Below are positions 1 to 64,000 of a DNA stretch of 64,000 nt, piece after piece. The DNA comes from an uncultured Burkholderiales bacterium (GTDB lineage Bacteria > Pseudomonadota > Gammaproteobacteria > Burkholderiales > Burkholderiaceae_C): NCBI GenBank assembly GCA_945952065.1, contig CAMFGY010000012.1, positions 62,001 through 126,000 of the forward strand, written 5' to 3'. The notes under the pieces were generated by a model, which saw nothing but the letters and a program-made list of their open reading frames with translations, was not told the origin of the DNA and did no database searches. Within the stretch, counting starts at the first letter, position 1; each line of letters starts with the position of its first letter. The position numbers and the translations under genes are program-made.

Positions 1-354
1 TTGAATGCGCCCTCCACCGGAGGCTTTCATCGCTATCCGGTGGACTGCTGGCGCTTTTATCCTGACAGCGGTCGGGCCCTGGTGTCGTGGAGCAAGAGGA
101 ATGGCGGGAATGCTCAACTCTTGGAGAGCTATACCCAAAAAGGCGGTGGCTGGCAGGATTTTGTCGCTGTGTTTCTAAAGGACGAAACACTTGCCAGCCG
201 CTATCCCTATCGAATTTTGAACCTCAAAAAAGACTTCGAAAATGGTTTGCTGCTGGGCGGCGATACGTTCTTGAATATGACTGGCGAATGCCAGAATGAA
301 CGAAAGCTTAGAGCCATCAGTGAAATCGTCGCCGAGCAAATCCGGATCAACTGA
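1..354 (+). CDS. C-terminal part of a SAM-dependent methyltransferase-like protein (5' end outside window)
   Basis: The reading frame is open from the first base and ends at a TGA at 352-354, so the N-terminus probably lies upstream of the window. About 117 residues are visible. They begin with a stretch containing GGFHRYPVDCWRFYPD, which I associate with the C-terminal half of class I SAM-dependent methyltransferases found in sugar and polysaccharide gene clusters. The SAM-binding glycine motif is not in the visible part, so the assignment rests on this one motif and is moderate. The remainder is mixed alpha/beta and unremarkable. No gene follows for about 260 bases. Confidence 0.5.
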   Translation: MNAPSTGGFHRYPVDCWRFYPDSGRALVSWSKRNGGNAQLLESYTQKGGGWQDFVAVFLKDETLASRYPYRILNLKKDFENGLLLGGDTFLNMTGECQNERKLRAISEIVAEQIRIN

Positions 355-612
355 GGCTTTGAAGCCTGGTACCGAAGGAATTGAAGCGCTTGGGCTCGAG
401 TCCCCCCCGGGGGGGCGTCTGCGCGAGCTGAAGTCGCCGGGACGAAGGGCGTGGATGTGTCAAGCCCGCCCACGCCTCAACTCAATTCTTTGGCGCTCAA
501 ACTTGCAATGAGCTCAGGGGCGTTTGGGGTTTGAGCTTTGGGTGATGACCTCAGACCGGCCGACGCTCAGCCCCATCGAGTGGGCATCCCGGCCATGGCC
601 GGGCGCCAAAGT

Positions 613-1311
613 TCAGCCGCGCCGCCGCTGCACGCGCGCGCCTATGGCCATGAGGCCCACGGCCAGAAGGGCATAGCTGCTGGGCTCTGGCACGGCGGCG
701 GGCGCCAGCGTAGCGATCTCGATACTGCTCAGGGCTTGGTCATAGAAAGCGATGTAGTCCACCTTGCCTGCCCCGGCTTCTGTGCCATCGTCCATGAAGA
801 ACCGGGCCCCGGCGGCCACAAAGACGGCTTGGTCTGTGTTGTCTTGAAAGCTGCGCTGCAACTGCCCATCCAGGTAGGTGCTCACCTGTTTGCTCACGCC
901 ATCGCGACTGATGGTGACGCGCTTGAGTTGGTTGGTGCTGAAGCTGTCGGGGCCGGGGTTGGAGCCACCCAAGTAAAAGTCGAGGCGGCCATCACGGCTG
1001 TACAAACCGTTATCGGTACTGCCGTTTTTGAAGTCCAGCAAACGGCGATAGCCGCTCAACTCATACGAAACATAACTGAAGTCGATGGTGTAGCTGCTGC
1101 CCAGCGCGCCCACGAAACTCAGCCCCTTGTTGGCCAGGTAGTTGAAGCCGGTCGCGTCCAGGCTGGCTTCCGGGCTGGCGATCAAGTCGGCGCCGCCTTG
1201 GTCGTCATGCAAATCGCCATCGAGCCGGTAGAGATGGCTGGGCGTTGCGGCTTGCGCGGCGCAAGTGAGCAAGGACAACAGGGTCAAAGCAAAAGGCGTT
1301 CTCTTTTTCAT
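613..1311 (-). CDS. PEP-CTERM protein with LamG-like lectin fold
   Basis: This is an exported protein of about 232 residues. It has a Sec signal peptide (KKRTPFALTLLSLLTCAAQA), a body that reads like a LamG/concanavalin-type beta-sandwich (LYRLDGDLHDDQGGADL near the start, later DGVSKQVSTYLDGQLQRSF and VDYIAFYDQALS), and a C-terminal VPEPSSYALL anchor followed by a hydrophobic stretch and RRR. That tripartite tail is the PEP-CTERM signal recognised by exosortase. A GTG lies directly before the chosen ATG and either could be used. Proteins of this type are thought to be sorted to the outer surface or exopolysaccharide matrix. The ligand cannot be told from sequence. Confidence 0.8.
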   Translation of the reverse strand: MKKRTPFALTLLSLLTCAAQAATPSHLYRLDGDLHDDQGGADLIASPEASLDATGFNYLANKGLSFVGALGSSYTIDFSYVSYELSGYRRLLDFKNGSTDNGLYSRDGRLDFYLGGSNPGPDSFSTNQLKRVTISRDGVSKQVSTYLDGQLQRSFQDNTDQAVFVAAGARFFMDDGTEAGAGKVDYIAFYDQALSSIEIATLAPAAVPEPSSYALLAVGLMAIGARVQRRRG

Positions 1312-1445
1312 CACAGCGGCGTTGACTTGAGCAGTGAAAGGGAGGCCTGACTATGCCGCAGCGCGAGGCCACAAACCCGGTGCAGCCCCCCTGATACAGG
1401 GGCCCCCTGATGTGGGATGCGCTTCGTCATGGCTTCTGCTGGGCC

Positions 1446-2192
1446 TCAGTGCAGCGGGCCCATGATGGCGGCCAGTTCGTTGCGGCTGTGCAGCGTGCTC
1501 AAGGCGGACTGCAATCGCTCAGCCACCTCTTTTTGGCCGGGCGTTACCCACATGAACAGCGGCACTGTGCCGATCAAACGGGTTTGCAGTTGCGGGTCTT
1601 TGGTTTGGAGTTTGGGATCACTGCCGGTGGCCAGGTTCAAGATGCACAGGTCCGCGCGCCCCTTGCTGACCATGGCCATGCAGGCCTGGCGGTCCGAAAC
1701 CGGCTGCTCTTTGGCGGTGGCCGGGAGCCGGTCTTTGATCGCCAAGACGCCCCGCACATAGGCCACGGTATGCCCGGCCAATTGGCTCCAATCCATCGGC
1801 AAGGCATCGGCTTGCAAGCCGACGGCGTAGTAGCGCACGGCCACCACCGCCGGCTCAAGCCGAATCGCGCCAGGCACGCGCAAGTCAAAATCCCCAACGC
1901 GACTGAGGTCCACATGCTGCTGGCCGGTGGAAAAGCTCACCAATGCCCGGCTGGGGGGTTGTTCTTCAAGCTCAAAAGGCCGGCCCAGCTGTGCGGCCAA
2001 ATGCGCCGCCAGCTTCTGAAACCGGCTTTGCGTTTCTGGGCTGCTGAACTTGCCGGCAAAGACAAAGCGCAAGGGCGTTTGTCGATCGACGGGGCTCGCA
2101 GCATCGGGGACTTGCTGTGCGCCTAGCGGTCCTGCCCCCAAGCAAAGCGTTGCCCAGGCGATGCCCCAAAACCAGCGCCCGCAAGTCTGCAT
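1446..2192 (-). CDS. Periplasmic substrate-binding protein, family 3-like
   Basis: About 249 residues. A signal peptide is present (MQTCGRWFWGIAWATLCLGA, then ending around GAQQ). The body resembles extracellular solute-binding proteins of family 3: a first lobe with LRFVFAGKFSSPET, a hinge region LAGHTVAYVRGVLAIKDRLP, and a second-lobe segment in which a conserved acidic residue follows a recognition helix (QACMAMVSKGRADLCILN). No permease or ATPase gene is adjacent, so it may be a stand-alone sensor or orphan binding protein. The start used here gives a clean signal peptide. In-frame ATGs further upstream, to 2243, are possible but would bury it. Confidence 0.6.
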   Translation of the reverse strand: MQTCGRWFWGIAWATLCLGAGPLGAQQVPDAASPVDRQTPLRFVFAGKFSSPETQSRFQKLAAHLAAQLGRPFELEEQPPSRALVSFSTGQQHVDLSRVGDFDLRVPGAIRLEPAVVAVRYYAVGLQADALPMDWSQLAGHTVAYVRGVLAIKDRLPATAKEQPVSDRQACMAMVSKGRADLCILNLATGSDPKLQTKDPQLQTRLIGTVPLFMWVTPGQKEVAERLQSALSTLHSRNELAAIMGPLH

Positions 2193-2416
2193 CACGACAC
2201 TCGGATCCGCCCAATTCCCCATGGCTTTCATAGCGCAAGCCAACCCAGTGGCGACAACTATAGCCGGGCCTGTTCAACAAAAACTCTGCTGTCAGGGGTG
2301 CGCAAGCGGCTTCCGTGTTTCAAGGGGCGCGGGGAACTGTTCAGAACCGCCGACAGCCTCACGGGCAATGGCCCTGCAAGTTTCAGTTTCGGGGCTTTGG
2401 CCATTCGCCCTGGCAA

Positions 2417-2953
2417 TCAGGGCTTGCTGTCGCTATCGCCGATCTCGTTCAGCACATTCAGGCGGGCCTTGTCACCATAGAGCGACTCGTAGTGCAAGGT
2501 GATGGACAGGCGCTTGAGCATGGCCGTCAGGGCGTCAGCAGACATGCCGCAGGACTCGTGCCCGGACAGCACCTGTTGGCGCTGATTGACCCGATAAAAA
2601 TGCACCAGATTGCCCGTGCCGGTGCAGGCCGGATTCAAGCCCAAGGCCTTGGCAGCATCACCCGTCGAGGCCATCGGTCGACCGTCAACACGGATGTCTG
2701 CTTGGCTGACGCGCGCCGGACCCAGGCCATTGTTTTGCACCACCACAATCCAATCACCGTTCAACTCGGTGTTGATCTCGGTGTCCAAAATCGGCTGCAC
2801 CATCAGGCGGTTGTGCTTTTGGATCGCATAGCCCTGCCACAAGGTTGCAGCCAATGCACAGACCGAAACCATCACGGTGCGTGTGCGAATGGCCGTGATC
2901 GAGGCCCATCGGCGTGAATTGCCGACTTCGCTTGGGGATGAGGACTTGAACAT
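2417..2953 (-). CDS. Small single-pass membrane protein of unknown function
   Basis: About 178 residues starting MFKSSSPSEV. One hydrophobic segment (VMVSVCALAATLWQGYAI, around residues 28-46) is followed by a mostly polar domain containing LNGDWIVVVQNNGLGPARV and two cysteines (NPACTGTGN and HESCGMSAD). The topology suggests a short cytoplasmic N-terminus and a periplasmic domain. I do not recognise the family. A decayed second copy lies at 5147-5537 and shares the motifs QRQQVLSG, ESLYGDKA and a variant of CGMSADALTA, so the C-terminal domain is the conserved part. A long palindrome lies 51-95 bases upstream of the start. Confidence 0.6.
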   Translation of the reverse strand: MFKSSSPSEVGNSRRWASITAIRTRTVMVSVCALAATLWQGYAIQKHNRLMVQPILDTEINTELNGDWIVVVQNNGLGPARVSQADIRVDGRPMASTGDAAKALGLNPACTGTGNLVHFYRVNQRQQVLSGHESCGMSADALTAMLKRLSITLHYESLYGDKARLNVLNEIGDSDSKP

Positions 2954-3427
2954 GGCGTTGCGTTGTGCCGAGAGTGATTCACGCAAAGGTGCGAGGTCCA
3001 GCGAAGCCCGCACGCACAGTGCTACAGCGCTGTAGCACCACAGGGCTTGCGACTTGTGCTGACTTGCCAGGGGCCGCAGGCTAACACGACTCTTCCCATG
3101 CGCAGAGTCGCGAAAGTTTGCTTTTTCATGCGGCAACCGGTCAACGCGCACTGACAGCCCCAGCTGCTACCTTGCCGTTTTCGGGCCCGAAACAGCGGGG
3201 GGTGATCCAGGCCACTTCACCGTGCAACTTCAGCGCGCCAGGCGGGGCGGAGCTCCAAAAAGGCCAGCGCTTGTCCCTAGGCGGTCGGGACCCCAGGTGG
3301 ATATGCTCCGGCCCAGCCGCTTGCTCAGCCAGTCGGCCAATTTGCTCGCGAAGCCCTTGTTGGCATGCGGGTCGAAGGGCGGGCTTCGACGGCCCGGCGT
3401 TCCTTCGCTGGAGGACCTCACCTGGGC
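2954..3427. other. Intergenic region without a convincing gene
   Basis: No reading frame here carries a recognisable domain, signal peptide or ribosome site. The longest minus frame (3230-3421) is short and proline/serine-rich, like other chance frames in high-GC DNA. The region holds the upstream sequences of the 2417-2953 gene, including the palindrome at 3004-3048, and a second small palindrome around TCGGGCCCGA near 3181-3190. Confidence 0.5.
3004..3048. repeat. Long palindrome upstream of the 2417-2953 gene
   Basis: A perfect 20-base palindrome (half-site GTGCTACAGC, positions 3019-3038) is enclosed by a second inverted pair, AAGCCC at 3004-3009 and GGGCTT at 3043-3048. It could fold as a two-tiered hairpin in RNA or act as a dimeric-regulator operator. 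It is 51-95 bases upstream of the start codon at 2953 and has no T-tract in either direction, so a simple terminator is unlikely. It was not seen upstream of the decayed paralogue. Confidence 0.6.
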
Positions 3428-4309
3428 TCAGCGCGGCGCAGCCAAGCCCTGGGCCAAGGCCTCATAAACGACTTGTATCCGCCGCGAGGTGCGCAGCTCA
3501 CGGTGCGTGACCAGCCAAATCGGGAAACGCACCGGCGGCACTTCGTCCAGCACGCGCCGCAAGCCGGGGGTGTTTTGGGCGATCTCGTCCATCATGGCGC
3601 CGATGCCCAGGCCTTGTTGGACCAAGGCCAGATGTGGCACCGAATGGTCACAGTAGCAGCTGAAATTGGCCTCGCTCAGAGGCAGGCCGTGTTGGCGCAG
3701 ATAGTTGAGAAAGCGGCCGCTGCGATCCGTGCCCACAAAGGGCAGGCGGGCGGCTTCGTCGGCGCTTCGCGGGTGACCATATGTCCGCACCCATGCTTCC
3801 GAGGCGTAGAAGCCGGCCGTCGCTTCGCGGATCAGCTTGGCAATCAAGTCGGGCTGGTCGGGCTTGACGTGGCGAATTGCAATATCGGCTTCTCGGCGCA
3901 AGAGGTCACTCAGTGCATTCGACGAGATCACCTCGATGGCAATGCCCGGCACCTGCTGGCGCAACTGCTGCACCAGCGGCGGCAATAGGTGAGCGGCAAC
4001 CGCGTCGCTGGCGGAGACGGACACCACCCCTTCCACCGCTTGTGAGTGACCGGTGGCTGCCAGATTCATGGCCTCGGCTGCGGCACCCATGGCGCGGACA
4101 TGTTCGAGCAAGTCCATGCCGGTGCTGGAGAGCTGCATGGCCCGGCCCACCCGTTCGAACAAGGTCACGCCCAGGCGCTGCTCGATGGCCGCCACTTGGC
4201 GGCTCAGCGTCGGCTGGGTCAAGCCCAGCTTGCGTGCCGCCGCCGACAGCGAGCCGGCCTCCGCCGTTTCAAGAAAAGCCCTGAGTTGGTTCCAATCCAG
4301 TTTATCCAT
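3428..4309 (-). CDS. LysR-family transcriptional regulator
   Basis: About 293 residues from MDKLDWNQLRAFLETAEAGS. The N-terminal winged helix-turn-helix is typical (SLSAAARKLGLTQPTLSRQV, then IEQRLGVTLFERVGR), with a C-terminal periplasmic-binding-like effector domain (READIAIRHVKPDQPDLI, then SVPHLALVQQGLGIGAMM). The start matches the usual LysR N-terminus; longer frames reach 4372. It is divergent from the methyltransferase at 4417, with about 107 bases between the starts. LysR proteins commonly regulate the divergent neighbour, so that gene is the first target to consider. The inducer is unknown. Confidence 0.9.
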   Translation of the reverse strand: MDKLDWNQLRAFLETAEAGSLSAAARKLGLTQPTLSRQVAAIEQRLGVTLFERVGRAMQLSSTGMDLLEHVRAMGAAAEAMNLAATGHSQAVEGVVSVSASDAVAAHLLPPLVQQLRQQVPGIAIEVISSNALSDLLRREADIAIRHVKPDQPDLIAKLIREATAGFYASEAWVRTYGHPRSADEAARLPFVGTDRSGRFLNYLRQHGLPLSEANFSCYCDHSVPHLALVQQGLGIGAMMDEIAQNTPGLRRVLDEVPPVRFPIWLVTHRELRTSRRIQVVYEALAQGLAAPR

Positions 4310-4416
4310 GCGCAAATGTATATGCCCTGTGCAAATTTCGGCGTATTCAGAAAGCAGGTGCATAGATAGCATGGGCCTGTCTCCAACTTGCCCCTGGACG
4401 TTCGTCCGCAGCCCTC

Positions 4417-5106
4417 ATGTCAACGCCGACCTTTGCTTCCCAGCCCCAAGCGGGCGCGTCCTTGGCCGACAGCGCCCGTAAAGCACGCTTTTGGGATCGC
4501 ATCGCCCGCAAGTACGCCGCCGACCCGATCGCCGATCCGGCCGGCTACGAGGCCACGCTGGCGCGGGTGCAAGAGCTGCTGGCGCCCACGCACGAAGTCT
4601 TGGAACTGGGCTGCGGCACCGGCAGCACCGCGCTGCGCCTAGCACCCGGTACCCGTCGCTACCTGGCCACCGATGTGTCCAGCCGCATGATTGACATCGC
4701 ACGCGAAAAACTGGCACAGCAGCCGCTGCCGCAGCTCAGCTTTGCGCTGGCCGACGCCGATGCGCCCGACCTCACGCCCAGCGCCTATGACGCGGTGCTG
4801 GCCTTCAATCTGCTGCATCTGGTGGACGACTTGGACCAAACCCTCAAGCTGGCGAAACAAGCCCTGCGGCCCGGGGGCTTGTTGATCGCCAAAACGCCTT
4901 GCATCGGCGAGATGAATCCGCTCATTCCGCATGTGGCACTGCCGCTGATGCGGGCCATTGGCAAGGCGCCGCAGGTGCAATGCTTCAAGGCGCCAGCTTT
5001 GCAGGCGGCGTTTGAGCGCCAGGGTTTGGTGGTGCAAAGCCTGGAGCGCCATGGCACTCGGGGCAAAGACATTCGGGCCTTCATCGTGGCCTGCAAGCCC
5101 GGTTGA
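4417..5106 (+). CDS. Class I SAM-dependent methyltransferase
   Basis: 229 residues. Motif I, VLELGCGTGSTALRLAPG, lies around residues 61-78, followed by an acidic end to strand two (YLATDVSSRMIDIA) and the post-motif AFNLLHLVDDLDQTLKLAKQ. The order and spacing fit the methyltransferase type 11 fold, whose substrates are usually small molecules or lipids. No cysteine-rich or nucleic-acid-binding additions are seen. It stands alone on the plus strand and diverges from the LysR regulator, which suggests they form a regulator/target pair. The substrate is not predictable from sequence. Confidence 0.85.
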   Translation: MSTPTFASQPQAGASLADSARKARFWDRIARKYAADPIADPAGYEATLARVQELLAPTHEVLELGCGTGSTALRLAPGTRRYLATDVSSRMIDIAREKLAQQPLPQLSFALADADAPDLTPSAYDAVLAFNLLHLVDDLDQTLKLAKQALRPGGLLIAKTPCIGEMNPLIPHVALPLMRAIGKAPQVQCFKAPALQAAFERQGLVVQSLERHGTRGKDIRAFIVACKPG

Positions 5107-5146
5107 GTGGGTGTAGCCTGCATCTGCCGGATGGCCACGCAAGCGC

Positions 5147-5537
5147 TCAGGGGCGCTGCTCGGGCGTGTCCTGACTCAGCAGGGCCAGGCTGGCTTTCTC
5201 GCCGTAGAGCGACTCGTCGTGCAAGCTAATGGACATGGCGTAGCGCCGGGCCTTCAGGGCTTCGGCCGAGATGCCGCAGTCCGCTTGGCCGGACAAGATT
5301 TGCTGGCGCTGGACGCCCCGGTCGCAGTGCGCCAGATGGCCGGTGCTGATGCTGGTGCTGTTGCAGGCCGAGTTCAGGTCCAAGGCCTGGGCGGCCCCGC
5401 CCGCCGACGCCTCGGCCTGCTTATCGACCCGCAGTCTTTGCGTGTGATGCGCGCGTGATGCGCGCCGGGCCGCGGCCAATGCGCTGACCGAGACCCCGGG
5501 TGCGAGTGCGATTGGCGGTGCCCGAGGCCCACATGCG
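5147..5537 (-). pseudogene. Decayed paralogue of the 2417-2953 membrane-protein gene
   Basis: The C-terminal 60 or so codons align closely with the intact gene at 2417-2953: QRQQILSGQADCGISAEAL against QRQQVLSGHESCGMSADAL, and LHDESLYGEKASLALL against LHYESLYGDKARLNVL. Upstream, similarity continues at the DNA level but is broken. A region like WASITAIRTRT is in one frame and a region like VSVSALAA is in another, which indicates a frameshift. The segment encoding the end of the membrane helix and the following strand (about 130 bases) is missing. The original start region is also degraded. I read this as a duplicated gene that has lost function. Confidence 0.7.
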
Positions 5538-5610
5538 GGACTTGCCGGGCGCGGGTTCAGAACGCCTGGAATTGTTGAACTTGGGCTGTGTCTTGGCCTT
5601 GGGCCCTCAC

Positions 5611-6375
5611 TCACTGCAAGGGTTCAAGGTCCAGCGGCGCCAGCACCAACAAAGCGGCGCGACGTGCGGCTTGGCTTGATGCCAGCGGCATCATCCAAAA
5701 ACTTCCAGGTCGGCGCACCCGGTCATGGCAAGACATCCATTGCCCATGCTCGTTGCGCAGGCACCAAGCCATGGGCACCACGAAACTGCCCTCGCGCTCG
5801 CCCGAGCGCCAGCCCGAAAAACCCACCAGGGTCCAGGCCTCTTCCTGACCCGCCAGTGACCAGGTCACCGTTGTGGGCTGTCGACTGCTGTGGCGCAGTT
5901 GCTCGGTGCCTTGGGGGCCTTGGTGCGTGCAGCTCAGCTCGCGATCTTGGCTTTGCGTCATTGCAAGCTTCGCGACATGTTTGGCGAGCTCCTGCTCCTT
6001 GGCCTCGCATCGCCAGCGCTCGGTGGCGCCGCCGGCGGGAGTGAACTCAAAACTGAATTTCGCCACGCGCGATTCTTTGCGCTGGCCCATCACACCGAGG
6101 TCCCAGTTGTCGCTGTTGGTCCATGTGCTGGTGCCGCCGACCGACGCGGCCTGGTGGCCGCAAGCACTGCGTCGCGCCTGGCCGCCCAGGCCTTCTCTTT
6201 GAACGGGGCAGATCTGCGCCCGCTGCTGTACTTCCTCCGGCACCAGCACCTGCAAGGGCGCATTGGTGGTGACGCAGGCGCTCAAAAGCAGCGCGCTCGC
6301 AACAAGCGTCAGCAGCAGGGTTGCGGCGCGTGAGAGCCGGAGAGGCTGGAAGGCAGAGGCGGCAAGTGCGGGCAT
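5611..6375 (-). CDS. Putative lipoprotein of unknown function
   Basis: About 254 residues from MPALAASAFQPL. The N-terminus has a hydrophobic core ending in the lipobox LLSAC (cysteine near residue 34), so it should be lipidated and anchored in the inner or outer membrane. The mature part has several cysteines and repeated tryptophans (STWTNSDNWDLG, GATERWRCEAKEQE, TVTWSLAGQEEAWTLVGFSGW). I recognise no family. The start was chosen so that the lipobox sits at a normal distance; a longer frame begins at 6420. It is adjacent to the decayed paralogue but shows no similarity to it. Confidence 0.55.
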   Translation of the reverse strand: MPALAASAFQPLRLSRAATLLLTLVASALLLSACVTTNAPLQVLVPEEVQQRAQICPVQREGLGGQARRSACGHQAASVGGTSTWTNSDNWDLGVMGQRKESRVAKFSFEFTPAGGATERWRCEAKEQELAKHVAKLAMTQSQDRELSCTHQGPQGTEQLRHSSRQPTTVTWSLAGQEEAWTLVGFSGWRSGEREGSFVVPMAWCLRNEHGQWMSCHDRVRRPGSFWMMPLASSQAARRAALLVLAPLDLEPLQ

Positions 6376-6475
6376 AGGGCTGCCGCAAGAAGCGGCAAGT
6401 TTGCTTGATCTCACGATCAATTGAGAGATGCCGCTGAGGCGGAGGGTTTGTGTGCGCGCCGCCTCTTGTGCCCAA

Positions 6476-7135
6476 TCAAGCTTTGCGGCGACGAACCAGG
6501 CCCAAGCCCATCAACGAGCCGAGCACCAGGGCCAGCGATCCCGGCTCAGGCACCTTGTTGGCCACGGCACTGGGGTCCACCCAAGTACGGAACTGCAGGT
6601 CCCAATTGAGTTGGCTTGTCACTGGATTGGGGTTCAAGCTCCAGGTCTGGGTGGCCGGGGAACGACCAAACATGGCGCCACCCGCATAAGGGTCCACAGA
6701 ACCGGCGGTGATATTCAGAGCCCAAGAGGTGTTGACGTCAGTGGCTTTGAATCCGAAGGCATATTGGGCGCCTGCGTCGACAAAAAAGTCTTGGCTTGAG
6801 AGGTCCAACTGGGTCCAGCCCGTGGTCAATTGCTCGCGGCTCAGTGTGAGGGAGAACAGGGCGGCCTCTTTGGGCGTGCCGCCGGTGGCGGCGAAGAGCG
6901 AGAACACCAAGCCGCCGGTCTTACCCATGGCTTCGAGGCCGAAGTCGAGGCGAGAGAGTTTGCCCTTGACCCCCGCGGTGAAGGCCTGCGATCTTTCATA
7001 GCCGCTCGAAAAGCCGGCGGACCCGGAATCATTGAGCTGGGATTGGTCCAACACCGGCGCGGCGTGTGCTGGCATGAAAGCCGCCAGGGCCAGACTTGCT
7101 GCCAGCAGGGGCGTTTGAAACTTCATCTTCTTCAT
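6476..7135 (-). CDS. PEP-CTERM protein with choice-of-anchor-like body
   Basis: About 219 residues from MKKMKFQTPLLAASLALAAF, a clear Sec signal ending near AHAA. The body (SQAFTAGVKGKLSRLDFGLE, then TTGWTQLDLSSQDFFVDAG and QYAFGFKATD) resembles the beta-rich choice-of-anchor domains common in PEP-CTERM proteins. The C-terminus, VPEPGSLALVLGSLMGLGLV followed by RRRKA, is a textbook PEP-CTERM signal. It is expected to be cleaved and sorted by an exosortase encoded elsewhere. It stands alone, with no obvious operon partner. Confidence 0.8.
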   Translation of the reverse strand: MKKMKFQTPLLAASLALAAFMPAHAAPVLDQSQLNDSGSAGFSSGYERSQAFTAGVKGKLSRLDFGLEAMGKTGGLVFSLFAATGGTPKEAALFSLTLSREQLTTGWTQLDLSSQDFFVDAGAQYAFGFKATDVNTSWALNITAGSVDPYAGGAMFGRSPATQTWSLNPNPVTSQLNWDLQFRTWVDPSAVANKVPEPGSLALVLGSLMGLGLVRRRKA

Positions 7136-7270
7136 GGGCAGGATGCTCCGAAATTGCTTGAACATTGAGGCTCAATCAAACTTCTGAGCACACCGCCAAA
7201 ATGCTATCAAAGGCCCTCAGCCCAAACGGTGGCGCAGGCCTCATCCCCCCTGAGTAAGGGGTCGGGGCGC

Positions 7271-8485
7271 TCAGCGGATCAAGGCTTTGTCCAACTGGTC
7301 CCAGCCATAGGCGGCAGCCACGCGGGCGCGAATCTCGCGCACCACCACACCGCCATCGTCGCCATTGCTCATGATGACCACGCCGTAGCCCTTGAGCACA
7401 TGGCCGGTCAACTCACATTGAAAGCCCCAGTTGGAGCCGCCGTGCATGAAGTACCAGCCCTGGCCACGCATCTCCAGTTGCAAGCCCACGGCAAAGGGGC
7501 CGCTGCCCACCGGGCTGCTCATCTCCAGCGCGCCGTGTTGCGTCAGCACCTTTCCCAGGCCCACCCCGCGCCGAGCCTGCTGCACTTCGATCATGAAGCG
7601 CGCCAGGTCGGTCGGTGTGGTCCACAAGCCCGCCGCCGCTTGCTCGGGGTAGACATGCCAGGGCGCACCCATGCGCTGACCTTTGTGGTTATGGGCAAAG
7701 GCCAGACGGGGCGCCCAGCTGGCAGGTGGCGGCTGCTGAAAACTGCTGCCCGTCATGCCCAAGGGGGCCAGCACCGTGCTTTGCATCAGCTCGGCAAAGG
7801 GCTGGCCCGTCAAATCGGTGAGGGCTTGCTGCATGATCAGCGAGCCGCCGCCGGAATACTTCGCCGCTTGGTAGGGCGGGCGGCTGAAGCGTACACCGCT
7901 CACATTGGCGAGCTTGTTGTCCCCCTCGATGATCTGCACCACGCTGGGCAAGGGCGCATCGGGCGCATAGCCCGGGAAGCCAAAGCCATCGTCCGAGCCC
8001 GAGCTGTGGCTCAAGAGCGCGCGCGGCGTGACTGGCTGCGCGCGGGTCAGCTCGGTTTGCGGCACCTTCCAGGCGCGCAGCATCGTGTTGACATCGGCAT
8101 CCAGCGACAAGCGTCCGTCTTGCGCCAGCTTCACCGCCGCCATCGCCATCACCGGTTTGGAAATCGACGCCGCCTGGAAGGCCGTGCTCACATCCACCGC
8201 CCGCCCGGATTCCACATCGGCCACGCCATAGGCCTTGGCCCAGTGGATCTTGAAGTCTTTCACCACCGCGATGCTGAGGCCTGGTACGCCAAACTTCTTC
8301 ATCAGCTCTTGCAGCGAGAGGCCGTCGAGCCCGCCGCGGTTGGGCGTTTGCGCGGCTTCGATTTGGGCGATCAGCGGGGTGGCGGCTGATGTTGAGGCTG
8401 CTGGCACTTCGGCCGCTTGGGCGGCAGACAGTGCTGCCGTTGTAGCCAGTGCGAGCAGCAGAGTCAGGGGCTTGAGTTTGGGCAT
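7271..8485 (-). CDS. Serine hydrolase of the class C beta-lactamase / penicillin-binding family
   Basis: About 404 residues from MPKLKPLTLLLALATTAALS, a Sec signal cut near AQAAE. The active-site motifs of the family are present: S107-I-S-K110 (SxxK), Y210-S-G (the YxN position, here YSG), and HGGSNWGF near the C-terminus in place of the KTG box. Members include beta-lactamases, D-amino-acid peptidases and esterases. The YSG and HGG variants argue against a true beta-lactamase and suit an esterase or peptidase of this superfamily. It is in the same orientation as the upstream prolyl oligopeptidase, with about 150 bases between. Confidence 0.85.
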   Translation of the reverse strand: MPKLKPLTLLLALATTAALSAAQAAEVPAASTSAATPLIAQIEAAQTPNRGGLDGLSLQELMKKFGVPGLSIAVVKDFKIHWAKAYGVADVESGRAVDVSTAFQAASISKPVMAMAAVKLAQDGRLSLDADVNTMLRAWKVPQTELTRAQPVTPRALLSHSSGSDDGFGFPGYAPDAPLPSVVQIIEGDNKLANVSGVRFSRPPYQAAKYSGGGSLIMQQALTDLTGQPFAELMQSTVLAPLGMTGSSFQQPPPASWAPRLAFAHNHKGQRMGAPWHVYPEQAAAGLWTTPTDLARFMIEVQQARRGVGLGKVLTQHGALEMSSPVGSGPFAVGLQLEMRGQGWYFMHGGSNWGFQCELTGHVLKGYGVVIMSNGDDGGVVVREIRARVAAAYGWDQLDKALIR

Positions 8486-8642
8486 GCGCTGTCTTTCGAA
8501 GGATGGCTTGGCCGGGCCAAGCCTGCGGGGGGGGCGGGCGGCTGCCGAGCGCGAGTCTTGGGACCGAAGGGTTGAAGTTCTGAAGGGCTGAACCTCGTTC
8601 AACCTTGCCCCAAGCCCTCGCAGTCAGGCATTCCGCGGGGTC

Positions 8643-10871
<2,229 letters not shown>

Positions 10872-11110
10872 TGAAATTGGTCTCCGGCGCGGGGCTTGGA
10901 ATTTGTGAGCCCGAAGCGTAACCCACGCGCCGAGCAGCTGGGCCTGCGGCTGGCACTGAGAGCGGGTGGAGCGCTTGCCGCTTTGAAGTCTTTTTTTGCG
11001 GCGCAAGAGGATGGGCCAGCAAGACCATCGCTGACGCCGACTTGCACCGCTGCAAGCTTTCGGCTCGGCCAGTGGCCCCGAGTCATGGGGTCAATTCGTC
11101 AACCCACTGT

Positions 11111-13066
11111 TCAGCGAGCCCGCTGTTCTATCAGCTTGGCCCAGTCCATGCGTGTGGCCAGCAAGCGTGAGCCCGTGTGAGACAGGTGACCTTCGTCTCG
11201 GTAAATCATCGTGCCGTCGATCATCGTCTCGCAGGCCTCCGACTTGCAAAGAAAGTCAGACGGACGAATCACAGGAATACCGAGCTTCTCTGCCTGGAGC
11301 ACGAGGGCGGGAACAGGGTTTTGTGTTTGATGTTGCGCGTCCCAGGGAATCGCGCAGTTGTTCGGTGCGCCGAAGGAGATGCGGCCATTCAAAAGGCGCT
11401 CCAAACATGCGCCAACGTTGAAATCGGCTCTTGGTGGCGGAGCGATGAGCACAACCTTCTTGCCCGCCGCACGCAAGGCCGCGACTGTTCCAGCCAATGC
11501 TTCCGCGGAGTTGTCGATGGATGGCGGGAGCGCGCGGGTGCTATTGCCCGACCTCGTGACATGAACCCAGTCTTCGCCAACATACTGGGCGAACATGCTG
11601 GACAGCACGATGGTTTCGATCTCGGGACTCTTTTTGACAAACTCAAGCACTGAGTCATTGAACTCGATGCAGCTTTCAGCCCAAGCGCGATCGTAGATGA
11701 GCCCTGACTCAGGGTTTTTCAGTCGCTGGGGCGCCAAATGAAGAAAGGGCCCACAGACGCTTCGCGTCGCCTGGATCACTCCGCCCGCTTGCGGTTGGGA
11801 GAGCAGTCCAGGCACCAAATGCATGGCATACGAGTCCCCCCAAACAAGCAACTTCGGGTGTTCGCCGCTGCTGCACGCCGACTTCAGCTGAAACGGCGAG
11901 TCATATTCACAGGCCTTGCCGAGTCCGAAATTGGTCCGGCGGATTTCGCTGTAGTCCACAGCGTTTTTGCCTGCATGAATGACTGATGGCGCGATGGCCA
12001 TCAGCATGACCGAGATCAGTCCAGTCTTGGCGGCCAGTGCTGGCGTGTATCGAATGTGCGCCTTGCGAATGGGATTCTCAACAAAGCGGTAGAGCAGGTA
12101 GGCTGATGTCAATGAAAGCGCCAGGGCACTCAAACGCAGAGTCAAAGGCAACTCTGCGTCTTGTGACACCCAAGCATTCTTGATCAGCGCGATGATCGGC
12201 CAATGAACAAGGTATAGCGAGTAGGAAATGTCGCCAACACGGGCAAGGGCCTTGGCGAGGGCGGCCTGCTCGAAGCCTTCATGGCGCCTGAGAATCACGA
12301 CAACGGTGGCCAAGCAAATCAGCAGTGCGCCGATTCCGGGATGTCGGTCGCCGACGGGTAGGGCACCCAGCAGCAACAAAACGGCCAAGCTCGGGAAAAA
12401 CAAGGCCCGTACAAGCGGCGACTTCGGGATTCGGCTCGAAGCGTCGGGTGCGGCCATCCACAAAGCGCCGGCTGAACCTATCAACAGTTCCCACGCGCGG
12501 GTCGGGAGCAAATAGAAGGTGGCCACTGGCTTGACCGAAGCGCCGACAAGGCACAGCGCCAAGCTGCAAACCAGAGCCGCAATGATTGCCCTCAACCAGA
12601 ACTTGCGCGGAAGCAGCATGAGCGCCGCCGGCAGGATCATGTAGTACTGCTCCTCCAGCGACAGCGACCAGGTGTGAAGCAATGGCTTCAGATCGCTGGC
12701 GCCTTCGAAATAGCCGGTCTGTTGCCAGAGGACGATGTTGGCGGTAAACGTGACCGCTCCAACGACCTGTAGGGCGAAGTCCTTGAGTTCTTGTTGATTC
12801 AGGAACCAGGGCGCGCAGACTGCGGTCACAAGCATGGTGACGTACGCCGCGGGCAACAGGCGCTTGGCCCGCCGGAAGTAGAACTCGGTGAGCCGAAAAT
12901 CTCCGCGTTCGATGCCTTTGGCCACGAGCGTGGTGATGAGATACCCAGAGATGACAAAAAAGACATCAACCCCGAGATAGCCCGCCTCCGTTGGACCGAT
13001 CTTGAAGTGATACAGCACCACCAAAAGTACCGCGAGGCCTCGAAGTGCTTGGATGTCAGTTCGCAT
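11111..13066 (-). CDS. Membrane acyltransferase (OafA/YrhL type) with C-terminal SGNH domain
   Basis: About 651 residues from MRTDIQALRGLAVLLVVLYH, the standard start of acyltransferase family 3. Around ten hydrophobic segments follow, with the conserved FFVISGYLIT and the WSLSLEEQYYMILP active-region motif. The C-terminal part is a predicted extracytoplasmic SGNH hydrolase-like domain: VWGDSYAMHLVPGL supplies the serine block and DEGHLSHTGSRLL the Asp-His block. Such fusions O-acetylate lipopolysaccharide, O-antigen or peptidoglycan. Base composition is less GC-rich than the neighbouring core genes. It lies next to the AT-rich nuclease-NTPase gene, so it may belong to the same acquired segment. 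Confidence 0.9.
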   Translation of the reverse strand: MRTDIQALRGLAVLLVVLYHFKIGPTEAGYLGVDVFFVISGYLITTLVAKGIERGDFRLTEFYFRRAKRLLPAAYVTMLVTAVCAPWFLNQQELKDFALQVVGAVTFTANIVLWQQTGYFEGASDLKPLLHTWSLSLEEQYYMILPAALMLLPRKFWLRAIIAALVCSLALCLVGASVKPVATFYLLPTRAWELLIGSAGALWMAAPDASSRIPKSPLVRALFFPSLAVLLLLGALPVGDRHPGIGALLICLATVVVILRRHEGFEQAALAKALARVGDISYSLYLVHWPIIALIKNAWVSQDAELPLTLRLSALALSLTSAYLLYRFVENPIRKAHIRYTPALAAKTGLISVMLMAIAPSVIHAGKNAVDYSEIRRTNFGLGKACEYDSPFQLKSACSSGEHPKLLVWGDSYAMHLVPGLLSQPQAGGVIQATRSVCGPFLHLAPQRLKNPESGLIYDRAWAESCIEFNDSVLEFVKKSPEIETIVLSSMFAQYVGEDWVHVTRSGNSTRALPPSIDNSAEALAGTVAALRAAGKKVVLIAPPPRADFNVGACLERLLNGRISFGAPNNCAIPWDAQHQTQNPVPALVLQAEKLGIPVIRPSDFLCKSEACETMIDGTMIYRDEGHLSHTGSRLLATRMDWAKLIEQRAR

Positions 13067-13495
13067 GTGAATCAAAGGTTCCCGGGTTTGTGCAGGCGGC
13101 CATGCCAGCCGCCAATCAGGCCGACTGTAGGCTGCGTAATGTAGCAAGCAGGCGTCGAACGCAGGCTCAAGTCTTGACCATTGACCCCGGCCCACCACTT
13201 CGTCTGGTCAGCTGAAGGTGAGGGGTATGTTGCCTTCACTTTGCATCGCGCTTGCCAGCGCAGAGTTCGCGGCCTTGCGCAGCCTGCCGCCGAGGGCACT
13301 CCGAGTCATAGGGCCCCAAGTGTTCCGAGAAGCTCTTCAGTCTCCAGCTGCGCTTGGGTCAAGCGTTCAGGGCAGAGGCGGCGCAAGGACGGACCCGTGC
13401 TGAAGATCGCCGGAGGATGGCAGCGATGGTTGCCGAATTGGGGGTGATGGTTCGGGTGGAGAGGGCTTGGGCGATGGATGAGGGGGCAGGGACTT
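13067..13495. other. Intergenic region upstream of the acyltransferase
   Basis: No supported gene. It holds the promoter side of the acyltransferase gene and then leads into the cluster of GGGTCAGG repeats that starts at 13496. The short frames here have no domain, signal or ribosome site. Confidence 0.5.
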
Positions 13496-13515
13496 GAGAT
13501 TTAAGACCTGACCCC
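13496..13515 (-). repeat. GGGGTCAGG-type repeat, copy 1 (single arm)
   Basis: Reads GAGATTTAAGACCTGACCCC on the plus strand, so the core GGGGTCAGGTCTTAAAT lies on the minus strand. It is the outermost copy of the cluster on this side of the nuclease-NTPase gene. Confidence 0.75.
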
Positions 13516-13534
13516 GGTTTTCTCGCAAGCCAGT

Positions 13535-13580
13535 GGGTCAGGCCTTAAATTTCTAGCCTATAAATTCAAGGCCTGACCCT
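13535..13580. repeat. GGGTCAGG-type inverted pair, copies 2 and 3
   Basis: Arm one is GGGTCAGGCCTTAAATTT at 13535-13552 and arm two is AAATTCAAGGCCTGACCCT at 13562-13580. They are complementary with a single mismatch and separated by a nine-base loop, giving a strong hairpin. No T-tract follows, so it is not a typical terminator. Confidence 0.85.
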
Positions 13581-13666
13581 ACAGCCCTGTGACCGAACAG
13601 CCCAATGCGGCCAGCGGCAGGTAAACCATGTCTGACGAAACCGTCACCACTCACGTTGGGCAACGC

Positions 13667-13728
13667 GGGGTCAGGTATTAAATCGTTAACAACGGAAGGG
13701 TTAGATTAACGATTAAAGACTTGACCCC
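13667..13728. repeat. GGGGTCAGG-type inverted pair, copies 4 and 5
   Basis: The arms at 13667-13689 and 13706-13728 (starting GGGGTCAGGTATTAAATCGT and ending ATTAAAGACTTGACCCC) are imperfectly complementary over about 23 bases, with a 16-base loop. The element ends eight bases before the stop codon of the nuclease-NTPase gene and could also help end its transcript. Confidence 0.85.
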
Positions 13729-13736
13729 AAGCTGTG

Positions 13737-15989
13737 TTAATCGCTAATGCTGGATGCGTCGGTCCAGATAGTATCAGTGGACAAGGTCAACTCTGCTCTA
13801 ATTTTATTCATCCTGTCGGTGTGTCTGCGGATCGGCCGATATGCATCGCCGTTTTGACCTCTGAATTTCTCAATCGCACCTTCGTTGATCAATATCTTTA
13901 GAATTTTGTTGACAATCTTTGGGTCGAATTTTTGACCGTAGCCACCCTTCAGAAGTGCGCTCTCTTCTCGGGCGCCACCAGGTTGGAAGAAGATCTTTTG
14001 GATTATTGACAACAACAGCTTTTGAGGTGCGCTAAGTGGGCTGTCCTTAATACGTGCTGCATTTGAAATTCGATCAAATTCGATTACATCGCAGTTCTTT
14101 ATCCATTCGGGAAGGCCGGTGGTGGATGATATTCCTGATAATTTGCTTACAAGGCAATTTTCAATTTGAAGGTTGTTGATTGATGTGATGTCTGTGCCAC
14201 TTATAATTAAAAGTTCAATAACCGATTCTCGAATGGATAGGTTGGAGATCTTGGTGCCATTAAGTCGTAATAATGGGAACTCGCCGCCGATGACGGTAAG
14301 TGCCTTGAAGTCCATTGCCTCAGTTCCAAAAATGGAAAGTAGGCTAATAATCTCTGAGAGTCGTTTTGTATTTTTACTTTCGCCATACTTGCCGAAATAC
14401 GAGAAACAAAGTTGCCGAAGATCGAAGGCCTCGATCATGTTGGCCGCATATATGGCCCCCATCGGAGAAAGAGATTGCTTCCATTGGTTGTGGCCTATTT
14501 CATCGGCCATGCTGATGATGTCCGACACAAGTTTCTCAGCACGTAGAACATCGGCCATGCTGTGGTCGATGAACTGGCGATCAGGTGACTCTGGTTCAAT
14601 TCGGCCCAATGTGCACATTCTTGCAAGAAGTTGCCGCCCTGTTTCGTCCGGGGTTGAACCTACAGACCGTTCATAAGCGTCATTAAGGTCTCCAGGGGAG
14701 AAGCGGCCTAAGAAGCTCTCGGAATATCTGGACTTTGATGCCAATGCAAGCAGAATGGCGCGAATAGTTGAAGGGGGTATTGAGTGCTTAACCCCAGCAG
14801 ACTCTCTTCGGCACACAGCCAATAGGAATAGTCCCCAAAACTGAAATTCGCCAAATTCCTTTTCGAATAGTGCCGCAATTTCTGTCTTGGGGAGGGCTGC
14901 CAACATTTGAAAGACTAGTGGCTTTCTTGGTAACCAATTCGGAACAGTAGCAACTACTCCAAGTTGTTTGAGGTAATCTTGTCCTTCTGATGGGGTGAAT
15001 AGTTCTGGTGCATTTACAATCAAAGTCGTGCTGTTTTTGCCGCTTAATCCAAGGCAGTTGAGCATCTCCTCGTCGCCATCGAAAAAATGAGATCTTCCGG
15101 AAATTATTAGACCGGCCTTTGATTTTAGGATTAGGTCCTTTACGCCTTCTAGTGCATTTCTTCGAATTCCCGCTCTGTCTTCTAATTTTAATTCATGGGT
15201 CTGCGCGCCGACTTCATCAAAGCCATCCAGAAGAAGGATGAGGTGGCCGGAGTTAAGTAGTTTTATTGCGTTGTCAATTGATCCGGATAGCCCAACTGAG
15301 GTTAGGTGGCCTGCGAGGATCGCTGCAGCGTTTGAACTACTCCAGTGCTCCCTGAGGTTTATTGCAATAGGGTATCCGCCAGCCGACTTGATGTCGGTCG
15401 CAATGTCGTTAAATACTTCCTTTATACAGCGACTCTTGCCTGTTCCATAGTCTCCGGTAAGAACAATTTGGTCGCCGTTGATTAATTTTCTTGCAATGTC
15501 TTTTGCATTTATATGTTCTTTGTTGTTGTCTACGCTATACCGAACCTCAATAAATTTATTTTTATCATTTTCGCCTGTTTGGGCGTCAACTGCGCTCCCG
15601 AACGGGCGCTGGGCGCGTAAGTTTGTGTAGGCCTCGAAATCAAAAAAATCTCGCTGAAACTCTCTTATGCTGCAGACTCTAATTTTTGACTCTCGGCCCA
15701 TTTCCTCCATGCTTAATGTCGGTTCCTCGGCAAGGATGACGAAAGCACGGCAAATGAATCCATCCAAAGCTAGCTTAACTCTGGTTGGGATTATTTTGTT
15801 TATGTCGGCACGTACTTTTTCAAGGTTTCGCTCTTTAGTTATCTCGATGATGACTATTTCTTCTGAGGACGGGCGAACTACAGCGTCGTAATCGACTCCA
15901 GCAATATGTTCTTGGTTGCATTGTGCGTTCCAACGAATCCTAGCTATTGAGCGGACCTGTTCTTCTAGGTTTTGCCAATTTGCTCGCAT
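13737..15989 (-). CDS. PD-(D/E)xK nuclease - NACHT/STAND NTPase fusion, candidate anti-phage defence protein
   Basis: About 750 residues. I place the start at ATG 15989 because GAGGGA stands seven bases upstream; a TTG extension to 16067 lacks a good ribosome site. Residues 1-60 carry GVDYDAVV (D35) and IIEITKE (E49, K52), spaced like the D-E-x-K core of Mrr/Cap4-type nucleases. The NTPase has Walker A GDYGTGKS (residues 179-186), Walker B LILLLDGFDE (D255 to E259) with the NACHT-type DGhDE signature, and GLIISGRSHFF as sensor 1. A weak leucine-rich-like region and a winged-helix-like C-terminus follow. Known relatives (Avs and bNACHT proteins) sense phage products and trigger the effector. 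The gene is AT-richer than its neighbours, stands alone and is flanked by palindromic repeats. Defence function is inferred. Confidence 0.75.
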   Translation of the reverse strand: MRANWQNLEEQVRSIARIRWNAQCNQEHIAGVDYDAVVRPSSEEIVIIEITKERNLEKVRADINKIIPTRVKLALDGFICRAFVILAEEPTLSMEEMGRESKIRVCSIREFQRDFFDFEAYTNLRAQRPFGSAVDAQTGENDKNKFIEVRYSVDNNKEHINAKDIARKLINGDQIVLTGDYGTGKSRCIKEVFNDIATDIKSAGGYPIAINLREHWSSSNAAAILAGHLTSVGLSGSIDNAIKLLNSGHLILLLDGFDEVGAQTHELKLEDRAGIRRNALEGVKDLILKSKAGLIISGRSHFFDGDEEMLNCLGLSGKNSTTLIVNAPELFTPSEGQDYLKQLGVVATVPNWLPRKPLVFQMLAALPKTEIAALFEKEFGEFQFWGLFLLAVCRRESAGVKHSIPPSTIRAILLALASKSRYSESFLGRFSPGDLNDAYERSVGSTPDETGRQLLARMCTLGRIEPESPDRQFIDHSMADVLRAEKLVSDIISMADEIGHNQWKQSLSPMGAIYAANMIEAFDLRQLCFSYFGKYGESKNTKRLSEIISLLSIFGTEAMDFKALTVIGGEFPLLRLNGTKISNLSIRESVIELLIISGTDITSINNLQIENCLVSKLSGISSTTGLPEWIKNCDVIEFDRISNAARIKDSPLSAPQKLLLSIIQKIFFQPGGAREESALLKGGYGQKFDPKIVNKILKILINEGAIEKFRGQNGDAYRPIRRHTDRMNKIRAELTLSTDTIWTDASSISD

Positions 15990-16314
15990 TAATGGTCCCT
16001 CATTTGTGCAATTGTCGATTCTGAATAACGTGTCATCCGATGCCTTTGAATTCTCATTGACTATCAAGGAAGGCCAGGGTCAGGCCTTAAGTTTTAAGTC
16101 CAAACCTTCACAACTTGTCTGAGCCGACTGGCCCTAACAGTTTAGATCAGCAGGTTGCTGGCAAACGCTCTTACCGCAGCAAGCCGTGAGGCCGACGCCG
16201 CTTTGGCCTAGGGGTCAAGCGATGGTCGTTTCCAAGCCGACGCACGAGTTCCCGAGCCTTTCATCTCTGCTGGCATGATGCCCCCAGTTTTTCGCTACCT
16301 GCCTGCCACCCATC
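15990..16314. other. Intergenic region with one GGGTCAGG repeat
   Basis: It contains the ribosome site and promoter side of the nuclease-NTPase gene, the repeat at 16076-16094, and then a return to high-GC sequence before the DUF502 gene. No other gene is supported here. Confidence 0.5.
16076..16094 (+). repeat. GGGTCAGG-type repeat, copy 6 (upstream flank of the nuclease-NTPase gene)
   Basis: Reads AGGGTCAGGCCTTAAGTTT. It has the same core as copies 1-5 but lies on the other side of the nuclease-NTPase gene, so the family brackets the gene. A short TTTTAAGTCC follows, possibly a reduced second arm. Confidence 0.8.
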
Positions 16315-17001
16315 ATGCCCACCCCCCAAGCCTTTACCGCTCAAGCGCGTCGTCACGTCCTGCGCACCTTTGTCACCGGCTTTTTGGCGGTGTTGCCCTT
16401 GGTGGCCACGCTGGTGTTGCTGGGCTGGGTGATGTCTTTGCTGATGGACTATCTGGGGCCCAAGAGTGTGTTGGGCCATGCCTTGGGGCGGGTGGGTTTA
16501 CGGCTGACTGAGTCGCCTTTGGCCGCATACTTGATCGGGCTGGGCGTGGTGCTGGTGTTGGTGTATCTGCTGGGCTTGCTGGTGGAGACGCAGTTGCAGC
16601 GCCGGGTGAAGGCGCTGCTGGAAAGCCTGATTGCGCGCATCCCGGTGATCAGTACCGTCTACGACCTGCTCAAGCGCATGATCGAGATGATGTCCAAGCG
16701 CGACGAGGCCGGCGTGCGGGCGATGGCGCCGGTGTGGTGCCATTTCGGGGGCGTCAAGCCCGAGGGCAATGCGCTGGTGCTGGGCTTGTTGTCCAGCCCG
16801 GAGCCGGTGGAGATTGGCGGGGTGGCCTATCTTGCGGTGCTGGTGCCCACTGCGCCGGTGCCGGTGGGCGGCGGCTTGTTTTACCTGCCGCAAGACTGGG
16901 TGCGCCCGGCCGAGATCGGCATGGAAGGGCTGACCAGCCTCTATGTGTCCATGGGTGTAACCACGCCTGAGGTGCTGGGCAAGCCCAAGCAAACGGGCTG
17001 A
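16315..17001 (+). CDS. DUF502 family inner-membrane protein
   Basis: 228 residues. Two strong membrane segments are visible, TFVTGFLAVLPLVATLVLLG and YLIGLGVVLVLVYLLGLL, and the conserved family block RIPVISTVYDLLKRMIEMMS lies near residues 108-127. The C-terminal soluble part (VYLAVLVPTAPVPVGGGLFY-like sequence) is also typical of the family. DUF502 proteins are widespread in proteobacteria, and their molecular role is not established. It is a single gene on the plus strand and convergent with the phosphatase at 17024. Confidence 0.88.
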   Translation: MPTPQAFTAQARRHVLRTFVTGFLAVLPLVATLVLLGWVMSLLMDYLGPKSVLGHALGRVGLRLTESPLAAYLIGLGVVLVLVYLLGLLVETQLQRRVKALLESLIARIPVISTVYDLLKRMIEMMSKRDEAGVRAMAPVWCHFGGVKPEGNALVLGLLSSPEPVEIGGVAYLAVLVPTAPVPVGGGLFYLPQDWVRPAEIGMEGLTSLYVSMGVTTPEVLGKPKQTG

Positions 17002-17023
17002 GCCGGCGACGAGCGCGCGACGA

Positions 17024-17509
17024 TCAAGCCGGAAACAGGTGCCGCCGCAAGCCCTCGCAAGCGTCTTCCACAAGGTCAAGCACTCGCTCAAAGCCCTCGG
17101 GGCCGCCGTAATACGGGTCAGGCACGGCATCGGCTGTTTGATCGTGCAGGCAGAACTCGGTCAGCAGGCGCAGCTTGCTGTGCGGCTGGTCGGCCGGGCA
17201 GCGCTGGCGCAGCAGGGCGAGGTTGTTGGCGTCCATGGCCAGCAAGAGGTCGAAGTGGGCATAGTCGCTGGGCTGCACCTGGCGGGCGCGCAGGGCTGAC
17301 ATGTCGATGCCGCGTTGCCGCGCATGGGCCTGCGAGCGCGGGTCGGGTGGCTCGCCGATGTGATAACCGTGAGTTCCGGCGGAGTCCACTTCGCAGCGGT
17401 GCGCCAGGCCATGGGCGCGCAGCTGCTCACGGAACACCGCTTCGGCACTGGGGCTGCGGCAAATATTGCCCATGCAAACAAACAAAACGCGGATTGGCTC
17501 AGAACTCAT
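17024..17509 (-). CDS. Low-molecular-weight protein-tyrosine phosphatase
   Basis: About 161 residues from MSSEPIRVLFVCMGNICRSP. The P-loop CMGNICRS (C12 to R18, the CX5R motif) starts right after the first strand, and the general-acid loop VPDPYYGGPEGF is near the C-terminus; both are diagnostic. The enzyme removes phosphate from tyrosine, or arginine in some relatives. In bacteria it often partners a BY-kinase in polysaccharide export, but no kinase gene is adjacent. It follows the GMC oxidoreductase gene by about 70 bases on the same strand and might share its transcript. Confidence 0.93.
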   Translation of the reverse strand: MSSEPIRVLFVCMGNICRSPSAEAVFREQLRAHGLAHRCEVDSAGTHGYHIGEPPDPRSQAHARQRGIDMSALRARQVQPSDYAHFDLLLAMDANNLALLRQRCPADQPHSKLRLLTEFCLHDQTADAVPDPYYGGPEGFERVLDLVEDACEGLRRHLFPA

Positions 17510-17577
17510 GGCGGGGCAAAACAAGGAGCTGGGGAACAGCCGGCATTGTGCCTAGCCCTTGCGTCCCGGCTGGCCGC

Positions 17578-19197
17578 TTAGCCTTCAGCCACCAAGCGCA
17601 CCTCGCGGCCGTTCAGCCGTTTGGCCAGCGCCGTGGCCATGCGGGCGGCCTGGCTGTAGACCGTCATTTGCGGATTGGCGCCAATGCTGGTGGGGAAGAC
17701 CGAGCCGTCGTGGACCGAGAGATTGCTGATCTGCCAATGCTGGCCGTCCGGCCGCACCACGCCCAGCTCGGCGCTGCCGGCCATATTGCAGCCGCCCATC
17801 ACATGGGCGCTGCCGATGGTGACGATGTAGGGCCGGTAGGGCAGGGCCAAGAGGGCGGCCTGCGCTTCTTTCCAACTGCTGTAGGGCTTGGCCATGTCGT
17901 GGGCGGGCCGCACGCTTTTCGCGCCAGCGGCGAATTGGATCTCGGCCATGGTCAGGTGCGCGCGGCGGGCCCCGTCCAGCAAGTAGTCGGTGATGGGGTA
18001 GTCCAGCACCGGGCTGCCGTCGCTTTTGAGCTTGACGGTGCCGCCATTGGCCTGTGGGTGAAAGCCGTCCCGCAGCAGGCCGATCAAGACGCTGGTGTGC
18101 GGGAAGTCTCTGGCCTTGTCCACCAAGGTTTGGCCCAGGCCCCCGAGGTTGGTCATGGCAAAGCCGGGGTGCACCGGTGCGGTTTCCAGCTTGTAGCCGA
18201 TCGGGCCGTCCATTGCCTGCGTGTGCAAGAAATGGTCGGAGAACACCGCCAGCGGTGCGCCGGCCCAGCCGTTCACCGCCTCGGGCATGACGCCGCCGCT
18301 GGCCACCGTGGGATGCAAAAAGGTGCGTTTGCCCAAGCGCTGGTGCGGGTCGGGCAGGTGCGAGCGCATCAAGAGCGCGGGCGAGTTGATGGCGCCGCCC
18401 GCCACCACATAGTGCTTGGCCTTGACTTGCAAGGCCGGGCCGGCCGCGCTGCCGTCCATATGGACGGGCAGGCAGCTCAGGCTATCGATCTGCTCGCCGT
18501 TCCAGCTGAAGCGCTCGGCGCGGGTTTGCACCAGCAGGCGCGCGCCAAGGTCCAGCGCGGCCGGGATGGTGGTGACCAGCATGGATTGCTTGGCATTGGT
18601 GGGGCAGCCCAGGCCGCAAGAGCCGAGGTTCCAGCAGCCTTTGACATTGCGGTTGATGACGGGGGCCGGAATGCCCAGCTTCACCGCACCCCGCTGAAGC
18701 ACGCTGTTATTGCCGTTCGGCTCGGTCAGCCAGGGGCTGATGTTGAGGCGCTGTTCCACTTGCTCGAACCAGGGCGTCATGCTGGCGTCGCTGATGTCTT
18801 TGAGCCCGTAGTGCTGGGCCCAGTAGTCCAGGGTTTCACTCGGCGTGCGGAAGGAGCCGGCCCAGTTCACCGTGGTCGTGCCGCCCACGCAGCGGCCTTG
18901 CAGCACGGGCATGGCTTGGTCGGCGGTCTTGCGGCCGCCGCTTTCTTGGTAGAGCTGCGAGTAGGCATCGGACTCGCGTTGGCGGAAGTCGCTGCTGGAC
19001 TTCAGCGGCCCTTCTTCAATGATCAGCACCCGCAGGCCGGCCTTGGCCAGCAACTCGGCGCTGATGCCCGCACCGGCGCCGCTGCCGATGATGGCCACAT
19101 CGCAGTCGATGCGCTCGGGCAATGGTTTTTGTCCAGGGCCAAACACCTGCCAGCCGCGCGCCAGGCCTTCTTTGATGGGGTCGGCAATCGAGCTCAT
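17578..19197 (-). CDS. GMC-family FAD-dependent oxidoreductase
   Basis: 539 residues. The FAD-binding Rossmann motif VAIIGSGAGAGISAELLAKA is near residues 34-53, and the C-terminal catalytic region contains AHVMGGCNM with the conserved histidine. Family members oxidise alcohols (choline, cholesterol, long-chain alcohols, sugars). It is the last gene of a tight three-gene operon: its start overlaps the stop of the small Tat-signal gene by four bases, and an aldehyde dehydrogenase lies first. Together they suggest stepwise alcohol-to-aldehyde-to-acid oxidation. It has no signal peptide of its own, so it may be cytoplasmic or ride with the Tat-targeted partner. Confidence 0.9.
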   Translation of the reverse strand: MSSIADPIKEGLARGWQVFGPGQKPLPERIDCDVAIIGSGAGAGISAELLAKAGLRVLIIEEGPLKSSSDFRQRESDAYSQLYQESGGRKTADQAMPVLQGRCVGGTTTVNWAGSFRTPSETLDYWAQHYGLKDISDASMTPWFEQVEQRLNISPWLTEPNGNNSVLQRGAVKLGIPAPVINRNVKGCWNLGSCGLGCPTNAKQSMLVTTIPAALDLGARLLVQTRAERFSWNGEQIDSLSCLPVHMDGSAAGPALQVKAKHYVVAGGAINSPALLMRSHLPDPHQRLGKRTFLHPTVASGGVMPEAVNGWAGAPLAVFSDHFLHTQAMDGPIGYKLETAPVHPGFAMTNLGGLGQTLVDKARDFPHTSVLIGLLRDGFHPQANGGTVKLKSDGSPVLDYPITDYLLDGARRAHLTMAEIQFAAGAKSVRPAHDMAKPYSSWKEAQAALLALPYRPYIVTIGSAHVMGGCNMAGSAELGVVRPDGQHWQISNLSVHDGSVFPTSIGANPQMTVYSQAARMATALAKRLNGREVRLVAEG

Positions 19198-19712
19198 GGA
19201 ATGGTCCTCGGTCCAGGGTAGCCGACCAGTGCCCAGCTGCTCGGGTCATTGAAAAAGATCAGCGTGTTGAGATCGCGCAGCGCGTGGTAGACCTGCTGGC
19301 GCAGGCCCAGGCTGGACTGGCTCATGGCCTGCAGCGCGGCTTGCACCTCGGCCATCGAGGCCTTGGCCCAGTCGCTGCTCAAACCGGTCAGGCCCAGGCG
19401 GCCGGGGGCTGTGTCCAAGAGCATCAAGACCTTGGAGAGCTCGGCGCGCAGCGCAGGCGGAAAGCCGGCGATGCCGGCTTCCAGCTGGCTCAGATGCAGG
19501 GCCAAGCGGGCTTCGCGCGCGGCCGGCTCCTGCGGCAGCAGGCCGTCGAACAAGGCCAGGGCCACGGCGCGCATCAGCTGGCGGGCCGGCTCGCCCAGTT
19601 TTCTGTTGTCTTCATGCAGGCCGGGCTTGAGCAGCAGCGCTGCGGCGCCGCCGGCCACGGCCAGCACCACGCCGGCGCCCAGGCCGAGTTTGAGCAAACT
19701 GCGTCTTTGCAT
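19194..19712 (-). CDS. Tat-signal small subunit, gluconate 2-dehydrogenase subunit 3-like
   Basis: 172 residues. The N-terminus MQRRSLLKLGLGAGVVLAVA has a twin-arginine-type signal. The remaining helical part (LMRAVALALFDGLLP, then SLGLRQQVYHALRDLNTLIF and a final SSWALVGYPGP) resembles the small subunit that accompanies GMC oxidoreductases such as gluconate 2-dehydrogenase. In those complexes the small subunit supports folding and export of the flavoprotein. It starts one base after the aldehyde dehydrogenase stop and overlaps the GMC start by four bases, so translational coupling is likely. Confidence 0.75.
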   Translation of the reverse strand: MQRRSLLKLGLGAGVVLAVAGGAAALLLKPGLHEDNRKLGEPARQLMRAVALALFDGLLPQEPAAREARLALHLSQLEAGIAGFPPALRAELSKVLMLLDTAPGRLGLTGLSSDWAKASMAEVQAALQAMSQSSLGLRQQVYHALRDLNTLIFFNDPSSWALVGYPGPRTIP

Positions 19713-19713
19713 C

Positions 19714-21126
19714 TCAGGCGACCTTTTTCAACAGACCCAGCAAGCGGCTGAAGGTCTGGCCATAAGGCGGGTAAAAGAGCTTGGTGCCCGCAAAGCGGGC
19801 TTGGCGGAAGACCGGCTTTTCTTTGCTGAAGGTGCGAAAGCCCCATTCACCGTGATAGCTGCCCATGCCGCTGGCGCCCACGCCGCCAAACGGTTGCTCC
19901 TCCTGGCCCAGATGCCAGATGCAGTCGTTGATGGTGACGCCGCCGGCATGGCTTTGCTCCATCACGCGCTGCTGCATGGCGCGGTCTTGGCCAAACCAAT
20001 ACAGGGCCAGCGGGCGCTCGTGGCGGTTGATGTAGGCCAGCGCTTCGTCCACGCGGTCATAGGCCACGATGGGCAGCAGCGGGCCGAAGATTTCTTCGCG
20101 CATCACCGTCATCTCGTCGTTCACATCCAGCAGCAGATGCGGCGTGAGTGCGCGGCCGCTCGGCGGCGGCCCCTCGTGCGAGGGCAGCAGGCGTGCGCCG
20201 CGGGCTTTGGCATCGTCCAGCAGGCCTTGCAAGCGGGCGCGGTGGCGCTCGCTGGCGATGTGGGTGTAGTCGGCATTGCCCTCCAGCGTGGGGTACATCT
20301 TGCGCATGGCTTGCAAGATGGCTTGGGCCAGCGGCTCCACCATGTCGCGCGGCGCCAGCACGTAGTCGGGCGCCACACAGGTTTGGCCGGCGTTCAAGAG
20401 CTTGCCGTAGGCCAGACGTTCGGCGGTGAGTTGCAGATGGCAGCTGCGGTCCACCAGGGCTGGGCTCTTGCCGCCCAGCTCCAGGGTCACGGGGGTCAGG
20501 TGTTGCGCGGCGGCTTGCGCCACATGGCGGCCCACAGCGGTGGAGCCGGTGAAGAACAAATGGTCAAAAGGCAGCTGACAAAAGGCGCGGCCCACTTCGG
20601 CATCGCCGGTGATGACCTGCATTTCTTCGGGGGCGAAGAACTCGGCCACCATGCGGGCCATCAGGGCTGAGGTCTCGGGGGTGAGCTCCGAGGGCTTGAT
20701 GAGCACCCGGTTGCCCGCCGCCAAGGCGGCCAGCGCCGGGGCCATGGCCAGGTAGAAGGGGTAGTTCCACGGCGCAACCACGCCCACCACGCCCAAGGGC
20801 TGGCGCAGCAGCCGGTTGCTGCCCGGCAAGAAGTGCAAGGCGGTGGGCACGCGGCGCGTGCGCATCCAGCGGCGCAGCTGCTTTTGAGCATGCTTGGCGC
20901 CGGACTCGACGGTGAACACATCGGCCAGCAAGGTCTCTTGCTTGGCGCGGTTGCCAAAGTCTTGCGAGATCGCAGCCGCCAGATGCTCGGCGTACTTTTC
21001 CGTCATGCGGCGCACCCGCTGCAGACGGTCGTGCCGCGCCGCATGGCTGGGGTACATCTCCGTTTGGAAAGCAGCGCGTTGCAATTCAAGCGCCAAGTGC
21101 AGACGCTCTTGCAAGGTCTGGTTCAT
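19714..21126 (-). CDS. Aldehyde dehydrogenase, coniferyl-aldehyde-dehydrogenase-like
   Basis: About 470 residues from MNQTLQERLHLALELQRAAF, with AGGAGA eight bases upstream. ALDH motifs are complete: VVAPWNYPFYLAMAPALAAL, the cofactor-site FFTGSTAVGRHVA, the glutamate in LELGGKSPALVD, and the catalytic cysteine in LNAGQTCVAPDYVL. The C-terminus GMGSYHGEWGFRTFSKEKPV matches the class 3-like, short ALDH group that includes coniferyl aldehyde dehydrogenase. It probably converts the aldehyde made by the GMC enzyme downstream. It heads the operon. Confidence 0.9.
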   Translation of the reverse strand: MNQTLQERLHLALELQRAAFQTEMYPSHAARHDRLQRVRRMTEKYAEHLAAAISQDFGNRAKQETLLADVFTVESGAKHAQKQLRRWMRTRRVPTALHFLPGSNRLLRQPLGVVGVVAPWNYPFYLAMAPALAALAAGNRVLIKPSELTPETSALMARMVAEFFAPEEMQVITGDAEVGRAFCQLPFDHLFFTGSTAVGRHVAQAAAQHLTPVTLELGGKSPALVDRSCHLQLTAERLAYGKLLNAGQTCVAPDYVLAPRDMVEPLAQAILQAMRKMYPTLEGNADYTHIASERHRARLQGLLDDAKARGARLLPSHEGPPPSGRALTPHLLLDVNDEMTVMREEIFGPLLPIVAYDRVDEALAYINRHERPLALYWFGQDRAMQQRVMEQSHAGGVTINDCIWHLGQEEQPFGGVGASGMGSYHGEWGFRTFSKEKPVFRQARFAGTKLFYPPYGQTFSRLLGLLKKVA

Positions 21127-21323
21127 CGCAGTCTCCTGGGCATTCATTCTTATGCTCCGAGGCTAAGCGCAAAGCTGCTTCAGGCCAAGGGGAATGGCCC
21201 TTGGCTAGAGGCAGCTGCCTAGGAATGCAAACCTTGCTTCGGAGGGGGCTGCAATTCAGGCGTGCACTTTCAGCGCGCAGCGGCTATCGTGCGGCTTTGT
21301 TTCTCAGCCAAGGAGACCATTCC

Positions 21324-21929
21324 ATGATGACCCAAGTGATGAGCCGCAGCCTGTGTGTGCTGGCCCTGCCTTTGCTGCTGGGCGCTTGCGCGGTGCATGT
21401 GCATGAGCAGCAACATAGGGGCACTAAACCCATGGAATCCAAGGATGCGATGCATGAGCACATGGCCCAGATGATGGGCAAGATGGGGGCCGCCAGCCTT
21501 TCGCCCTTGGCAAGCGGCGCGCCGGTGTCGGGCCTGGTGGTGTTCCATCAGATGGAGGGGCATTTGATGGCGCATGTGAAGCTGCGCGGTCTGGAGCCCA
21601 TGAGCGTGCATGGCTTCCATGTGCATGAAAAATCATCCTGCGCCAGCGCCGACTTCAGCAGCGCCGGTGGCCACTTCAACCCCGATGGCAAGGCGCATGG
21701 CGATCAAAGCGGCGAACGCCATGCGGGCGATATGCCCAACCTCACCGCCGACGCGCAAGGCAATGTCGACCAGAAAATCATGTTGCATGGCGTGACGCTG
21801 GCCGCAGGGGAGCGTGGCATCGAAGGCCGCACGGTGATCGTGCATGCCAACCCCGATGACTTCAAATCGCAACCCGCCGGCAACTCCGGGCCGCGCATTG
21901 CCTGCGGCGTGATTGCCCGCCATGGCTGA
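21324..21929 (+). CDS. sodC: Lipoprotein Cu-Zn superoxide dismutase
   Basis: About 201 residues from MMTQVMSRSLCVLALPLLLG, with AAGGAGA upstream. A lipobox LLLGAC gives a membrane-anchored periplasmic enzyme. A histidine/methionine-rich linker (MHEHMAQMMGKM) precedes the SOD domain, with metal ligands in VHGFHVHE and GGHFNPDGKAHG and the C-terminal cysteine in GPRIACGVI. It removes superoxide in the periplasm. The linker may carry extra copper-binding capacity. The gene stands alone and converges on purH across a shared terminator. Confidence 0.92.
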   Translation: MMTQVMSRSLCVLALPLLLGACAVHVHEQQHRGTKPMESKDAMHEHMAQMMGKMGAASLSPLASGAPVSGLVVFHQMEGHLMAHVKLRGLEPMSVHGFHVHEKSSCASADFSSAGGHFNPDGKAHGDQSGERHAGDMPNLTADAQGNVDQKIMLHGVTLAAGERGIEGRTVIVHANPDDFKSQPAGNSGPRIACGVIARHG

Positions 21930-21942
21930 TTGAGTCCAGACG

Positions 21943-21972
21943 AAAAAAAGCCCGCAGCAGCGGGCTTTTTTA
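21943..21972. terminator. Bidirectional intrinsic terminator between sodC and purH
   Basis: A-run, GCCCGC stem, short AGCA loop, GCGGGC stem and T-run. The sequence is symmetric with A and T tracts on both sides, so it can end both the plus-strand sodC and the minus-strand purH transcripts. Confidence 0.92.
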
Positions 21973-22013
21973 TCGGCGGGTCCAGCAAATAGCAGGGGCT
22001 GACCCAAGAAGCC

Positions 22014-23594
22014 TCAATGGCGGAAGTGGCGCACGCCGGTGAAGACCATGGCCACGCCGCGCTCATTGGCGGCGGCGATCACTTCTTCATCGCGCATCGA
22101 GCCGCCGGGTTGGATGACGCAAGTGGCGCCGGCATCGGCCAGCACATCCAGGCCGTCGCGGAAGGGGAAGAAGGCGTCGCTGGCGACCACCGAGCCCTTC
22201 AGCTCCAGGCCCGCATTGGCGGCCTTGATGGCTGCGATCTTGGTGGAGTCGACCCGGCTCATCTGGCCCGCGCCCACGCCCAGAGTCATGCCGCCGCCGC
22301 AGAAGACGATGGCATTGCTCTTCACATACTGGGCCACGGTCCAAGCGAACATCAAATCATCCAGCTGCTGGGCGCTGGGCTGCAGCGTGGTGACGATCTT
22401 CAGGTCTTCCTTCTTCAGGAAATGGTTGTCGGCGCTTTGCAGCAGGATGCCGGAGCCGATGCGCTTGCTGTCGGTCAGATTGCGGCCTTGCTGCCAGGGT
22501 GTAGCCCCGCCGGGCGGCAGGTCGATCTGCAGCAGACGCACATTGACCTTGGCCTTGAAGATCTCCAGCGCTTCGGCGCTGAAGCTCGGCGCCATCAGCA
22601 CTTCAACGAATTGCTTGGCCACATGGGCGGCTGCGGCGCCGTCCACCTCGCGGTTGAAGGCGATGATGCCGCCGAAGGCGCTGGTCGGGTCGGTCTTGAG
22701 GGCCTTGGCATAGGCCTCGGCAGGGGTGGCCGCCACGGCCACGCCGCAGGGGTTGGCGTGCTTGACGATCACGCAAGCAGGGGCGTCGAAGCTCTTCACG
22801 CATTCCCAGGCCGCGTCGGAGTCGGCGATATTGTTGTAGCTGAGTTCCTTGCCTTGCACTTGCTTGGCGGTGACCAGAGAGCCGGGGGCGGGGTGCAGAT
22901 CGCGGTAAAGCGCGGCAGTCTGGTGGCTGTTTTCACCGTAGCGCAGGTCTTGCACCTTGATGAAGCTGCTGTTCATCTGGCCGGGGTACTCGGACAGCGC
23001 GCCGTCTTCGGTGCGGGCGCTCAGGTAGTTGCTGATTGCCGCGTCGTATTGAGCGATGCGGTTGAAGGCGGCCACGCTGCAGGCGAAGCGGGTCTTGTCG
23101 CTGGTTTTGCCGGCGCTCTTCAGTTCTTCGAGCACGGCGGCGTACTGGCTGGCGTCGGTCAGCACGGTGACGTCTTTCCAGTTCTTGGCGGCGCTGCGCA
23201 CCATGGCCGGGCCGCCGATGTCGATGTTCTCGATGGCGTCTTCCAGCGTGCAGCCGGGCTTGGCCACGGTGGCTTCAAAGGGGTAAAGGTTGACGGCCAG
23301 GATGTCGATCATGGTGATGCCGTGCTGCGCCGCGGCGGCCATGTGCTCGGGGAAGTCGCGGCGCGCCAGCAGGCCGCCATGCACCTTGGGGTGCAGGGTC
23401 TTGACGCGACCGTCCAACATCTCGGGGAAGCCGGTGTGGTCGGCCACCTCGGTCACCGGCAGGCCGGCATCCGCCAGCAGCTTGGCCGTGCCGCCGGTGG
23501 ACAGCAGGCGCACGTTCAGGGCGTGCAGCGCTTTGGCGAATTCGAGGATGCCGGTCTTGTCGGACACGGAGATGAGGGCGGTCAGTTGGGACAT
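22014..23594 (-). CDS. purH: Bifunctional AICAR transformylase / IMP cyclohydrolase
   Basis: 526 residues, the usual PurH length. The N-terminal cyclohydrolase domain opens with [20 protein letters not shown] and has STGGTAKLL and [19 protein letters not shown]. The C-terminal transformylase carries [16 protein letters not shown] and [12 protein letters not shown], and ends with the [17 protein letters not shown] block. It performs the last two steps of IMP synthesis in the cytoplasm. It follows fis by 47 bases on the same strand, an arrangement common in betaproteobacteria, so dusB-fis-purH is probably one operon. Confidence 0.98.
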
Positions 23595-23641
23595 GGTCTT
23601 CTAGCGGATGGGGAAGAGGGAGGGTGCACGCGGGCTCAGAC

Positions 23642-23875
23642 TCAGAGCAGCTTGTGCTCGGTCAGCTTGCGGCGCAAGGTGTTGCGGTTGATGCCCAGCC
23701 ATTCGGCGGCTTTGCTTTGGTTGCCAGCGGCGCGGGCCATCACCACTTCCAGCAAGGGCTTCTCGACGACTTGAATCAGCATCTCGTGCATGGAGTGCGG
23801 TTCTTCGCCGTCCAGATCGCGGAAATAGAGTTCCAGGTTTTCGCGCACGCAGGCATCGATGGGTTTCGGGGTCAT
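23642..23875 (-). CDS. fis: Fis-family DNA-binding protein
   Basis: 77 residues, the short form typical of betaproteobacteria. The C-terminal helix-turn-helix is AAGNQSKAAEWLGINRNTLR, almost identical to the classic Fis motif. The N-terminal part forms the dimerisation helices. Fis bends DNA and acts as a nucleoid protein and growth-phase regulator. Its start overlaps the dusB stop by four bases, so the two are translationally coupled, as in the dusB-fis operon of E. coli. Confidence 0.95.
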   Translation of the reverse strand: MTPKPIDACVRENLELYFRDLDGEEPHSMHEMLIQVVEKPLLEVVMARAAGNQSKAAEWLGINRNTLRRKLTEHKLL

Positions 23876-24960
23876 GCCTGTAGCCTCAGTTCTTCTTCGT
23901 GGTCATGGGCGGTCATTGTTGAATCTTCTTGCCGCTTGGCAAGATAGGGCAAGCGCTCATGGTTCGCTGCCAAAGCGTCAAACCATGCGCCCAGGGCCTG
24001 GACTTGCGCTGCGCTGCTTTCCAGGCGGTTCATGGCTTGACGGAAATCTTCACCTCCGGGCAGATTGACCACGGCCCAGCCGATGTGCTTGCGCGCGGTG
24101 CGCATGCCGGTCAATTCGCCATAGAGGCTGTAGTGGTCGTGCAGGTGTTCGATCAACCAGTCGCGGGCTTGCTGCACCGTGGGAGCGGGCAGGGTTTCGC
24201 CAGTGGCCAAGAAGTGAGCGATTTCGGCAAAGATCCAGGGCCGGCCTTGGGCGGCCCGCCCGATCATGATTGCATCGGCGCCGGTAGCGGCCAGCACCTG
24301 CTGAGCCTTCTGCGGGGAATCGATATCGCCATTGGCGACCACCGGAATCTGCAGCGCGGCCTTGACCGCGGCGATGGTGGCATATTCCGCCGCGCCCTTG
24401 TAGCCCTGCTCGCGAGTGCGGCCGTGCACCGTCACCATGGCCACGCCAGCGTCCTGGGCGGCGCGGGCCAGACGCACCGCGTTCTTCTCGGCCTCGCACC
24501 AGCCGGTGCGCATCTTCAGCGTCACCGGCACGCCCTGTGGCGCCGCCGCTTCCACCACCGCTTCAATGATTTGCAGGGCCAGCGGCTCGTCTTGCATCAG
24601 CGCCGAACCGGCCCATTTATTGCAGACCTTTTTGGCCGGGCAGCCCATATTGATGTCGATGATCTGCGCGCCCCGGTCGATGTTGTACTGGGTGGCCTCG
24701 GCCATCATGGCCGCGTCGGTGCCGGCGATCTGCACCGCAATCGGCCCGGCCTCGCCCTCGTGATTGGCGCGGCGCGAGGTCTTCAGGCTGTTCCACAAAT
24801 CCTTGCGCGAGGTCACCATCTCGCTGACCGCATAGCCCGCGCCCATGCGACGGCAAAGCTGCCGGAATGGCCGATCGGTGACGCCGGCCATGGGCGCCAC
24901 AAACAAACGGTTCGGCAATGGATGAGGGCCAATCTGAAAGACTGGCGGCTGGGCATGCAT
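23872..24960 (-). CDS. dusB: tRNA-dihydrouridine synthase B
   Basis: About 362 residues from MHAQPPVFQIGPHPLPNRLF. Family motifs: VAPMAGVTDRPFRQLCRRMG at the FMN site, DINMGCPAKKVCNKWAGSAL with the catalytic cysteine, TLKMRTGWCEAEKNAV and VTVHGRTREQGYKGAA, then ADAIMIGRAAQGRPWIF. The enzyme reduces specific tRNA uridines to dihydrouridine using FMN and NADPH. The start was set at the ATG giving the normal N-terminus; a longer frame reaches 25047. First gene of the dusB-fis-purH group. Confidence 0.96.
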   Translation of the reverse strand: MHAQPPVFQIGPHPLPNRLFVAPMAGVTDRPFRQLCRRMGAGYAVSEMVTSRKDLWNSLKTSRRANHEGEAGPIAVQIAGTDAAMMAEATQYNIDRGAQIIDINMGCPAKKVCNKWAGSALMQDEPLALQIIEAVVEAAAPQGVPVTLKMRTGWCEAEKNAVRLARAAQDAGVAMVTVHGRTREQGYKGAAEYATIAAVKAALQIPVVANGDIDSPQKAQQVLAATGADAIMIGRAAQGRPWIFAEIAHFLATGETLPAPTVQQARDWLIEHLHDHYSLYGELTGMRTARKHIGWAVVNLPGGEDFRQAMNRLESSAAQVQALGAWFDALAANHERLPYLAKRQEDSTMTAHDHEEELRLQA

Positions 24961-25083
24961 GGGAGGGGAGAGACCCGAAGACGGGGTGGCCGTGCCTAAA
25001 AAAGAGGCAGAATTATACCTTTCTTGCGGCAGCCGGCCCAAGCCCACCCCGACTTGCAGGGGGCGGCGGACGCTGCGCAGTAC

Positions 25084-26115
25084 TCAATGCCATTGAGCGC
25101 TGGCTCGCCCTGCGGGTATTTTTTCAACTTGAAAGCTCGCCACCGGAACGGGGCCCGTATTCGTCATGGCGCTGATCACCACCAGCGAGGTCGTCGATTC
25201 TCGCCAGCCCACGCCGGCGACCCCGACCACACCGAGCCACCATGTGTCTTCGATCCTGAGGGCCAGTCGGGCGGGAGCTCTCGCATTCGAAAACGTTGTC
25301 AGGAAGACGTCTGCGCTCCCCTTTGTTTTCGCGCCAAAGCTTGGGAATTCCATCGCAGTGTTCGATTCTTCCTTGACCCAAGCCAAGACGGCCTCGGGCG
25401 GCTCGAGCCCGTTTGCGAAGGCCAGAGGGTCGAGTGGCGAACGCTTGTCAAAGGCTTCGGCAATGCCTGGGGCCAAAGTAGCTGCGGCCTTGCAGAGTGG
25501 GCCTTCTGCCGAGCAGTAACGGCCGGAGAGTTTCAGTCTGCGTTCAAACTCGAGCTTTAACTCGCATGGCGGAGTCCAGCGCTTGTCTCGTTCTTGCCAC
25601 CCCGAAATCGTATAGCTGCGCGCGAGTTCTCCCATGGCAACTTGGCCACCCACCACGACGAGTGCTTGCCCGAAAGCATGGCCAAAGCGTCCGTGCTGCG
25701 TGACGCAGGCTTGCGCCTCGAAAGGCAGGGGCAAGCGATGTGGCGGCTGCCCTTCTGATGCCTCGACAAAGAGCATGCTTTGGCAGTTCGCTGTGCCCTG
25801 GAAGGATTCGATGCGGTAGACATCGGTTCCTGCCAGTCGCTCGATGCCGAGCGCGGTTTCGGGTCCGACCGAAAACTCCTTGCGCAAGGCCGGATCATTG
25901 ACCAAACGCGCCTCGGTTTTGGATCGCTTGCGCTCAGACTCACGCAGAGGGCGGCGATTCAGCAGTTGGTCCATGGGGTCGTGATCCGAAGCGGCCCAGG
26001 CATCGGCAGGGACTTGTTCCGCCAGACCCGCCAATCGTTGGCAGATGCTGGGCTCGGGATGGGCCGAAATGGCCGTAGACATACTCATCGCGAACGCGAT
26101 CACACCGGTCTTCAT
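25084..26115 (-). CDS. Secreted protein of unknown function
   Basis: About 343 residues from MKTGVIAFAMSMSTAISAHP, a short Sec signal. The mature protein is polar, with several cysteines (PSICQRLAG, TANCQSMLF, TPPCELKLEF, GRYCSAEGPLC) that could form disulfides in the periplasm. No family is recognised. A C-terminal hydrophobic patch, TWWLGVVGVAGVGW, may be a buried strand pair rather than a membrane helix. It stands alone, divergent from the YqaA-type gene, and base composition is slightly less GC-rich than the surroundings. Confidence 0.55.
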   Translation of the reverse strand: MKTGVIAFAMSMSTAISAHPEPSICQRLAGLAEQVPADAWAASDHDPMDQLLNRRPLRESERKRSKTEARLVNDPALRKEFSVGPETALGIERLAGTDVYRIESFQGTANCQSMLFVEASEGQPPHRLPLPFEAQACVTQHGRFGHAFGQALVVVGGQVAMGELARSYTISGWQERDKRWTPPCELKLEFERRLKLSGRYCSAEGPLCKAAATLAPGIAEAFDKRSPLDPLAFANGLEPPEAVLAWVKEESNTAMEFPSFGAKTKGSADVFLTTFSNARAPARLALRIEDTWWLGVVGVAGVGWRESTTSLVVISAMTNTGPVPVASFQVEKIPAGRASAQWH

Positions 26116-26317
26116 TGTTGTCTCCATTGCGCAAGCGCATTCTCATCGCCTCATCGTGCCATTGGCGCGCTTGTTCCGTTTGAGTGTGGCGCCCGGTCCT
26201 CAAAAGCTGCACGCCTTGCTGCGTAGGCAGCGGGGCCATGTTCTTTGTGCGCTTGAATGCCGGCGCCAAGGCCGGAGCCGAGCTACTGCGCTTGGCGCGC
26301 TGGCCATAATCGTGGCA

Positions 26318-26809
26318 ATGGAAGCAATGCTTGAAGCCTCGATTCATGGCCTGTTGGCCTTTTTGGCCTTGCCGAAGGTGGGGCTGGCCAGTGTTTTTTT
26401 GATCGCCCTGGTGTCTGCCACCCTGCTGCCGCTGGGCTCGGAGCCGGCGGTGTTTTTGCTGATCAAGGCCGATCCCACGATGTTTTGGCCGGCGGTGCTG
26501 GTGGCCACCGTGGGCAACACCTTGGGTGGCATCATCAGTTGGTGGATGGGCTATGGCGCCGAGCGGGCCTATGAACGTGCCACCCACCATGCGCCGCCGA
26601 ACCCGCGCGCTTTGGCTTGGTTGAATCGCTTTGGCGCCAAAGCCTGCTTGCTGAGCTGGTTGCCCCTGGTGGGCGACCCTTTGTGTGCAGTGGCCGGCTG
26701 GCTGCGGCTGCCGTTTTGGCCCTGCGTGGCCTATATGGCGATCGGCAAGTTCGCCCGCTATGTGGTGATGACGGCGGCCTTGCTGTGGGTATTCCCGGGG
26801 GGGCTTTGA
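26318..26809 (+). CDS. YqaA-family inner-membrane protein
   Basis: About 163 residues from MEAMLEASIHGLLAFLALPK. The family pattern is clear: SATLLPLGSEPAVFLLI, VGNTLGGIISWWMGYG and LLSWLPLVGDPLCAVAGWLR, with four or more membrane segments. YqaA proteins are related to the DedA/SNARE-associated membrane family, implicated in membrane homeostasis and lipid transport. I chose the ATG before the first membrane segment; longer frames overlap the promoter side of the divergent gene. The M32 peptidase gene follows by 73 bases on the same strand. Confidence 0.85.
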   Translation: MEAMLEASIHGLLAFLALPKVGLASVFLIALVSATLLPLGSEPAVFLLIKADPTMFWPAVLVATVGNTLGGIISWWMGYGAERAYERATHHAPPNPRALAWLNRFGAKACLLSWLPLVGDPLCAVAGWLRLPFWPCVAYMAIGKFARYVVMTAALLWVFPGGL

Positions 26810-26882
26810 GGCCCCCCGATGGGTGGGGTCAGCCGGCTTGCATGGACAATGGCCGCTTGCCCAACGCAAGAGCACAACACCC

Positions 26883-28370
26883 ATGAGCACACCCGCTTAC
26901 AACGAGCTTCATCAACGTCATCAACGTTTGCATCGACTGGCGCATTTGCAGTCCATCGCGCAATGGGACCAGTCGGCCAATATGCCGAGCAAGGGCAATG
27001 AGGCCCGCTCGCTGGCGCTGGCCGAAATGGGCGGGCTGCTGCACCAGCTGGCCACCGAGCCGCAACTCAAGGGCCTGCTGGACGCGGCAGCCGCCGAGCC
27101 TCTGAGCGCCGACCAAGCCGCCAATCTGCGCGAAATGCGCCGCGTGTGGCGCGCCTCCAATGCCTTGCCGCAAAGCCTGGTGGAGGCCAAGTCGCTGGCC
27201 AACTCGCGCTGCGAACACGCTTGGCGCGCCCAGCGCTACGCCAATGATTGGGCGGGTCATCTGCCTCTGCTGAAGGAATGCGTGCGCTTGGCCCGCGAAG
27301 AGGCGCGCTGTTTGTCAGAGAGCAGCGGCCTGGGGCTGTACGACGCGCTGATGGATCAGTACGAGCCGGGCATGCGCTCGGCCGAAGTCGATCGTGTGTT
27401 TGGTGATTTGCGCAGCTGGCTGCCGCAGCTGATTCAAGAAGTGCAGGCCAAGCAAGCGAACGAAACCGTGTTGCGCCCGCAAGGGCTATTTGCCAAGGCC
27501 GCGCAGCGTGCCTTGGGCCTGGATGCCATGCAGCTGATGGGCTTTGATTTTGAAGCCGGTCGTTTGGACGAGAGCGCCCACCCCTTCTGCGGCGGTGTGC
27601 CCGAAGATGTGCGCATCACCACCCGCTACCGGGAAGACGACTTCCTGCCCAGCCTGATGGGCACCATCCACGAAACCGGCCACGCCCGCTACGAGCAAAA
27701 CCTGCCCAAAGACTGGCTGGGTCAGCCCTTGGCGCAAGCGCGCTCCATGGGTCTGCATGAAAGCCAAAGCTTGAGCTTTGAGATGCAGCTGGGCAGCCAT
27801 CCGGCCTTTGCCAAGCTGTTGAGCCCCTTGATCGTCAAGCATCTGGGCGCGCAAGAGGCTTTTGAGCCGGCGAATCTGAGCCGCCTGTTGACGCGTGTGC
27901 ACAGCGGCTATATCCGCGTCGATGCCGACGAAGTGACTTACCCGGCCCATGTGATCCTGCGCTACGAGATCGAGCGCGCGCTGATCGAAGGGCAGATCGA
28001 GTGCGAGGACATCCCAGCGCTGTGGGACGCCAAGATGATGGAGCTCTTGGGGGTGGACACCCGCGGCAACTTCAAAGACGGCTGCATGCAAGATGTGCAT
28101 TGGAGCGGCGGTCTGTTCGGCTACTTCCCTTGCTACACCTTGGGCGCGATGTACGCCGCGCAGTGGTTTGCCACCATGCGCCGCGAGCGCCCCAGCCTGG
28201 ATGCCGACATCGCTGCCGGCAATCTGGCGCCGGTGTTTGACTGGCTGCGCGACAAGATCTGGCATCAGGGCAGCCGCTTGGAGACGCCTGAGCTGGTCAA
28301 GGCCGCCAGCGGTGAGACCCTCAACCCGGCGCATTTCAAGGCCCACTTGATGAGCCGCTACCTGGGCTGA
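26883..28370 (+). CDS. M32-family metallocarboxypeptidase
   Basis: About 495 residues from MSTPAYNELHQRHQRLHRLA, matching the family's usual length. The zinc motif H263-E-T-G-H267 sits in LMGTIHETGHARYEQ, with further conserved blocks TRYREDDFLPSLMG, MGLHESQSLSFEMQLG and YPAHVILRYEIERALIEG. The enzyme removes C-terminal residues from peptides in the cytoplasm. It is followed by a strong terminator and may share a transcript with the upstream YqaA gene. Confidence 0.96.
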   Translation: MSTPAYNELHQRHQRLHRLAHLQSIAQWDQSANMPSKGNEARSLALAEMGGLLHQLATEPQLKGLLDAAAAEPLSADQAANLREMRRVWRASNALPQSLVEAKSLANSRCEHAWRAQRYANDWAGHLPLLKECVRLAREEARCLSESSGLGLYDALMDQYEPGMRSAEVDRVFGDLRSWLPQLIQEVQAKQANETVLRPQGLFAKAAQRALGLDAMQLMGFDFEAGRLDESAHPFCGGVPEDVRITTRYREDDFLPSLMGTIHETGHARYEQNLPKDWLGQPLAQARSMGLHESQSLSFEMQLGSHPAFAKLLSPLIVKHLGAQEAFEPANLSRLLTRVHSGYIRVDADEVTYPAHVILRYEIERALIEGQIECEDIPALWDAKMMELLGVDTRGNFKDGCMQDVHWSGGLFGYFPCYTLGAMYAAQWFATMRRERPSLDADIAAGNLAPVFDWLRDKIWHQGSRLETPELVKAASGETLNPAHFKAHLMSRYLG

Positions 28371-28403
28371 TGCCCTGGGCCTGGGCAGGCAGGTCCGCAC
28401 CAA

Positions 28404-28436
28404 AGAAAAAGGCAGCTCCTGGAGCTGCCTTTTTTC
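28404..28436. terminator. Bidirectional intrinsic terminator after the M32 peptidase gene
   Basis: AAAAAGGCAGCTCC, two-base loop, GGAGCTGCC, then TTTTTT. The long GC-rich stem with A and T tracts on both sides can serve the M32 gene and the convergent PEP-CTERM gene. Confidence 0.92.
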
Positions 28437-28532
28437 ATGGCCTCTGTGCCGAAGCGAGTGGCCGTTGGCGGTATTGCTGAGGGGCGTCGTCCGGTCTCTA
28501 CCCCATTCGTCGTCTCAGCAAGTGCCAGGGAC

Positions 28533-29141
28533 TCAAGCTTGCTGCTTGCGGCGCTTGACCAAGCCCATGGCCAAAAGGCCACCCGCCAAGAGCGCAAAGC
28601 TGCTGGGTTCGGGCACGGCATTCAGGGAAACCTTGTCCAAGGAGGTGCCGTAGCCATCCGAGTTGCCGTGCGCGGCGAAGCTCAGGGTCTCGACCTTGCC
28701 GGTGCCCAGCAGACGGGTGCTGAAGCTGTTCCAGCTCGTCACCGTGTTGTTGCCCACCAAGCCGCTTTGGCCGGCAAAGCTCCAGTCGATGCCATTGCTG
28801 ACGGCACCCTTGTTGCTGTCGGGGCGATTGGCGAAGCTGAAGCTCAGCTCGTACCACTGGCCCGCAACGGTGGCGATGGCTTGGCTGATGCTGGAGTTGC
28901 CGTAGACATCGAGTTCGGCAAAGTTGTTGCCGTCGGCGGCGCTGCCTGCGACCTTGTTGCGCAGTTCAACTTGGTTCTTGCCCACGGTCCAGCCGCTGAG
29001 GCTGCTCAGGGTGACCCATTGGCCAGCCCGCAGTGTGTTGGCTTCAAAGCTGCCGTTTTGAACCAGGTTTGGGCCCATGCTTGGGCCGGCGCTGGCCAAC
29101 AAAGGGGCGATGGCCAGGGCCAGGGAGAGGATTTTTTTCAT
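28533..29141 (-). CDS. PEP-CTERM protein with DUF642/CBM-like body
   Basis: About 202 residues from MKKILSLALAIAPLLASAGP, a clear Sec signal. The mature N-terminus NLVQNGSFEAN is typical of DUF642-like and carbohydrate-binding-like beta-sandwich domains. Later blocks include WTVGKNQVELRN, YELSFSFANRPD and VETLSFAAHGNSDGYG. The tail VPEPSSFALLAGGLLAMGLV followed by KRRKQQA is the PEP-CTERM sorting signal. A role in the matrix or cell surface is inferred from the sorting tag; no ligand is evident. Confidence 0.82.
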   Translation of the reverse strand: MKKILSLALAIAPLLASAGPSMGPNLVQNGSFEANTLRAGQWVTLSSLSGWTVGKNQVELRNKVAGSAADGNNFAELDVYGNSSISQAIATVAGQWYELSFSFANRPDSNKGAVSNGIDWSFAGQSGLVGNNTVTSWNSFSTRLLGTGKVETLSFAAHGNSDGYGTSLDKVSLNAVPEPSSFALLAGGLLAMGLVKRRKQQA

Positions 29142-29287
29142 CGGGATCAACAGTTCTCGTCGTGATTGCTGGGTTTGCAATGCCTGGACATTGCGTTAGA
29201 CATTGCCATGAATTCTGTCCGGGGCCGTGTTTCGGCGTAGCCCCGCAGGCCGAGGGGGTGAGCACGGTGTTCGTGAACTTGTTCTCG

Positions 29288-29312
29288 GAAAAAGCCGGCC
29301 CAAAACCCGGCT
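29288..29312 (-). terminator. Intrinsic terminator downstream of the patatin gene
   Basis: On the minus strand AGCCGG and CCGGCT form a six-base stem around an eight-base loop and are followed by a T-run. It lies about 90 bases past the patatin stop codon. Confidence 0.7.
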
Positions 29313-29400
29313 GTTCTTGCTTTTGGGTGGGCGGGCGCCTATCGCCGCTGCGCGGCGCTGCCTTGTTTGGCAGGCTTGGTGGGCTTGGCGGGCGCGGCGC

Positions 29401-30663
29401 TCAGGCGTCGCGCAGGCGGCTTTCGATGCGGGTCAAGGCGCGGCGCAAGCGCTTCAAGGCGCCCTGGGTTCGAGCCTGGGCGCCGATTTCAAGCTCCGCC
29501 AGCAGGCGGCAGTCGTGATCGGCCAAGACCTCTTCATTCAGCCTCAAACCATGGCGCGCCAGTTGCGGCCCCAGCACGGCGGCTCGGTCACGCAAGGCGG
29601 CGCGGGTGGTCTGGTAGGCGTGTTCGGCCAGATGGTGGCGCTGCGAGTAGCTGAAGGTGTTGGCCATGAACATCTCCGCATCTCGGTGATCGGGTTCGAA
29701 CAGCAAGATGTCGGTGTTCGGGTGCGTGTGTTCGTAGCGCTTGATGCCCAACTCCAGGCGCGAGTGAATCAGCGAGCGAAAGGTCTGGCTCATCACCAGA
29801 GGAAAGCCGCCATCCACCAAATGCGGAATGCGGGCCCGCTTGGCGCGTTTGGAGTCTGCTGGATCGGACTCATAAGGCACCAAGGGGTTGAGGCAGATCA
29901 GCAGGTCCAGCCCCTCCTTGAGCAGCACCGAGGCGTGCAAGGTTTTCTTCAGCGCGCCGTCCACATAGTGCCGACCCTCAATGGCCACCGGCGGGAACAA
30001 GCCGGGCAGGGCGGCGCTGGCTTGCACCGCCAGTGAAATGGGGACATGGTCCCAGCCGGGCATGCCAAAAGGCGTGGCCTCGCCGCTGTCCAAGTCGGTG
30101 GCGACCAAGACCAAGCGTTTTTTCAGTTGTCGGAAGTCATTGCTGCGACCCGGCTGGCTGAACTGCAGCTTGAGCTGCGCAGCCAGCGCATCGCCCGAGA
30201 GCAGGCCGGTCGGCAAGGCGGCCCCGAGTCGCTCAAAGGCCCCCAGCACCGAACGCCCTTGCACCAGAGTCGCCCAACTGGCCTTGGCCACGAGGCCGGG
30301 CAGTTTTTGTAGGCGATCGCAATACTCTTGCCAAGCGGGCTGCAGCAACTCGGCGGGGTCCACGCTGTCAGGCGGTGGGGCGCTGTTTTCGATGAAGGCC
30401 GCGCACAATTCGAGCGGCCCCAGGCCATTGGCCAAACCGGCGGCAATGAAGCCGCCTGCGCTCACGCCGATATAGCTGTCGCACTCGGTGAAGGCGAGGC
30501 CATCAATGGCTTCTTCGAGTGCGCAAAGGGCGCCGATTTCATAGATGGCCCCGAGCGGGCCACCGCCCGCCAGGGCCAAGCCGATGCGCGGGCCGGGCTT
30601 GCGAGCGCGCCGGGTCGTGGCCGGCGCCTTCTTCGCTGCAGTGCTTTTTCTTTGCAAGCTCAA
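29401..30663 (-). CDS. Patatin-like phospholipase
   Basis: 420 residues. The oxyanion loop GLALAGGGPLGAIYEIGAL (residues 28-46), the nucleophile elbow GVSAGG (S68) and the dyad aspartate in HYVDGAL (D235) are all present. A short lysine-rich N-terminus (KSTAAKKAPATTRRARKPGP) precedes the domain and resembles the basic tails of granule-associated proteins. The family hydrolyses acyl esters of membrane or storage lipids. The gene begins 17 bases after the phasin stop on the same strand, so both may act at lipid or polyester granules; this is inferred. Confidence 0.9.
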   Translation of the reverse strand: MSLQRKSTAAKKAPATTRRARKPGPRIGLALAGGGPLGAIYEIGALCALEEAIDGLAFTECDSYIGVSAGGFIAAGLANGLGPLELCAAFIENSAPPPDSVDPAELLQPAWQEYCDRLQKLPGLVAKASWATLVQGRSVLGAFERLGAALPTGLLSGDALAAQLKLQFSQPGRSNDFRQLKKRLVLVATDLDSGEATPFGMPGWDHVPISLAVQASAALPGLFPPVAIEGRHYVDGALKKTLHASVLLKEGLDLLICLNPLVPYESDPADSKRAKRARIPHLVDGGFPLVMSQTFRSLIHSRLELGIKRYEHTHPNTDILLFEPDHRDAEMFMANTFSYSQRHHLAEHAYQTTRAALRDRAAVLGPQLARHGLRLNEEVLADHDCRLLAELEIGAQARTQGALKRLRRALTRIESRLRDA

Positions 30664-30680
30664 GCCGCCTCTTTGCGGGA

Positions 30681-31472
30681 TCAGGCCTGGGTGGCCGCCG
30701 TCACTGCTTCATTGACCGCGGCGCTCGCAGCGGCGACGCCAGTGCTGGCCTTCTTGACGGCTTTGTTGACCGTCTTGGTCGCTGCTTTGGCTGCCGGCTT
30801 TGCAGCGGCCTTCACGGCGCTGCTGGTCTTGGCTGCGGCTTTCTTGAAGGGCGAGGCCACCGGCTTGGCGGCGGGCTTGGCTTTCACCGCAACCTTGGCC
30901 GCAGGTTTGGCGGCGGCGGCCGTTGTTTTTGCAGCGGGCTTGGCCTTGGCTGCCGGCTTTTTCGCAGCGGCAACAGGCTTGGCCGCGGCCTTGGCGTTCT
31001 TGCTGCCCTTTTTGGCGGGCGGCTTGATGCCGACGGCGGCGCTCAAGGCGTCGATGCGTTCGATCAATTCGGCCACATCCTTGGCCGAAGGCACGCCCAG
31101 GCGATTCAGGGCGCGGGCCACGCGCTCTTCAAAAATCGATTCCAGCTTGTCCCAGTGCTGGCCTGCTTTGCTGCCCACATCGCCGGCCATGCCGGTGACC
31201 TTGCTGGCCATGGCGCCGAGCTTTTCTTCGGCGGCCGACTGGGTCTTCTTCTGCAGGCTCAGGCCTTCTTTCACCAGGGCTTCAAACACTTTGCCGCCTT
31301 CGCCTTGCGCTTTGGCAAAAGCGCCCAGACCCGCAGCCCAGATGTGCTGGGCCGAGTCTTTGATGCCTTGCGCCAGATTGCCGTCCAGCAGGCCGGCTGG
31401 CAACGCGCCGCCGAAGGCGCCATTGGAGGCGTTGTTCTTCTTGGCGGCCATCTTCTGAAGCTTCTTGACCAT
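30681..31472 (-). CDS. Phasin-family polyhydroxyalkanoate granule protein with histone-like tail
   Basis: 263 residues with a good ribosome site (AAAGGA, 8-base spacer). Residues 1-145 form the amphipathic helical phasin region (QHIWAAGLGAFAKAQGEGGK, then ERVARALNRLGVPSAKDVAE). Residues 150-263 are a Lys/Ala/Pro-rich tail of AAKP-type repeats like those of histone H1 and PhaF. PhaF-type phasins coat polyester granules and bind DNA through the tail, helping share granules between daughter cells. The patatin gene lies immediately downstream, and a fatty acyl reductase diverges upstream. Confidence 0.88.
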   Translation of the reverse strand: MVKKLQKMAAKKNNASNGAFGGALPAGLLDGNLAQGIKDSAQHIWAAGLGAFAKAQGEGGKVFEALVKEGLSLQKKTQSAAEEKLGAMASKVTGMAGDVGSKAGQHWDKLESIFEERVARALNRLGVPSAKDVAELIERIDALSAAVGIKPPAKKGSKNAKAAAKPVAAAKKPAAKAKPAAKTTAAAAKPAAKVAVKAKPAAKPVASPFKKAAAKTSSAVKAAAKPAAKAATKTVNKAVKKASTGVAAASAAVNEAVTAATQA

Positions 31473-31733
31473 GTTGTCAGTCCTTTTGCGGTGGTTGGCG
31501 CACGGTGGGTGCGGGGATTGCTTTCACTATAGATCGCTCTGAGGCCGCTGGCACGGCCGAACCTAGACAGTGTCCCCTACCTAGGAGCGGCTCACCATCG
31601 GGGTTTCGAGCCCTTGGCGCGAAATTTTCAGGGGCATCTGCGGGGCAGAGGCTCTGCGGGTAATCGCGCAGCGGAGGCCTTGCTAGGATGGACAAAAATC
31701 ATCAACAAATCACTTCTAACAGGAGACCTCAGC

Positions 31734-33731
31734 ATGCAATATTTCGTCACCGGTGCGACGGGCTTTATTGGCAAGCGCTTGGTCAAGAAGCTGCTCGCGC
31801 GTCGCGGCAGCACCGTGCACTTCTTGCTGCGCGAAGAGAGCCGCGACAAATTGCCCGAGCTGCTGGCATTTTGGGGCGTGAGTAAAACTCGCGCCCTGCC
31901 GGTGTTTGGCGACCTAACGGGCAAGAAGCTCGGCGTGGCGGCGGATGATATCAAGCGGCTGAAAGGGCAGATTGACCATGTCTACCACTTAGCAGCGGTC
32001 TATGACTTGAAGGCCGACGAGGCCAGCCAGGTCGCTGCCAATATCGATGGCACTCGCAGCCTGGTGGAATTTGCCCATGCGATCGATGCCGGTCATGTGC
32101 ACCATGTGTCGTCGATTGCGGCGGCAGGCCTCTATGAAGGCGTGTTCCGCGAGGACATGTTTGACGAGGCCGAGGGGCTGGACCACCCCTACTTCATGAC
32201 CAAGCACGAGAGCGAAAAAATCGTGCGCAAAGAATGCAAAAAACCTTGGACGGTGTACCGCCCGGCCATGGTGGTGGGCGACTCCAAGACCGGCGAGATG
32301 GACAAGGTCGACGGGCCTTACTACTTCTTCAAGCCAATCCAGCGCCTGCGTCAGATCCTGCCGCCCTGGATGCCCTCGATTGGCTTAGAGGGCGGGCGCG
32401 TCAATATCGTGCCGGTGGACTTTGTGGTCGATGCGCTGGACCACATCAGCCATCACCAGAACAAGACCTCGGGCCGCTGCTTCCATTTGGTGGACCCGGT
32501 GGGCTACCGCGTGGGCGACGTGCTGGACATCTTCTCCAAGGCCGCGCATGCGCCGAAGATGAACCTCTTCATCAACGCGGCGCTGTTGGGCTTCATCCCC
32601 AAGAGCGTCAAGAAAGGCCTGATGGCTTTGGCGCCGGTGCGGCGCATTCGGCATGCGGTGATGAAGGACCTGGGCCTGCCCGAGGACATGTTCACCTTCA
32701 TCAACTACCCGACCCGCTTTGATTGCCGCGAAACCAGCGCTGCGTTGAAGGGCTCGGGCATTGCCTGCCCGAATCTGCATGACTATGCCTGGCGGCTTTG
32801 GGACCATTGGGAGCGCCATCTCGATCCCGACCTCTTCATCGACCGCAGCCTGCGCGGCGCTTGCGGCGGCAAGGTGGTGCTGGTCACTGGCGGCTCCAGC
32901 GGCATCGGCTTGGCCGCGGCCATCAAGTTTGCGGAAGCCGGCGCTATCACCGTGATTTGCGCACGCGATGAAATCAAGCTGGCCGAGGCGGTCAAAGAAA
33001 TCCGCAGCAAGGCCGGCGAGGGCGCGCAGGTGCACAGCTTCTCGGCCGACATTGCCAACGAAGAGAGTTGCAAGGCCATGATCGATTGGTTGACGCAGAC
33101 CTTTGGTGGCGTGGACTTCCTGATCAACAACGCCGGGCGTTCGATCCGCCGCGCCATCGAGGGCAGTTACGACCGCTTCCACGACTTTGAGCGCACCATG
33201 CAGCTGAACTACTTCGGCTGCCTGCGCGTCACTATGGGCCTGCTGCCCGGCATGGTGGCCAAGAAGAAGGGCCATGTGGTGAACATCTCCAGCATCGGCG
33301 TGCTGACCAATGCGCCGCGCTTCTCGGCCTATGTGGCCAGCAAAGCGGCGCTGGATGCCTGGACGCGCTGCGCCTCCAGCGAGTTCGCCGACCAAGGCAT
33401 CACCTTCACCACCATCAACATGCCCTTGGTGCGCACGCCGATGATTGCGCCCACCAAAATCTACAACAATGTGCCCACCCTGGCGCCCGAAGAAGCCGCC
33501 GACATGGTGGCGCAGGCCTGCATTGCCAAGCCGGTGCGCATCGCCACCCGATTGGGCATTACTGGCGAGCTCTTGCACGCCTTGATGCCGCGCGTGGCGC
33601 AAATCGTCATGAACACCAGCTTCCGCATGTTCCCGGACAGCGATGCGGCCAAGGGCGAAAAGCCCGGCAAGTCGCAACTCTCAGCCGAGGCGATTGCGCT
33701 GCAGCAGATGATGAAGGGGATTCACTTCTGA
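31734..33731 (+). CDS. Two-domain SDR protein, fatty acyl-CoA reductase type
   Basis: About 665 residues from MQYFVTGATGFIGKRLVKKL, with AGGAGA upstream. Residues 1-370 form an extended-SDR domain (GATGFIG cofactor loop; YFMTK as the YxxxK catalytic pair). Residues 385-665 form a classical SDR (VTGGSSGIG; FLINNAGRSIRRA; SAYVASK). This pairing and length match bacterial fatty acyl-CoA reductases of the Marinobacter Maqu_2507 type, which reduce acyl-CoA to fatty alcohol. Database names for such proteins are often just SDR oxidoreductase, so the specific activity is inferred. Its divergent neighbour is a phasin gene. Confidence 0.75.
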   Translation: MQYFVTGATGFIGKRLVKKLLARRGSTVHFLLREESRDKLPELLAFWGVSKTRALPVFGDLTGKKLGVAADDIKRLKGQIDHVYHLAAVYDLKADEASQVAANIDGTRSLVEFAHAIDAGHVHHVSSIAAAGLYEGVFREDMFDEAEGLDHPYFMTKHESEKIVRKECKKPWTVYRPAMVVGDSKTGEMDKVDGPYYFFKPIQRLRQILPPWMPSIGLEGGRVNIVPVDFVVDALDHISHHQNKTSGRCFHLVDPVGYRVGDVLDIFSKAAHAPKMNLFINAALLGFIPKSVKKGLMALAPVRRIRHAVMKDLGLPEDMFTFINYPTRFDCRETSAALKGSGIACPNLHDYAWRLWDHWERHLDPDLFIDRSLRGACGGKVVLVTGGSSGIGLAAAIKFAEAGAITVICARDEIKLAEAVKEIRSKAGEGAQVHSFSADIANEESCKAMIDWLTQTFGGVDFLINNAGRSIRRAIEGSYDRFHDFERTMQLNYFGCLRVTMGLLPGMVAKKKGHVVNISSIGVLTNAPRFSAYVASKAALDAWTRCASSEFADQGITFTTINMPLVRTPMIAPTKIYNNVPTLAPEEAADMVAQACIAKPVRIATRLGITGELLHALMPRVAQIVMNTSFRMFPDSDAAKGEKPGKSQLSAEAIALQQMMKGIHF

Positions 33732-33797
33732 TAGGCCTTGCACAAGCTCGCGGGTTTGACCTGCGCTTGCTGAAAGCGCCTGTCGGCTTGCGAGGGC

Positions 33798-35276
33798 TCA
33801 GGCTGTGAGCAGGGCCATGCGGCCCAGGGTGTGCAGATGCGCTTCGAGCTGGGCAGCCGAAGCGAGTTGGGGCACTGGAACCATGCCAAGCGACTGAGTC
33901 GCGGGCTCATGCATCGCCTGCAAAAGCTGCGCTCGATTTCTGCTGCCGTCCATCAGCGGCAGCAAGCGCCGCACCTGGGGGTCATCGATCTTCAACATAT
34001 CGTGGCGCAGCGTGGTCAGCAACTCCACCTGCGGGTCGCGCCGCAGCTGTGCCCGTGCCAGCGCGCTGGCTGTGGGGTGCTCGCCCGCCTGGGTGCACAG
34101 CTGCAGGGGCTTTGCATGCAGGCGAAGCACGCCCGACATCAGCGCTGAATGCATCATCTTGAGCAGCTGCGCCGGGCTCTGGTGGCCGTGGTGCGTCTGC
34201 TCAAGCTGCTGCAGCAAGTCGGGCACGGGCAGGCTGTTGGGCGAGGCCGCAGTCAGCAGGGTGATCAGATCATGGAGGCAGGCGGCGTCGCTGTGGGCGG
34301 GCAAGCTGTCGCGGCTGCCTTGCAGTGTGGCGTCGCTGCTGAGGTGAAAGCCGAGCAGATGTTCGGGCGGCGGCTCGCGCTGCAAAGCCTGCGCTGCATG
34401 ACAGAGCAGGGTCTGGCGAAAGCGTCGCTGGCGCATGAAGTCGCGGTATTGCTCGCGGCTGAGCGGGTCCAGCGCCTGCAGCATTTGCTGCGCCAAGGGG
34501 CTGAGTCCTTGCAGGCCCATGGCCGCCAGCTCGGCCTCGCCCAGAAACTGCAAGCCATGTGCTTGCGCATGTTGGTGGAACTGATAGAAGTAAAAGGGCT
34601 GATTGCTTGCGGCCAGATCGTCATGGAAGAGCACGCCCGGCGGGCTGCGCAAGACGCGATCCAACTCGGCCTGCATGGCCTGCCCTTGCGTGTCGGCTTG
34701 CAGCAGCGATTGGCGCAGCAATTGCGCCAAGGCCCGGGCCTCGGCGACGCGCTGGGCCGGGTCGCTGATGCCCTCCACATGGAAGCGCAGCGGCTCCCAG
34801 ATCTCGGCCCGGCGGTGGCAGCCCGGGTAGCAGTTGTAGCTGACGAAAGCCAACCCCGCAGGGCGCAAAAGCCGAGCCAGTGTGGCCATCAGCGCATCCC
34901 GCAGGGGCGCATCAACCCAGGAGTAAAGACCGTGGACGATGATGTAGTCAAAGCTCGCCGCGTCTTCTGACATGGTCTGAAAGTCTTGCGCTTTCAACTG
35001 CAGATGAGGCAGGTTCAGCTCGGCCGCGAGGGCGCGTCCGCGCGCAATGGGCTCTTGCGCCAAATCGACGCCCAGCCAGTGGCTGTTCGGAAACGCCAGG
35101 GCCATCGGAATCAAATTGCCACCATCGCCGCAGGCGATCTCCAGGACGCGGCAGGCCTCAGGCGCTGCGGCCGCCAGACCCCACCAAGTGGCCAGCCCGT
35201 GGAGATGGGCGATGTGGCTGTCGGGGTAGGCCAGCCCGGGGTAGCGGACGCTGTCGTAGCCATTGATTGCGCTCAT
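33798..35276 (-). CDS. Methyltransferase with C-terminal regulatory domain
   Basis: About 492 residues from MSAINGYDSVRYPGLAYPDS. The class I SAM motif is VLEIACGDGGNLIPMALAFP, with the acidic residue after strand two in WLGVDLAQEPI and the post-motifs FDYIIVHGLYSWVDAP and AFVSYNCYPGCH. The remaining 280 residues match the methyltransferase regulatory domain found with this catalytic type. The start was set where the N-terminus aligns with the family; a longer frame reaches 35345. Substrate unknown; no operon partner. Confidence 0.88.
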   Translation of the reverse strand: MSAINGYDSVRYPGLAYPDSHIAHLHGLATWWGLAAAAPEACRVLEIACGDGGNLIPMALAFPNSHWLGVDLAQEPIARGRALAAELNLPHLQLKAQDFQTMSEDAASFDYIIVHGLYSWVDAPLRDALMATLARLLRPAGLAFVSYNCYPGCHRRAEIWEPLRFHVEGISDPAQRVAEARALAQLLRQSLLQADTQGQAMQAELDRVLRSPPGVLFHDDLAASNQPFYFYQFHQHAQAHGLQFLGEAELAAMGLQGLSPLAQQMLQALDPLSREQYRDFMRQRRFRQTLLCHAAQALQREPPPEHLLGFHLSSDATLQGSRDSLPAHSDAACLHDLITLLTAASPNSLPVPDLLQQLEQTHHGHQSPAQLLKMMHSALMSGVLRLHAKPLQLCTQAGEHPTASALARAQLRRDPQVELLTTLRHDMLKIDDPQVRRLLPLMDGSRNRAQLLQAMHEPATQSLGMVPVPQLASAAQLEAHLHTLGRMALLTA

Positions 35277-35441
35277 GGTGACCGGGGCTCCCTGCGTGGA
35301 TGGCTGATCGTAGGCGATGACATGGCCAGACTTTGGGTTTTTCAAGGCCCTTGAACCCTGGCTTGTGGTTTCAAGCGGGCGGCCGCAGAATCGAGCGCCC
35401 AGGCAGGCTTGGGCACCCCTATGGCAGTTTCAGGAGGTTCC

Positions 35442-36035
35442 ATGAAAGTCAGCAAACAAGCGGTCTCAGGCGTGTCGGGGGGCTTGATGCGGCCCTTGCT
35501 CGCCGGTGGATTGGCCCTGGCCTCGGCCAGCGGCGCGATGGCGGCGAGCGATATGTTTCTCTTCCTCGAAGGCATCAAGGGCGAATCGACCGATGCCAAG
35601 CACAAAGACTGGATTGACCTGAAGTCCTATTCGCTGGGCTTCAGCCGCTCGGATTCTTTGAGCGCGGGCGGTGGAGGCATGGGCAAGGTCAATTGCGGCA
35701 GTGTGGCCATGCTCAAGACCATTGATGCGGCCAGCCCGCGTTTGATGCAGGCCGTCATTCTTGGGGAACGTGTGGGCAAGGCCACCATCAGCTTCCGCGC
35801 GGGCAGCACGGGCAAAGCCTCAACGGCCACCGACTACTACACCGTGGACATGGCCGGCGTCTTTTTGGAGTCGGTGGCGCAATCGGATGCATCCGGTGAT
35901 GCCAGCCGTGTGGCCGAGAGCATCACTTTGCGGGCGGAAAAATTCCACTTCAGCTATCGGACGCAGTTGCCCGACGGCAGCTTCTCGCCGCCCAAGGTTT
36001 TTGACTTTGATTGCATGTCCGGCAAGGGCGCTTGA
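35442..36035 (+). CDS. Hcp-like protein with a Sec signal peptide
   Basis: About 197 residues, preceded by AGGAGG (35432-35437). After a positively charged start and a hydrophobic stretch (GLMRPLLAGGLALASASGAMA) comes a typical Hcp-tube start, MFLFLEGIKGESTDAKHKDW, and the rest follows the Hcp fold (AVILGERVGKATISFRAG, then LESVAQSDASGDASRVAESI). Hcp normally forms the type VI secretion tube and lacks a signal peptide. No other type VI gene is in the window. It may be a periplasmic or secreted Hcp homologue with a separate role. A strong terminator follows. Confidence 0.8.
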   Translation: MKVSKQAVSGVSGGLMRPLLAGGLALASASGAMAASDMFLFLEGIKGESTDAKHKDWIDLKSYSLGFSRSDSLSAGGGGMGKVNCGSVAMLKTIDAASPRLMQAVILGERVGKATISFRAGSTGKASTATDYYTVDMAGVFLESVAQSDASGDASRVAESITLRAEKFHFSYRTQLPDGSFSPPKVFDFDCMSGKGA

Positions 36036-36061
36036 CGGGCCTGGCGTCTGCGCCCCAAAGC

Positions 36062-36094
36062 AAAAAGGCCGTCGTGTACGACGGCCTTTTTTTG
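36062..36094. terminator. Bidirectional intrinsic terminator after the Hcp-like gene
   Basis: AAAAAGGCCGTCGT, short loop, ACGACGGCC, then TTTTTTT. It separates the convergent Hcp-like gene and the 36119 gene and can serve both. Confidence 0.93.
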
Positions 36095-36118
36095 TTGATG
36101 AGCGGCAAGACGCCGTGC

Positions 36119-36598
36119 TCAGTGGTGCCACATCAGCAGACGGGTGCCGGCGGTGTCCAGATTGCCAATGGCGATCGAGCCCATCGAAGCGTTGCTGTTG
36201 TAGCTGCCGGCACCGGCCGTCAATATGTCCGAGAGTTTGACCTGTGCGTTGAAGTTGCTGGCGCCCAGGGTCACGACGTTGCCGCCTTGGCCGTCATAGC
36301 CCAGTTGCAAGGCGCTGCTGAAGCCCGCAGCCTTGACCGCGGCCGCGAACTCGGCCGGTGAGAGCTTGGATTTCTCGGCGTTCAAGCGGTCCAGGCTCAG
36401 CAGGTCTTGCAGCAGCGGCAGGGGCAGGCCTGGCAGGCCAGCGCTCAGCAGATTTTGCTGTTGGCCGCCGTTGACGCTGCGCATGTCCTCGTCGCCCAGG
36501 GGCTGCGGCGCGGCCCAGGCCGAGCTGGCCATGGCCAAGGCCGAGCCGCACAGCAGCAGCAGAGTCCGGGACAGAGAGGGAACGCGCAGCTTGAACAT
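36119..36598 (-). CDS. Secreted protein of unknown function with DEDMRSVNGG motif
   Basis: About 159 residues from MFKLRVPSLSRTLLLLCGSA, a Sec signal ending near AWAAP. The mature protein begins PLGDEDMRSVNGGQQQNLLS. This recalls the short acidic L-x-D-E-x-(L/M)-x-x-V-x-G-G/Q signature at the start of some surface-pilus-like and double-glycine-leader proteins, but here it follows a Sec signal. The rest is Gly/Ala/Asn-rich (NVVTLGASNFNAQVKLSDIL, then NSNASMGSIAIGNLDTAGTR), like a beta-helical or surface protein. I do not recognise the family. Confidence 0.55.
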   Translation of the reverse strand: MFKLRVPSLSRTLLLLCGSALAMASSAWAAPQPLGDEDMRSVNGGQQQNLLSAGLPGLPLPLLQDLLSLDRLNAEKSKLSPAEFAAAVKAAGFSSALQLGYDGQGGNVVTLGASNFNAQVKLSDILTAGAGSYNSNASMGSIAIGNLDTAGTRLLMWHH

Positions 36599-36807
36599 GG
36601 GGAGGACCTCGTTGGCTTGAGTTGGCGCGGCCTTGGGAGGCCACGGATGCAATTCTCAAAGCCGAACTTCGGGCTGAACAGGGCTTGGCGCGCACGCAAA
36701 AGCCTGCTTCGTGACTTACTCAGCAGTCTGCGCATTTCGCTGAGATGGGCCGGCGAGCAAGGCCCGGGCTGGGTGCATTGCAAAGCGTGACGGACTGCTC
36801 AAATGAT

Positions 36808-37335
36808 TCAAAAGGCCTGGTTCAGGGTCAGCACCGGCAGGCGGGTGCTGACTGCGTTCAAGGCGATCAGATGCAGCATTTCGCTGACCGTGCAGCAGCA
36901 GTCGCCCAAAATGCTGACCTTGGCATAGCGCTCGGCGGAGCGCGAGATCGCGGTGTGGGTGACGCAGTTCTGCGTCATCATGCCGGCCACCAAGAGCTCG
37001 CTCACACCGAGCTGGGCCAATGTGGCTGCCAGCGGGGTGTCGACGAAGGCATCGGCATGGCGCTTGACGATGATGTGTGCATCGGGGGCGGCCGCCAAGA
37101 TGCGTGGGTGGATGGCGACGCCTTCGCTGCCGGCGTTGAAAAAGGGCGAGGGGCCGCGCGCCGGGTCGGCCACATGTTGGATGTGCACGATGGCCATGCC
37201 GGCGGCGCGAGCCTTTTGGATGGCCTGCTCGATGCGGCCCAGCGTGCCCTCGGCGTCATGCAAGGGGAACTTGCCGCCAGGGAAGTAGTCTTGTTGTATG
37301 TCGATCAGCAACAGTGCTTGTGAGTGTGGGTTCAT
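36808..37335 (-). CDS. Isochorismatase-family cysteine hydrolase
   Basis: About 175 residues from MNPHSQALLLIDIQQDYFPG. The catalytic triad is visible: Asp in LLIDIQQDYF, Lys in IIVKRHADAFVDTPL and Cys in GMMTQNCVTHTAI. Family members include nicotinamidases, N-carbamoyl hydrolases and isochorismatases; the sequence alone does not decide. It is divergent from a GlxA-like AraC regulator, a common pairing, so the regulator probably controls it. Confidence 0.9.
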   Translation of the reverse strand: MNPHSQALLLIDIQQDYFPGGKFPLHDAEGTLGRIEQAIQKARAAGMAIVHIQHVADPARGPSPFFNAGSEGVAIHPRILAAAPDAHIIVKRHADAFVDTPLAATLAQLGVSELLVAGMMTQNCVTHTAISRSAERYAKVSILGDCCCTVSEMLHLIALNAVSTRLPVLTLNQAF

Positions 37336-37482
37336 GGCGTGTGATTCCTGGTTTGGAAGTGAGGAAGCGATGCCTGCATTGTTCTGGCGCAGGCTGCGAA
37401 TGACCAGTGGCCTGAAGGACATTCAGCGCTAGGATCGGGCCAAATGCTTGCGGCGACCTCGTGCTTGCCAAAGGAGGCCGAA

Positions 37483-38451
37483 TTGAAGTCCCCCCATCTG
37501 ATTGCCGTGCTGGCCTTTGACCAGATCAGCCCTTTTCATCTGTCTGTGCCTTGTGCGGTGTTCGGCGAGGCGCATCCGGGCGCACCGGCGTTTGAGCTTC
37601 GCGTTTGTGCGGCGGAGCCGGGTTTGCTGCGCACCACGGCCGGCTTTGACTTGCAGGTGCATGCGGGGCTGGAGGCGCTGCGGCGGGCGCGCACCATCAT
37701 CGTGCCGAGTTGGCGCGACCCCCAAGAGCGACCGCCCGCCGCGCTGCTGCAGGCCTTGAAGCGGGCCCATCAACGCGGCGCACAGCTGGTGGGTCTGTGC
37801 CTGGGGGCTTATGTGTTGGCCGAGGCCGGCTTGCTGGATGGCCGCAGCGCCACCACGCACTGGGCCTTTGCGCAGGACTTTGCGGCGCGCTTTCCGCGGG
37901 TTCGGGTCGATGCGGACGTGCTCTACATCGACGAAGGCGATGTGCTGACCTCGGCCGGAACGGCCGCCGGCATCGATGCCTGCTTGCACCTGCTGCGTCG
38001 CCAATATGGCGTGGCGCCGGCCAACCGCGTGGCGCGCCGCTTGGTGGTGCCGCCGCACCGGCAAGGCGGACAGGCACAGTTCATCGAGCAGCCGCTGCCC
38101 GAGCGCAGCCGTGATGCCCGCTTGTCCGCCGTGATCGATCAGGTGCGTGCGAATCTGGCCCAGCCGCACAGCCTGGACAGCTTGGCCGAAAGCGTCTTGA
38201 TGAGCCGGCGCACCTTCACCCGGCGCTTTCGTCAAATGACTGGCAGTACCGTGGGTGAGTGGCTGTTGAGCGAGCGTCTGGCCCGCAGCCAGGCCTTGCT
38301 GGAAGGCAGTGAGGCCTCCATCGAGCAGATCGCCGACATGGCGGGCTTTGGCTCGGTGTCCTCTTTGCGCCAGCACTTTCGGGCGGCCTTTGGCGTGGCA
38401 CCGAATGCCTGGCGGCAGACCTTTCGTGGCGGGCCGAGTGACGGTGAGTAA
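37483..38451 (+). CDS. GlxA-family AraC-type transcriptional regulator
   Basis: About 322 residues. I place the start at TTG 37483 because AAGGAGG lies five bases upstream and the product then begins KSPHLIAVLAFDQISPFHLS, the normal family N-terminus; an ATG at 37444 has no ribosome site. The N-terminal DJ-1/PfpI-like domain has VGLCLGAYVLAEAGLLDGR and TTHWAFAQDF. The C-terminal AraC double helix-turn-helix has SLAESVLMSRRTFTRRFRQM and IEQIADMAGFGSVSSLRQHF. It is divergent from the isochorismatase-type hydrolase, its likely target. The ligand is unknown. Confidence 0.9.
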   Translation: MKSPHLIAVLAFDQISPFHLSVPCAVFGEAHPGAPAFELRVCAAEPGLLRTTAGFDLQVHAGLEALRRARTIIVPSWRDPQERPPAALLQALKRAHQRGAQLVGLCLGAYVLAEAGLLDGRSATTHWAFAQDFAARFPRVRVDADVLYIDEGDVLTSAGTAAGIDACLHLLRRQYGVAPANRVARRLVVPPHRQGGQAQFIEQPLPERSRDARLSAVIDQVRANLAQPHSLDSLAESVLMSRRTFTRRFRQMTGSTVGEWLLSERLARSQALLEGSEASIEQIADMAGFGSVSSLRQHFRAAFGVAPNAWRQTFRGGPSDGE

Positions 38452-38885
38452 AACGTTAGGTGGACGGTTTGCCGTGACGCAGCGACACACGGCCGTCACA
38501 CCGATGCCGAGAATGAAGGGGCATGAACGAAGGACGGCTTGCTGTCGCGGCATCCTCCGCCAGCGGGGCCAGCGCTCGACTCCGGCCTGTGACCACTTTC
38601 GCCGCGCCATGAGTTCGCCACCTGATCAGGCTTGGCCGTCTTTGTGGATGATCCATGGGGGCCGTGATGGGCTGATGGCCCAAGACAAGGGGCTGGCTGC
38701 CGTGCAAGCCTGGGCTTTGGGGCTGAACGCTGTCCCCAAGTTTTTGCCGAACCGACAAAAAACGCACAGCTGCGCCGCTGATCGAAAACCCCAGCCCGGG
38801 GCGGGGGGCTTTCGCCGTTAGCATGCGCCCTTCGATTTTGGGCCCCTGCTTGAGAAGGGGTCCTGAAGCAAAGGGAGGAAACGTC
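38452..38885. other. Intergenic region without a supported gene
   Basis: About 430 bases. A minus frame over most of it (to 38887) and the overlapping plus frames have no domain, signal peptide or ribosome site, and their composition looks like antisense of high-GC DNA. Near the right end there is a weak hairpin with AGCCC and GGGCT arms, then the AAAGGGAGGAAA ribosome site of the next gene. Confidence 0.45.
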
Positions 38886-39869
38886 ATGTCTTTGAAACCT
38901 TGGTCTATCGCCCGTACCGGGCTAGTGTTGTCTTGCGCGGCGGTGTTGTCGGCCTGTGCGCCCAGCAGCTATCTGATCAAAAAGCCCACGCCTTTGGCAT
39001 TGGCCGGGGCAACGCAGAGTGCACCCGATGCCAAGCTGACAGTGATCGATCAGCGCAAGGGCGCCGAACGGGACTTCAGCACCGGCATCTTGATGTCGGG
39101 TCTGCGCACCGATGCCGGGCCGGTGCAGCCCGTCGGCTTTTTGGCCGAGCATTTGCAGGCGGAATTGAAGGCGCGCGGTTTGGCCACCGAAGTGACGGCC
39201 ACGGGCAATGCCCAGCCGGCGCTTTATTTGCAGACCTTCCGGGTGGTGAATCACCGCAGCAATGGCTTTGCGCCCTTCATCACTTTCACCTTTTTGTCGG
39301 CCGACCTGGACACGCCCTCGGGCAAGAAGCGTCTGACGGCCTTCGTCAAGCGCGGCAAGGTGCCGGTGTGGTCGTTTGATGAGGTGATTGAGCCGACCTT
39401 CAACCAGCCCATCAGCCTGGCGATCAAGGAACTGGCGGCCAAGCTGTCGGCGCAGGCCTATGGCTGGCGCGCCAGCGACGCGCAGGTGGACGCGCTGCTG
39501 GCCAAGCTCAAGAGCCCCAACCTGTCGGGCGATGCCTATCTGGATGTCTATGCCCTGGGCTTCAGCAACCACCCGCGTGCGGTGGAACGTATGGTGCAGC
39601 TGAGCAGCCATGCGGATGAATATGTGCGCATGGCCGCCATTTCGTCGCTGGGGATTTTGGGCGCCAGCAGCCAGTTCGCAACCTTGAAGTCGATCTATGA
39701 AAAGCGCGACGTCAGCTGGACCGACCGTGCCATGGCCATCAAGGCCCTGGGCGACTTGGGCACGCCGGAGTCGCAGGCCTTTTTGGCGCAGGAGTTGACG
39801 CGTTGGGAGAGCGCCAAGACGGATAAAGAGTCCTTGTGGACCGCGCAAGTGATTCGTTTGTTCCTCTGA
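38886..39869 (+). CDS. Putative lipoprotein with C-terminal HEAT-like repeats
   Basis: About 327 residues from MSLKPWSIARTGLVLSCAAV, with GGAGGAAA upstream. The lipobox LSAC anchors it to the membrane. Residues 40-190 are an alpha/beta region (LTVIDQRKGAERDFSTGILM, then QAELKARGLATEVTATGNAQ) that resembles lipoproteins of the YajG type. Residues 200-327 contain helical repeats (NHPRAVERMVQLSSHADEYV, then RAMAIKALGDLGTPESQAFL) like HEAT repeats. Function unknown; perhaps an envelope assembly or scaffolding role. Confidence 0.65.
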   Translation: MSLKPWSIARTGLVLSCAAVLSACAPSSYLIKKPTPLALAGATQSAPDAKLTVIDQRKGAERDFSTGILMSGLRTDAGPVQPVGFLAEHLQAELKARGLATEVTATGNAQPALYLQTFRVVNHRSNGFAPFITFTFLSADLDTPSGKKRLTAFVKRGKVPVWSFDEVIEPTFNQPISLAIKELAAKLSAQAYGWRASDAQVDALLAKLKSPNLSGDAYLDVYALGFSNHPRAVERMVQLSSHADEYVRMAAISSLGILGASSQFATLKSIYEKRDVSWTDRAMAIKALGDLGTPESQAFLAQELTRWESAKTDKESLWTAQVIRLFL

Positions 39870-39908
39870 GACTTGCCGGCTTGTTGCAGCGCTGCGCCGT
39901 GGGCCCGT

Positions 39909-40334
39909 TTACACCGGGGCCGAGGCGCTGGGCTGCACTTGTGGCAACTCATCCAGCAGCTTGAGAAGCCTTTGCCCACAGCGTTGGGTGCTTTTGGACA
40001 CCGACAGGTGCTGGGCGATGCGCGGGTGTAGCAAGGTGGCGTGCAGACTTTGGAGGGCTGGCCAGGCGTGCAACGCTCGGTCTGCCGTCAAAGCCTGTTG
40101 CAACTGACGCCGCAAAACGGCGCTCAGCCCTTCGTCGCCAAACAGCGAGGCACTGAGCAAGTCAAACGCAAGCTGCTGAAAAGCCTCAGCATCTGCGCAG
40201 CGGCTTGACGCTTGCGGCTTGCGACTGGGCCTCTCGCGCGGCTGGCCCTCAAAGCGGTGGCGCTGGCCCTCGGGTGTCGAGGCGGCGTGCTGGTGGCAGG
40301 GGAGTTCTCGGGGTGTTGGCGGGCGGGTTGGCAT
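39909..40334 (-). CDS. Small hypothetical protein, low support
   Basis: About 141 residues from MPTRPPTPRELPCHQHAAST. The first half is proline/arginine-rich and looks disordered. The second half is helical (EAFQQLAFDLLSASLFGDEG, then RCGQRLLKLLDELPQV) and could be a small regulatory or adaptor domain. No family is recognised, and there is no clear ribosome site. A longer frame reaches 40418. The kinase gene diverges from it. Confidence 0.35.
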   Translation of the reverse strand: MPTRPPTPRELPCHQHAASTPEGQRHRFEGQPRERPSRKPQASSRCADAEAFQQLAFDLLSASLFGDEGLSAVLRRQLQQALTADRALHAWPALQSLHATLLHPRIAQHLSVSKSTQRCGQRLLKLLDELPQVQPSASAPV

Positions 40335-40666
40335 GGGGTCTTGCGCTTTGGCGTCGTTGTGTGTGTGCCGCCATCGTGTCGAGTGCCGCCCAAGCGCCGA
40401 ATCAATGCGACAAAACATCAGTTTTATTCAATGAACTGGTGAATTTTTTCAACGAAACTGGCCGACCAAGCCTGCCGCACCGCGGCGCATGCCCTGCGCG
40501 CGGTCGGGTGTGACCCCGAATCCGGGGGCACGAATCTGGCGTTGCGCCGCCGTGCTCGGCGCTCACAGGTGTAGGCTGTTGAACCCGGGGATGGCCGGCT
40601 CTTGCACAATCGGGCAGGGCTGCGTCTTCCCAAGCCCGCTGTGCTTGTCTCGCGAGAGGAGTTGGA
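40335..40666. other. Divergent upstream region of the hybrid kinase gene
   Basis: About 330 bases, less GC-rich near 40400-40450 (ATCAGTTTTATTCAATGAAC), which suits a promoter. GAGAGGAGTTGGA before 40667 gives the kinase ribosome site. No gene supported. Confidence 0.45.
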
Positions 40667-43279
40667 ATGCCGGTCAGGTTGTGGCGGAACACCCCGCTGC
40701 TTTTCAGTTTGGCGCTTCTTTGCTTTGGGCTGTTGATGCCGTGCGGGGCCCGTGCCAATCCGTCCATGACCGATGCCGCTTGGCGCCAGCGCGTGCTGCT
40801 TGAAAACCTGGAGGACGCTTACCGGCTGCCCCGGCCTGCAGCGGTCGCCGCCCTGCAGGCCTTGCAAGCCAGCGGGACGCAAGCCCTGTCGGGGCGGGCG
40901 CGGGTGCAGCAGATCGTGCGTTTCCTGATGCTCAATATCGATCTCGATGAGCGACGCGATTGCGGCTTTTTGCTCGACGCTTTGGCGCAGTCGCAGGGCG
41001 CTGACCGGGAGTCCCGAAGTGACTGGTTGGATTTGCTCACGATCAAATGGGTCAACCCAAGGCTTGCCGACTGTGGGCCGAGTGCTTCGCCCGAGACGGT
41101 GTTGGCGCTCGCCCAATCCTTGGGCGACCCCGCCCGACTCGCCGCCGTCAAATACGCGCAGGCCTACACCCAATTGGATCAGGGCCGCTTCAGCGACGGT
41201 ACGCGCCTGCTTCATGAAGCCCTCAATGACGCCGGGACCGAGTTTCAGAAGGCCGTCATCGAATGGACATTGGCGCAAATTGCGATGGCGGAAAGCCCCT
41301 CAGCCGACAGCCATGAAAAAGCCTTGGCGCTTTTTTCCAAGGCCGCTGCGCGAGTGGATTTGGCGAAGTACCCGCGCTTTGAGCTGGCGCTGCGGGGCAA
41401 TCTCGGCATGCTCCATGGGGTGATGGGCCAGCGGGCCGAAGAGCTCAGCGAATTCATGCGGGTGGCCGAGCGCTTGGACGGGTCTTTGCTCAACGCGGTT
41501 GACAATTTGCGCATCCTGAACGGCTTGGTCGCGGCGCTGTGTGATGCGGGTCGTCCGCAAGAGGCGCTCAAGTACCTGGCGCGGCTGAAACCGTTGGACC
41601 CCGAGGATCATGCGGGTCGGCGCAATTTGGCCCGTGCCTATTTGAAGGTCTATGCCCTGATTCATACCGAAGAGGCCCTGGAGTCGGGGCGGGCATGGGT
41701 TCAGCGCGGGCGTGAGGCCATGGCCCGGGATTCAACCGCCAGTCCACACAATCAAAAGTATCACTACCTCACCGAGGTCAAGTTTTTCGAGGCCCACCGC
41801 GTGTTTCGAGAGGCTTTTGAGTCCTTGCAACTGGCCAACGCCGCCGGGGCGATTCAAGAGCAGCGTTCCAGCGAAAAGCTGCGCCTGCAGTTGCAAGAGC
41901 AACTCCATGTGGCGGCCAAAGACAAAGAAAACGCCCGGCTTCAAGCCGATGTGGAGATGCAGGCCGTTCGCCAGCGATCCTGGATCATCGCCTTTGGGGT
42001 GGCCATGCTGAGTGTGCTGGTGGCTTGCTTGGCCCTGGTGTTGGCCATGCGGCGCGGCAAACGTTTGGCCCAGTTGAGTGAGGAGCTCGCTCGGCGCAAT
42101 GCGGAGCTGCAGGCCAACAGCAACAAGCTCACCCGCTTGTTGACGGCGGCCTGCCACGACCTGCGCCAGCCCGCTCACGCTTTGAATATGTATGCGGCCC
42201 TGGGCGCCGAGGTGCGAGCTGACCCGGTGCGCTTTGAGTCTTGGCTGGGGCGGGTGCAGCGCTGCGGCCAAATCCTCAGTGAGATGCTCAGCGAGTTGAT
42301 GGATCTGGGGCAGCTCAGTGGCGGGGTCTACAAGCCGCGGCTCAGCGACATCCCTTTGCAAGAGCTGTTCAATGATCTGGCGCTTCACTTCGGCCCCTTG
42401 GCCCAGAAGAAGGGCTTGCGGCTTGAGGTTGAGCCGCATGCGGCAGTGGTGGTGTCAGACCGCCATCTCTTGCGGCGCATCCTGTTCAATTTGGTCTCCA
42501 ATGCGGTCAAGTACACCGAGCGCGGTCAGGTGAGCGTGCAAGCCTCGCTGCAAGAGGGGCAGCTTTGGGTTCGTGTGGCGGATACCGGGCCGGGCATTCC
42601 TGCTGAGTCGCAAAGCGAGGTGTTTCGCGACTATGTGCGCTTGAATCCTGGGCATGCTGCTGAAGGCATTGGGATTGGCTTGGCGGTGGTGCGGCGCAGC
42701 GCCGATTTGTTGGGCCATGCGCTGCGATTGGAGTCTCAGTCGGGCAAGGGCACTTGTGTTGCGCTGCAGTTGCAACTCAGCACCCAGCCTCAAACAAGCC
42801 TGCTCGCCGCTGCAGAAATAGAGGCTGCCAAGGCTTCGCCGGAGGGCGCGCTGGTGGCCTTGCTGGAAGACGATGCCGAGGTGCGTGAGGCGACGCAAAA
42901 CCTGCTGCAGCGTTGGGGCTACCGGGTCGTGGCGGCCGCCAATGGCGATGAGCTCCTGCAAATGTTGCAGGCCCAGGCCTTGCGGCCCGAGTTGTTGGTG
43001 ACCGATTACCACCTCAAGGGCCGCGATGGCTTGAGTGAATTGAAGCGCCTGAGAGCGTCGATGGAGGAGCCGGCTTTGCCCGCCTTGTTGGTGACGGGCG
43101 ACTTGGAGGCCAGCATTGTGGCGAGTGCCGAGCAGCACGCAGCCTATGTGGTGAGCAAGCCCATCCACCCCTCGCGTATGGCCGCCGTGGTGCGCGATCT
43201 GATTCGCACCTGGCGGCAAAGGCCCGCACGCCAAACGCCGCTGGCGTCAAGGGCTCTTGAATCGGGAGTGCATTCCTGA
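40667..43279 (+). CDS. Hybrid sensor histidine kinase / response regulator with periplasmic helical-repeat region
   Basis: 870 residues. An N-terminal signal or signal-anchor (LLFSLALLCFGLLMPCGARA) is followed by about 400 residues of helical, TPR-like sequence (YAQAYTQLDQGRFSDGTRLL, then LVAALCDAGRPQEALKYLAR). One membrane segment lies near 436-460 (IIAFGVAMLSVLVACLALVL). The kinase core has its H-box at H497 (CHDLRQPAHALNMY), N-box FNLVSNAVKYTERG, and G-boxes VADTGPGIP and GIGIGLAVVRR. A C-terminal receiver has D780 in LLVTDYHLKG and lysine in VVSKPIHP. It likely senses a periplasmic signal. No separate DNA-binding partner is adjacent. Confidence 0.92.
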   Translation: MPVRLWRNTPLLFSLALLCFGLLMPCGARANPSMTDAAWRQRVLLENLEDAYRLPRPAAVAALQALQASGTQALSGRARVQQIVRFLMLNIDLDERRDCGFLLDALAQSQGADRESRSDWLDLLTIKWVNPRLADCGPSASPETVLALAQSLGDPARLAAVKYAQAYTQLDQGRFSDGTRLLHEALNDAGTEFQKAVIEWTLAQIAMAESPSADSHEKALALFSKAAARVDLAKYPRFELALRGNLGMLHGVMGQRAEELSEFMRVAERLDGSLLNAVDNLRILNGLVAALCDAGRPQEALKYLARLKPLDPEDHAGRRNLARAYLKVYALIHTEEALESGRAWVQRGREAMARDSTASPHNQKYHYLTEVKFFEAHRVFREAFESLQLANAAGAIQEQRSSEKLRLQLQEQLHVAAKDKENARLQADVEMQAVRQRSWIIAFGVAMLSVLVACLALVLAMRRGKRLAQLSEELARRNAELQANSNKLTRLLTAACHDLRQPAHALNMYAALGAEVRADPVRFESWLGRVQRCGQILSEMLSELMDLGQLSGGVYKPRLSDIPLQELFNDLALHFGPLAQKKGLRLEVEPHAAVVVSDRHLLRRILFNLVSNAVKYTERGQVSVQASLQEGQLWVRVADTGPGIPAESQSEVFRDYVRLNPGHAAEGIGIGLAVVRRSADLLGHALRLESQSGKGTCVALQLQLSTQPQTSLLAAAEIEAAKASPEGALVALLEDDAEVREATQNLLQRWGYRVVAAANGDELLQMLQAQALRPELLVTDYHLKGRDGLSELKRLRASMEEPALPALLVTGDLEASIVASAEQHAAYVVSKPIHPSRMAAVVRDLIRTWRQRPARQTPLASRALESGVHS

Positions 43280-43363
43280 GTCGCCGCCATTGCACCTGTG
43301 CTGGGCAAACGGTGGGATCAGCGGCTCGCCAAGAGTGGTGGTGCTTGAAAGGCGTGGAGCGTC

Positions 43364-46300
43364 TCATCTGAAGTCCCGGCTCTTCTCCAGCCCCAGTCGA
43401 CCGAGCAGCGGGGTCAGGTCATCAAAGCTGCGGGCGATCAGGTGGCGCACGCCGTTCTCAAACTGCCAGATGCCGTGCACGGCCAGGAGCTTGGCGGCCA
43501 GCACGGTGCGGCGGTGCTCGGCGTAGACATCGGGCCAGACGATCACCTGCACGCTGCCGCTTTCGTCTTCCAGGCTGATGAAGAGCACACCTTTGGCGGT
43601 TTGCGGCCGCTGCCGCACGGTGACGATGCCGCAGACATGGGCGCGCTTGCCATTCGGCCAGTCTTGCATTTGCTCGGCACTCTTGAGCCCCAGGCGCGCC
43701 AGCCGTGGGCGCAGCAGCTGCAGCGGGTGGCTGCGCAGGGTCAGGCCCAGCGAGGCGTAATCCCAGACCACTTCTTCGCCCTCGGGTGCGGCGGGCAGAT
43801 CCAGATCGGCCTCGGCGCTGAAGGCGCTTTGCAAGAGCTTGGGCTGGGTGCGCAGGGCCGAGGCCTGCCAGACCTGCTGGCGCCGCTGGCCGGCCAAGGA
43901 CATCAAGGCGTCGGCGGCGGCCAGCTGCTGCAGGTCTTGTTGATCGAGCCCCGCGCGCAGGGCCAGGTCTTGCGTGTCACGAAAAGGTGGACCCTGGCGC
44001 CGGGCGGCCTCGATGCGCATGGCGGCCGCGGTGCTCAGGCCCGCGATCAGGTGCAGGCCCAGGCGCACGGCGGGCTGCGTGCCGCTGTTCTCGCCGAGGG
44101 CGCGCGGCTCCAGCTGGCTGAAGCGCTCGCTCTCATTCACATCGACCGGGCGTACCTCGATGCGGTGCCGGCGCGCGTCTTGCACCAGCTGGCTGGGGGT
44201 GTAAAAGCCCAGCGGTTGCGAGTTCAGCAGGGCACATAAAAAGGCCGCCGGCTCATGCCGCTTGATCCAGCAGCTGACGTAGGTGAGCAGGGCAAAACTG
44301 GCCGCATGCGACTCCGGAAATCCGTAGGACGCAAAGCCCTTGATCTGGCGAAAAATGGCCTCGGCAAATTCGTCTTGGTAACCGTTGCGGCGCATGCCCG
44401 TGAGGATTTTTTCGTGGAAGCGGGCCAGATCGCCGGGGCGCTTCCAGGCCGCCATGGCGCGGCGCAGCTGGTCGGCCTCGCCGGCGGAAAAGCCCGCCGC
44501 AATCATGGCCACTTGCATCACCTGCTCTTGAAAAATCGGGATGCCGCAGGTGCGCTCCAGGGCGGCGCGCAATTCGTTTTTGGGGTATCTGATCTGCTCG
44601 GGCGGCAGGGCGCGGTTTTTCAAATAGGGGTGGACCATGCCGCCGGCAATCGGGCCCGGCCGCACCAGCGCCACCTCGATCACCAAGTCGTAAAAGCAGC
44701 GCGGCTGCAAGCGCGGCAGCATGGACATCTGCGCGCGCGATTCGATCTGGAACACGCCCACCGTGTCGGCCTGGCAGATCATGTCGTAGGTGGGCTGGTC
44801 GCCCTCGGGCACATCGGCCATGCCAAAGGGGCGGCCGCGCAATGTGCTGATCAAGTCAAAGCTGCGCCGCAGCGCGCTGAGCATGCCCAGGGCCAGCACA
44901 TCGACCTTCATCAGACCGAGCGCGTCGATATCGTCTTTGTCCCACTGAATGACGGTGCGGTCGGCCATGGCGGCGTTTTCGATCGGCACCAGGTGCGAGA
45001 GCGGCCCCTCGGTGAGCACAAAGCCGCCCGGGTGCTGGCTCAGGTGGCGCGGCATGCCCATCAGCTGGCGGGCCAGGCGCACCAACTGGCGGATCTTGAT
45101 ATTGCCGGCGTCCAGGCCGAGCTCGTCGAGCAAGTGTTGCAGGCGCTCGTCGGGCAGCACTTCTTCGCTCCAGCCGCTGTGATCTTTGGCCAGCTTTTCC
45201 ACCCAGGCCTCGTCCATGCCCAGCGCCCGGCCGACGTCGCGGATCGCGCTGCGCGGGCGGTAGCTGATGACCACGGCGGTCAGCGCGGCGCGCTCGCGGC
45301 CGTATTTGCGGTAGAGGTACTGAATCACTTCTTCGCGCCGCTCGTGCTCAAAGTCCACATCGATATCGGGTGGCTCATTGCGCTCGCGGCTGATGAAGCG
45401 CTCGAACAGCAGGGCGCTGCGCGCCGGGTCGACCTCGGTGATGAAGAGGCAAAAACACACAATGCTGTTGGCCGCCGAGCCGCGTCCCTGGCAGAGGATT
45501 TTTTCGCTGCGCGCAAAGGCCACGATATCGGCTACGGTCAGAAAGTAATGCTCATAACCGAGCTCATGGATCAAGCTCAGCTCATGCTCGATTTGTGCGC
45601 GCAGTTTGTCGGTTAGACCGCCGGGCCAGCGCTTGGCTGCGCCGGCCTCGGTCAGCTCGCGCAGGTGGCGCGCCGGGGTGCCGCCGGGCGGAATCACTTC
45701 GCTGGGGTATTGGTAGCGGATCTCGTCGAGCGAGAACTGGCAGCGCGCCGCCACCGCCAGCGTCTGCGCCAGCAGATCGGGCGGATAGAGCTGGGCCAGG
45801 CGCAAGCGGCTGCGCAGATGCTGCTCGGCATTGGCTTGCAGATCGAGGCCGCACTCGGCAATCGGGCGGTTCAGCCGGGTGGCCGTCATCACGTCTTGCA
45901 GCGGTTTGCGCGAGCGGCGGTGCATCTGCACATCGCCGCAGGCCAGCAGCGGCAAGGCGGTTTGCTCAGACAACTGGCGCATGCGCAGCAGCCACATCGC
46001 GTCGCTCAACTCGCGCAGCAGGGTCACGCCGATCCAGCTGCGCCCGGGGGCGTGGCGCAGCAGCCAGCGCGCCGGCGCCAGCAGCGCGGCGTCGTCTTCG
46101 CTCTGCGCCGCATGCCGAGGCGGCAGCAGCACCAGCAAGCATTCGCTCAAGGCTTCCGGGCGCAGTGCCGAGAAGCGCAAGCAGTAGCTGCCTTTGTCAG
46201 CGGCGCGGCGCAGATCGGTGATGAACTGGCAGAGCTGCTGGTAGCCGCGCAAATTTGGCGTTAGTGCCAGCAGCTTGAAGAGCGGCGCATCGGCTTCGTC

Positions 46301-46564
46301 GCGCACGCAGAACTCGGCCCCGATGATGAGCTTCAAGCCGCAGGCCTTGGCCGCCACATGGGCGCGCACCACGCCGGCCAGCGAGCATTCATCGGTCAGG
46401 GCCAGGGCGCTGTAGCCCAGCTCATGGGCGCGCTCGACCAGCTCGGCCGGCGTCGACGCGCCGCGCAAAAAAGAGTAGTTGCTCAGGCAGTGCAGCTCGG
46501 CATAGGCCGCGCTCAAGCCCAGCTTCATGCCCAAGTTCATGCCCAATGTGGCGGGCGGGCTCAT
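43364..46564 (-). CDS. dnaE2: Error-prone DNA polymerase III alpha homologue
   Basis: 1066 residues, the usual DnaE2 length. The N-terminal PHP domain (ELHCLSNYSFLRGASTPAEL) and the polymerase core are complete: GRGSAANSIVCFCLFITEVD, PPDIDVDFEHERREEVIQYL and YDLVIEVALVRPGPIAGGMV. The C-terminal OB-fold region (KRAHVCGIVTVRQRPQTAKG) is also typical. DnaE2 acts with ImuA and ImuB in damage-induced mutagenic translesion synthesis. Its start overlaps the imuB stop by four bases, so the three genes form one coupled operon behind a LexA box. Confidence 0.96.
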   Translation of the reverse strand: MSPPATLGMNLGMKLGLSAAYAELHCLSNYSFLRGASTPAELVERAHELGYSALALTDECSLAGVVRAHVAAKACGLKLIIGAEFCVRDEADAPLFKLLALTPNLRGYQQLCQFITDLRRAADKGSYCLRFSALRPEALSECLLVLLPPRHAAQSEDDAALLAPARWLLRHAPGRSWIGVTLLRELSDAMWLLRMRQLSEQTALPLLACGDVQMHRRSRKPLQDVMTATRLNRPIAECGLDLQANAEQHLRSRLRLAQLYPPDLLAQTLAVAARCQFSLDEIRYQYPSEVIPPGGTPARHLRELTEAGAAKRWPGGLTDKLRAQIEHELSLIHELGYEHYFLTVADIVAFARSEKILCQGRGSAANSIVCFCLFITEVDPARSALLFERFISRERNEPPDIDVDFEHERREEVIQYLYRKYGRERAALTAVVISYRPRSAIRDVGRALGMDEAWVEKLAKDHSGWSEEVLPDERLQHLLDELGLDAGNIKIRQLVRLARQLMGMPRHLSQHPGGFVLTEGPLSHLVPIENAAMADRTVIQWDKDDIDALGLMKVDVLALGMLSALRRSFDLISTLRGRPFGMADVPEGDQPTYDMICQADTVGVFQIESRAQMSMLPRLQPRCFYDLVIEVALVRPGPIAGGMVHPYLKNRALPPEQIRYPKNELRAALERTCGIPIFQEQVMQVAMIAAGFSAGEADQLRRAMAAWKRPGDLARFHEKILTGMRRNGYQDEFAEAIFRQIKGFASYGFPESHAASFALLTYVSCWIKRHEPAAFLCALLNSQPLGFYTPSQLVQDARRHRIEVRPVDVNESERFSQLEPRALGENSGTQPAVRLGLHLIAGLSTAAAMRIEAARRQGPPFRDTQDLALRAGLDQQDLQQLAAADALMSLAGQRRQQVWQASALRTQPKLLQSAFSAEADLDLPAAPEGEEVVWDYASLGLTLRSHPLQLLRPRLARLGLKSAEQMQDWPNGKRAHVCGIVTVRQRPQTAKGVLFISLEDESGSVQVIVWPDVYAEHRRTVLAAKLLAVHGIWQFENGVRHLIARSFDDLTPLLGRLGLEKSRDFR

Positions 46565-47934
46565 GCAAACACCCCGTGCAAAAACCAGCCATGTTCGGCC
46601 TCAGAGAGACGCTGCTGAAACACCCACAGCACGATGTGGTCGGCGCTCAGGGCCAGGAAATAGTCGCGCTGCATCTGCGCGGTTTCGGGCTGGCCCGGCT
46701 CCGTCAGGCTTTGCCACCAGCCGCCTTCGATGCGCTGTGGCCCGGCCAGCAGTTGCAGGGCCGTGTGCTGGTAGTGCGGCAGGTCTTGGTGCACCGCCAG
46801 GCGCAGCGGTGGCTCCAGCAGCCAGGTGGGTTGCGGATAGCGGGCCGCGCGCACCTTGGGCATGGCGGCGCTGCCGGCGGTGGCTTGTGACCAGGGCTGC
46901 CAGTGCTGCATGGCTTCGAGCCGGTGGTCTTCTTGCAAGCGCCCGCAGCGCACCCGGTCGGCGCCCAGGCGCACCGACAGCCGCTCCAGCAATTGCGGCA
47001 GCGGCTCATGCGCCTGCTCGGGCGCGGCGGGCAGCAGGCTGGCCGTGGCTTCTTGCAGCGGCAGCACCTCGCCCGCTTGCAGGCGGATCTCGCCGGCCGG
47101 CGCGTCCAGGGTTTGCAAGGCCAGATGCTCCCCCAGCAGGCGCGAGAGATGGCCGAAGTCGCGGGTGACGCAGGCGGTGTGCAAGCTCAGGCTGCCTCCC
47201 CGGCCGACATTGCGGGCGCGCATGGCGTCATGCGCCCAGTGCAGGCTGAGCGCTTGAATGCCGGCATGGCGGGCCGCCAGCCAGGCGCAGAGCTGGCGCA
47301 GCAGATGCTGGGCATAGTGCAGCAGCAGCGGCGCATGTTCGACCCGGTAGGGCAGCTCCAGACGAGCTTTGAACTGCGCCGGCGCTTGCAGCCACACATG
47401 GGCCTCGGCACGCTGGCCATAGGCTTGGTCGAGCGCTTGCAGCACGGCCGGCCCGAAACGCCGCGACAGGCCGGCACGCGGCAGCCGCCGCACATCGCCC
47501 AGCGTGCGGCAGCCCAGCCGGGCCAGCATGGGCGCTTGGGCTTGCAGCGCGCTCAGGCTGTGCAGAGGCAAGTCGTCCAGCAGCGGCGCCAGTGGCTGGC
47601 TCAGGCCATCGCGTTGCCCGGCGCGGGCCAGGGCCAGGGCGGCGAGGCTGTTGGGGGCCCAAGCCATGGCGGCGAGCTGCATGCCGCTGGCTGCGGCCTC
47701 GCGGTGGATGCGTCGGTGCAGGGTGGCCGCACCGCCAAACAGGCGCAGGCAGGCGGCCACCTCCAGCACCACCGCCTCTTCCAGCAGCGCCACCTTGGGC
47801 GTGAACTGCAGTGCCCACCAGGCCAGCGCCTGCTGGACCTGTTCGGGTGCTGCACGCCAGCCCAGGGCTTCATCCGGGGCTGCGGGCGGGCAGAGCAGGG
47901 CGAGCCAATGCACGGCGGGCCTCCGCGGTGGCAC
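46561..47934 (-). CDS. imuB: Y-family-polymerase-like protein ImuB
   Basis: 457 residues. The N-terminus RRPAVHWLALLCPPAAPDEA and the following ALAWWALQFTPKVALLEEAV, CLRLFGGAATLHRRI and MAWAPNSLAALALARA are typical of ImuB, which keeps the Y-polymerase fold but lacks its catalytic acids. ImuB is thought to bridge DnaE2, ImuA and the sliding clamp. The given start overlaps imuA by 65 bases; a GTG at 47913 would shorten the overlap and match the family start (HWLALLCP). Confidence 0.93.
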   Translation of the reverse strand: MPPRRPAVHWLALLCPPAAPDEALGWRAAPEQVQQALAWWALQFTPKVALLEEAVVLEVAACLRLFGGAATLHRRIHREAAASGMQLAAMAWAPNSLAALALARAGQRDGLSQPLAPLLDDLPLHSLSALQAQAPMLARLGCRTLGDVRRLPRAGLSRRFGPAVLQALDQAYGQRAEAHVWLQAPAQFKARLELPYRVEHAPLLLHYAQHLLRQLCAWLAARHAGIQALSLHWAHDAMRARNVGRGGSLSLHTACVTRDFGHLSRLLGEHLALQTLDAPAGEIRLQAGEVLPLQEATASLLPAAPEQAHEPLPQLLERLSVRLGADRVRCGRLQEDHRLEAMQHWQPWSQATAGSAAMPKVRAARYPQPTWLLEPPLRLAVHQDLPHYQHTALQLLAGPQRIEGGWWQSLTEPGQPETAQMQRDYFLALSADHIVLWVFQQRLSEAEHGWFLHGVFA

Positions 47935-48787
47935 TCAAGGGGACGACGGCAGGGCGCAGGCCAGGGTTGGCGCTGCGACGTGCCTGCGGGCGTGCTTGCT
48001 GGGCCAGGCTCAGCATCTGCGGGGTCAGCACCTGGTGCAGATCGGCCGGTAAGGCGGGCAGCTGCAACTCGCCCTCATGCAGGGGGCCGCGCCGTTTGAG
48101 GATGTTCAAGCGCAGCGTCCAGTCGGAGCCGGTGTTCAAGCGCACGCGCAGCGGCGCGGCCGAGGACTGCCCGGCCATGGCCAGCGGGCGAAACAAAAAC
48201 ACCGGCGCGCGCATGGCCTGCGCACAGCTTTGCAGGCGCCGAATCTGCTCGGGCCGCGCCTGCGGCAACCAGGCCAGGATGGCGGCGCTGGCATTGGCTT
48301 TGAGGGCTTGCTCCAGGGCCCAGAGCTGTTGGGCCGGTGTTGGCGGGGCGATCCAGATCAAGTCTTGGGGCGGCAGGCCGCAGCGCTGCAGGCCGGGCAG
48401 ATGCGGGCTCAGCGGTGGGTTGATCAGCAGCAGCGGCTGTTGTGCGTTTGGCGTGCCCCTTGTCAGGCGGGCGTGACTGGGGCTGCGGCGCGAGCCTCTT
48501 GGGGCCGCGCCTGGCGCGGTGCCGGGCGCTTCGCTCAGCAGCAGGCGCAAGGCCGGCGCCAGCAGGCGCCATTCCAGCGTGGCCACGCTGTCACAGAGGA
48601 TTTCGCTCAGACTTTGGAGCGGCCAACCGCCGCCGGGCAACTCGGCATCCAGGGCCGCGAAGCCGCTGCTGACGGCCGGGGGCTGCTGGGCCGCATGGCT
48701 GCCGCCCAGGCTGCTGGCGCGCCAGACCTGGGCTTGCAGCCGGGCATCCAACTGGGCTTCCGGGCGTTTGGGGAGGGGGCTCAACAT
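47870..48787 (-). CDS. imuA: Translesion synthesis-associated protein ImuA
   Basis: 305 residues. The N-terminus resembles RecA/SulA-like ImuA: SGFAALDAELPGGGWPLQSL, then LSEILCDSVATLEWRLLAPA and LIWIAPPTPAQQLWALEQAL. ImuA interacts with RecA and ImuB in the mutasome. It is the first gene of the imuA-imuB-dnaE2 operon, and its ATG lies 11 bases downstream of a perfect LexA box, so it should be induced by DNA damage. Confidence 0.92.
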   Translation of the reverse strand: MLSPLPKRPEAQLDARLQAQVWRASSLGGSHAAQQPPAVSSGFAALDAELPGGGWPLQSLSEILCDSVATLEWRLLAPALRLLLSEAPGTAPGAAPRGSRRSPSHARLTRGTPNAQQPLLLINPPLSPHLPGLQRCGLPPQDLIWIAPPTPAQQLWALEQALKANASAAILAWLPQARPEQIRRLQSCAQAMRAPVFLFRPLAMAGQSSAAPLRVRLNTGSDWTLRLNILKRRGPLHEGELQLPALPADLHQVLTPQMLSLAQQARPQARRSANPGLRPAVVPLSATAEARRALARPALPARSPG

Positions 48788-48797
48788 GATTCAAGAA

Positions 48798-48813
48798 CTG
48801 TATTTTTATACAG
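48798..48813 (-). promoter_or_regulatory. LexA (SOS) box upstream of imuA
   Basis: CTGTATTTTTATACAG is a perfect CTGT-N8-ACAG palindrome with an AT-rich centre, the proteobacterial LexA consensus. It is 11 bases upstream of the imuA start codon and is the only such site noticed in the window. Confidence 0.93.
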
Positions 48814-48958
48814 TATATGGCCGCGCCGCTTTCTTGCAAATGCGGGGCCGGGCGATGCGGGTTTGGCGCGCCGGCGCAGGGATGGGTCGCCCCCATGACT
48901 GCGGGGCTGGTGGCCTGAGCGCCCACGCATAGAATCGGCCAGCCTCGATATCGGATGG

Positions 48959-49867
48959 GTGACACAGATCGCAAGGTTGACGAACAAGCTCGGACTGCAA
49001 AGTCTGTTGTGGCTGGCATGCCTGATTTCAGGCCCGGCCGCATGGGCCATGCCATTGCTGACTTCCTCCGTTCAAGAGCCGCATGAGCTGAGCCCGCTGA
49101 ACACCAGCCTGGGTGCCAGCGCCCACAGCCCCGGCCCGCGCGCTCAGCTCTTGAATGCGAGCGCGGCGTCGACCCCCTTGCCTGCCAAGCTGCAAAGCCT
49201 GGATGAGGCCAGCTCGGTGGCGCCGATGAATGAGTTGCTCAGCGAGGTGTCCAAACATTCGCAGGCGGCGGCTCCCGCGGAATCGGTGATGGGCGCAAGC
49301 ACAACGCAGCTGCGGCGCGAGCAGGGCTCGGAGCATGAGCTCTTGCGCAGTGCCGTGAAGGAGCTGGAGATCGTCGCCGATGTCAAGAATGTGCTGCAAG
49401 GCGTGCGCGCCGAATTGCACCAGGTCACCGGCGGCAATTGGGTTGCCGCCCGTGATGAGCAGGCGGCCGAATTGGCCAGTCTGAGTCGGCGCATCGAAGA
49501 AGGCCAAACCAAGCGCTATGGCGAAGGCTCGGCCTATGAGCGCCCTCGCACAGAGGCGGAGATCCGGGCGGATTCTCTGCGCGCCTCAGTGCTGGTGAGC
49601 CAGTTGATCGACGAGATCCTGCCTTGGGCGATCGCCGTAGGGGTGTTGCTGGCGCTGTATCACTTGAGCCGCGCCTTGCTGAATATGCAGGCGGCGCGGC
49701 AGCTGAAAGCCGTGCGCTCGGCCCGACAGGCGGGCGCCGCGTCGAGCCCCAGCAGTGCAAGCCGCGGCACCGACACCGGCACACGCCTTCACTCGCGATC
49801 AGGCGGCCGCAGCGGCAGCCGCAATGGCAACCGCAACGGCAGCCGATCGCAGCGTCGATGGCTGTAA
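48959..49867 (+). CDS. Exported membrane protein with basic low-complexity tail
   Basis: 302 residues with a GTG start. A Sec-like signal (LGLQSLLWLACLISGPAAWA) is followed by about 190 mostly helical residues (EHELLRSAVKELEIVADVKN, then EQAAELASLSRRIEEGQ). One membrane segment near 215-235 (IDEILPWAIAVGVLLALYHL) follows, then a cytoplasmic tail rich in Ser, Arg, Gly and Asn (GGRSGSRNGNRNGSRSQRR). The arrangement gives a periplasmic helical domain and a cationic tail. No family is recognised. It converges on a PEP-CTERM gene only two bases away. Confidence 0.6.
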   Translation: MTQIARLTNKLGLQSLLWLACLISGPAAWAMPLLTSSVQEPHELSPLNTSLGASAHSPGPRAQLLNASAASTPLPAKLQSLDEASSVAPMNELLSEVSKHSQAAAPAESVMGASTTQLRREQGSEHELLRSAVKELEIVADVKNVLQGVRAELHQVTGGNWVAARDEQAAELASLSRRIEEGQTKRYGEGSAYERPRTEAEIRADSLRASVLVSQLIDEILPWAIAVGVLLALYHLSRALLNMQAARQLKAVRSARQAGAASSPSSASRGTDTGTRLHSRSGGRSGSRNGNRNGSRSQRRWL

Positions 49868-49869
49868 GT

Positions 49870-50889
49870 TCAAGACTTTGAGTTCTTGGCCTGGGCCGGT
49901 TTGCGCCGCAGGCCTGCCAGCAGGCCCAGCCCGGCCAGCAACAAGGCATAGCTTTGCGGCTCCGGCACCGCAGCAGCGAGCTGGTAGTGGTAGAGGTTGA
50001 CGTGCAAATTCGGGTTGCTCAGCGATTGGTCGCTGCGGTCCGGGTCCACGATCAGCTCTACATACATGTCCAGCGAGCCATTGCTGTTTTGGCGCAAGGC
50101 AATGCCTTCCACTTCCAAGTCACCCTCAGGTTTGGGGATGTTCAGCACCTCTTCGACATGGCCGGTCAGCAAGTGGCTGCGATAGATGGTTTGGCTGTCA
50201 TTGTCCGAGGCCATATAGAGCCAGTCGCCCAGCACCTTGGCGCCTTGGATGCGGCGCAGTGATTGGTCCAGCTGCAGGGTGTGGCTGAAGCTCCAGTCGT
50301 TCAGGTTGTAGACATTGAGGGTGTTGCCGTTGCGCCATTCCTTGCCATAACCATAGCCTCGCGCGGCATCCACAGCGACCCAGCTGGCCAAGTCATCGTT
50401 GGGGTTGGCGGGGGTGCCGGCCAGCTGATAGCTCTTGCCGGTGTAGCTCAGGTCGGCGGCGTTAAAGAGGGCGACATGGGGCTGCTTGTAGCCGTGGGTG
50501 TTGTCCAGCGAGGCGTAGATGATGCCGTCGTGCACATCGATGTCGCCGATATGGTCCAGCCCCTGGGCCAGCAAGGGCATGGGGATGCCAGGGCTCAGCT
50601 GACCGGTGAGGGACAGATGGGAGTTGCGCTGCAAGCTGTTGAATTGGGCGTCGGTGCGCTCCAAGCCATATTGCCAAGAGAACACAAATTCTTGGCCATT
50701 CACCGCGATGCCTTGGCTGCGGTAAATGCCGGTGAAAGAACCCGGCGGTTGGTGCAGATAGAAGGCCTGCACATCGGCCAGTTGCCAGTCTTGGGCGGCT
50801 TGGGCTGGGCTCAAGCTGGCGGCCAGTGTGAGGCCGAGCAGCATGGGCCACGAGCGGGCGAGGTGAAGGCGAGGGCGGCGAGTTGTCAT
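49870..50889 (-). CDS. PEP-CTERM protein with beta-propeller-like body
   Basis: About 339 residues from MTTRRPRLHLARSWPMLLGL, a Sec signal with a basic start. The body repeats short blocks (GIAVNGQEFVFSWQYGLE, HIGDIDVHDGIIYASLDN, IQGAKVLGDWLYMASDNDSQ) like a beta-propeller. The tail VPEPQSYALLLAGLGLLAGL followed by RRKPAQ is a PEP-CTERM signal. Such propellers often bind carbohydrate or protein partners; the ligand is unknown. Confidence 0.8.
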   Translation of the reverse strand: MTTRRPRLHLARSWPMLLGLTLAASLSPAQAAQDWQLADVQAFYLHQPPGSFTGIYRSQGIAVNGQEFVFSWQYGLERTDAQFNSLQRNSHLSLTGQLSPGIPMPLLAQGLDHIGDIDVHDGIIYASLDNTHGYKQPHVALFNAADLSYTGKSYQLAGTPANPNDDLASWVAVDAARGYGYGKEWRNGNTLNVYNLNDWSFSHTLQLDQSLRRIQGAKVLGDWLYMASDNDSQTIYRSHLLTGHVEEVLNIPKPEGDLEVEGIALRQNSNGSLDMYVELIVDPDRSDQSLSNPNLHVNLYHYQLAAAVPEPQSYALLLAGLGLLAGLRRKPAQAKNSKS

Positions 50890-51073
50890 GAAAAGATCTC
50901 CCTTGGAGTGCTGAGGACAGCGCTGAACCGTAGGGGATGGCGATGACAAGGCTGCGTCGCACGAGGCGCCGGGCATGGGCCTGCCGGCTCACGGTGGGCG
51001 AATAGCGAGGTTTTGGCGAGTTTTGCGTGCCCGCTGCACTAGCATGTGCTTTTTGCCAAAAGAGAGAGTCACG

Positions 51074-52036
51074 ATGTCTGACGCTGCTGCTGCAAGCGCT
51101 TCCCGTTTGATCCTGGGCTGCATGGGCCTGGGGGGCGGCTGGGACCGCAATCCTTTGAGCGAGGCCGATATCGCCAAAGCCCATGCGGCCGTCGAGGCCG
51201 CGCTGGACGTGGGCATCAGCCGCTTTGACCATGCTGACATCTACACCTTGGGCAAGGCCGAGCAATGCTTTGGCGAGCTGTTCAAGCGCCAGCCCTCCTT
51301 GCGCGCCCGTTTGCAGCTGCAAAGCAAGTGCAGCATCCGCTTTGCCGATGCCGAGGGGCCGCAGCGTTATGACTTGTCGGCTGCGCACATCCTGGCCAGC
51401 GTCGAGGCCAGCCTGGAGCGCTTGCACACTGACCACATCGAGGTCTTGCTGCTGCATCGGCCCGACCCCTTGATGGAGCCCGCCGAGTTGGCCGAAGCCT
51501 GGGTGCGACTGAAAGCGGCGGGCAAGGTCGGGCGGCTGGGCGTGTCGAATATGCATGCGGCGCAGATGCGCATGATCAGCGCTGCGATTGGCGAGCCCCT
51601 GGCGGCCAATCAGCTGGAGATGAGTTTGCTCAAGCGTGACTGGATCGAGTCGGGCACCTGCTTCAACGATGGGCAGGCCTTGCCGGCGGCCTCGGCCTGG
51701 GGCGATACCTTGGCGTTCTGCCAAGGCCAAGGCGTGGCCTTGCAAGCCTGGGGCGCCTTGGCGCGCGGGCTCTACAGCGGCGCCGCGCCGGCCGATGCGC
51801 CGGCGGCGGTGCAGGCCACGGCGCGCTTGGTGGGTGACTTGGCCGCGCAGCGGGGCGTGAGCCGAGAGGCCATCGTGCTGGCCTGGTTGCTGCGGCATCC
51901 GGCGGGCATTCAGGCGGTGATCGGCAGCAGCGAGCCGGCGCGCATCCGCGCCTGTGCCGAGGCGGTGCATTGGCGCCTCAGCCGAGAGGATTGGTATGCG
52001 CTGTATCTTTCGGCGCGGGGTCAGGCCTTGCCTTGA
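51074..52036 (+). CDS. Aldo/keto reductase
   Basis: About 320 residues from MSDAAAASASRLILGCMGLG. The family core is clear: catalytic Asp-Tyr in ISRFDHADIYTLGKAEQCFG, lysine in LQLQSKCSIRF, histidine in IEVLLLHRPDP, and VGRLGVSNMHAAQMRMI plus the NADP-binding PAGIQAVIGSSEPARI. It resembles the YdhF subgroup. It lies 37 bases upstream of the phytochelatin-synthase-like gene on the same strand, so the two may be cotranscribed. Confidence 0.93.
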   Translation: MSDAAAASASRLILGCMGLGGGWDRNPLSEADIAKAHAAVEAALDVGISRFDHADIYTLGKAEQCFGELFKRQPSLRARLQLQSKCSIRFADAEGPQRYDLSAAHILASVEASLERLHTDHIEVLLLHRPDPLMEPAELAEAWVRLKAAGKVGRLGVSNMHAAQMRMISAAIGEPLAANQLEMSLLKRDWIESGTCFNDGQALPAASAWGDTLAFCQGQGVALQAWGALARGLYSGAAPADAPAAVQATARLVGDLAAQRGVSREAIVLAWLLRHPAGIQAVIGSSEPARIRACAEAVHWRLSREDWYALYLSARGQALP

Positions 52037-52073
52037 GTCCGCGCCGTCCAGCGTCCAGGAAGGACTGCTTTTG

Positions 52074-52835
52074 ATGAATACCGAGCCGAAAGACTCTTTC
52101 TATCGTCGCCCCTTGCCGGAGGGGCTGGTCTCCTTCACCTCCATGGAAGGGCGGCGGTTGCTGCGCGAGGCCTTGACGGCCGGAGATGCCGAGGCCTTCT
52201 ACCCCTTGGTCGCGCATCTGCACACCCAGGCCGAACCTGCCTGGTGTGGCATTGGCACCTTGGTGACGGTTTTGAATGCCTTGGAGATTGATCCTGGTCG
52301 GATCTGGAAGGGCCCCTGGCGGTTTTTTGGTGAGGACTTGTTGACCTGCTGCAAATCCCTGGACTTGGCGGCGGTCGAGGGGATGAGCTTGTCTGAAGTC
52401 GCCTGTCTGGCGCAATGCAATGGAGCGCGGGTGCAAACCGTGTATGCCGAGCCGGAGGGTTTGGATGCGTTTCGTACGGCGCTGCTCAAGTCTTTGCGGG
52501 CGCCGGCGGGGCCTTTTATGGTGGCCAACTACGACCGCGCCACCTTGGGTCAGACCGGGACGGGGCATTTCTCGCCCTTGGCTGCCTGGCATCAGGCCAG
52601 TGATCAGGTCTTGATTCTGGATGTGGCGCGCTTCAAGTATCCGCCGCATTGGGTGCCGGTGAGCCGCCTCTGGGCGGCCTTGCAGGGGCTTGATGCCGCC
52701 AGCGCTCGGCCGCGCGGCTATTTGTTGATGGAGCGGGCCGACGCGATCACGGCTCATCCCGCAGGCCTGGCGCAGTTGCTGGAACGCTTGCGCGCCGCCG
52801 GTGCCGGGGCCTGCCTGACACCGCCGACGCTGTAG
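52074..52835 (+). CDS. Phytochelatin synthase family peptidase
   Basis: 253 residues with AGGAAGGA upstream. The papain-like triad is complete: C58 in AWCGIGTLVTVLNALEIDP, H165 in GTGHFSPLAAW and D183 in VLILDVARFKYPPHWVP. These match the family of plant phytochelatin synthase catalytic domains. Bacterial members of this short type mainly cleave glutathione or glutathione conjugates rather than building phytochelatins. No signal peptide is seen, so it is probably cytoplasmic. The aldo/keto reductase upstream might produce or follow thiol conjugates; this link is speculative. Confidence 0.9.
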   Translation: MNTEPKDSFYRRPLPEGLVSFTSMEGRRLLREALTAGDAEAFYPLVAHLHTQAEPAWCGIGTLVTVLNALEIDPGRIWKGPWRFFGEDLLTCCKSLDLAAVEGMSLSEVACLAQCNGARVQTVYAEPEGLDAFRTALLKSLRAPAGPFMVANYDRATLGQTGTGHFSPLAAWHQASDQVLILDVARFKYPPHWVPVSRLWAALQGLDAASARPRGYLLMERADAITAHPAGLAQLLERLRAAGAGACLTPPTL

Positions 52836-52849
52836 GCCTCAGCCGGCGT

Positions 52850-54040
52850 TCAAGGCGCGGCCGCGCGCCGAGCCCGGCGCCGCAGCATCCAGCCCACCAG
52901 CCCCAGGCCGGCCAGCCACATGGGCGCGCTGTGCGGCTCCGGCACTGCCGAAGGCGTCAGCAAGAAGGCGTGAACCACGTCGTCTCCGGCCACAGCGCCC
53001 ATGCCCACGATCTGGCCGGCTTCATTGATGTCGGTGGCCGCCTGCAGTTGGTAGAAGCTGCTGCCTGCGGGCAGCAGCGTGTTCAGTTCCGTGCTGGCCC
53101 AGCTGCCATCGCTCTGGCGGCTCCAGAGATAGGCGCGGCGGTCATAGGCGGCGTAATACGCATCGCCCACCACCTGCAGCCGCTCATTCAGTGCCCGCGC
53201 ATTGCCGGTGATGCCAAAGCCCGGCGAACCGGGGTCCAGCGGCACGGGCAGCCAGCTGACCTCTTGGCCTTGCCAGAAGAAGGGGCGCGAGCAGCTGAAA
53301 CCGCCGCAGTCGTACACCCCAATGCCAATCACCTGGGCTTGGTCATTGATGCTGGCGCCAATCGGGGTGTAGCCGCTTTGCTCGGGGATCAAGGTGGTGT
53401 GACCCACGCCGCGCGAGTAGCCGGTGCGGTAGCTGTTGTAGACCTGGCTCATCAGGCCATCGCCGCCATTGTTCAGCGCCACGCCGTCGCCCGAGCCTAT
53501 GGTCCAACCCAAATCCACGCCCAGGCTGGTGAGTTGGTAGCCGCCGCTGCCATTGGGGGTCCAGAGATGGGCGGTGTCGCCGGTGTTGCCGACGATTTGG
53601 CCACTGTCATTGATGCCGCGAACATCGGCATACACATCGTTGTTCCAGTTCGCCAGGGCGGGCAGGTCTTTGCGAACGCCGTTTTGCCAGGTGAAGCCGG
53701 TGCCGCTCTTGAGGGAGTCATCGACTCCGACGATGACATTGCTGTTGTTGATGTCTGTGAGCCTGAAGTTATTGCCATTGCCGGCGCTGCTCATCAGCTC
53801 GGTCAGGGTGTAGCCGTTTGGCCCTGGTGCCCAAACCTTGTTGCCAAACACCACCCAGCCTTGGTCATTCATGCTCGGCATGCTGGCGGAGGAGGCCCGC
53901 CCCAGATCGACGAGGGTCCAGCCGTCGGCGGCCAGGGCCGTCTGGCTGCCAATGCCGCTTAATGCAAGCGTTAGCAGGGCCGCTTTGCTCCTTGTTGACA
54001 GCGAATTCAGGGTTCTCAAAGTGTTCAAGATCGCCTCCAC
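52850..54040 (-). CDS. PEP-CTERM protein with HAF-type repeats
   Basis: 396 residues. A Sec signal (SKAALLTLALSGIGSQTALA) is followed by repeats of the type LTDINNSNVIVGVDDS, VRGINDSGQIVGNTG and ATDINEAGQIVGMGAVAGDD, the HAF/DUF3466-like extracellular repeat. The tail VPEPHSAPMWLAGLGLVGWM followed by LRRRARR is a PEP-CTERM signal. Converges closely on the phytochelatin-synthase-like gene. Probably a surface or matrix protein of unknown function. Confidence 0.85.
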   Translation of the reverse strand: MEAILNTLRTLNSLSTRSKAALLTLALSGIGSQTALAADGWTLVDLGRASSASMPSMNDQGWVVFGNKVWAPGPNGYTLTELMSSAGNGNNFRLTDINNSNVIVGVDDSLKSGTGFTWQNGVRKDLPALANWNNDVYADVRGINDSGQIVGNTGDTAHLWTPNGSGGYQLTSLGVDLGWTIGSGDGVALNNGGDGLMSQVYNSYRTGYSRGVGHTTLIPEQSGYTPIGASINDQAQVIGIGVYDCGGFSCSRPFFWQGQEVSWLPVPLDPGSPGFGITGNARALNERLQVVGDAYYAAYDRRAYLWSRQSDGSWASTELNTLLPAGSSFYQLQAATDINEAGQIVGMGAVAGDDVVHAFLLTPSAVPEPHSAPMWLAGLGLVGWMLRRRARRAAAP

Positions 54041-54172
54041 ACGCTGACCAGGCTTCGCGCCGAAGGCACGAGATCCACCGAGCCAATAACGCCCAGTCTA
54101 TGCAGGAAGAGGTGGCCTGAATTTGATCTGCGTCACAAGCGCGCAGGGCGTTCAGGGAACTCTGGGCATGGG

Positions 54173-56548
54173 CTAGGCCGGCGTGGCGACGGTGCGCATC
54201 GCGGCCCACCATTGCGCCTCAGGGGCCGGTTTGTAGAGAACATCGCCCGGCTCCGGGCGGGCGCTGCAGCAGAGCAGCCGGGCCTGGGGGGCCAAGGCTT
54301 GCAGCGCGGCCAGCCCTGCGCGGCCCGCGCCGCCCAGGCTCAAGGGTTCAAGCAGCAACAGCTGCAGCGTCGCGCCGCGCGCAGGCAGGGTTTGCAGCGC
54401 GGCTTGGGCTTGCGCGAGATCAGCCGCTTGGAGGCAGTCGTAGCCGGCCAAGCCCAGGCGCTCTGCCAAGGCCTCGCGCGCCGTGGCGCAGGCGTCCAGC
54501 ACCAAAGCCCAGCGCGCGCTGGCGGCCTTGGCCTCGGCCCCGTCTCCCAGCTCACGCAGCGCGGGCCACGCCACCTCGGCTTCTGCGGCCTCGGGTAGTG
54601 GGAGGGTCAGCTCAAAGCGGCAGCCGGCCTGTGGGCGGCTGTGCAGTGCGATCTGCCCGCCCATGGCCTGCACGCTTTGTCGCACGATGCTCAGGCCCAA
54701 GCCCAGGCCCGGTAGACCTTGACTGCTTTGCGCGCGCACAAAGGGTTCAAAGACCAGTGCTTGATCGGCCTCGGCGATGCCGGGGCCTTGGTCCGCCACC
54801 GTCAGCAACAGCTGCCCCTGGTGGTAGGCCGCTCGCAGCTCGATCTGGCCCTCGCGGGTGAACTTGGCTGCGTTGGACAGCAGATTGAACAAAGCCTGCC
54901 GCAGGCGCCGCGCATCCAGCGCCAGCACCGCGGGCAGGCTGGCATCGAGGTGCAAGCACAGGTGGTTGCCGCCGCTGCGCACCAGACCTTGGGCCTGCTG
55001 ATCCAACTCGCGCAACAGGCCGTGGATGTAGACCGGGGCCGGCAGCAGCTCGGGCGCTGCGCTGGCTTCGGGCCGGCGCGCGAAGCGTTGCAACTCGTCA
55101 ATCATGTCCAAGAGCAGCTGACTGCTGTGTTCGATGGCGCGTCGATCGGCTTCGAAGGCCGGGTTGGGCTGCAATTGCCGGGTCAGCTGCACCACCGAGG
55201 CCAGCGGGGCGCGCAGATCATGGCCCAGATAGCCCAGCAGCCGCCCCTTGGCGGCGTCGCTGGCTTGGGCCAAGGCGCTGGCGCGCGCCAACTCGGCGGT
55301 GCGCTGCTGCACCGCGGCTTCAAGCGCTTGTTCGTGGCGCAAGCGCTGCTGGCGCATGCGTTCAACCATGGCCAGCAAGACCATCAAGACGCCGAGCAGG
55401 CCCACCAGGGGCGGGCCATAGTCGGCCACGGTGGAGTGGGCTTGCCAGCCCAGCAGGCTCAAGAGGCGCGGCAGCATGCCCAAGAACTGGCAGATCAAGG
55501 CCAGGGTCCAGGCGCGTGCCAGCGGCAGGCGCTGGCGCACGGCGCGCAGGCAGGCCAGCATCATCAGGCCTGCCAGGCTGGCGTTGCAGACGCTCGCCCA
55601 CTGTGTGCCCAGGCGGTAGTCTGCGAAAACACAGAGCAGCAAGGCCAGTGCGTCCAGGGCGGCCACCGCGAGCATCAAACGGTGCAAGGCTCTTTGATGG
55701 CGCGCGGTGTGCAACAAGCGCATCAAGGCGGCGCCCTGGCTCAGATGCGCGATCACGCCGAAGCTGCCCAACGCGCGCACGGCCCAGTCGCTGGCCAGGG
55801 GCCAAAACAGCATGAAGGCGCTGCCGCGCATGCTGCTTTCGTAGAAGAACACGGCCAAGAGATACAGGGCGAGATAGGCATAGCTGCACTCCCGCTTGGC
55901 CAGGGCCAGCAGGGCGCTGAGCAGCATCAGCAGCAGGCAAAGCCCAGCGATCAGCCCATCGGCCCAGAGGCGGGCCTGCTCCTGCTGCAGCAGCTCTGCG
56001 GGCGGGGCCAGTTGCAACGCCATGGCCAGCGCGCTGCGCCCGGCCACCCGCAGCCACAGCATTTGCGGCTGCGGCCCCACGGACAGGGCAAAGCTGCTGT
56101 CGCGCAGCGTCAGGCTGCGCAGCGCGAAGGCTTGGTCGGTGCCGGCGCGCTGGCTGGGCAGGTCGACCCAAGTGCCATCGGCCAAGCGCTGCCGACCCCA
56201 AAGCTGCACTTGTTCCAGCCGCGAGGGCCGCAGTTGCAGCCACAGCGGCTGCGGCACCGCCCCGCCTTGAACACACAGGCGCAGCCAAAACGCCGAGGTG
56301 CTGTAGCCCGGGGTCAGGGCGGCGGGTGTGGCCTCTTGCCAGGCGGAGTCCGGCAGGGCTTGCATTTGCGCCCAGCTTTGTTGCGCGCTGCGGTCTTCAA
56401 ACAGCTGCACATGCGCGCGCATCGCGTTGGCATCGAGGGGGCGGCCGTCGGCGCGCAGGCAGGCGGGTGTTGCATGCGCTGTGGCGCCGGCCAGCAGGAG
56501 GAGCCACGTGAAGAGGGCCGGCCCAAGCCTGCCGAGCAGGTGGCTCAA
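54173..56548 (-). CDS. 7TMR-DISM sensor histidine kinase with degenerate receiver
   Basis: 791 residues. After a signal peptide (LFTWLLLLAGATAHATP) comes a periplasmic 7TMR-DISMED2-like sensor (AFWLRLCVQGGAVPQPLWLQ) and about seven membrane helices (ADGLIAGLCLLLMLLSALLA onward). The kinase core has H443 in GYLGHDLRAPLAS, N-box FNLLSNAAKFTREG, and G-boxes VADQGPGIA and GLGLGLSIVRQ. The last 110 residues look like a receiver, but the strand expected to end in the phospho-acceptor Asp reads LLLLEPLS, so it probably cannot be phosphorylated there. Its start overlaps the response-regulator stop by four bases. Confidence 0.92.
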   Translation of the reverse strand: MSHLLGRLGPALFTWLLLLAGATAHATPACLRADGRPLDANAMRAHVQLFEDRSAQQSWAQMQALPDSAWQEATPAALTPGYSTSAFWLRLCVQGGAVPQPLWLQLRPSRLEQVQLWGRQRLADGTWVDLPSQRAGTDQAFALRSLTLRDSSFALSVGPQPQMLWLRVAGRSALAMALQLAPPAELLQQEQARLWADGLIAGLCLLLMLLSALLALAKRECSYAYLALYLLAVFFYESSMRGSAFMLFWPLASDWAVRALGSFGVIAHLSQGAALMRLLHTARHQRALHRLMLAVAALDALALLLCVFADYRLGTQWASVCNASLAGLMMLACLRAVRQRLPLARAWTLALICQFLGMLPRLLSLLGWQAHSTVADYGPPLVGLLGVLMVLLAMVERMRQQRLRHEQALEAAVQQRTAELARASALAQASDAAKGRLLGYLGHDLRAPLASVVQLTRQLQPNPAFEADRRAIEHSSQLLLDMIDELQRFARRPEASAAPELLPAPVYIHGLLRELDQQAQGLVRSGGNHLCLHLDASLPAVLALDARRLRQALFNLLSNAAKFTREGQIELRAAYHQGQLLLTVADQGPGIAEADQALVFEPFVRAQSSQGLPGLGLGLSIVRQSVQAMGGQIALHSRPQAGCRFELTLPLPEAAEAEVAWPALRELGDGAEAKAASARWALVLDACATAREALAERLGLAGYDCLQAADLAQAQAALQTLPARGATLQLLLLEPLSLGGAGRAGLAALQALAPQARLLCCSARPEPGDVLYKPAPEAQWWAAMRTVATPA

Positions 56549-57402
56549 AGCGCGTGCTCGGCGCTTACAGCGGGCTCGCCGGTTTCACGCAGGCCCTGGC
56601 GATAGGCTTGCGGGCTCAGGCCATGGCGTTCGCGGAAAGCGGTGGCGAAATTGCCCGGGTTGTTGAAGCCCACGGCGAAGGCAATGTCTTGCACCGTCAT
56701 CAGGGTTTCGCTCAGCAGGCGCTGGCCGGTGCGCACCCGTTCCTCGGCGATGAAGCCTGACACCGTCAGGCCCAGATGCTCGCGAAACAAGGCCAGCAGG
56801 CGCTTTTCGCTCAAGCCGACTTGCTGCGCCACATCTCCCACCCCTTGCAAGTCCGCCAGATGATCGCGGATATAGCGCATGGCGCTGTCCAGCAGCGGCT
56901 GCTCGGGGTGCCGGGGCAGGGCCTTGGAGCATGCGGCCGCATTGCGCTGTCGCAATTGCTGGGCCAGTTGCAAATGCAGCTGAATTCGCGTCAGCACCTC
57001 TTCGGGATAGAAGGGCTTGGAGATGAAGTCCACGGCGCCGGATTGCAGACCGCGCACACGCTGCTCGGGGGCGTTGTCGGCGCTCAAAAACAGCACCGGG
57101 ATGGCGGCGGTCAGCGGATCGGCCTTGAGCAAGCGGCACACCGCATGGCCGTCGAGATCGGGCAGCTTCACATCCAGCAGGATCACATCGGGCTGCAGCA
57201 TCTGGGCGCGCTGCACGCCTTGCTGGGCTCTGTCCGCCAGACTCAGGCGGTAGAGCGGGCGCAGCAAGGGGGTCAAGCAGCGCAGGTCTTCGGGCTGATC
57301 ATCGATCAGCAGCACTTGGGGCGCATCCGTGGCTGGAGTGGGCTGGCGCGTCTGAGTTCTTGAGGCAGAAGCAGGGGCAAAAAGGGCGGACGCAAACAAC
57401 AT
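56545..57402 (-). CDS. Response regulator with AraC-type DNA-binding domain
   Basis: About 285 residues from MLFASALFAPASASRTQTRQ. The receiver has the acidic pair in VLLIDDQPED, D77 in VILLDVKLPDLDG and lysine in FISKPFYPEE. The C-terminal AraC double helix-turn-helix has VGDVAQQVGLSEKRLLALFR and VQDIAFAVGFNNPGNFATAF. It should be activated by the overlapping downstream kinase and control nearby promoters; the divergent two-partner secretion genes are the obvious candidates. The start is uncertain, since a longer frame reaches 57687. Confidence 0.9.
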   Translation of the reverse strand: MLFASALFAPASASRTQTRQPTPATDAPQVLLIDDQPEDLRCLTPLLRPLYRLSLADRAQQGVQRAQMLQPDVILLDVKLPDLDGHAVCRLLKADPLTAAIPVLFLSADNAPEQRVRGLQSGAVDFISKPFYPEEVLTRIQLHLQLAQQLRQRNAAACSKALPRHPEQPLLDSAMRYIRDHLADLQGVGDVAQQVGLSEKRLLALFREHLGLTVSGFIAEERVRTGQRLLSETLMTVQDIAFAVGFNNPGNFATAFRERHGLSPQAYRQGLRETGEPAVSAEHAL

Positions 57403-57623
57403 AGGCGCGCATTGTGCGGCTTGCCTCCTGGGCGCAGCCCCGGCCTTGTGGTGCGGCAGGCACGCCCTGTGCCGCAGAGCGCACAGGCCATGCGGACATA
57501 AGGCCGTGGGGCGCCCCCCAAATCCGCTTTTGCAAAAGCGCAGGGCTTTTTGGCAAAACCCAGGGCGCCCAGCGGCGTCGATAAAGACGGCATTCGCAAC
57601 CCTTTCGTACAGCCCAGCAGCGC

Positions 57624-59405
57624 ATGCAGTTCCTCTTCTTCTCTTCCTCCTCATCCTCCGCTCACTCGACGCCCCGCCAGTGCTCACTCAGCAAGATCAA
57701 TGTGGCCCTGAGCAGCCTTTTCATCGCCCAGGCCGCCTGGGCGGCCAACATTCCGCCCGATGCAGGCCAGCTGCTCAATGAGCAGCAGCAGCTGAACAAG
57801 GCGCGCTCCACACGCCCCATGCCGCTGCGCGGTGATGAGGCCGCCCCGGCCAGCGCCGAGGGCCCCAGCGAGGGCTTCAAAGTGCTGATCCAGCGGGTGC
57901 GCTTCAGCGCTGCCGAGGGTCTGGTGGCGCCCGAAGAAATGCAGGCTTGGGTGGCCGATGCGCTCGGGCAGCGCCTCAGCCATGCCCAGTTGCAAGCGCT
58001 GGCCGCGCGGGTCAGCGCCCAGCTGCAAGCCAGGGGCTACAGCTTGGCCCGCGCCTACTTGCCGCGCCAAGACCTCACCGAGGGCGAGCTGGAAATCGCC
58101 GTGCTGGTGGGGCAGCTGGAAAGCGGCCCGGGCCGCATCCAGCTGCACAACCGCAGCGCGGTGAGCGACGCGCAGCTGCGCGCCGTGGCCGAAGCGGCTT
58201 TGCCGCCCGGGCCCGCGCGGGGCGATGATCTCGAACGCGCCTTGCTGCTGATGAACGATCTGGCCGGCGTGGCCGCCCGCTCCAGCCTTGAAAAAGGCGA
58301 GCAGCCGGGCAGCAGCCGCTTGGTGGTGCGCGCCGAGGCGCAGCCCGCGCTGCGCGGCCAAGCCAGTATCGATAACTTCAGCAACCGCTACACCGGCCAG
58401 ACGCGCGCAGCCGCCCAGCTGGCCTGGGCCAACCCGGCGCAGCGCGGCGACCTGCTGGGCCTGTCGCTCAGCGCCACCGAAGGCAATCATTCGGCCGCGC
58501 TGAGCTATGCCCTGCCGCTGACGGCGCAAGGCCTGCGCTTGAATCTGGGCGCCTCGGCGCTGCGTTACCGTGTTGGCGAGGAGATGAAGGCGCTGGACCT
58601 GCATGGCACGGCGAGCAGCGTGGGTGCGGGCCTGAGCCTGCCCTTGCAACGCAGCCGCATGAGCAGCAGCTGGGTGCAGCTCGACGCCGAAAGCAAACGC
58701 TTGCAAGACGACAGCGCTCAAGGCAATTTGCGCCAGCGCCGCGTCGATCGTCTGCAGGCTCAGATCCAGGGTTCGCGCTGGGATGAGTGGGGGCCGGGTG
58801 GCGCCACCGAGTGGCAATTGAATGCCAGCGTCGGGCAGGTCGACCTGAGCGGCAATGCCGCCGACCAGGGGGTGGATGCCTTGAGCGCCCGTACCCATGG
58901 CAGCTTCAAAAAAGCCAGCGCCCGTTTGGCGCGTATGCAGACGCTGGACACCGCGGGCAGTTGGTCGGTCTACGCCAGCTTGAGCGGCCAGTGGGCCCCG
59001 CGCAACCTGGATTCTTCCGAGAAGTTCATGCTGGGCGGCCCCAGCGGCGTGCGCGCCTATGCGATTGGCGAAGCCAGCGGCGATACCGGCTGGCTGGGCA
59101 GCGCCGAGCTGCGCCGCGACTTCCGCCTGGGCGAAACGGTGCGTGCCCAAGGCCTGGCCTTTGTCGATGGCGGCCGCATCCAGTTGCATGCTCAGCCCTG
59201 GGCCAGCGCTTTGCCCGCCGGATACAGCCACGGCTACAAGCTGGCCGGCGCCGGCCTGGGCCTGAACCTGTATGGCGCCGAATGGCAGCTGCGCGCGGCT
59301 TGGTCGCGGGCTGTGGGCGACAACAAGGGTTTGCAAAACGGCCGCGATGCCGAAGGCCGTAGCGCTCGCTCGCGCGTCTGGCTGCAAGCCAGCCTGAACT
59401 TCTGA
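57624..59405 (+). CDS. TpsB outer-membrane transporter (FhaC/ShlB type)
   Basis: 593 residues. After a serine-rich start, a signal (INVALSSLFIAQAAWA) and a linker, POTRA domains are read near 85-240 (FKVLIQRVRFSAAEGL, then LARAYLPRQDLTEGELEIAV). The 16-strand barrel follows (QASIDNFSNRYTGQTRAAAQ to the final WLQASLNF). The conserved L6 loop motif appears as GGPSGVRAYAIGEASGD. TpsB proteins secrete one TpsA partner across the outer membrane; that partner is the next gene, 70 bases downstream. Confidence 0.95.
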   Translation: MQFLFFSSSSSSAHSTPRQCSLSKINVALSSLFIAQAAWAANIPPDAGQLLNEQQQLNKARSTRPMPLRGDEAAPASAEGPSEGFKVLIQRVRFSAAEGLVAPEEMQAWVADALGQRLSHAQLQALAARVSAQLQARGYSLARAYLPRQDLTEGELEIAVLVGQLESGPGRIQLHNRSAVSDAQLRAVAEAALPPGPARGDDLERALLLMNDLAGVAARSSLEKGEQPGSSRLVVRAEAQPALRGQASIDNFSNRYTGQTRAAAQLAWANPAQRGDLLGLSLSATEGNHSAALSYALPLTAQGLRLNLGASALRYRVGEEMKALDLHGTASSVGAGLSLPLQRSRMSSSWVQLDAESKRLQDDSAQGNLRQRRVDRLQAQIQGSRWDEWGPGGATEWQLNASVGQVDLSGNAADQGVDALSARTHGSFKKASARLARMQTLDTAGSWSVYASLSGQWAPRNLDSSEKFMLGGPSGVRAYAIGEASGDTGWLGSAELRRDFRLGETVRAQGLAFVDGGRIQLHAQPWASALPAGYSHGYKLAGAGLGLNLYGAEWQLRAAWSRAVGDNKGLQNGRDAEGRSARSRVWLQASLNF

Positions 59406-59475
59406 GCCCGCTCAGCGCTCTCGATTCCTCTGTGCGCCGCCCAGGTGCGGCGCGAGCTTTGAATTCCTAAACGCC

Positions 59476-62400
59476 ATGAAAACCAAGAAATCCGCTTCCT
59501 TGAACCACACCTACCGCCTGGTCTGGAATGAATTGACTCAGGCCTTTGTCGCCGTGGCCGAGCACACCTGCAGCCGTGGCAAGCGGGCCTCCGGCGCCTT
59601 GATGCTGGGGGCCGCCTTGGCCGCCGGTGCGCAAGCGCAGGCCCCGGCCGCCCAAGCGCCGCCGGCCCTGGCCCTGCCCAGCGGCGGCAGCATCGTCGCG
59701 GGCCAAGCCCAGCTGGTGCAAAACCTGCCCGGCCAACTGCGTGTGCAGCAAAGCAGCGACAAGCTGATCATGAATTGGAGCCAGTTCCAGATCGGGCGCG
59801 ATGCACAAGTGCGCTTTGAGCAGCCCAGCGCGCAAAGCGTGGCACTGAACCGCGTCACCGGCAGCGAGGCCAGCGCCATCTTCGGCAGCTTGCAGTCGAA
59901 CGGTCAGGTCTGGCTGCTCAACCCGAACGGGGTGGTGTTTGGCCGCACGGCTCAGGTCGATGTGGGGGGCTTGGTGGCCAGCTCGCTGGCGGTTTCTGAC
60001 AGCGACTTCCTGGCCGGGCGCGCTCGCTTCAGCGGCAGCAGCACTGCGGGCAAGGTGGAGAACGCCGGCCGACTCAGCAGCGCCAACGGAGGCTATGTGG
60101 CGCTGATCGCGCCGCAGGTGGACAACAGCGGTCAGATCCACAGCCCCAGCGGCAGCAGCCTGCTGGGCGCGGGCGAACAGATCAGCCTGGACTTGAATGG
60201 CGACGGTTTGTTGAGCCTCAAGGTGGAACGCGCGGCGCTGCAGGCCCAGATTGGCCATAGCGGCGAGATCCATGCCCAGGGCGGCATGGTGCAGCTCAGC
60301 GCGCAAGCCGCCGGCGCCCTGCGCGCCAGCGTGGTCAACAGCAGCGGTGTGATCGAAGCCAGCGGCCTGAGCCAGCAGGGCGGCCGTATTGTGCTGGACG
60401 GCGGTAGCCACGGCGAGCTGCGCTTGAGCGGCAGCTTGGATGTTCACAGCGAGGCCGGCCGAGGCGGCCAGATTCAGATTTCGGGCGAGCATCTGGCCTT
60501 GCGCGAGGGCGCGCGCCTGGACGCCAGCGGCGCCGCTGGCGGCGGCCAGATCCATGTGGGCGGCGCTTGGCAAGGCAAAGATGCCCAGCACCGCAATGCC
60601 CAAAGTCTCACCGCGGATGCAAGCGTCCAGGCCCTGGCCAATGGCGGCCTGAACGGCGATGGCGGTGAGGTGGTGTTCTGGTCTGATGGCCGCACGGAGT
60701 TCGCAGGCCGCATCGAGGTGCGCGGCGGTGCACAAGCGGGCAACGGTGGCCGCGCCGAAGTCTCGGGCCAACAAGAGCTGGCCTACAGCGGCCGCACCGA
60801 TGCGCGGGCACCGCATGGGCGCACCGGGGATCTCTTGCTGGATCCGGCCACCATCACAGTCAAGGGCGGCGCGGGCAGCGGTGCCATCAACGGCAGCGAA
60901 GTCTTCGAAAAAGACCTGGAAGCCCAAACCGCCAATGTGCTGTTGCAGGCCAGCGGTGACATCAACTTCAGCGATCTCGCGCAGAACGGCGGCGACGGCA
61001 AGATCAGCATGAAGCCCGATGTGAGCCTGCGTGTGGAAACGGGGGGGACCAGCGGCAACATCAATTTTGCCAACAAGGACAACACCATCGAGGTCTTTGG
61101 CCCCGGCAGCATCATGATGGTGGCGGGCGGTACCGGCACTGGCGTGATCAGCAATGTGCCCAATTTGATTGCGCATGGCACGGGCGCCAACGTCGCCACA
61201 CTGCCCAGCCACAATGTGAGCAGCGTGGGCAGCGGCACACCGGCTGATGCCTCCATTACCTTGTTTGGAGCCGACGGCATCACGGTGGGCGGCTCCATCA
61301 CCACACATGGCGGCTATGTGCGTCTGTGGGCCGACTCGGATGCGATGACGGGCGGAGGCTTCACGCTGAATGCGCCCATCAGCACGGGCGGCGGCCACCT
61401 CTATATCGCGGCGGGCAACGATGGCATCACGCTGAACTCCAATATGAGTCTGGGCAGCGGGCGCTTGTACCTTGACAATGAAAACGCGTCCTACGGAAGC
61501 AACAAGCCCAACGGACCCAAGGTGCTGGCCGGCCAGATCAATGCCACTGGTGACATCGACGTCAACACATCCTTCACCTTCAAGGGCGGCGCCAGCATCT
61601 TCACCGACGGCAGCATCCGCTTCGGCAGCGTGCCAGTCACCTTGGACACCGGCTCGGGCGTGCTGACACTGCGCGCCGGTGCGATCGACTGGGGCACCGC
61701 CACGTTGAACAACCTCACCACCGCTTCGCTGCGCTTGGAGCCCTTTGACAAAGCCACCAATATGGTGATGGGCGATGCCAGCGGCTTTGCTTCGGCTGCC
61801 ACCTTGGCCAAGCTGCCGGGCATCAAAAACCTGACCATCGGGCGCGAAGACGGCACCGGCACGGTCAGCGTGGGCAGCAACTTCAGCTTCAACGCCAGCG
61901 GCTACTTCGAAATGGTCAACAAGACCGTGGACATTACGGCCGGCACCTTGACTAATACCGCAGGCGGTCTGACCCTCACCGGCGACACCATCAACATCAG
62001 CAAGGCCGTCACTGCCAACAACGGCGCGGGCAAGGTCACGCTGCGCCAGATGACGGCCACCAATGAGCTGCATCTGGGCACCGGGCTGAACAGCGCCACC
62101 ATTGGTCAGGTCAATGCAGCCACGCTTGAAGTGGGGCGCAGTGACGGCGGCAATTTGGTTTTTGACAGCGACATCACGACCTCGGCCGGCACGGTGCATC
62201 TGAAGAGTGGCCAGCGCGTGGTGGGCGTCAATGGTGGCGTATCGGCCAACCGGGTCGCCGTGACGGCTGGAGCCGGTGCCACACTGAGCAGCAGCCGTTT
62301 TGACTTCAACACCCTGGCGCTTGATGTGGGCGGCAACACCGAGGTGCAGCAGTTGGGCAGCGCGGGCTGGGGGCTGGGCGCGGTCGATGGCCTGAACGGC

Positions 62401-64000
62401 CTGACGGTCAAGGCCGGCAGCAACCCGACGGTGCAACTGCAAGCCCAGGGCCGCCTGGGCTTGAACGCGCCCCTGGCGCTCAACAACAGCAATGGCAGCC
62501 TGCAGCTGCAGTCCGCCAGCGGCTTTGATGCTGAGAGCGCCGTGCTGAGCGGCCAGACCCGCAGCACGCTGGAATTCAGCGTAAGGGGCGCGCAAAGCGC
62601 GGTGCACATCGGTGGCACGGGGGGGCAATTGAGCGCAGCCTCCATCGCCAAGCTCGCTGGCGTGGACACCCTGCGCCTGCTGGCCAGTGACGATCAGGTG
62701 CTGGCCCATGGCTTCAGCGCCTCGGTGCAAAACAAGGTCGACATCCAGGCGCAGCGCTTGAGCGTGGACGGCGCACTCAGCACCAGCAGCGGCAGCTTGT
62801 TCTTGAGCGCTGCCCAGGGCGGCCTGCAGTTGGATCAAGCTGTCAGCGCGGCCAATACCTTGTCGCTGAGTGAGCAAGCCGGTGCAGGCATTGCGGGCCG
62901 TGGCGTGTTGACGGCGCCCAAGCTGGCCTTGCGCAGCAGCGGCACTGTGCAGCTGATGCAAGGCAGCGCGGCCCATGCGGTGGGCGAGCTTGCCGCCGAG
63001 GTCGGCGATCTGGCTTTCGTCAACAACCGCCGCTTGATCGTGGGCAGCGCCGACGGCTTGAATGGCGTGCGCGCCAGCGGCAGCGTAGACCTGAGCGCCA
63101 CGGGCGTCAGCAGCGATCTGGTTTTGAACCAGGCCGTGATCGCCAGCAATCGCGCCGCGGCTGCCGTGCCTCTGCGCTTGCAAGCCGGGCGCAACTTCAT
63201 CAACAACGCCGGCAGCAATGGCGTTCAAGCCACTGATGGCGCTTGGCGCATTTACTCGAGCGATCCGCGTCAGGACGTGCGCGGTGGTTTGACGCCGGCC
63301 TTCAAACAGTACGACGCCAGCACGGCCAGCACCGTGTTGGGCCAGGGCAATGGCATGCTCTACCTGGTGGCGCCTGTGCTGCAAGCGCAGCTCAGCGGCA
63401 CGGTCAGCAAGGTCTATGACGGTAGCAACGCCGCCACGCTGGGCGCCAACCAATTGCAGCTCAGCGGCGCCATCGATGGCGACAGCCTCACTTGGGGCAG
63501 CGCCCAGGCGGTGTACGACAACAAAAACGCGGGCAATGGCAAAACCGTGTCGGTCAACCCGGTGAGCGTCACGGCCAGCGCCCAGGCCGGCAATGTGGCG
63601 GTCTATGGCTACCGCAGCCAAGGCGTGAGTGCCGATATTGGCGTCATCACCCCGCGCCGCCTCGACAGCACCGGCTTGCAAGTGGCCGACAAGGTCTATG
63701 ACGGCAACAGCCGCGCCGAACTGCTGACCAGCAGCCTCAGCGGCATGATCCCTGGAGATGCGCTGAGCCTGAGTGGCAGCGCCAGCTTTGCCGACAAGAA
63801 TGTGGGCCGCAACAAGGCCGTGCAAATCAGCGCGCTGACGCTGGGGGGCGCGGATGCCGGCAACTATGTACTCAGCAGCGATCAAGCCAATGCCCAAGCA
63901 TCGATCAGCGCCAAGACGATCTCGGCCGGGGCCTCCAGCGTGGCCGGCAAGGTCTATGACGGCAGCACCGCCGCCAGCGTCAGCGCCGGTGCGCTGCAAG
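59476..64000 (+). CDS. TpsA exoprotein (filamentous-haemagglutinin-like), partial at right edge
   Basis: The frame from ATG 59476 stays open to the window end, giving about 1508 residues with the C-terminus missing. The N-terminus has an extended signal peptide region (HTYRLVWNELTQAFVAVAEH) and a Sec signal ending near GAQAQ. The TPS secretion domain follows with the hallmark WLLNPNGVVFG (N149 to G152). A long beta-helix of GGxVxLSA-type repeats fills the middle. Near the end, YDG-type repeats begin with KVYDGSNAATL (about 63409), KVYDGNSRAEL (63691) and KVYDGSTAASV (63949). It is a large surface or secreted adhesin-like protein, exported by the upstream TpsB. Confidence 0.93.
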   Translation, partial: MKTKKSASLNHTYRLVWNELTQAFVAVAEHTCSRGKRASGALMLGAALAAGAQAQAPAAQAPPALALPSGGSIVAGQAQLVQNLPGQLRVQQSSDKLIMNWSQFQIGRDAQVRFEQPSAQSVALNRVTGSEASAIFGSLQSNGQVWLLNPNGVVFGRTAQVDVGGLVASSLAVSDSDFLAGRARFSGSSTAGKVENAGRLSSANGGYVALIAPQVDNSGQIHSPSGSSLLGAGEQISLDLNGDGLLSLKVERAALQAQIGHSGEIHAQGGMVQLSAQAAGALRASVVNSSGVIEASGLSQQGGRIVLDGGSHGELRLSGSLDVHSEAGRGGQIQISGEHLALREGARLDASGAAGGGQIHVGGAWQGKDAQHRNAQSLTADASVQALANGGLNGDGGEVVFWSDGRTEFAGRIEVRGGAQAGNGGRAEVSGQQELAYSGRTDARAPHGRTGDLLLDPATITVKGGAGSGAINGSEVFEKDLEAQTANVLLQASGDINFSDLAQNGGDGKISMKPDVSLRVETGGTSGNINFANKDNTIEVFGPGSIMMVAGGTGTGVISNVPNLIAHGTGANVATLPSHNVSSVGSGTPADASITLFGADGITVGGSITTHGGYVRLWADSDAMTGGGFTLNAPISTGGGHLYIAAGNDGITLNSNMSLGSGRLYLDNENASYGSNKPNGPKVLAGQINATGDIDVNTSFTFKGGASIFTDGSIRFGSVPVTLDTGSGVLTLRAGAIDWGTATLNNLTTASLRLEPFDKATNMVMGDASGFASAATLAKLPGIKNLTIGREDGTGTVSVGSNFSFNASGYFEMVNKTVDITAGTLTNTAGGLTLTGDTINISKAVTANNGAGKVTLRQMTATNELHLGTGLNSATIGQVNAATLEVGRSDGGNLVFDSDITTSAGTVHLKSGQRVVGVNGGVSANRVAVTAGAGATLSSSRFDFNTLALDVGGNTEVQQLGSAGWGLGAVDGLNGLTVKAGSNPTVQLQAQGRLGLNAPLALNNSNGSLQLQSASGFDAESAVLSGQTRSTLEFSVRGAQSAVHIGGTGGQLSAASIAKLAGVDTLRLLASDDQVLAHGFSASVQNKVDIQAQRLSVDGALSTSSGSLFLSAAQGGLQLDQAVSAANTLSLSEQAGAGIAGRGVLTAPKLALRSSGTVQLMQGSAAHAVGELAAEVGDLAFVNNRRLIVGSADGLNGVRASGSVDLSATGVSSDLVLNQAVIASNRAAAAVPLRLQAGRNFINNAGSNGVQATDGAWRIYSSDPRQDVRGGLTPAFKQYDASTASTVLGQGNGMLYLVAPVLQAQLSGTVSKVYDGSNAATLGANQLQLSGAIDGDSLTWGSAQAVYDNKNAGNGKTVSVNPVSVTASAQAGNVAVYGYRSQGVSADIGVITPRRLDSTGLQVADKVYDGNSRAELLTSSLSGMIPGDALSLSGSASFADKNVGRNKAVQISALTLGGADAGNYVLSSDQANAQASISAKTISAGASSVAGKVYDGSTAASVSAGALQ

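Follow-up and report, generated by a model that had tools for sequence, protein, structure and literature searches.

Bacterial STAND NTPases follow a general scheme in which the C-terminal part senses, ATP drives assembly, and the N-terminal effector becomes activated (PMC12169576, PMC12724215, PMC12931631; these and the papers below are cited from the parts available). Avs1-4 act through nuclease effectors (PMC12931631). The nuclease-NACHT proteins bNACHT25 and bNACHT32 of clade 6 degrade DNA on infection, and their nuclease is required (PMC12169576). STAND NTPases with an Mrr_cat effector and C-terminal repeats are reported from the anti-phage hotspot of P4 (PMC9122126).

We analysed a gene in a 64,000-nucleotide stretch of an uncultured Burkholderiales genome, hereafter the window. 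The gene is a bacterial relative of the animal NOD-like immune receptors, and its protein is best read as a variant of the bacterial NACHT-nuclease (bNACHT/Avs) kind. Compared by description, bNACHT25 and bNACHT32 are also single proteins with an N-terminal PD-(D/E)XK nuclease, a central NACHT, and a C-terminal sensor; in the available part of that paper they end in a helical NCH1 domain, whereas a pentapeptide stretch and a winged helix stand here (PMC12169576). None of the 17 Pfam families matched by 64 members of the family is a NACHT helical domain, in a Pfam copy whose inclusion of the NCH1 model is unconfirmed. The STAND NTPases of the P4 satellite hotspot are alike, again by description, in their Mrr-type nuclease effector and C-terminal repeats, and the validated protein of that hotspot, with a TIR effector and TPRs in the available text, is unlike the present one (PMC9122126). 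DS-8, a metallophosphatase-NACHT protein, shares the single-protein NACHT defence plan and a weak ATPase similarity (E 0.001; PMC13092281, available part), but it has another effector, and the score against its 994-position model is 16.9 against a cut-off of 790.

The first-pass annotation had proposed comparison with the Avs models. The protein resembles Avs1-4 in being a STAND ATPase with an N-terminal effector; however, the models of Avs2 and Avs4 have 1379 and 1579 positions, against 750 residues here. The only match to Avs2 (E 0.0047) covers 64 residues of its model, the match to Avs4 has an E-value of 0.24, and Avs membership was rejected. What stood of the suggested placement was the combination of nuclease, NACHT, and sensor in a single non-housekeeping gene outside the PADLOC 2023 models. 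The whole protein fits no PADLOC 2023, Pfam, or PHROGs model (64 members searched) and no NCBIfam model (window protein searched). The family phrog_18297, of unknown function, matches 45 of the 64 members, in the window protein at the ATPase. No description of a nuclease-NACHT-pentapeptide-winged-helix protein was found in the literature searched, outside which the main bNACHT, Avs, and NLR-like papers lie, and the family may already be part of a published clade without a name of its own.

Gene and domain architecture

The open reading frame lies where the first-pass annotation had placed it (Table 1). Its ATG is preceded closely by GAGGGA, and several homologues (e.g., L024-L026) are alignable from residue 1, so that an upstream TTG (16067) is unneeded as a start. 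As had been claimed, the gene is AT-richer than its surroundings, with a GC content of 0.454 (0.455 at third codon positions) against 0.643 in the rest of the window. Its neighbours there are acyltransferase-like and DUF502-like genes, named from their sequences. An Rfam search gave no match, and a promoter and terminator scan gave counts below those in shuffles.

Table 1. Features of the gene and its flanks, in window positions
Feature	Position	Strand	Basis or detail
Whole gene, 750 aa	13737..15989	minus	ATG start, TAA stop; homologues found
Mrr-like PD-(D/E)XK nuclease domain, residues 1-128 (slice chosen here)	15606..15989	minus	D35, E49, T51, K58, D62, K65; hhalign and conservation
NACHT ATPase core, residues 161-310	15060..15509	minus	Walker A 179-186, DGFDE 255-259, R299; Pfam NACHT
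Rest of NACHT module (inferred), residues 311-545	14355..15059	minus	Co-linear with the 1642-aa L212 protein to about residue 479
Acidic pentapeptide-type stretch, residues 546-628 (boundaries set here)	14106..14354	minus	Period and profile; least conserved of six parts
Basic winged-helix-like domain, residues 640-750	13740..14072	minus	K665, Q669, G671, R674, G682, P719, R721
Three REP-like repeat copies (GGGTCAGGYCTTRAATTT, 0-1 mismatches)	13497..13579	.	Downstream of gene
Inverted repeat, 23-nt arms, REP-like type	13667..13728	.	8 nt after stop codon
REP-like repeat	16077..16110	+	Upstream of gene

Nuclease-like N-terminal domain

By profile comparison, the N-terminal domain is Mrr-like. 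A profile of 63 N-domains aligned with 27 Mrr_cat sequences (27 of 30 loci) in hhalign at 94.5% (E 8.2e-8, 107 columns, residues 1-113), and the controls, namely reversed Mrr, an unrelated profile, and 12 column-shuffled versions, reached at most 0.7%. The nuclease had been confined to residues 1-60 in the annotation, which the match over residues 1-113 rules out. Against PDB sequences, the N-domain profile found nothing usable (best E 0.76). With its nuclease half, the CARF4-PDDEXK model of PADLOC had matches in three genomes (E 1e-4, 0.003, and 0.026), in open frames with the lengths of members L041, L027, and L030, respectively.

Two of the three residues of the proposed D35/E49/K52 core are conserved. 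D35 is kept in 72 of the 78 rows (72 of 73 ungapped) and E49 in 76, and both align with acidic/Q positions of the Mrr_cat profile. K52 is lysine in only 23 of the 78 rows and was rejected as the catalytic lysine. The conserved lysine is K58 (74/78), and D62 (69/78) and K/R65 (76/78) follow it; the stretch after E49 with these three residues is probably a helix. D35, E49, and K58 occur jointly in 68 of the 78 rows, and of the ten rows that lack the full trio, five have a gap at D35. The motif of the family is thus D-x13-E-x-[TS]-x6-K. Unlike in Mrr_cat (PF04471), the usual lysine place has no lysine, and the conserved one lies seven residues further on. This superfamily has known cases of a lysine shifted into the next helix, and K58 may be catalytic in place of the E+2 lysine; catalysis through K58 is an assumption because the E+2 position is T or S in 77 of the 78 rows.

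One member (L051:8001-10235) keeps D35 and the checked ATPase residues and has lost both E49 and K58. It is possibly a nuclease-dead natural variant, judging from these residues.

NACHT ATPase and C-terminal half

The ATPase motifs named in the annotation are confirmed by their conservation. The Walker A residues G179, K185, and S186 are each kept in 77 of the 78 rows, the one failing row (L092) being probably a wrong-frame ORF pick. The letters of D255-G-F-D-E259 are kept in 75 to 78 rows, and the downstream arginine, R299, in all 78. Pfam NACHT was matched by 59 of the 64 members; the window protein alone scored 23.5 bits in hmmscan and 27 bits in the genome search, against a cut-off of 26.7.

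The repeats that had been described as a divergent region are present, but as an acidic stretch of the pentapeptide type instead. Residues 560-620 have a hydrophobic period of 2.5 residues with a power of 6.31, against 1.02 (sd 0.39) in column shuffles, none of 300 of which was as high. In a profile search against PDB, residues 546-618 matched pentapeptide-repeat proteins weakly (E 0.005-0.07), and Pfam Pentapeptide_4 was matched by only one of the 64 members. The stretch carries -8.0 charges per 100 aa, and its conservation (0.369) is the lowest of the six parts compared.

The claimed winged-helix-like C-terminus is supported by a short match of residues 676-716 to GntR-type winged helices (38 columns, 77%), for which two controls gave 0.1%. 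Against PDB sequences, the profile of this domain found nothing usable (best E 0.069). The C-terminal part has a mean of +7.1 charges per 100 aa and a conservation of 0.471, second to the NACHT core (0.541), and residues 659-673 score 0.662.

Two larger proteins share parts of this plan. The 1642-aa protein of genome G330 (L212:2337-7265) runs co-linear with the family profile over the nuclease and the NACHT module (99.2%, E 8e-20, 442 columns), with the same Mrr-like nuclease-NACHT order followed by a plain pentapeptide stretch. It differs by its canonical VECK (E-C-K) motif, a WD40-like end, and an extra ParA-like N-terminus, where the names ParA, pentapeptide, and WD40 are our own reading of its sequence. 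A 920-aa protein in genome G272 has a NACHT (98.6%), a pentapeptide stretch, and WD40-like repeats. In light of these two proteins, nuclease-NACHT-pentapeptide looks like an older plan, and the present family like its small winged-helix-ended version.

Family members and their distribution

Searches with the single sequence recovered the gene itself in 99 genomes of relatives (0 of 98 others), the gene itself and two partial matches in 369 genomes of the class, and no relative in scans of the genome and viral collections. With tblastn, full-length homologues were found in a gene on an Erwinia persicina plasmid (34%, E 6e-134) and in gp30 of Pseudomonas phage Haddon (27%, E 6e-63), together with two more, partial, plasmid matches. 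The three-way alignment of the window protein, the Erwinia protein, and Haddon gp30, used as a profile, was the only query that retrieved relatives in the genome and viral collections, and the counts of relatives are therefore lower bounds.

This profile gave 80 loci on genome contigs (80 of 81 kept), 78 of which match at least 600 query residues, with best-segment identities of 22-56%. On viral contigs it gave 11 loci, seven of full length and four with the ATPase region only or little more; among the seven, L013-L015 are probably copies, having the same coordinates and identity. Most ORF picks have 715-785 aa, for a family length of about 750 aa. Among the 80 genome copies, eight are interrupted or truncated, in some cases perhaps through sequencing errors. 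Alignment A2 took in 77 of 95 loci. Left out were the ATPase-only loci L011, L012, and L020-L023, the probable copies L014 and L015, the broken or short loci L053, L063, L066, L084, L095, L100, L101, and L102, and, for start or length, L088 and L098. The probably mis-framed L092 was kept in A2, and A3 additionally lacks L009, L010, L090, and L092.

At E 1e-20, the family profile found the gene in one of 198 genomes of relatives, its own (0 of 197 others), and in 4 of 398 genomes of the phylum, its own included, with the best few candidates per genome scored (the best five for the relatives, in the rows listed). The 69 tree rows with a known phylum, some of them metagenome bins, fall in nine phyla, and the phylum label changes 14 times on the tree, built by a quick method, against a least possible 8. 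The clade of the window protein (8 rows) includes Rhodanobacter, Synechococcus, Accumulibacter, Denitromonas, Bordetella petrii, Pseudomonas, and a viral contig. The gene is thus rare and patchy in its occurrence, and probably exchanged across wide distances.

Mobility and genomic site

In phage Haddon, gp30 is surrounded by hypothetical genes and situated between the repressor/methyltransferase/excisionase region and the endolysin; on its 37-kb plasmid, the Erwinia copy adjoins an integrase gene. Of 83 loci compared, 82 have the gene at a higher AT content than its flanks, 74 of them by more than 5 points, whereas the same holds for 9 of 307 other long ORFs. Two slight biases attach to these control ORFs: they were called by a home-made composition score, possibly favouring GC-rich ORFs, and their reference was the whole locus.

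A sister species (G012) is syntenic with the window at 7288-10925 (87%) and 16250-22366 (88%). Between these flanks, the window has the acyltransferase gene (GC 0.583) and the NACHT gene; in G012 they enclose an AT-rich block of four genes (GC 0.478 vs 0.648). The G012 block (L124:6481-11286) encodes a Dam-type methylase, a metallophosphoesterase, a P-loop ATPase, and a CARF6-type protein (PADLOC CARF6, E 1.8e-70), and it looks like a defence candidate. A Cupriavidus plasmid (NZ_CP080769.1, L214:2944-7831) keeps this gene order with a Dam methylase, a metallophosphoesterase, the P-loop ATPase (65%), and, in fourth place, a hypothetical gene; the comparison covered the first three.

REP-like repeats accompany the site. 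The repeat GGGTCAGGYMTTRAAT has seven exact copies in the 5.27-Mb genome, four of them beside the NACHT gene. A 12-base form of the REP-like repeat lies on both sides of the NACHT gene in the window, not beyond the acyltransferase, and at both edges of the G012 block (L124:6242 and 11619); it occurs once or twice in three of the four other sister regions examined. The REP-like repeat may mark or make the swap site. Elsewhere in the genome of the window, a REP-like copy (L130:2840) precedes a Y1_Tnp (RAYT-like) transposase gene. Two near-identical 243-aa methyltransferase-like genes of the same genome stand in tandem (L129:2443-3174 and 3985-4716), where repeat copies are 1541 bp apart; this tandem is likely a recent duplication.

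Gene neighbourhoods

The absence of an operon partner, noted for the window, holds across the family, which has no constant neighbour. With genes around the loci called by the home-made composition score, the nearest gene on either strand lies at a median of 354 bp upstream (n=76) and 438 bp downstream (n=79). The nearest neighbour is on the same strand and within 60 bp in 9 of 76 cases upstream and 4 of 79 downstream, and five of these close neighbours are probably pieces of a broken copy of the gene.

In all, 326 neighbours of at least 100 aa were selected within 3 kb. Five of them, which overlap the match of a broken copy and are likely its fragments, were dropped, and 321 were scanned. The PADLOC matches listed (the best 25 of 56, 25 of 42, and 21 of 21 families, counted as families and not as proteins) include type I and III restriction, a type IV enzyme, and mad2, mad3, and mad8. 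Pfam matches, examined for 116 of the 321, are mainly metabolic and transport families among the best 25 of 109. As a control, a scan of 131 of 132 genes in 24 regions from 11 of the same genomes gave matches to 24 PADLOC families, including RtcR, Zac (with ZacA and ZacB), helicase-like, and SduA. Enrichment of defence genes around the family loci is not clear against these control regions (321 neighbours vs 131 controls).

Function and alternative explanations

The protein is quite probably a compact NLR-like (STAND/NACHT) single-gene nuclease of defence. The domain order, the nuclease family, the conserved active-site-like and ATPase residues, and the mobility are supported by the sequence comparisons. 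Its role is probably to guard cells from phages or from other DNA that invades them. The first-pass annotation had called it a defence protein. This reading is a good one in view of the phage and plasmid carriers, the patchy spread, the foreign composition, the swap site, and the plan in common with proven bNACHT nucleases, while the neighbourhoods give it no clear support.

As to DNA substrate, oligomerisation, trigger, outcome, and activity, we infer the following course. At rest, the ATPase would keep the protein inactive. The C-terminal half, with its pentapeptide stretch and basic winged helix, would meet a sign of phage or foreign DNA, and the NACHT module would then exchange its nucleotide and oligomerise. 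Oligomerisation would unite the N-terminal Mrr-like nuclease domains, and DNA would be cut. The DNA may be that of the invader and probably also that of the cell, leading to abortive infection or growth arrest. Phages and plasmids would carry the gene, as they do other defence genes, to exclude competitors.

The carriers on phages, plasmids, and viral contigs and the AT-richness in nearly all loci would also fit a gene that serves the phages and plasmids themselves, selfish or of the addiction type, by punishing its loss or blocking competing elements, and not the host. We regard this as unlikely: no constant antidote gene stands alongside, and the window copy is chromosomal, or at least on a contig of more than 126 kb, at a swap site. 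The boundary between such a gene and defence carried by mobile elements is thin.

Another reading takes the protein as a STAND-type regulator whose winged helix binds DNA as the output and whose nuclease-like domain is a regulatory or DNA-binding remnant. The basic winged-helix-like end (+7.1), better conserved (0.471) than the repeat part (0.369), and the T or S at E+2 in 77 of 78 rows would suit it. Against it, D35, E49, and K58 persist in 72, 76, and 74 of the 78 rows, the domain order is common to the larger L212 protein with its canonical E-C-K, and no constant neighbour gene offers a target, so that we find a regulator rather improbable. Mrr-like and winged-helix domains occur in other DNA-processing proteins, but a host housekeeping or repair protein is hardly credible and, given the distribution, close to refuted: all 197 genomes of other relatives lacked a match (best five candidates per genome scored), as did 98 of 98 with the single sequence, the gene is interrupted or truncated at 8 of 80 genome loci (perhaps by sequencing errors in some), and the base composition is foreign. 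The refuting condition named in the first-pass annotation, conserved housekeeping homologues at fixed positions, was thus not borne out in these genomes.

Returning to the NLR-like defence nuclease, its sensor end admits a tentative proposal. Pentapeptide helices mimic DNA in Qnr and MfpA. Conceivably, though with the odds against it, the protein senses nucleic acid and not a phage protein: the acidic pentapeptide helix would hold the basic winged helix, an aberrant form of DNA or RNA made during infection would release it, and the nuclease, its lysine moved into the next helix, would cut.

Exact residues now define the family as scattered NLR-like nucleases encoded by one gene, which at about 750 aa are half as long as the Avs2 and Avs4 models and whose sensor end is unlike the TPR and NCH1 sensors of the papers compared, in the parts available. 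It is directly testable, since the member gp30 sits in a phage that forms plaques on a laboratory strain. The basic winged-helix-like domain is the best conserved part outside the ATPase core, which makes it testable whether bacterial NLRs sense proteins only or nucleic acids too.
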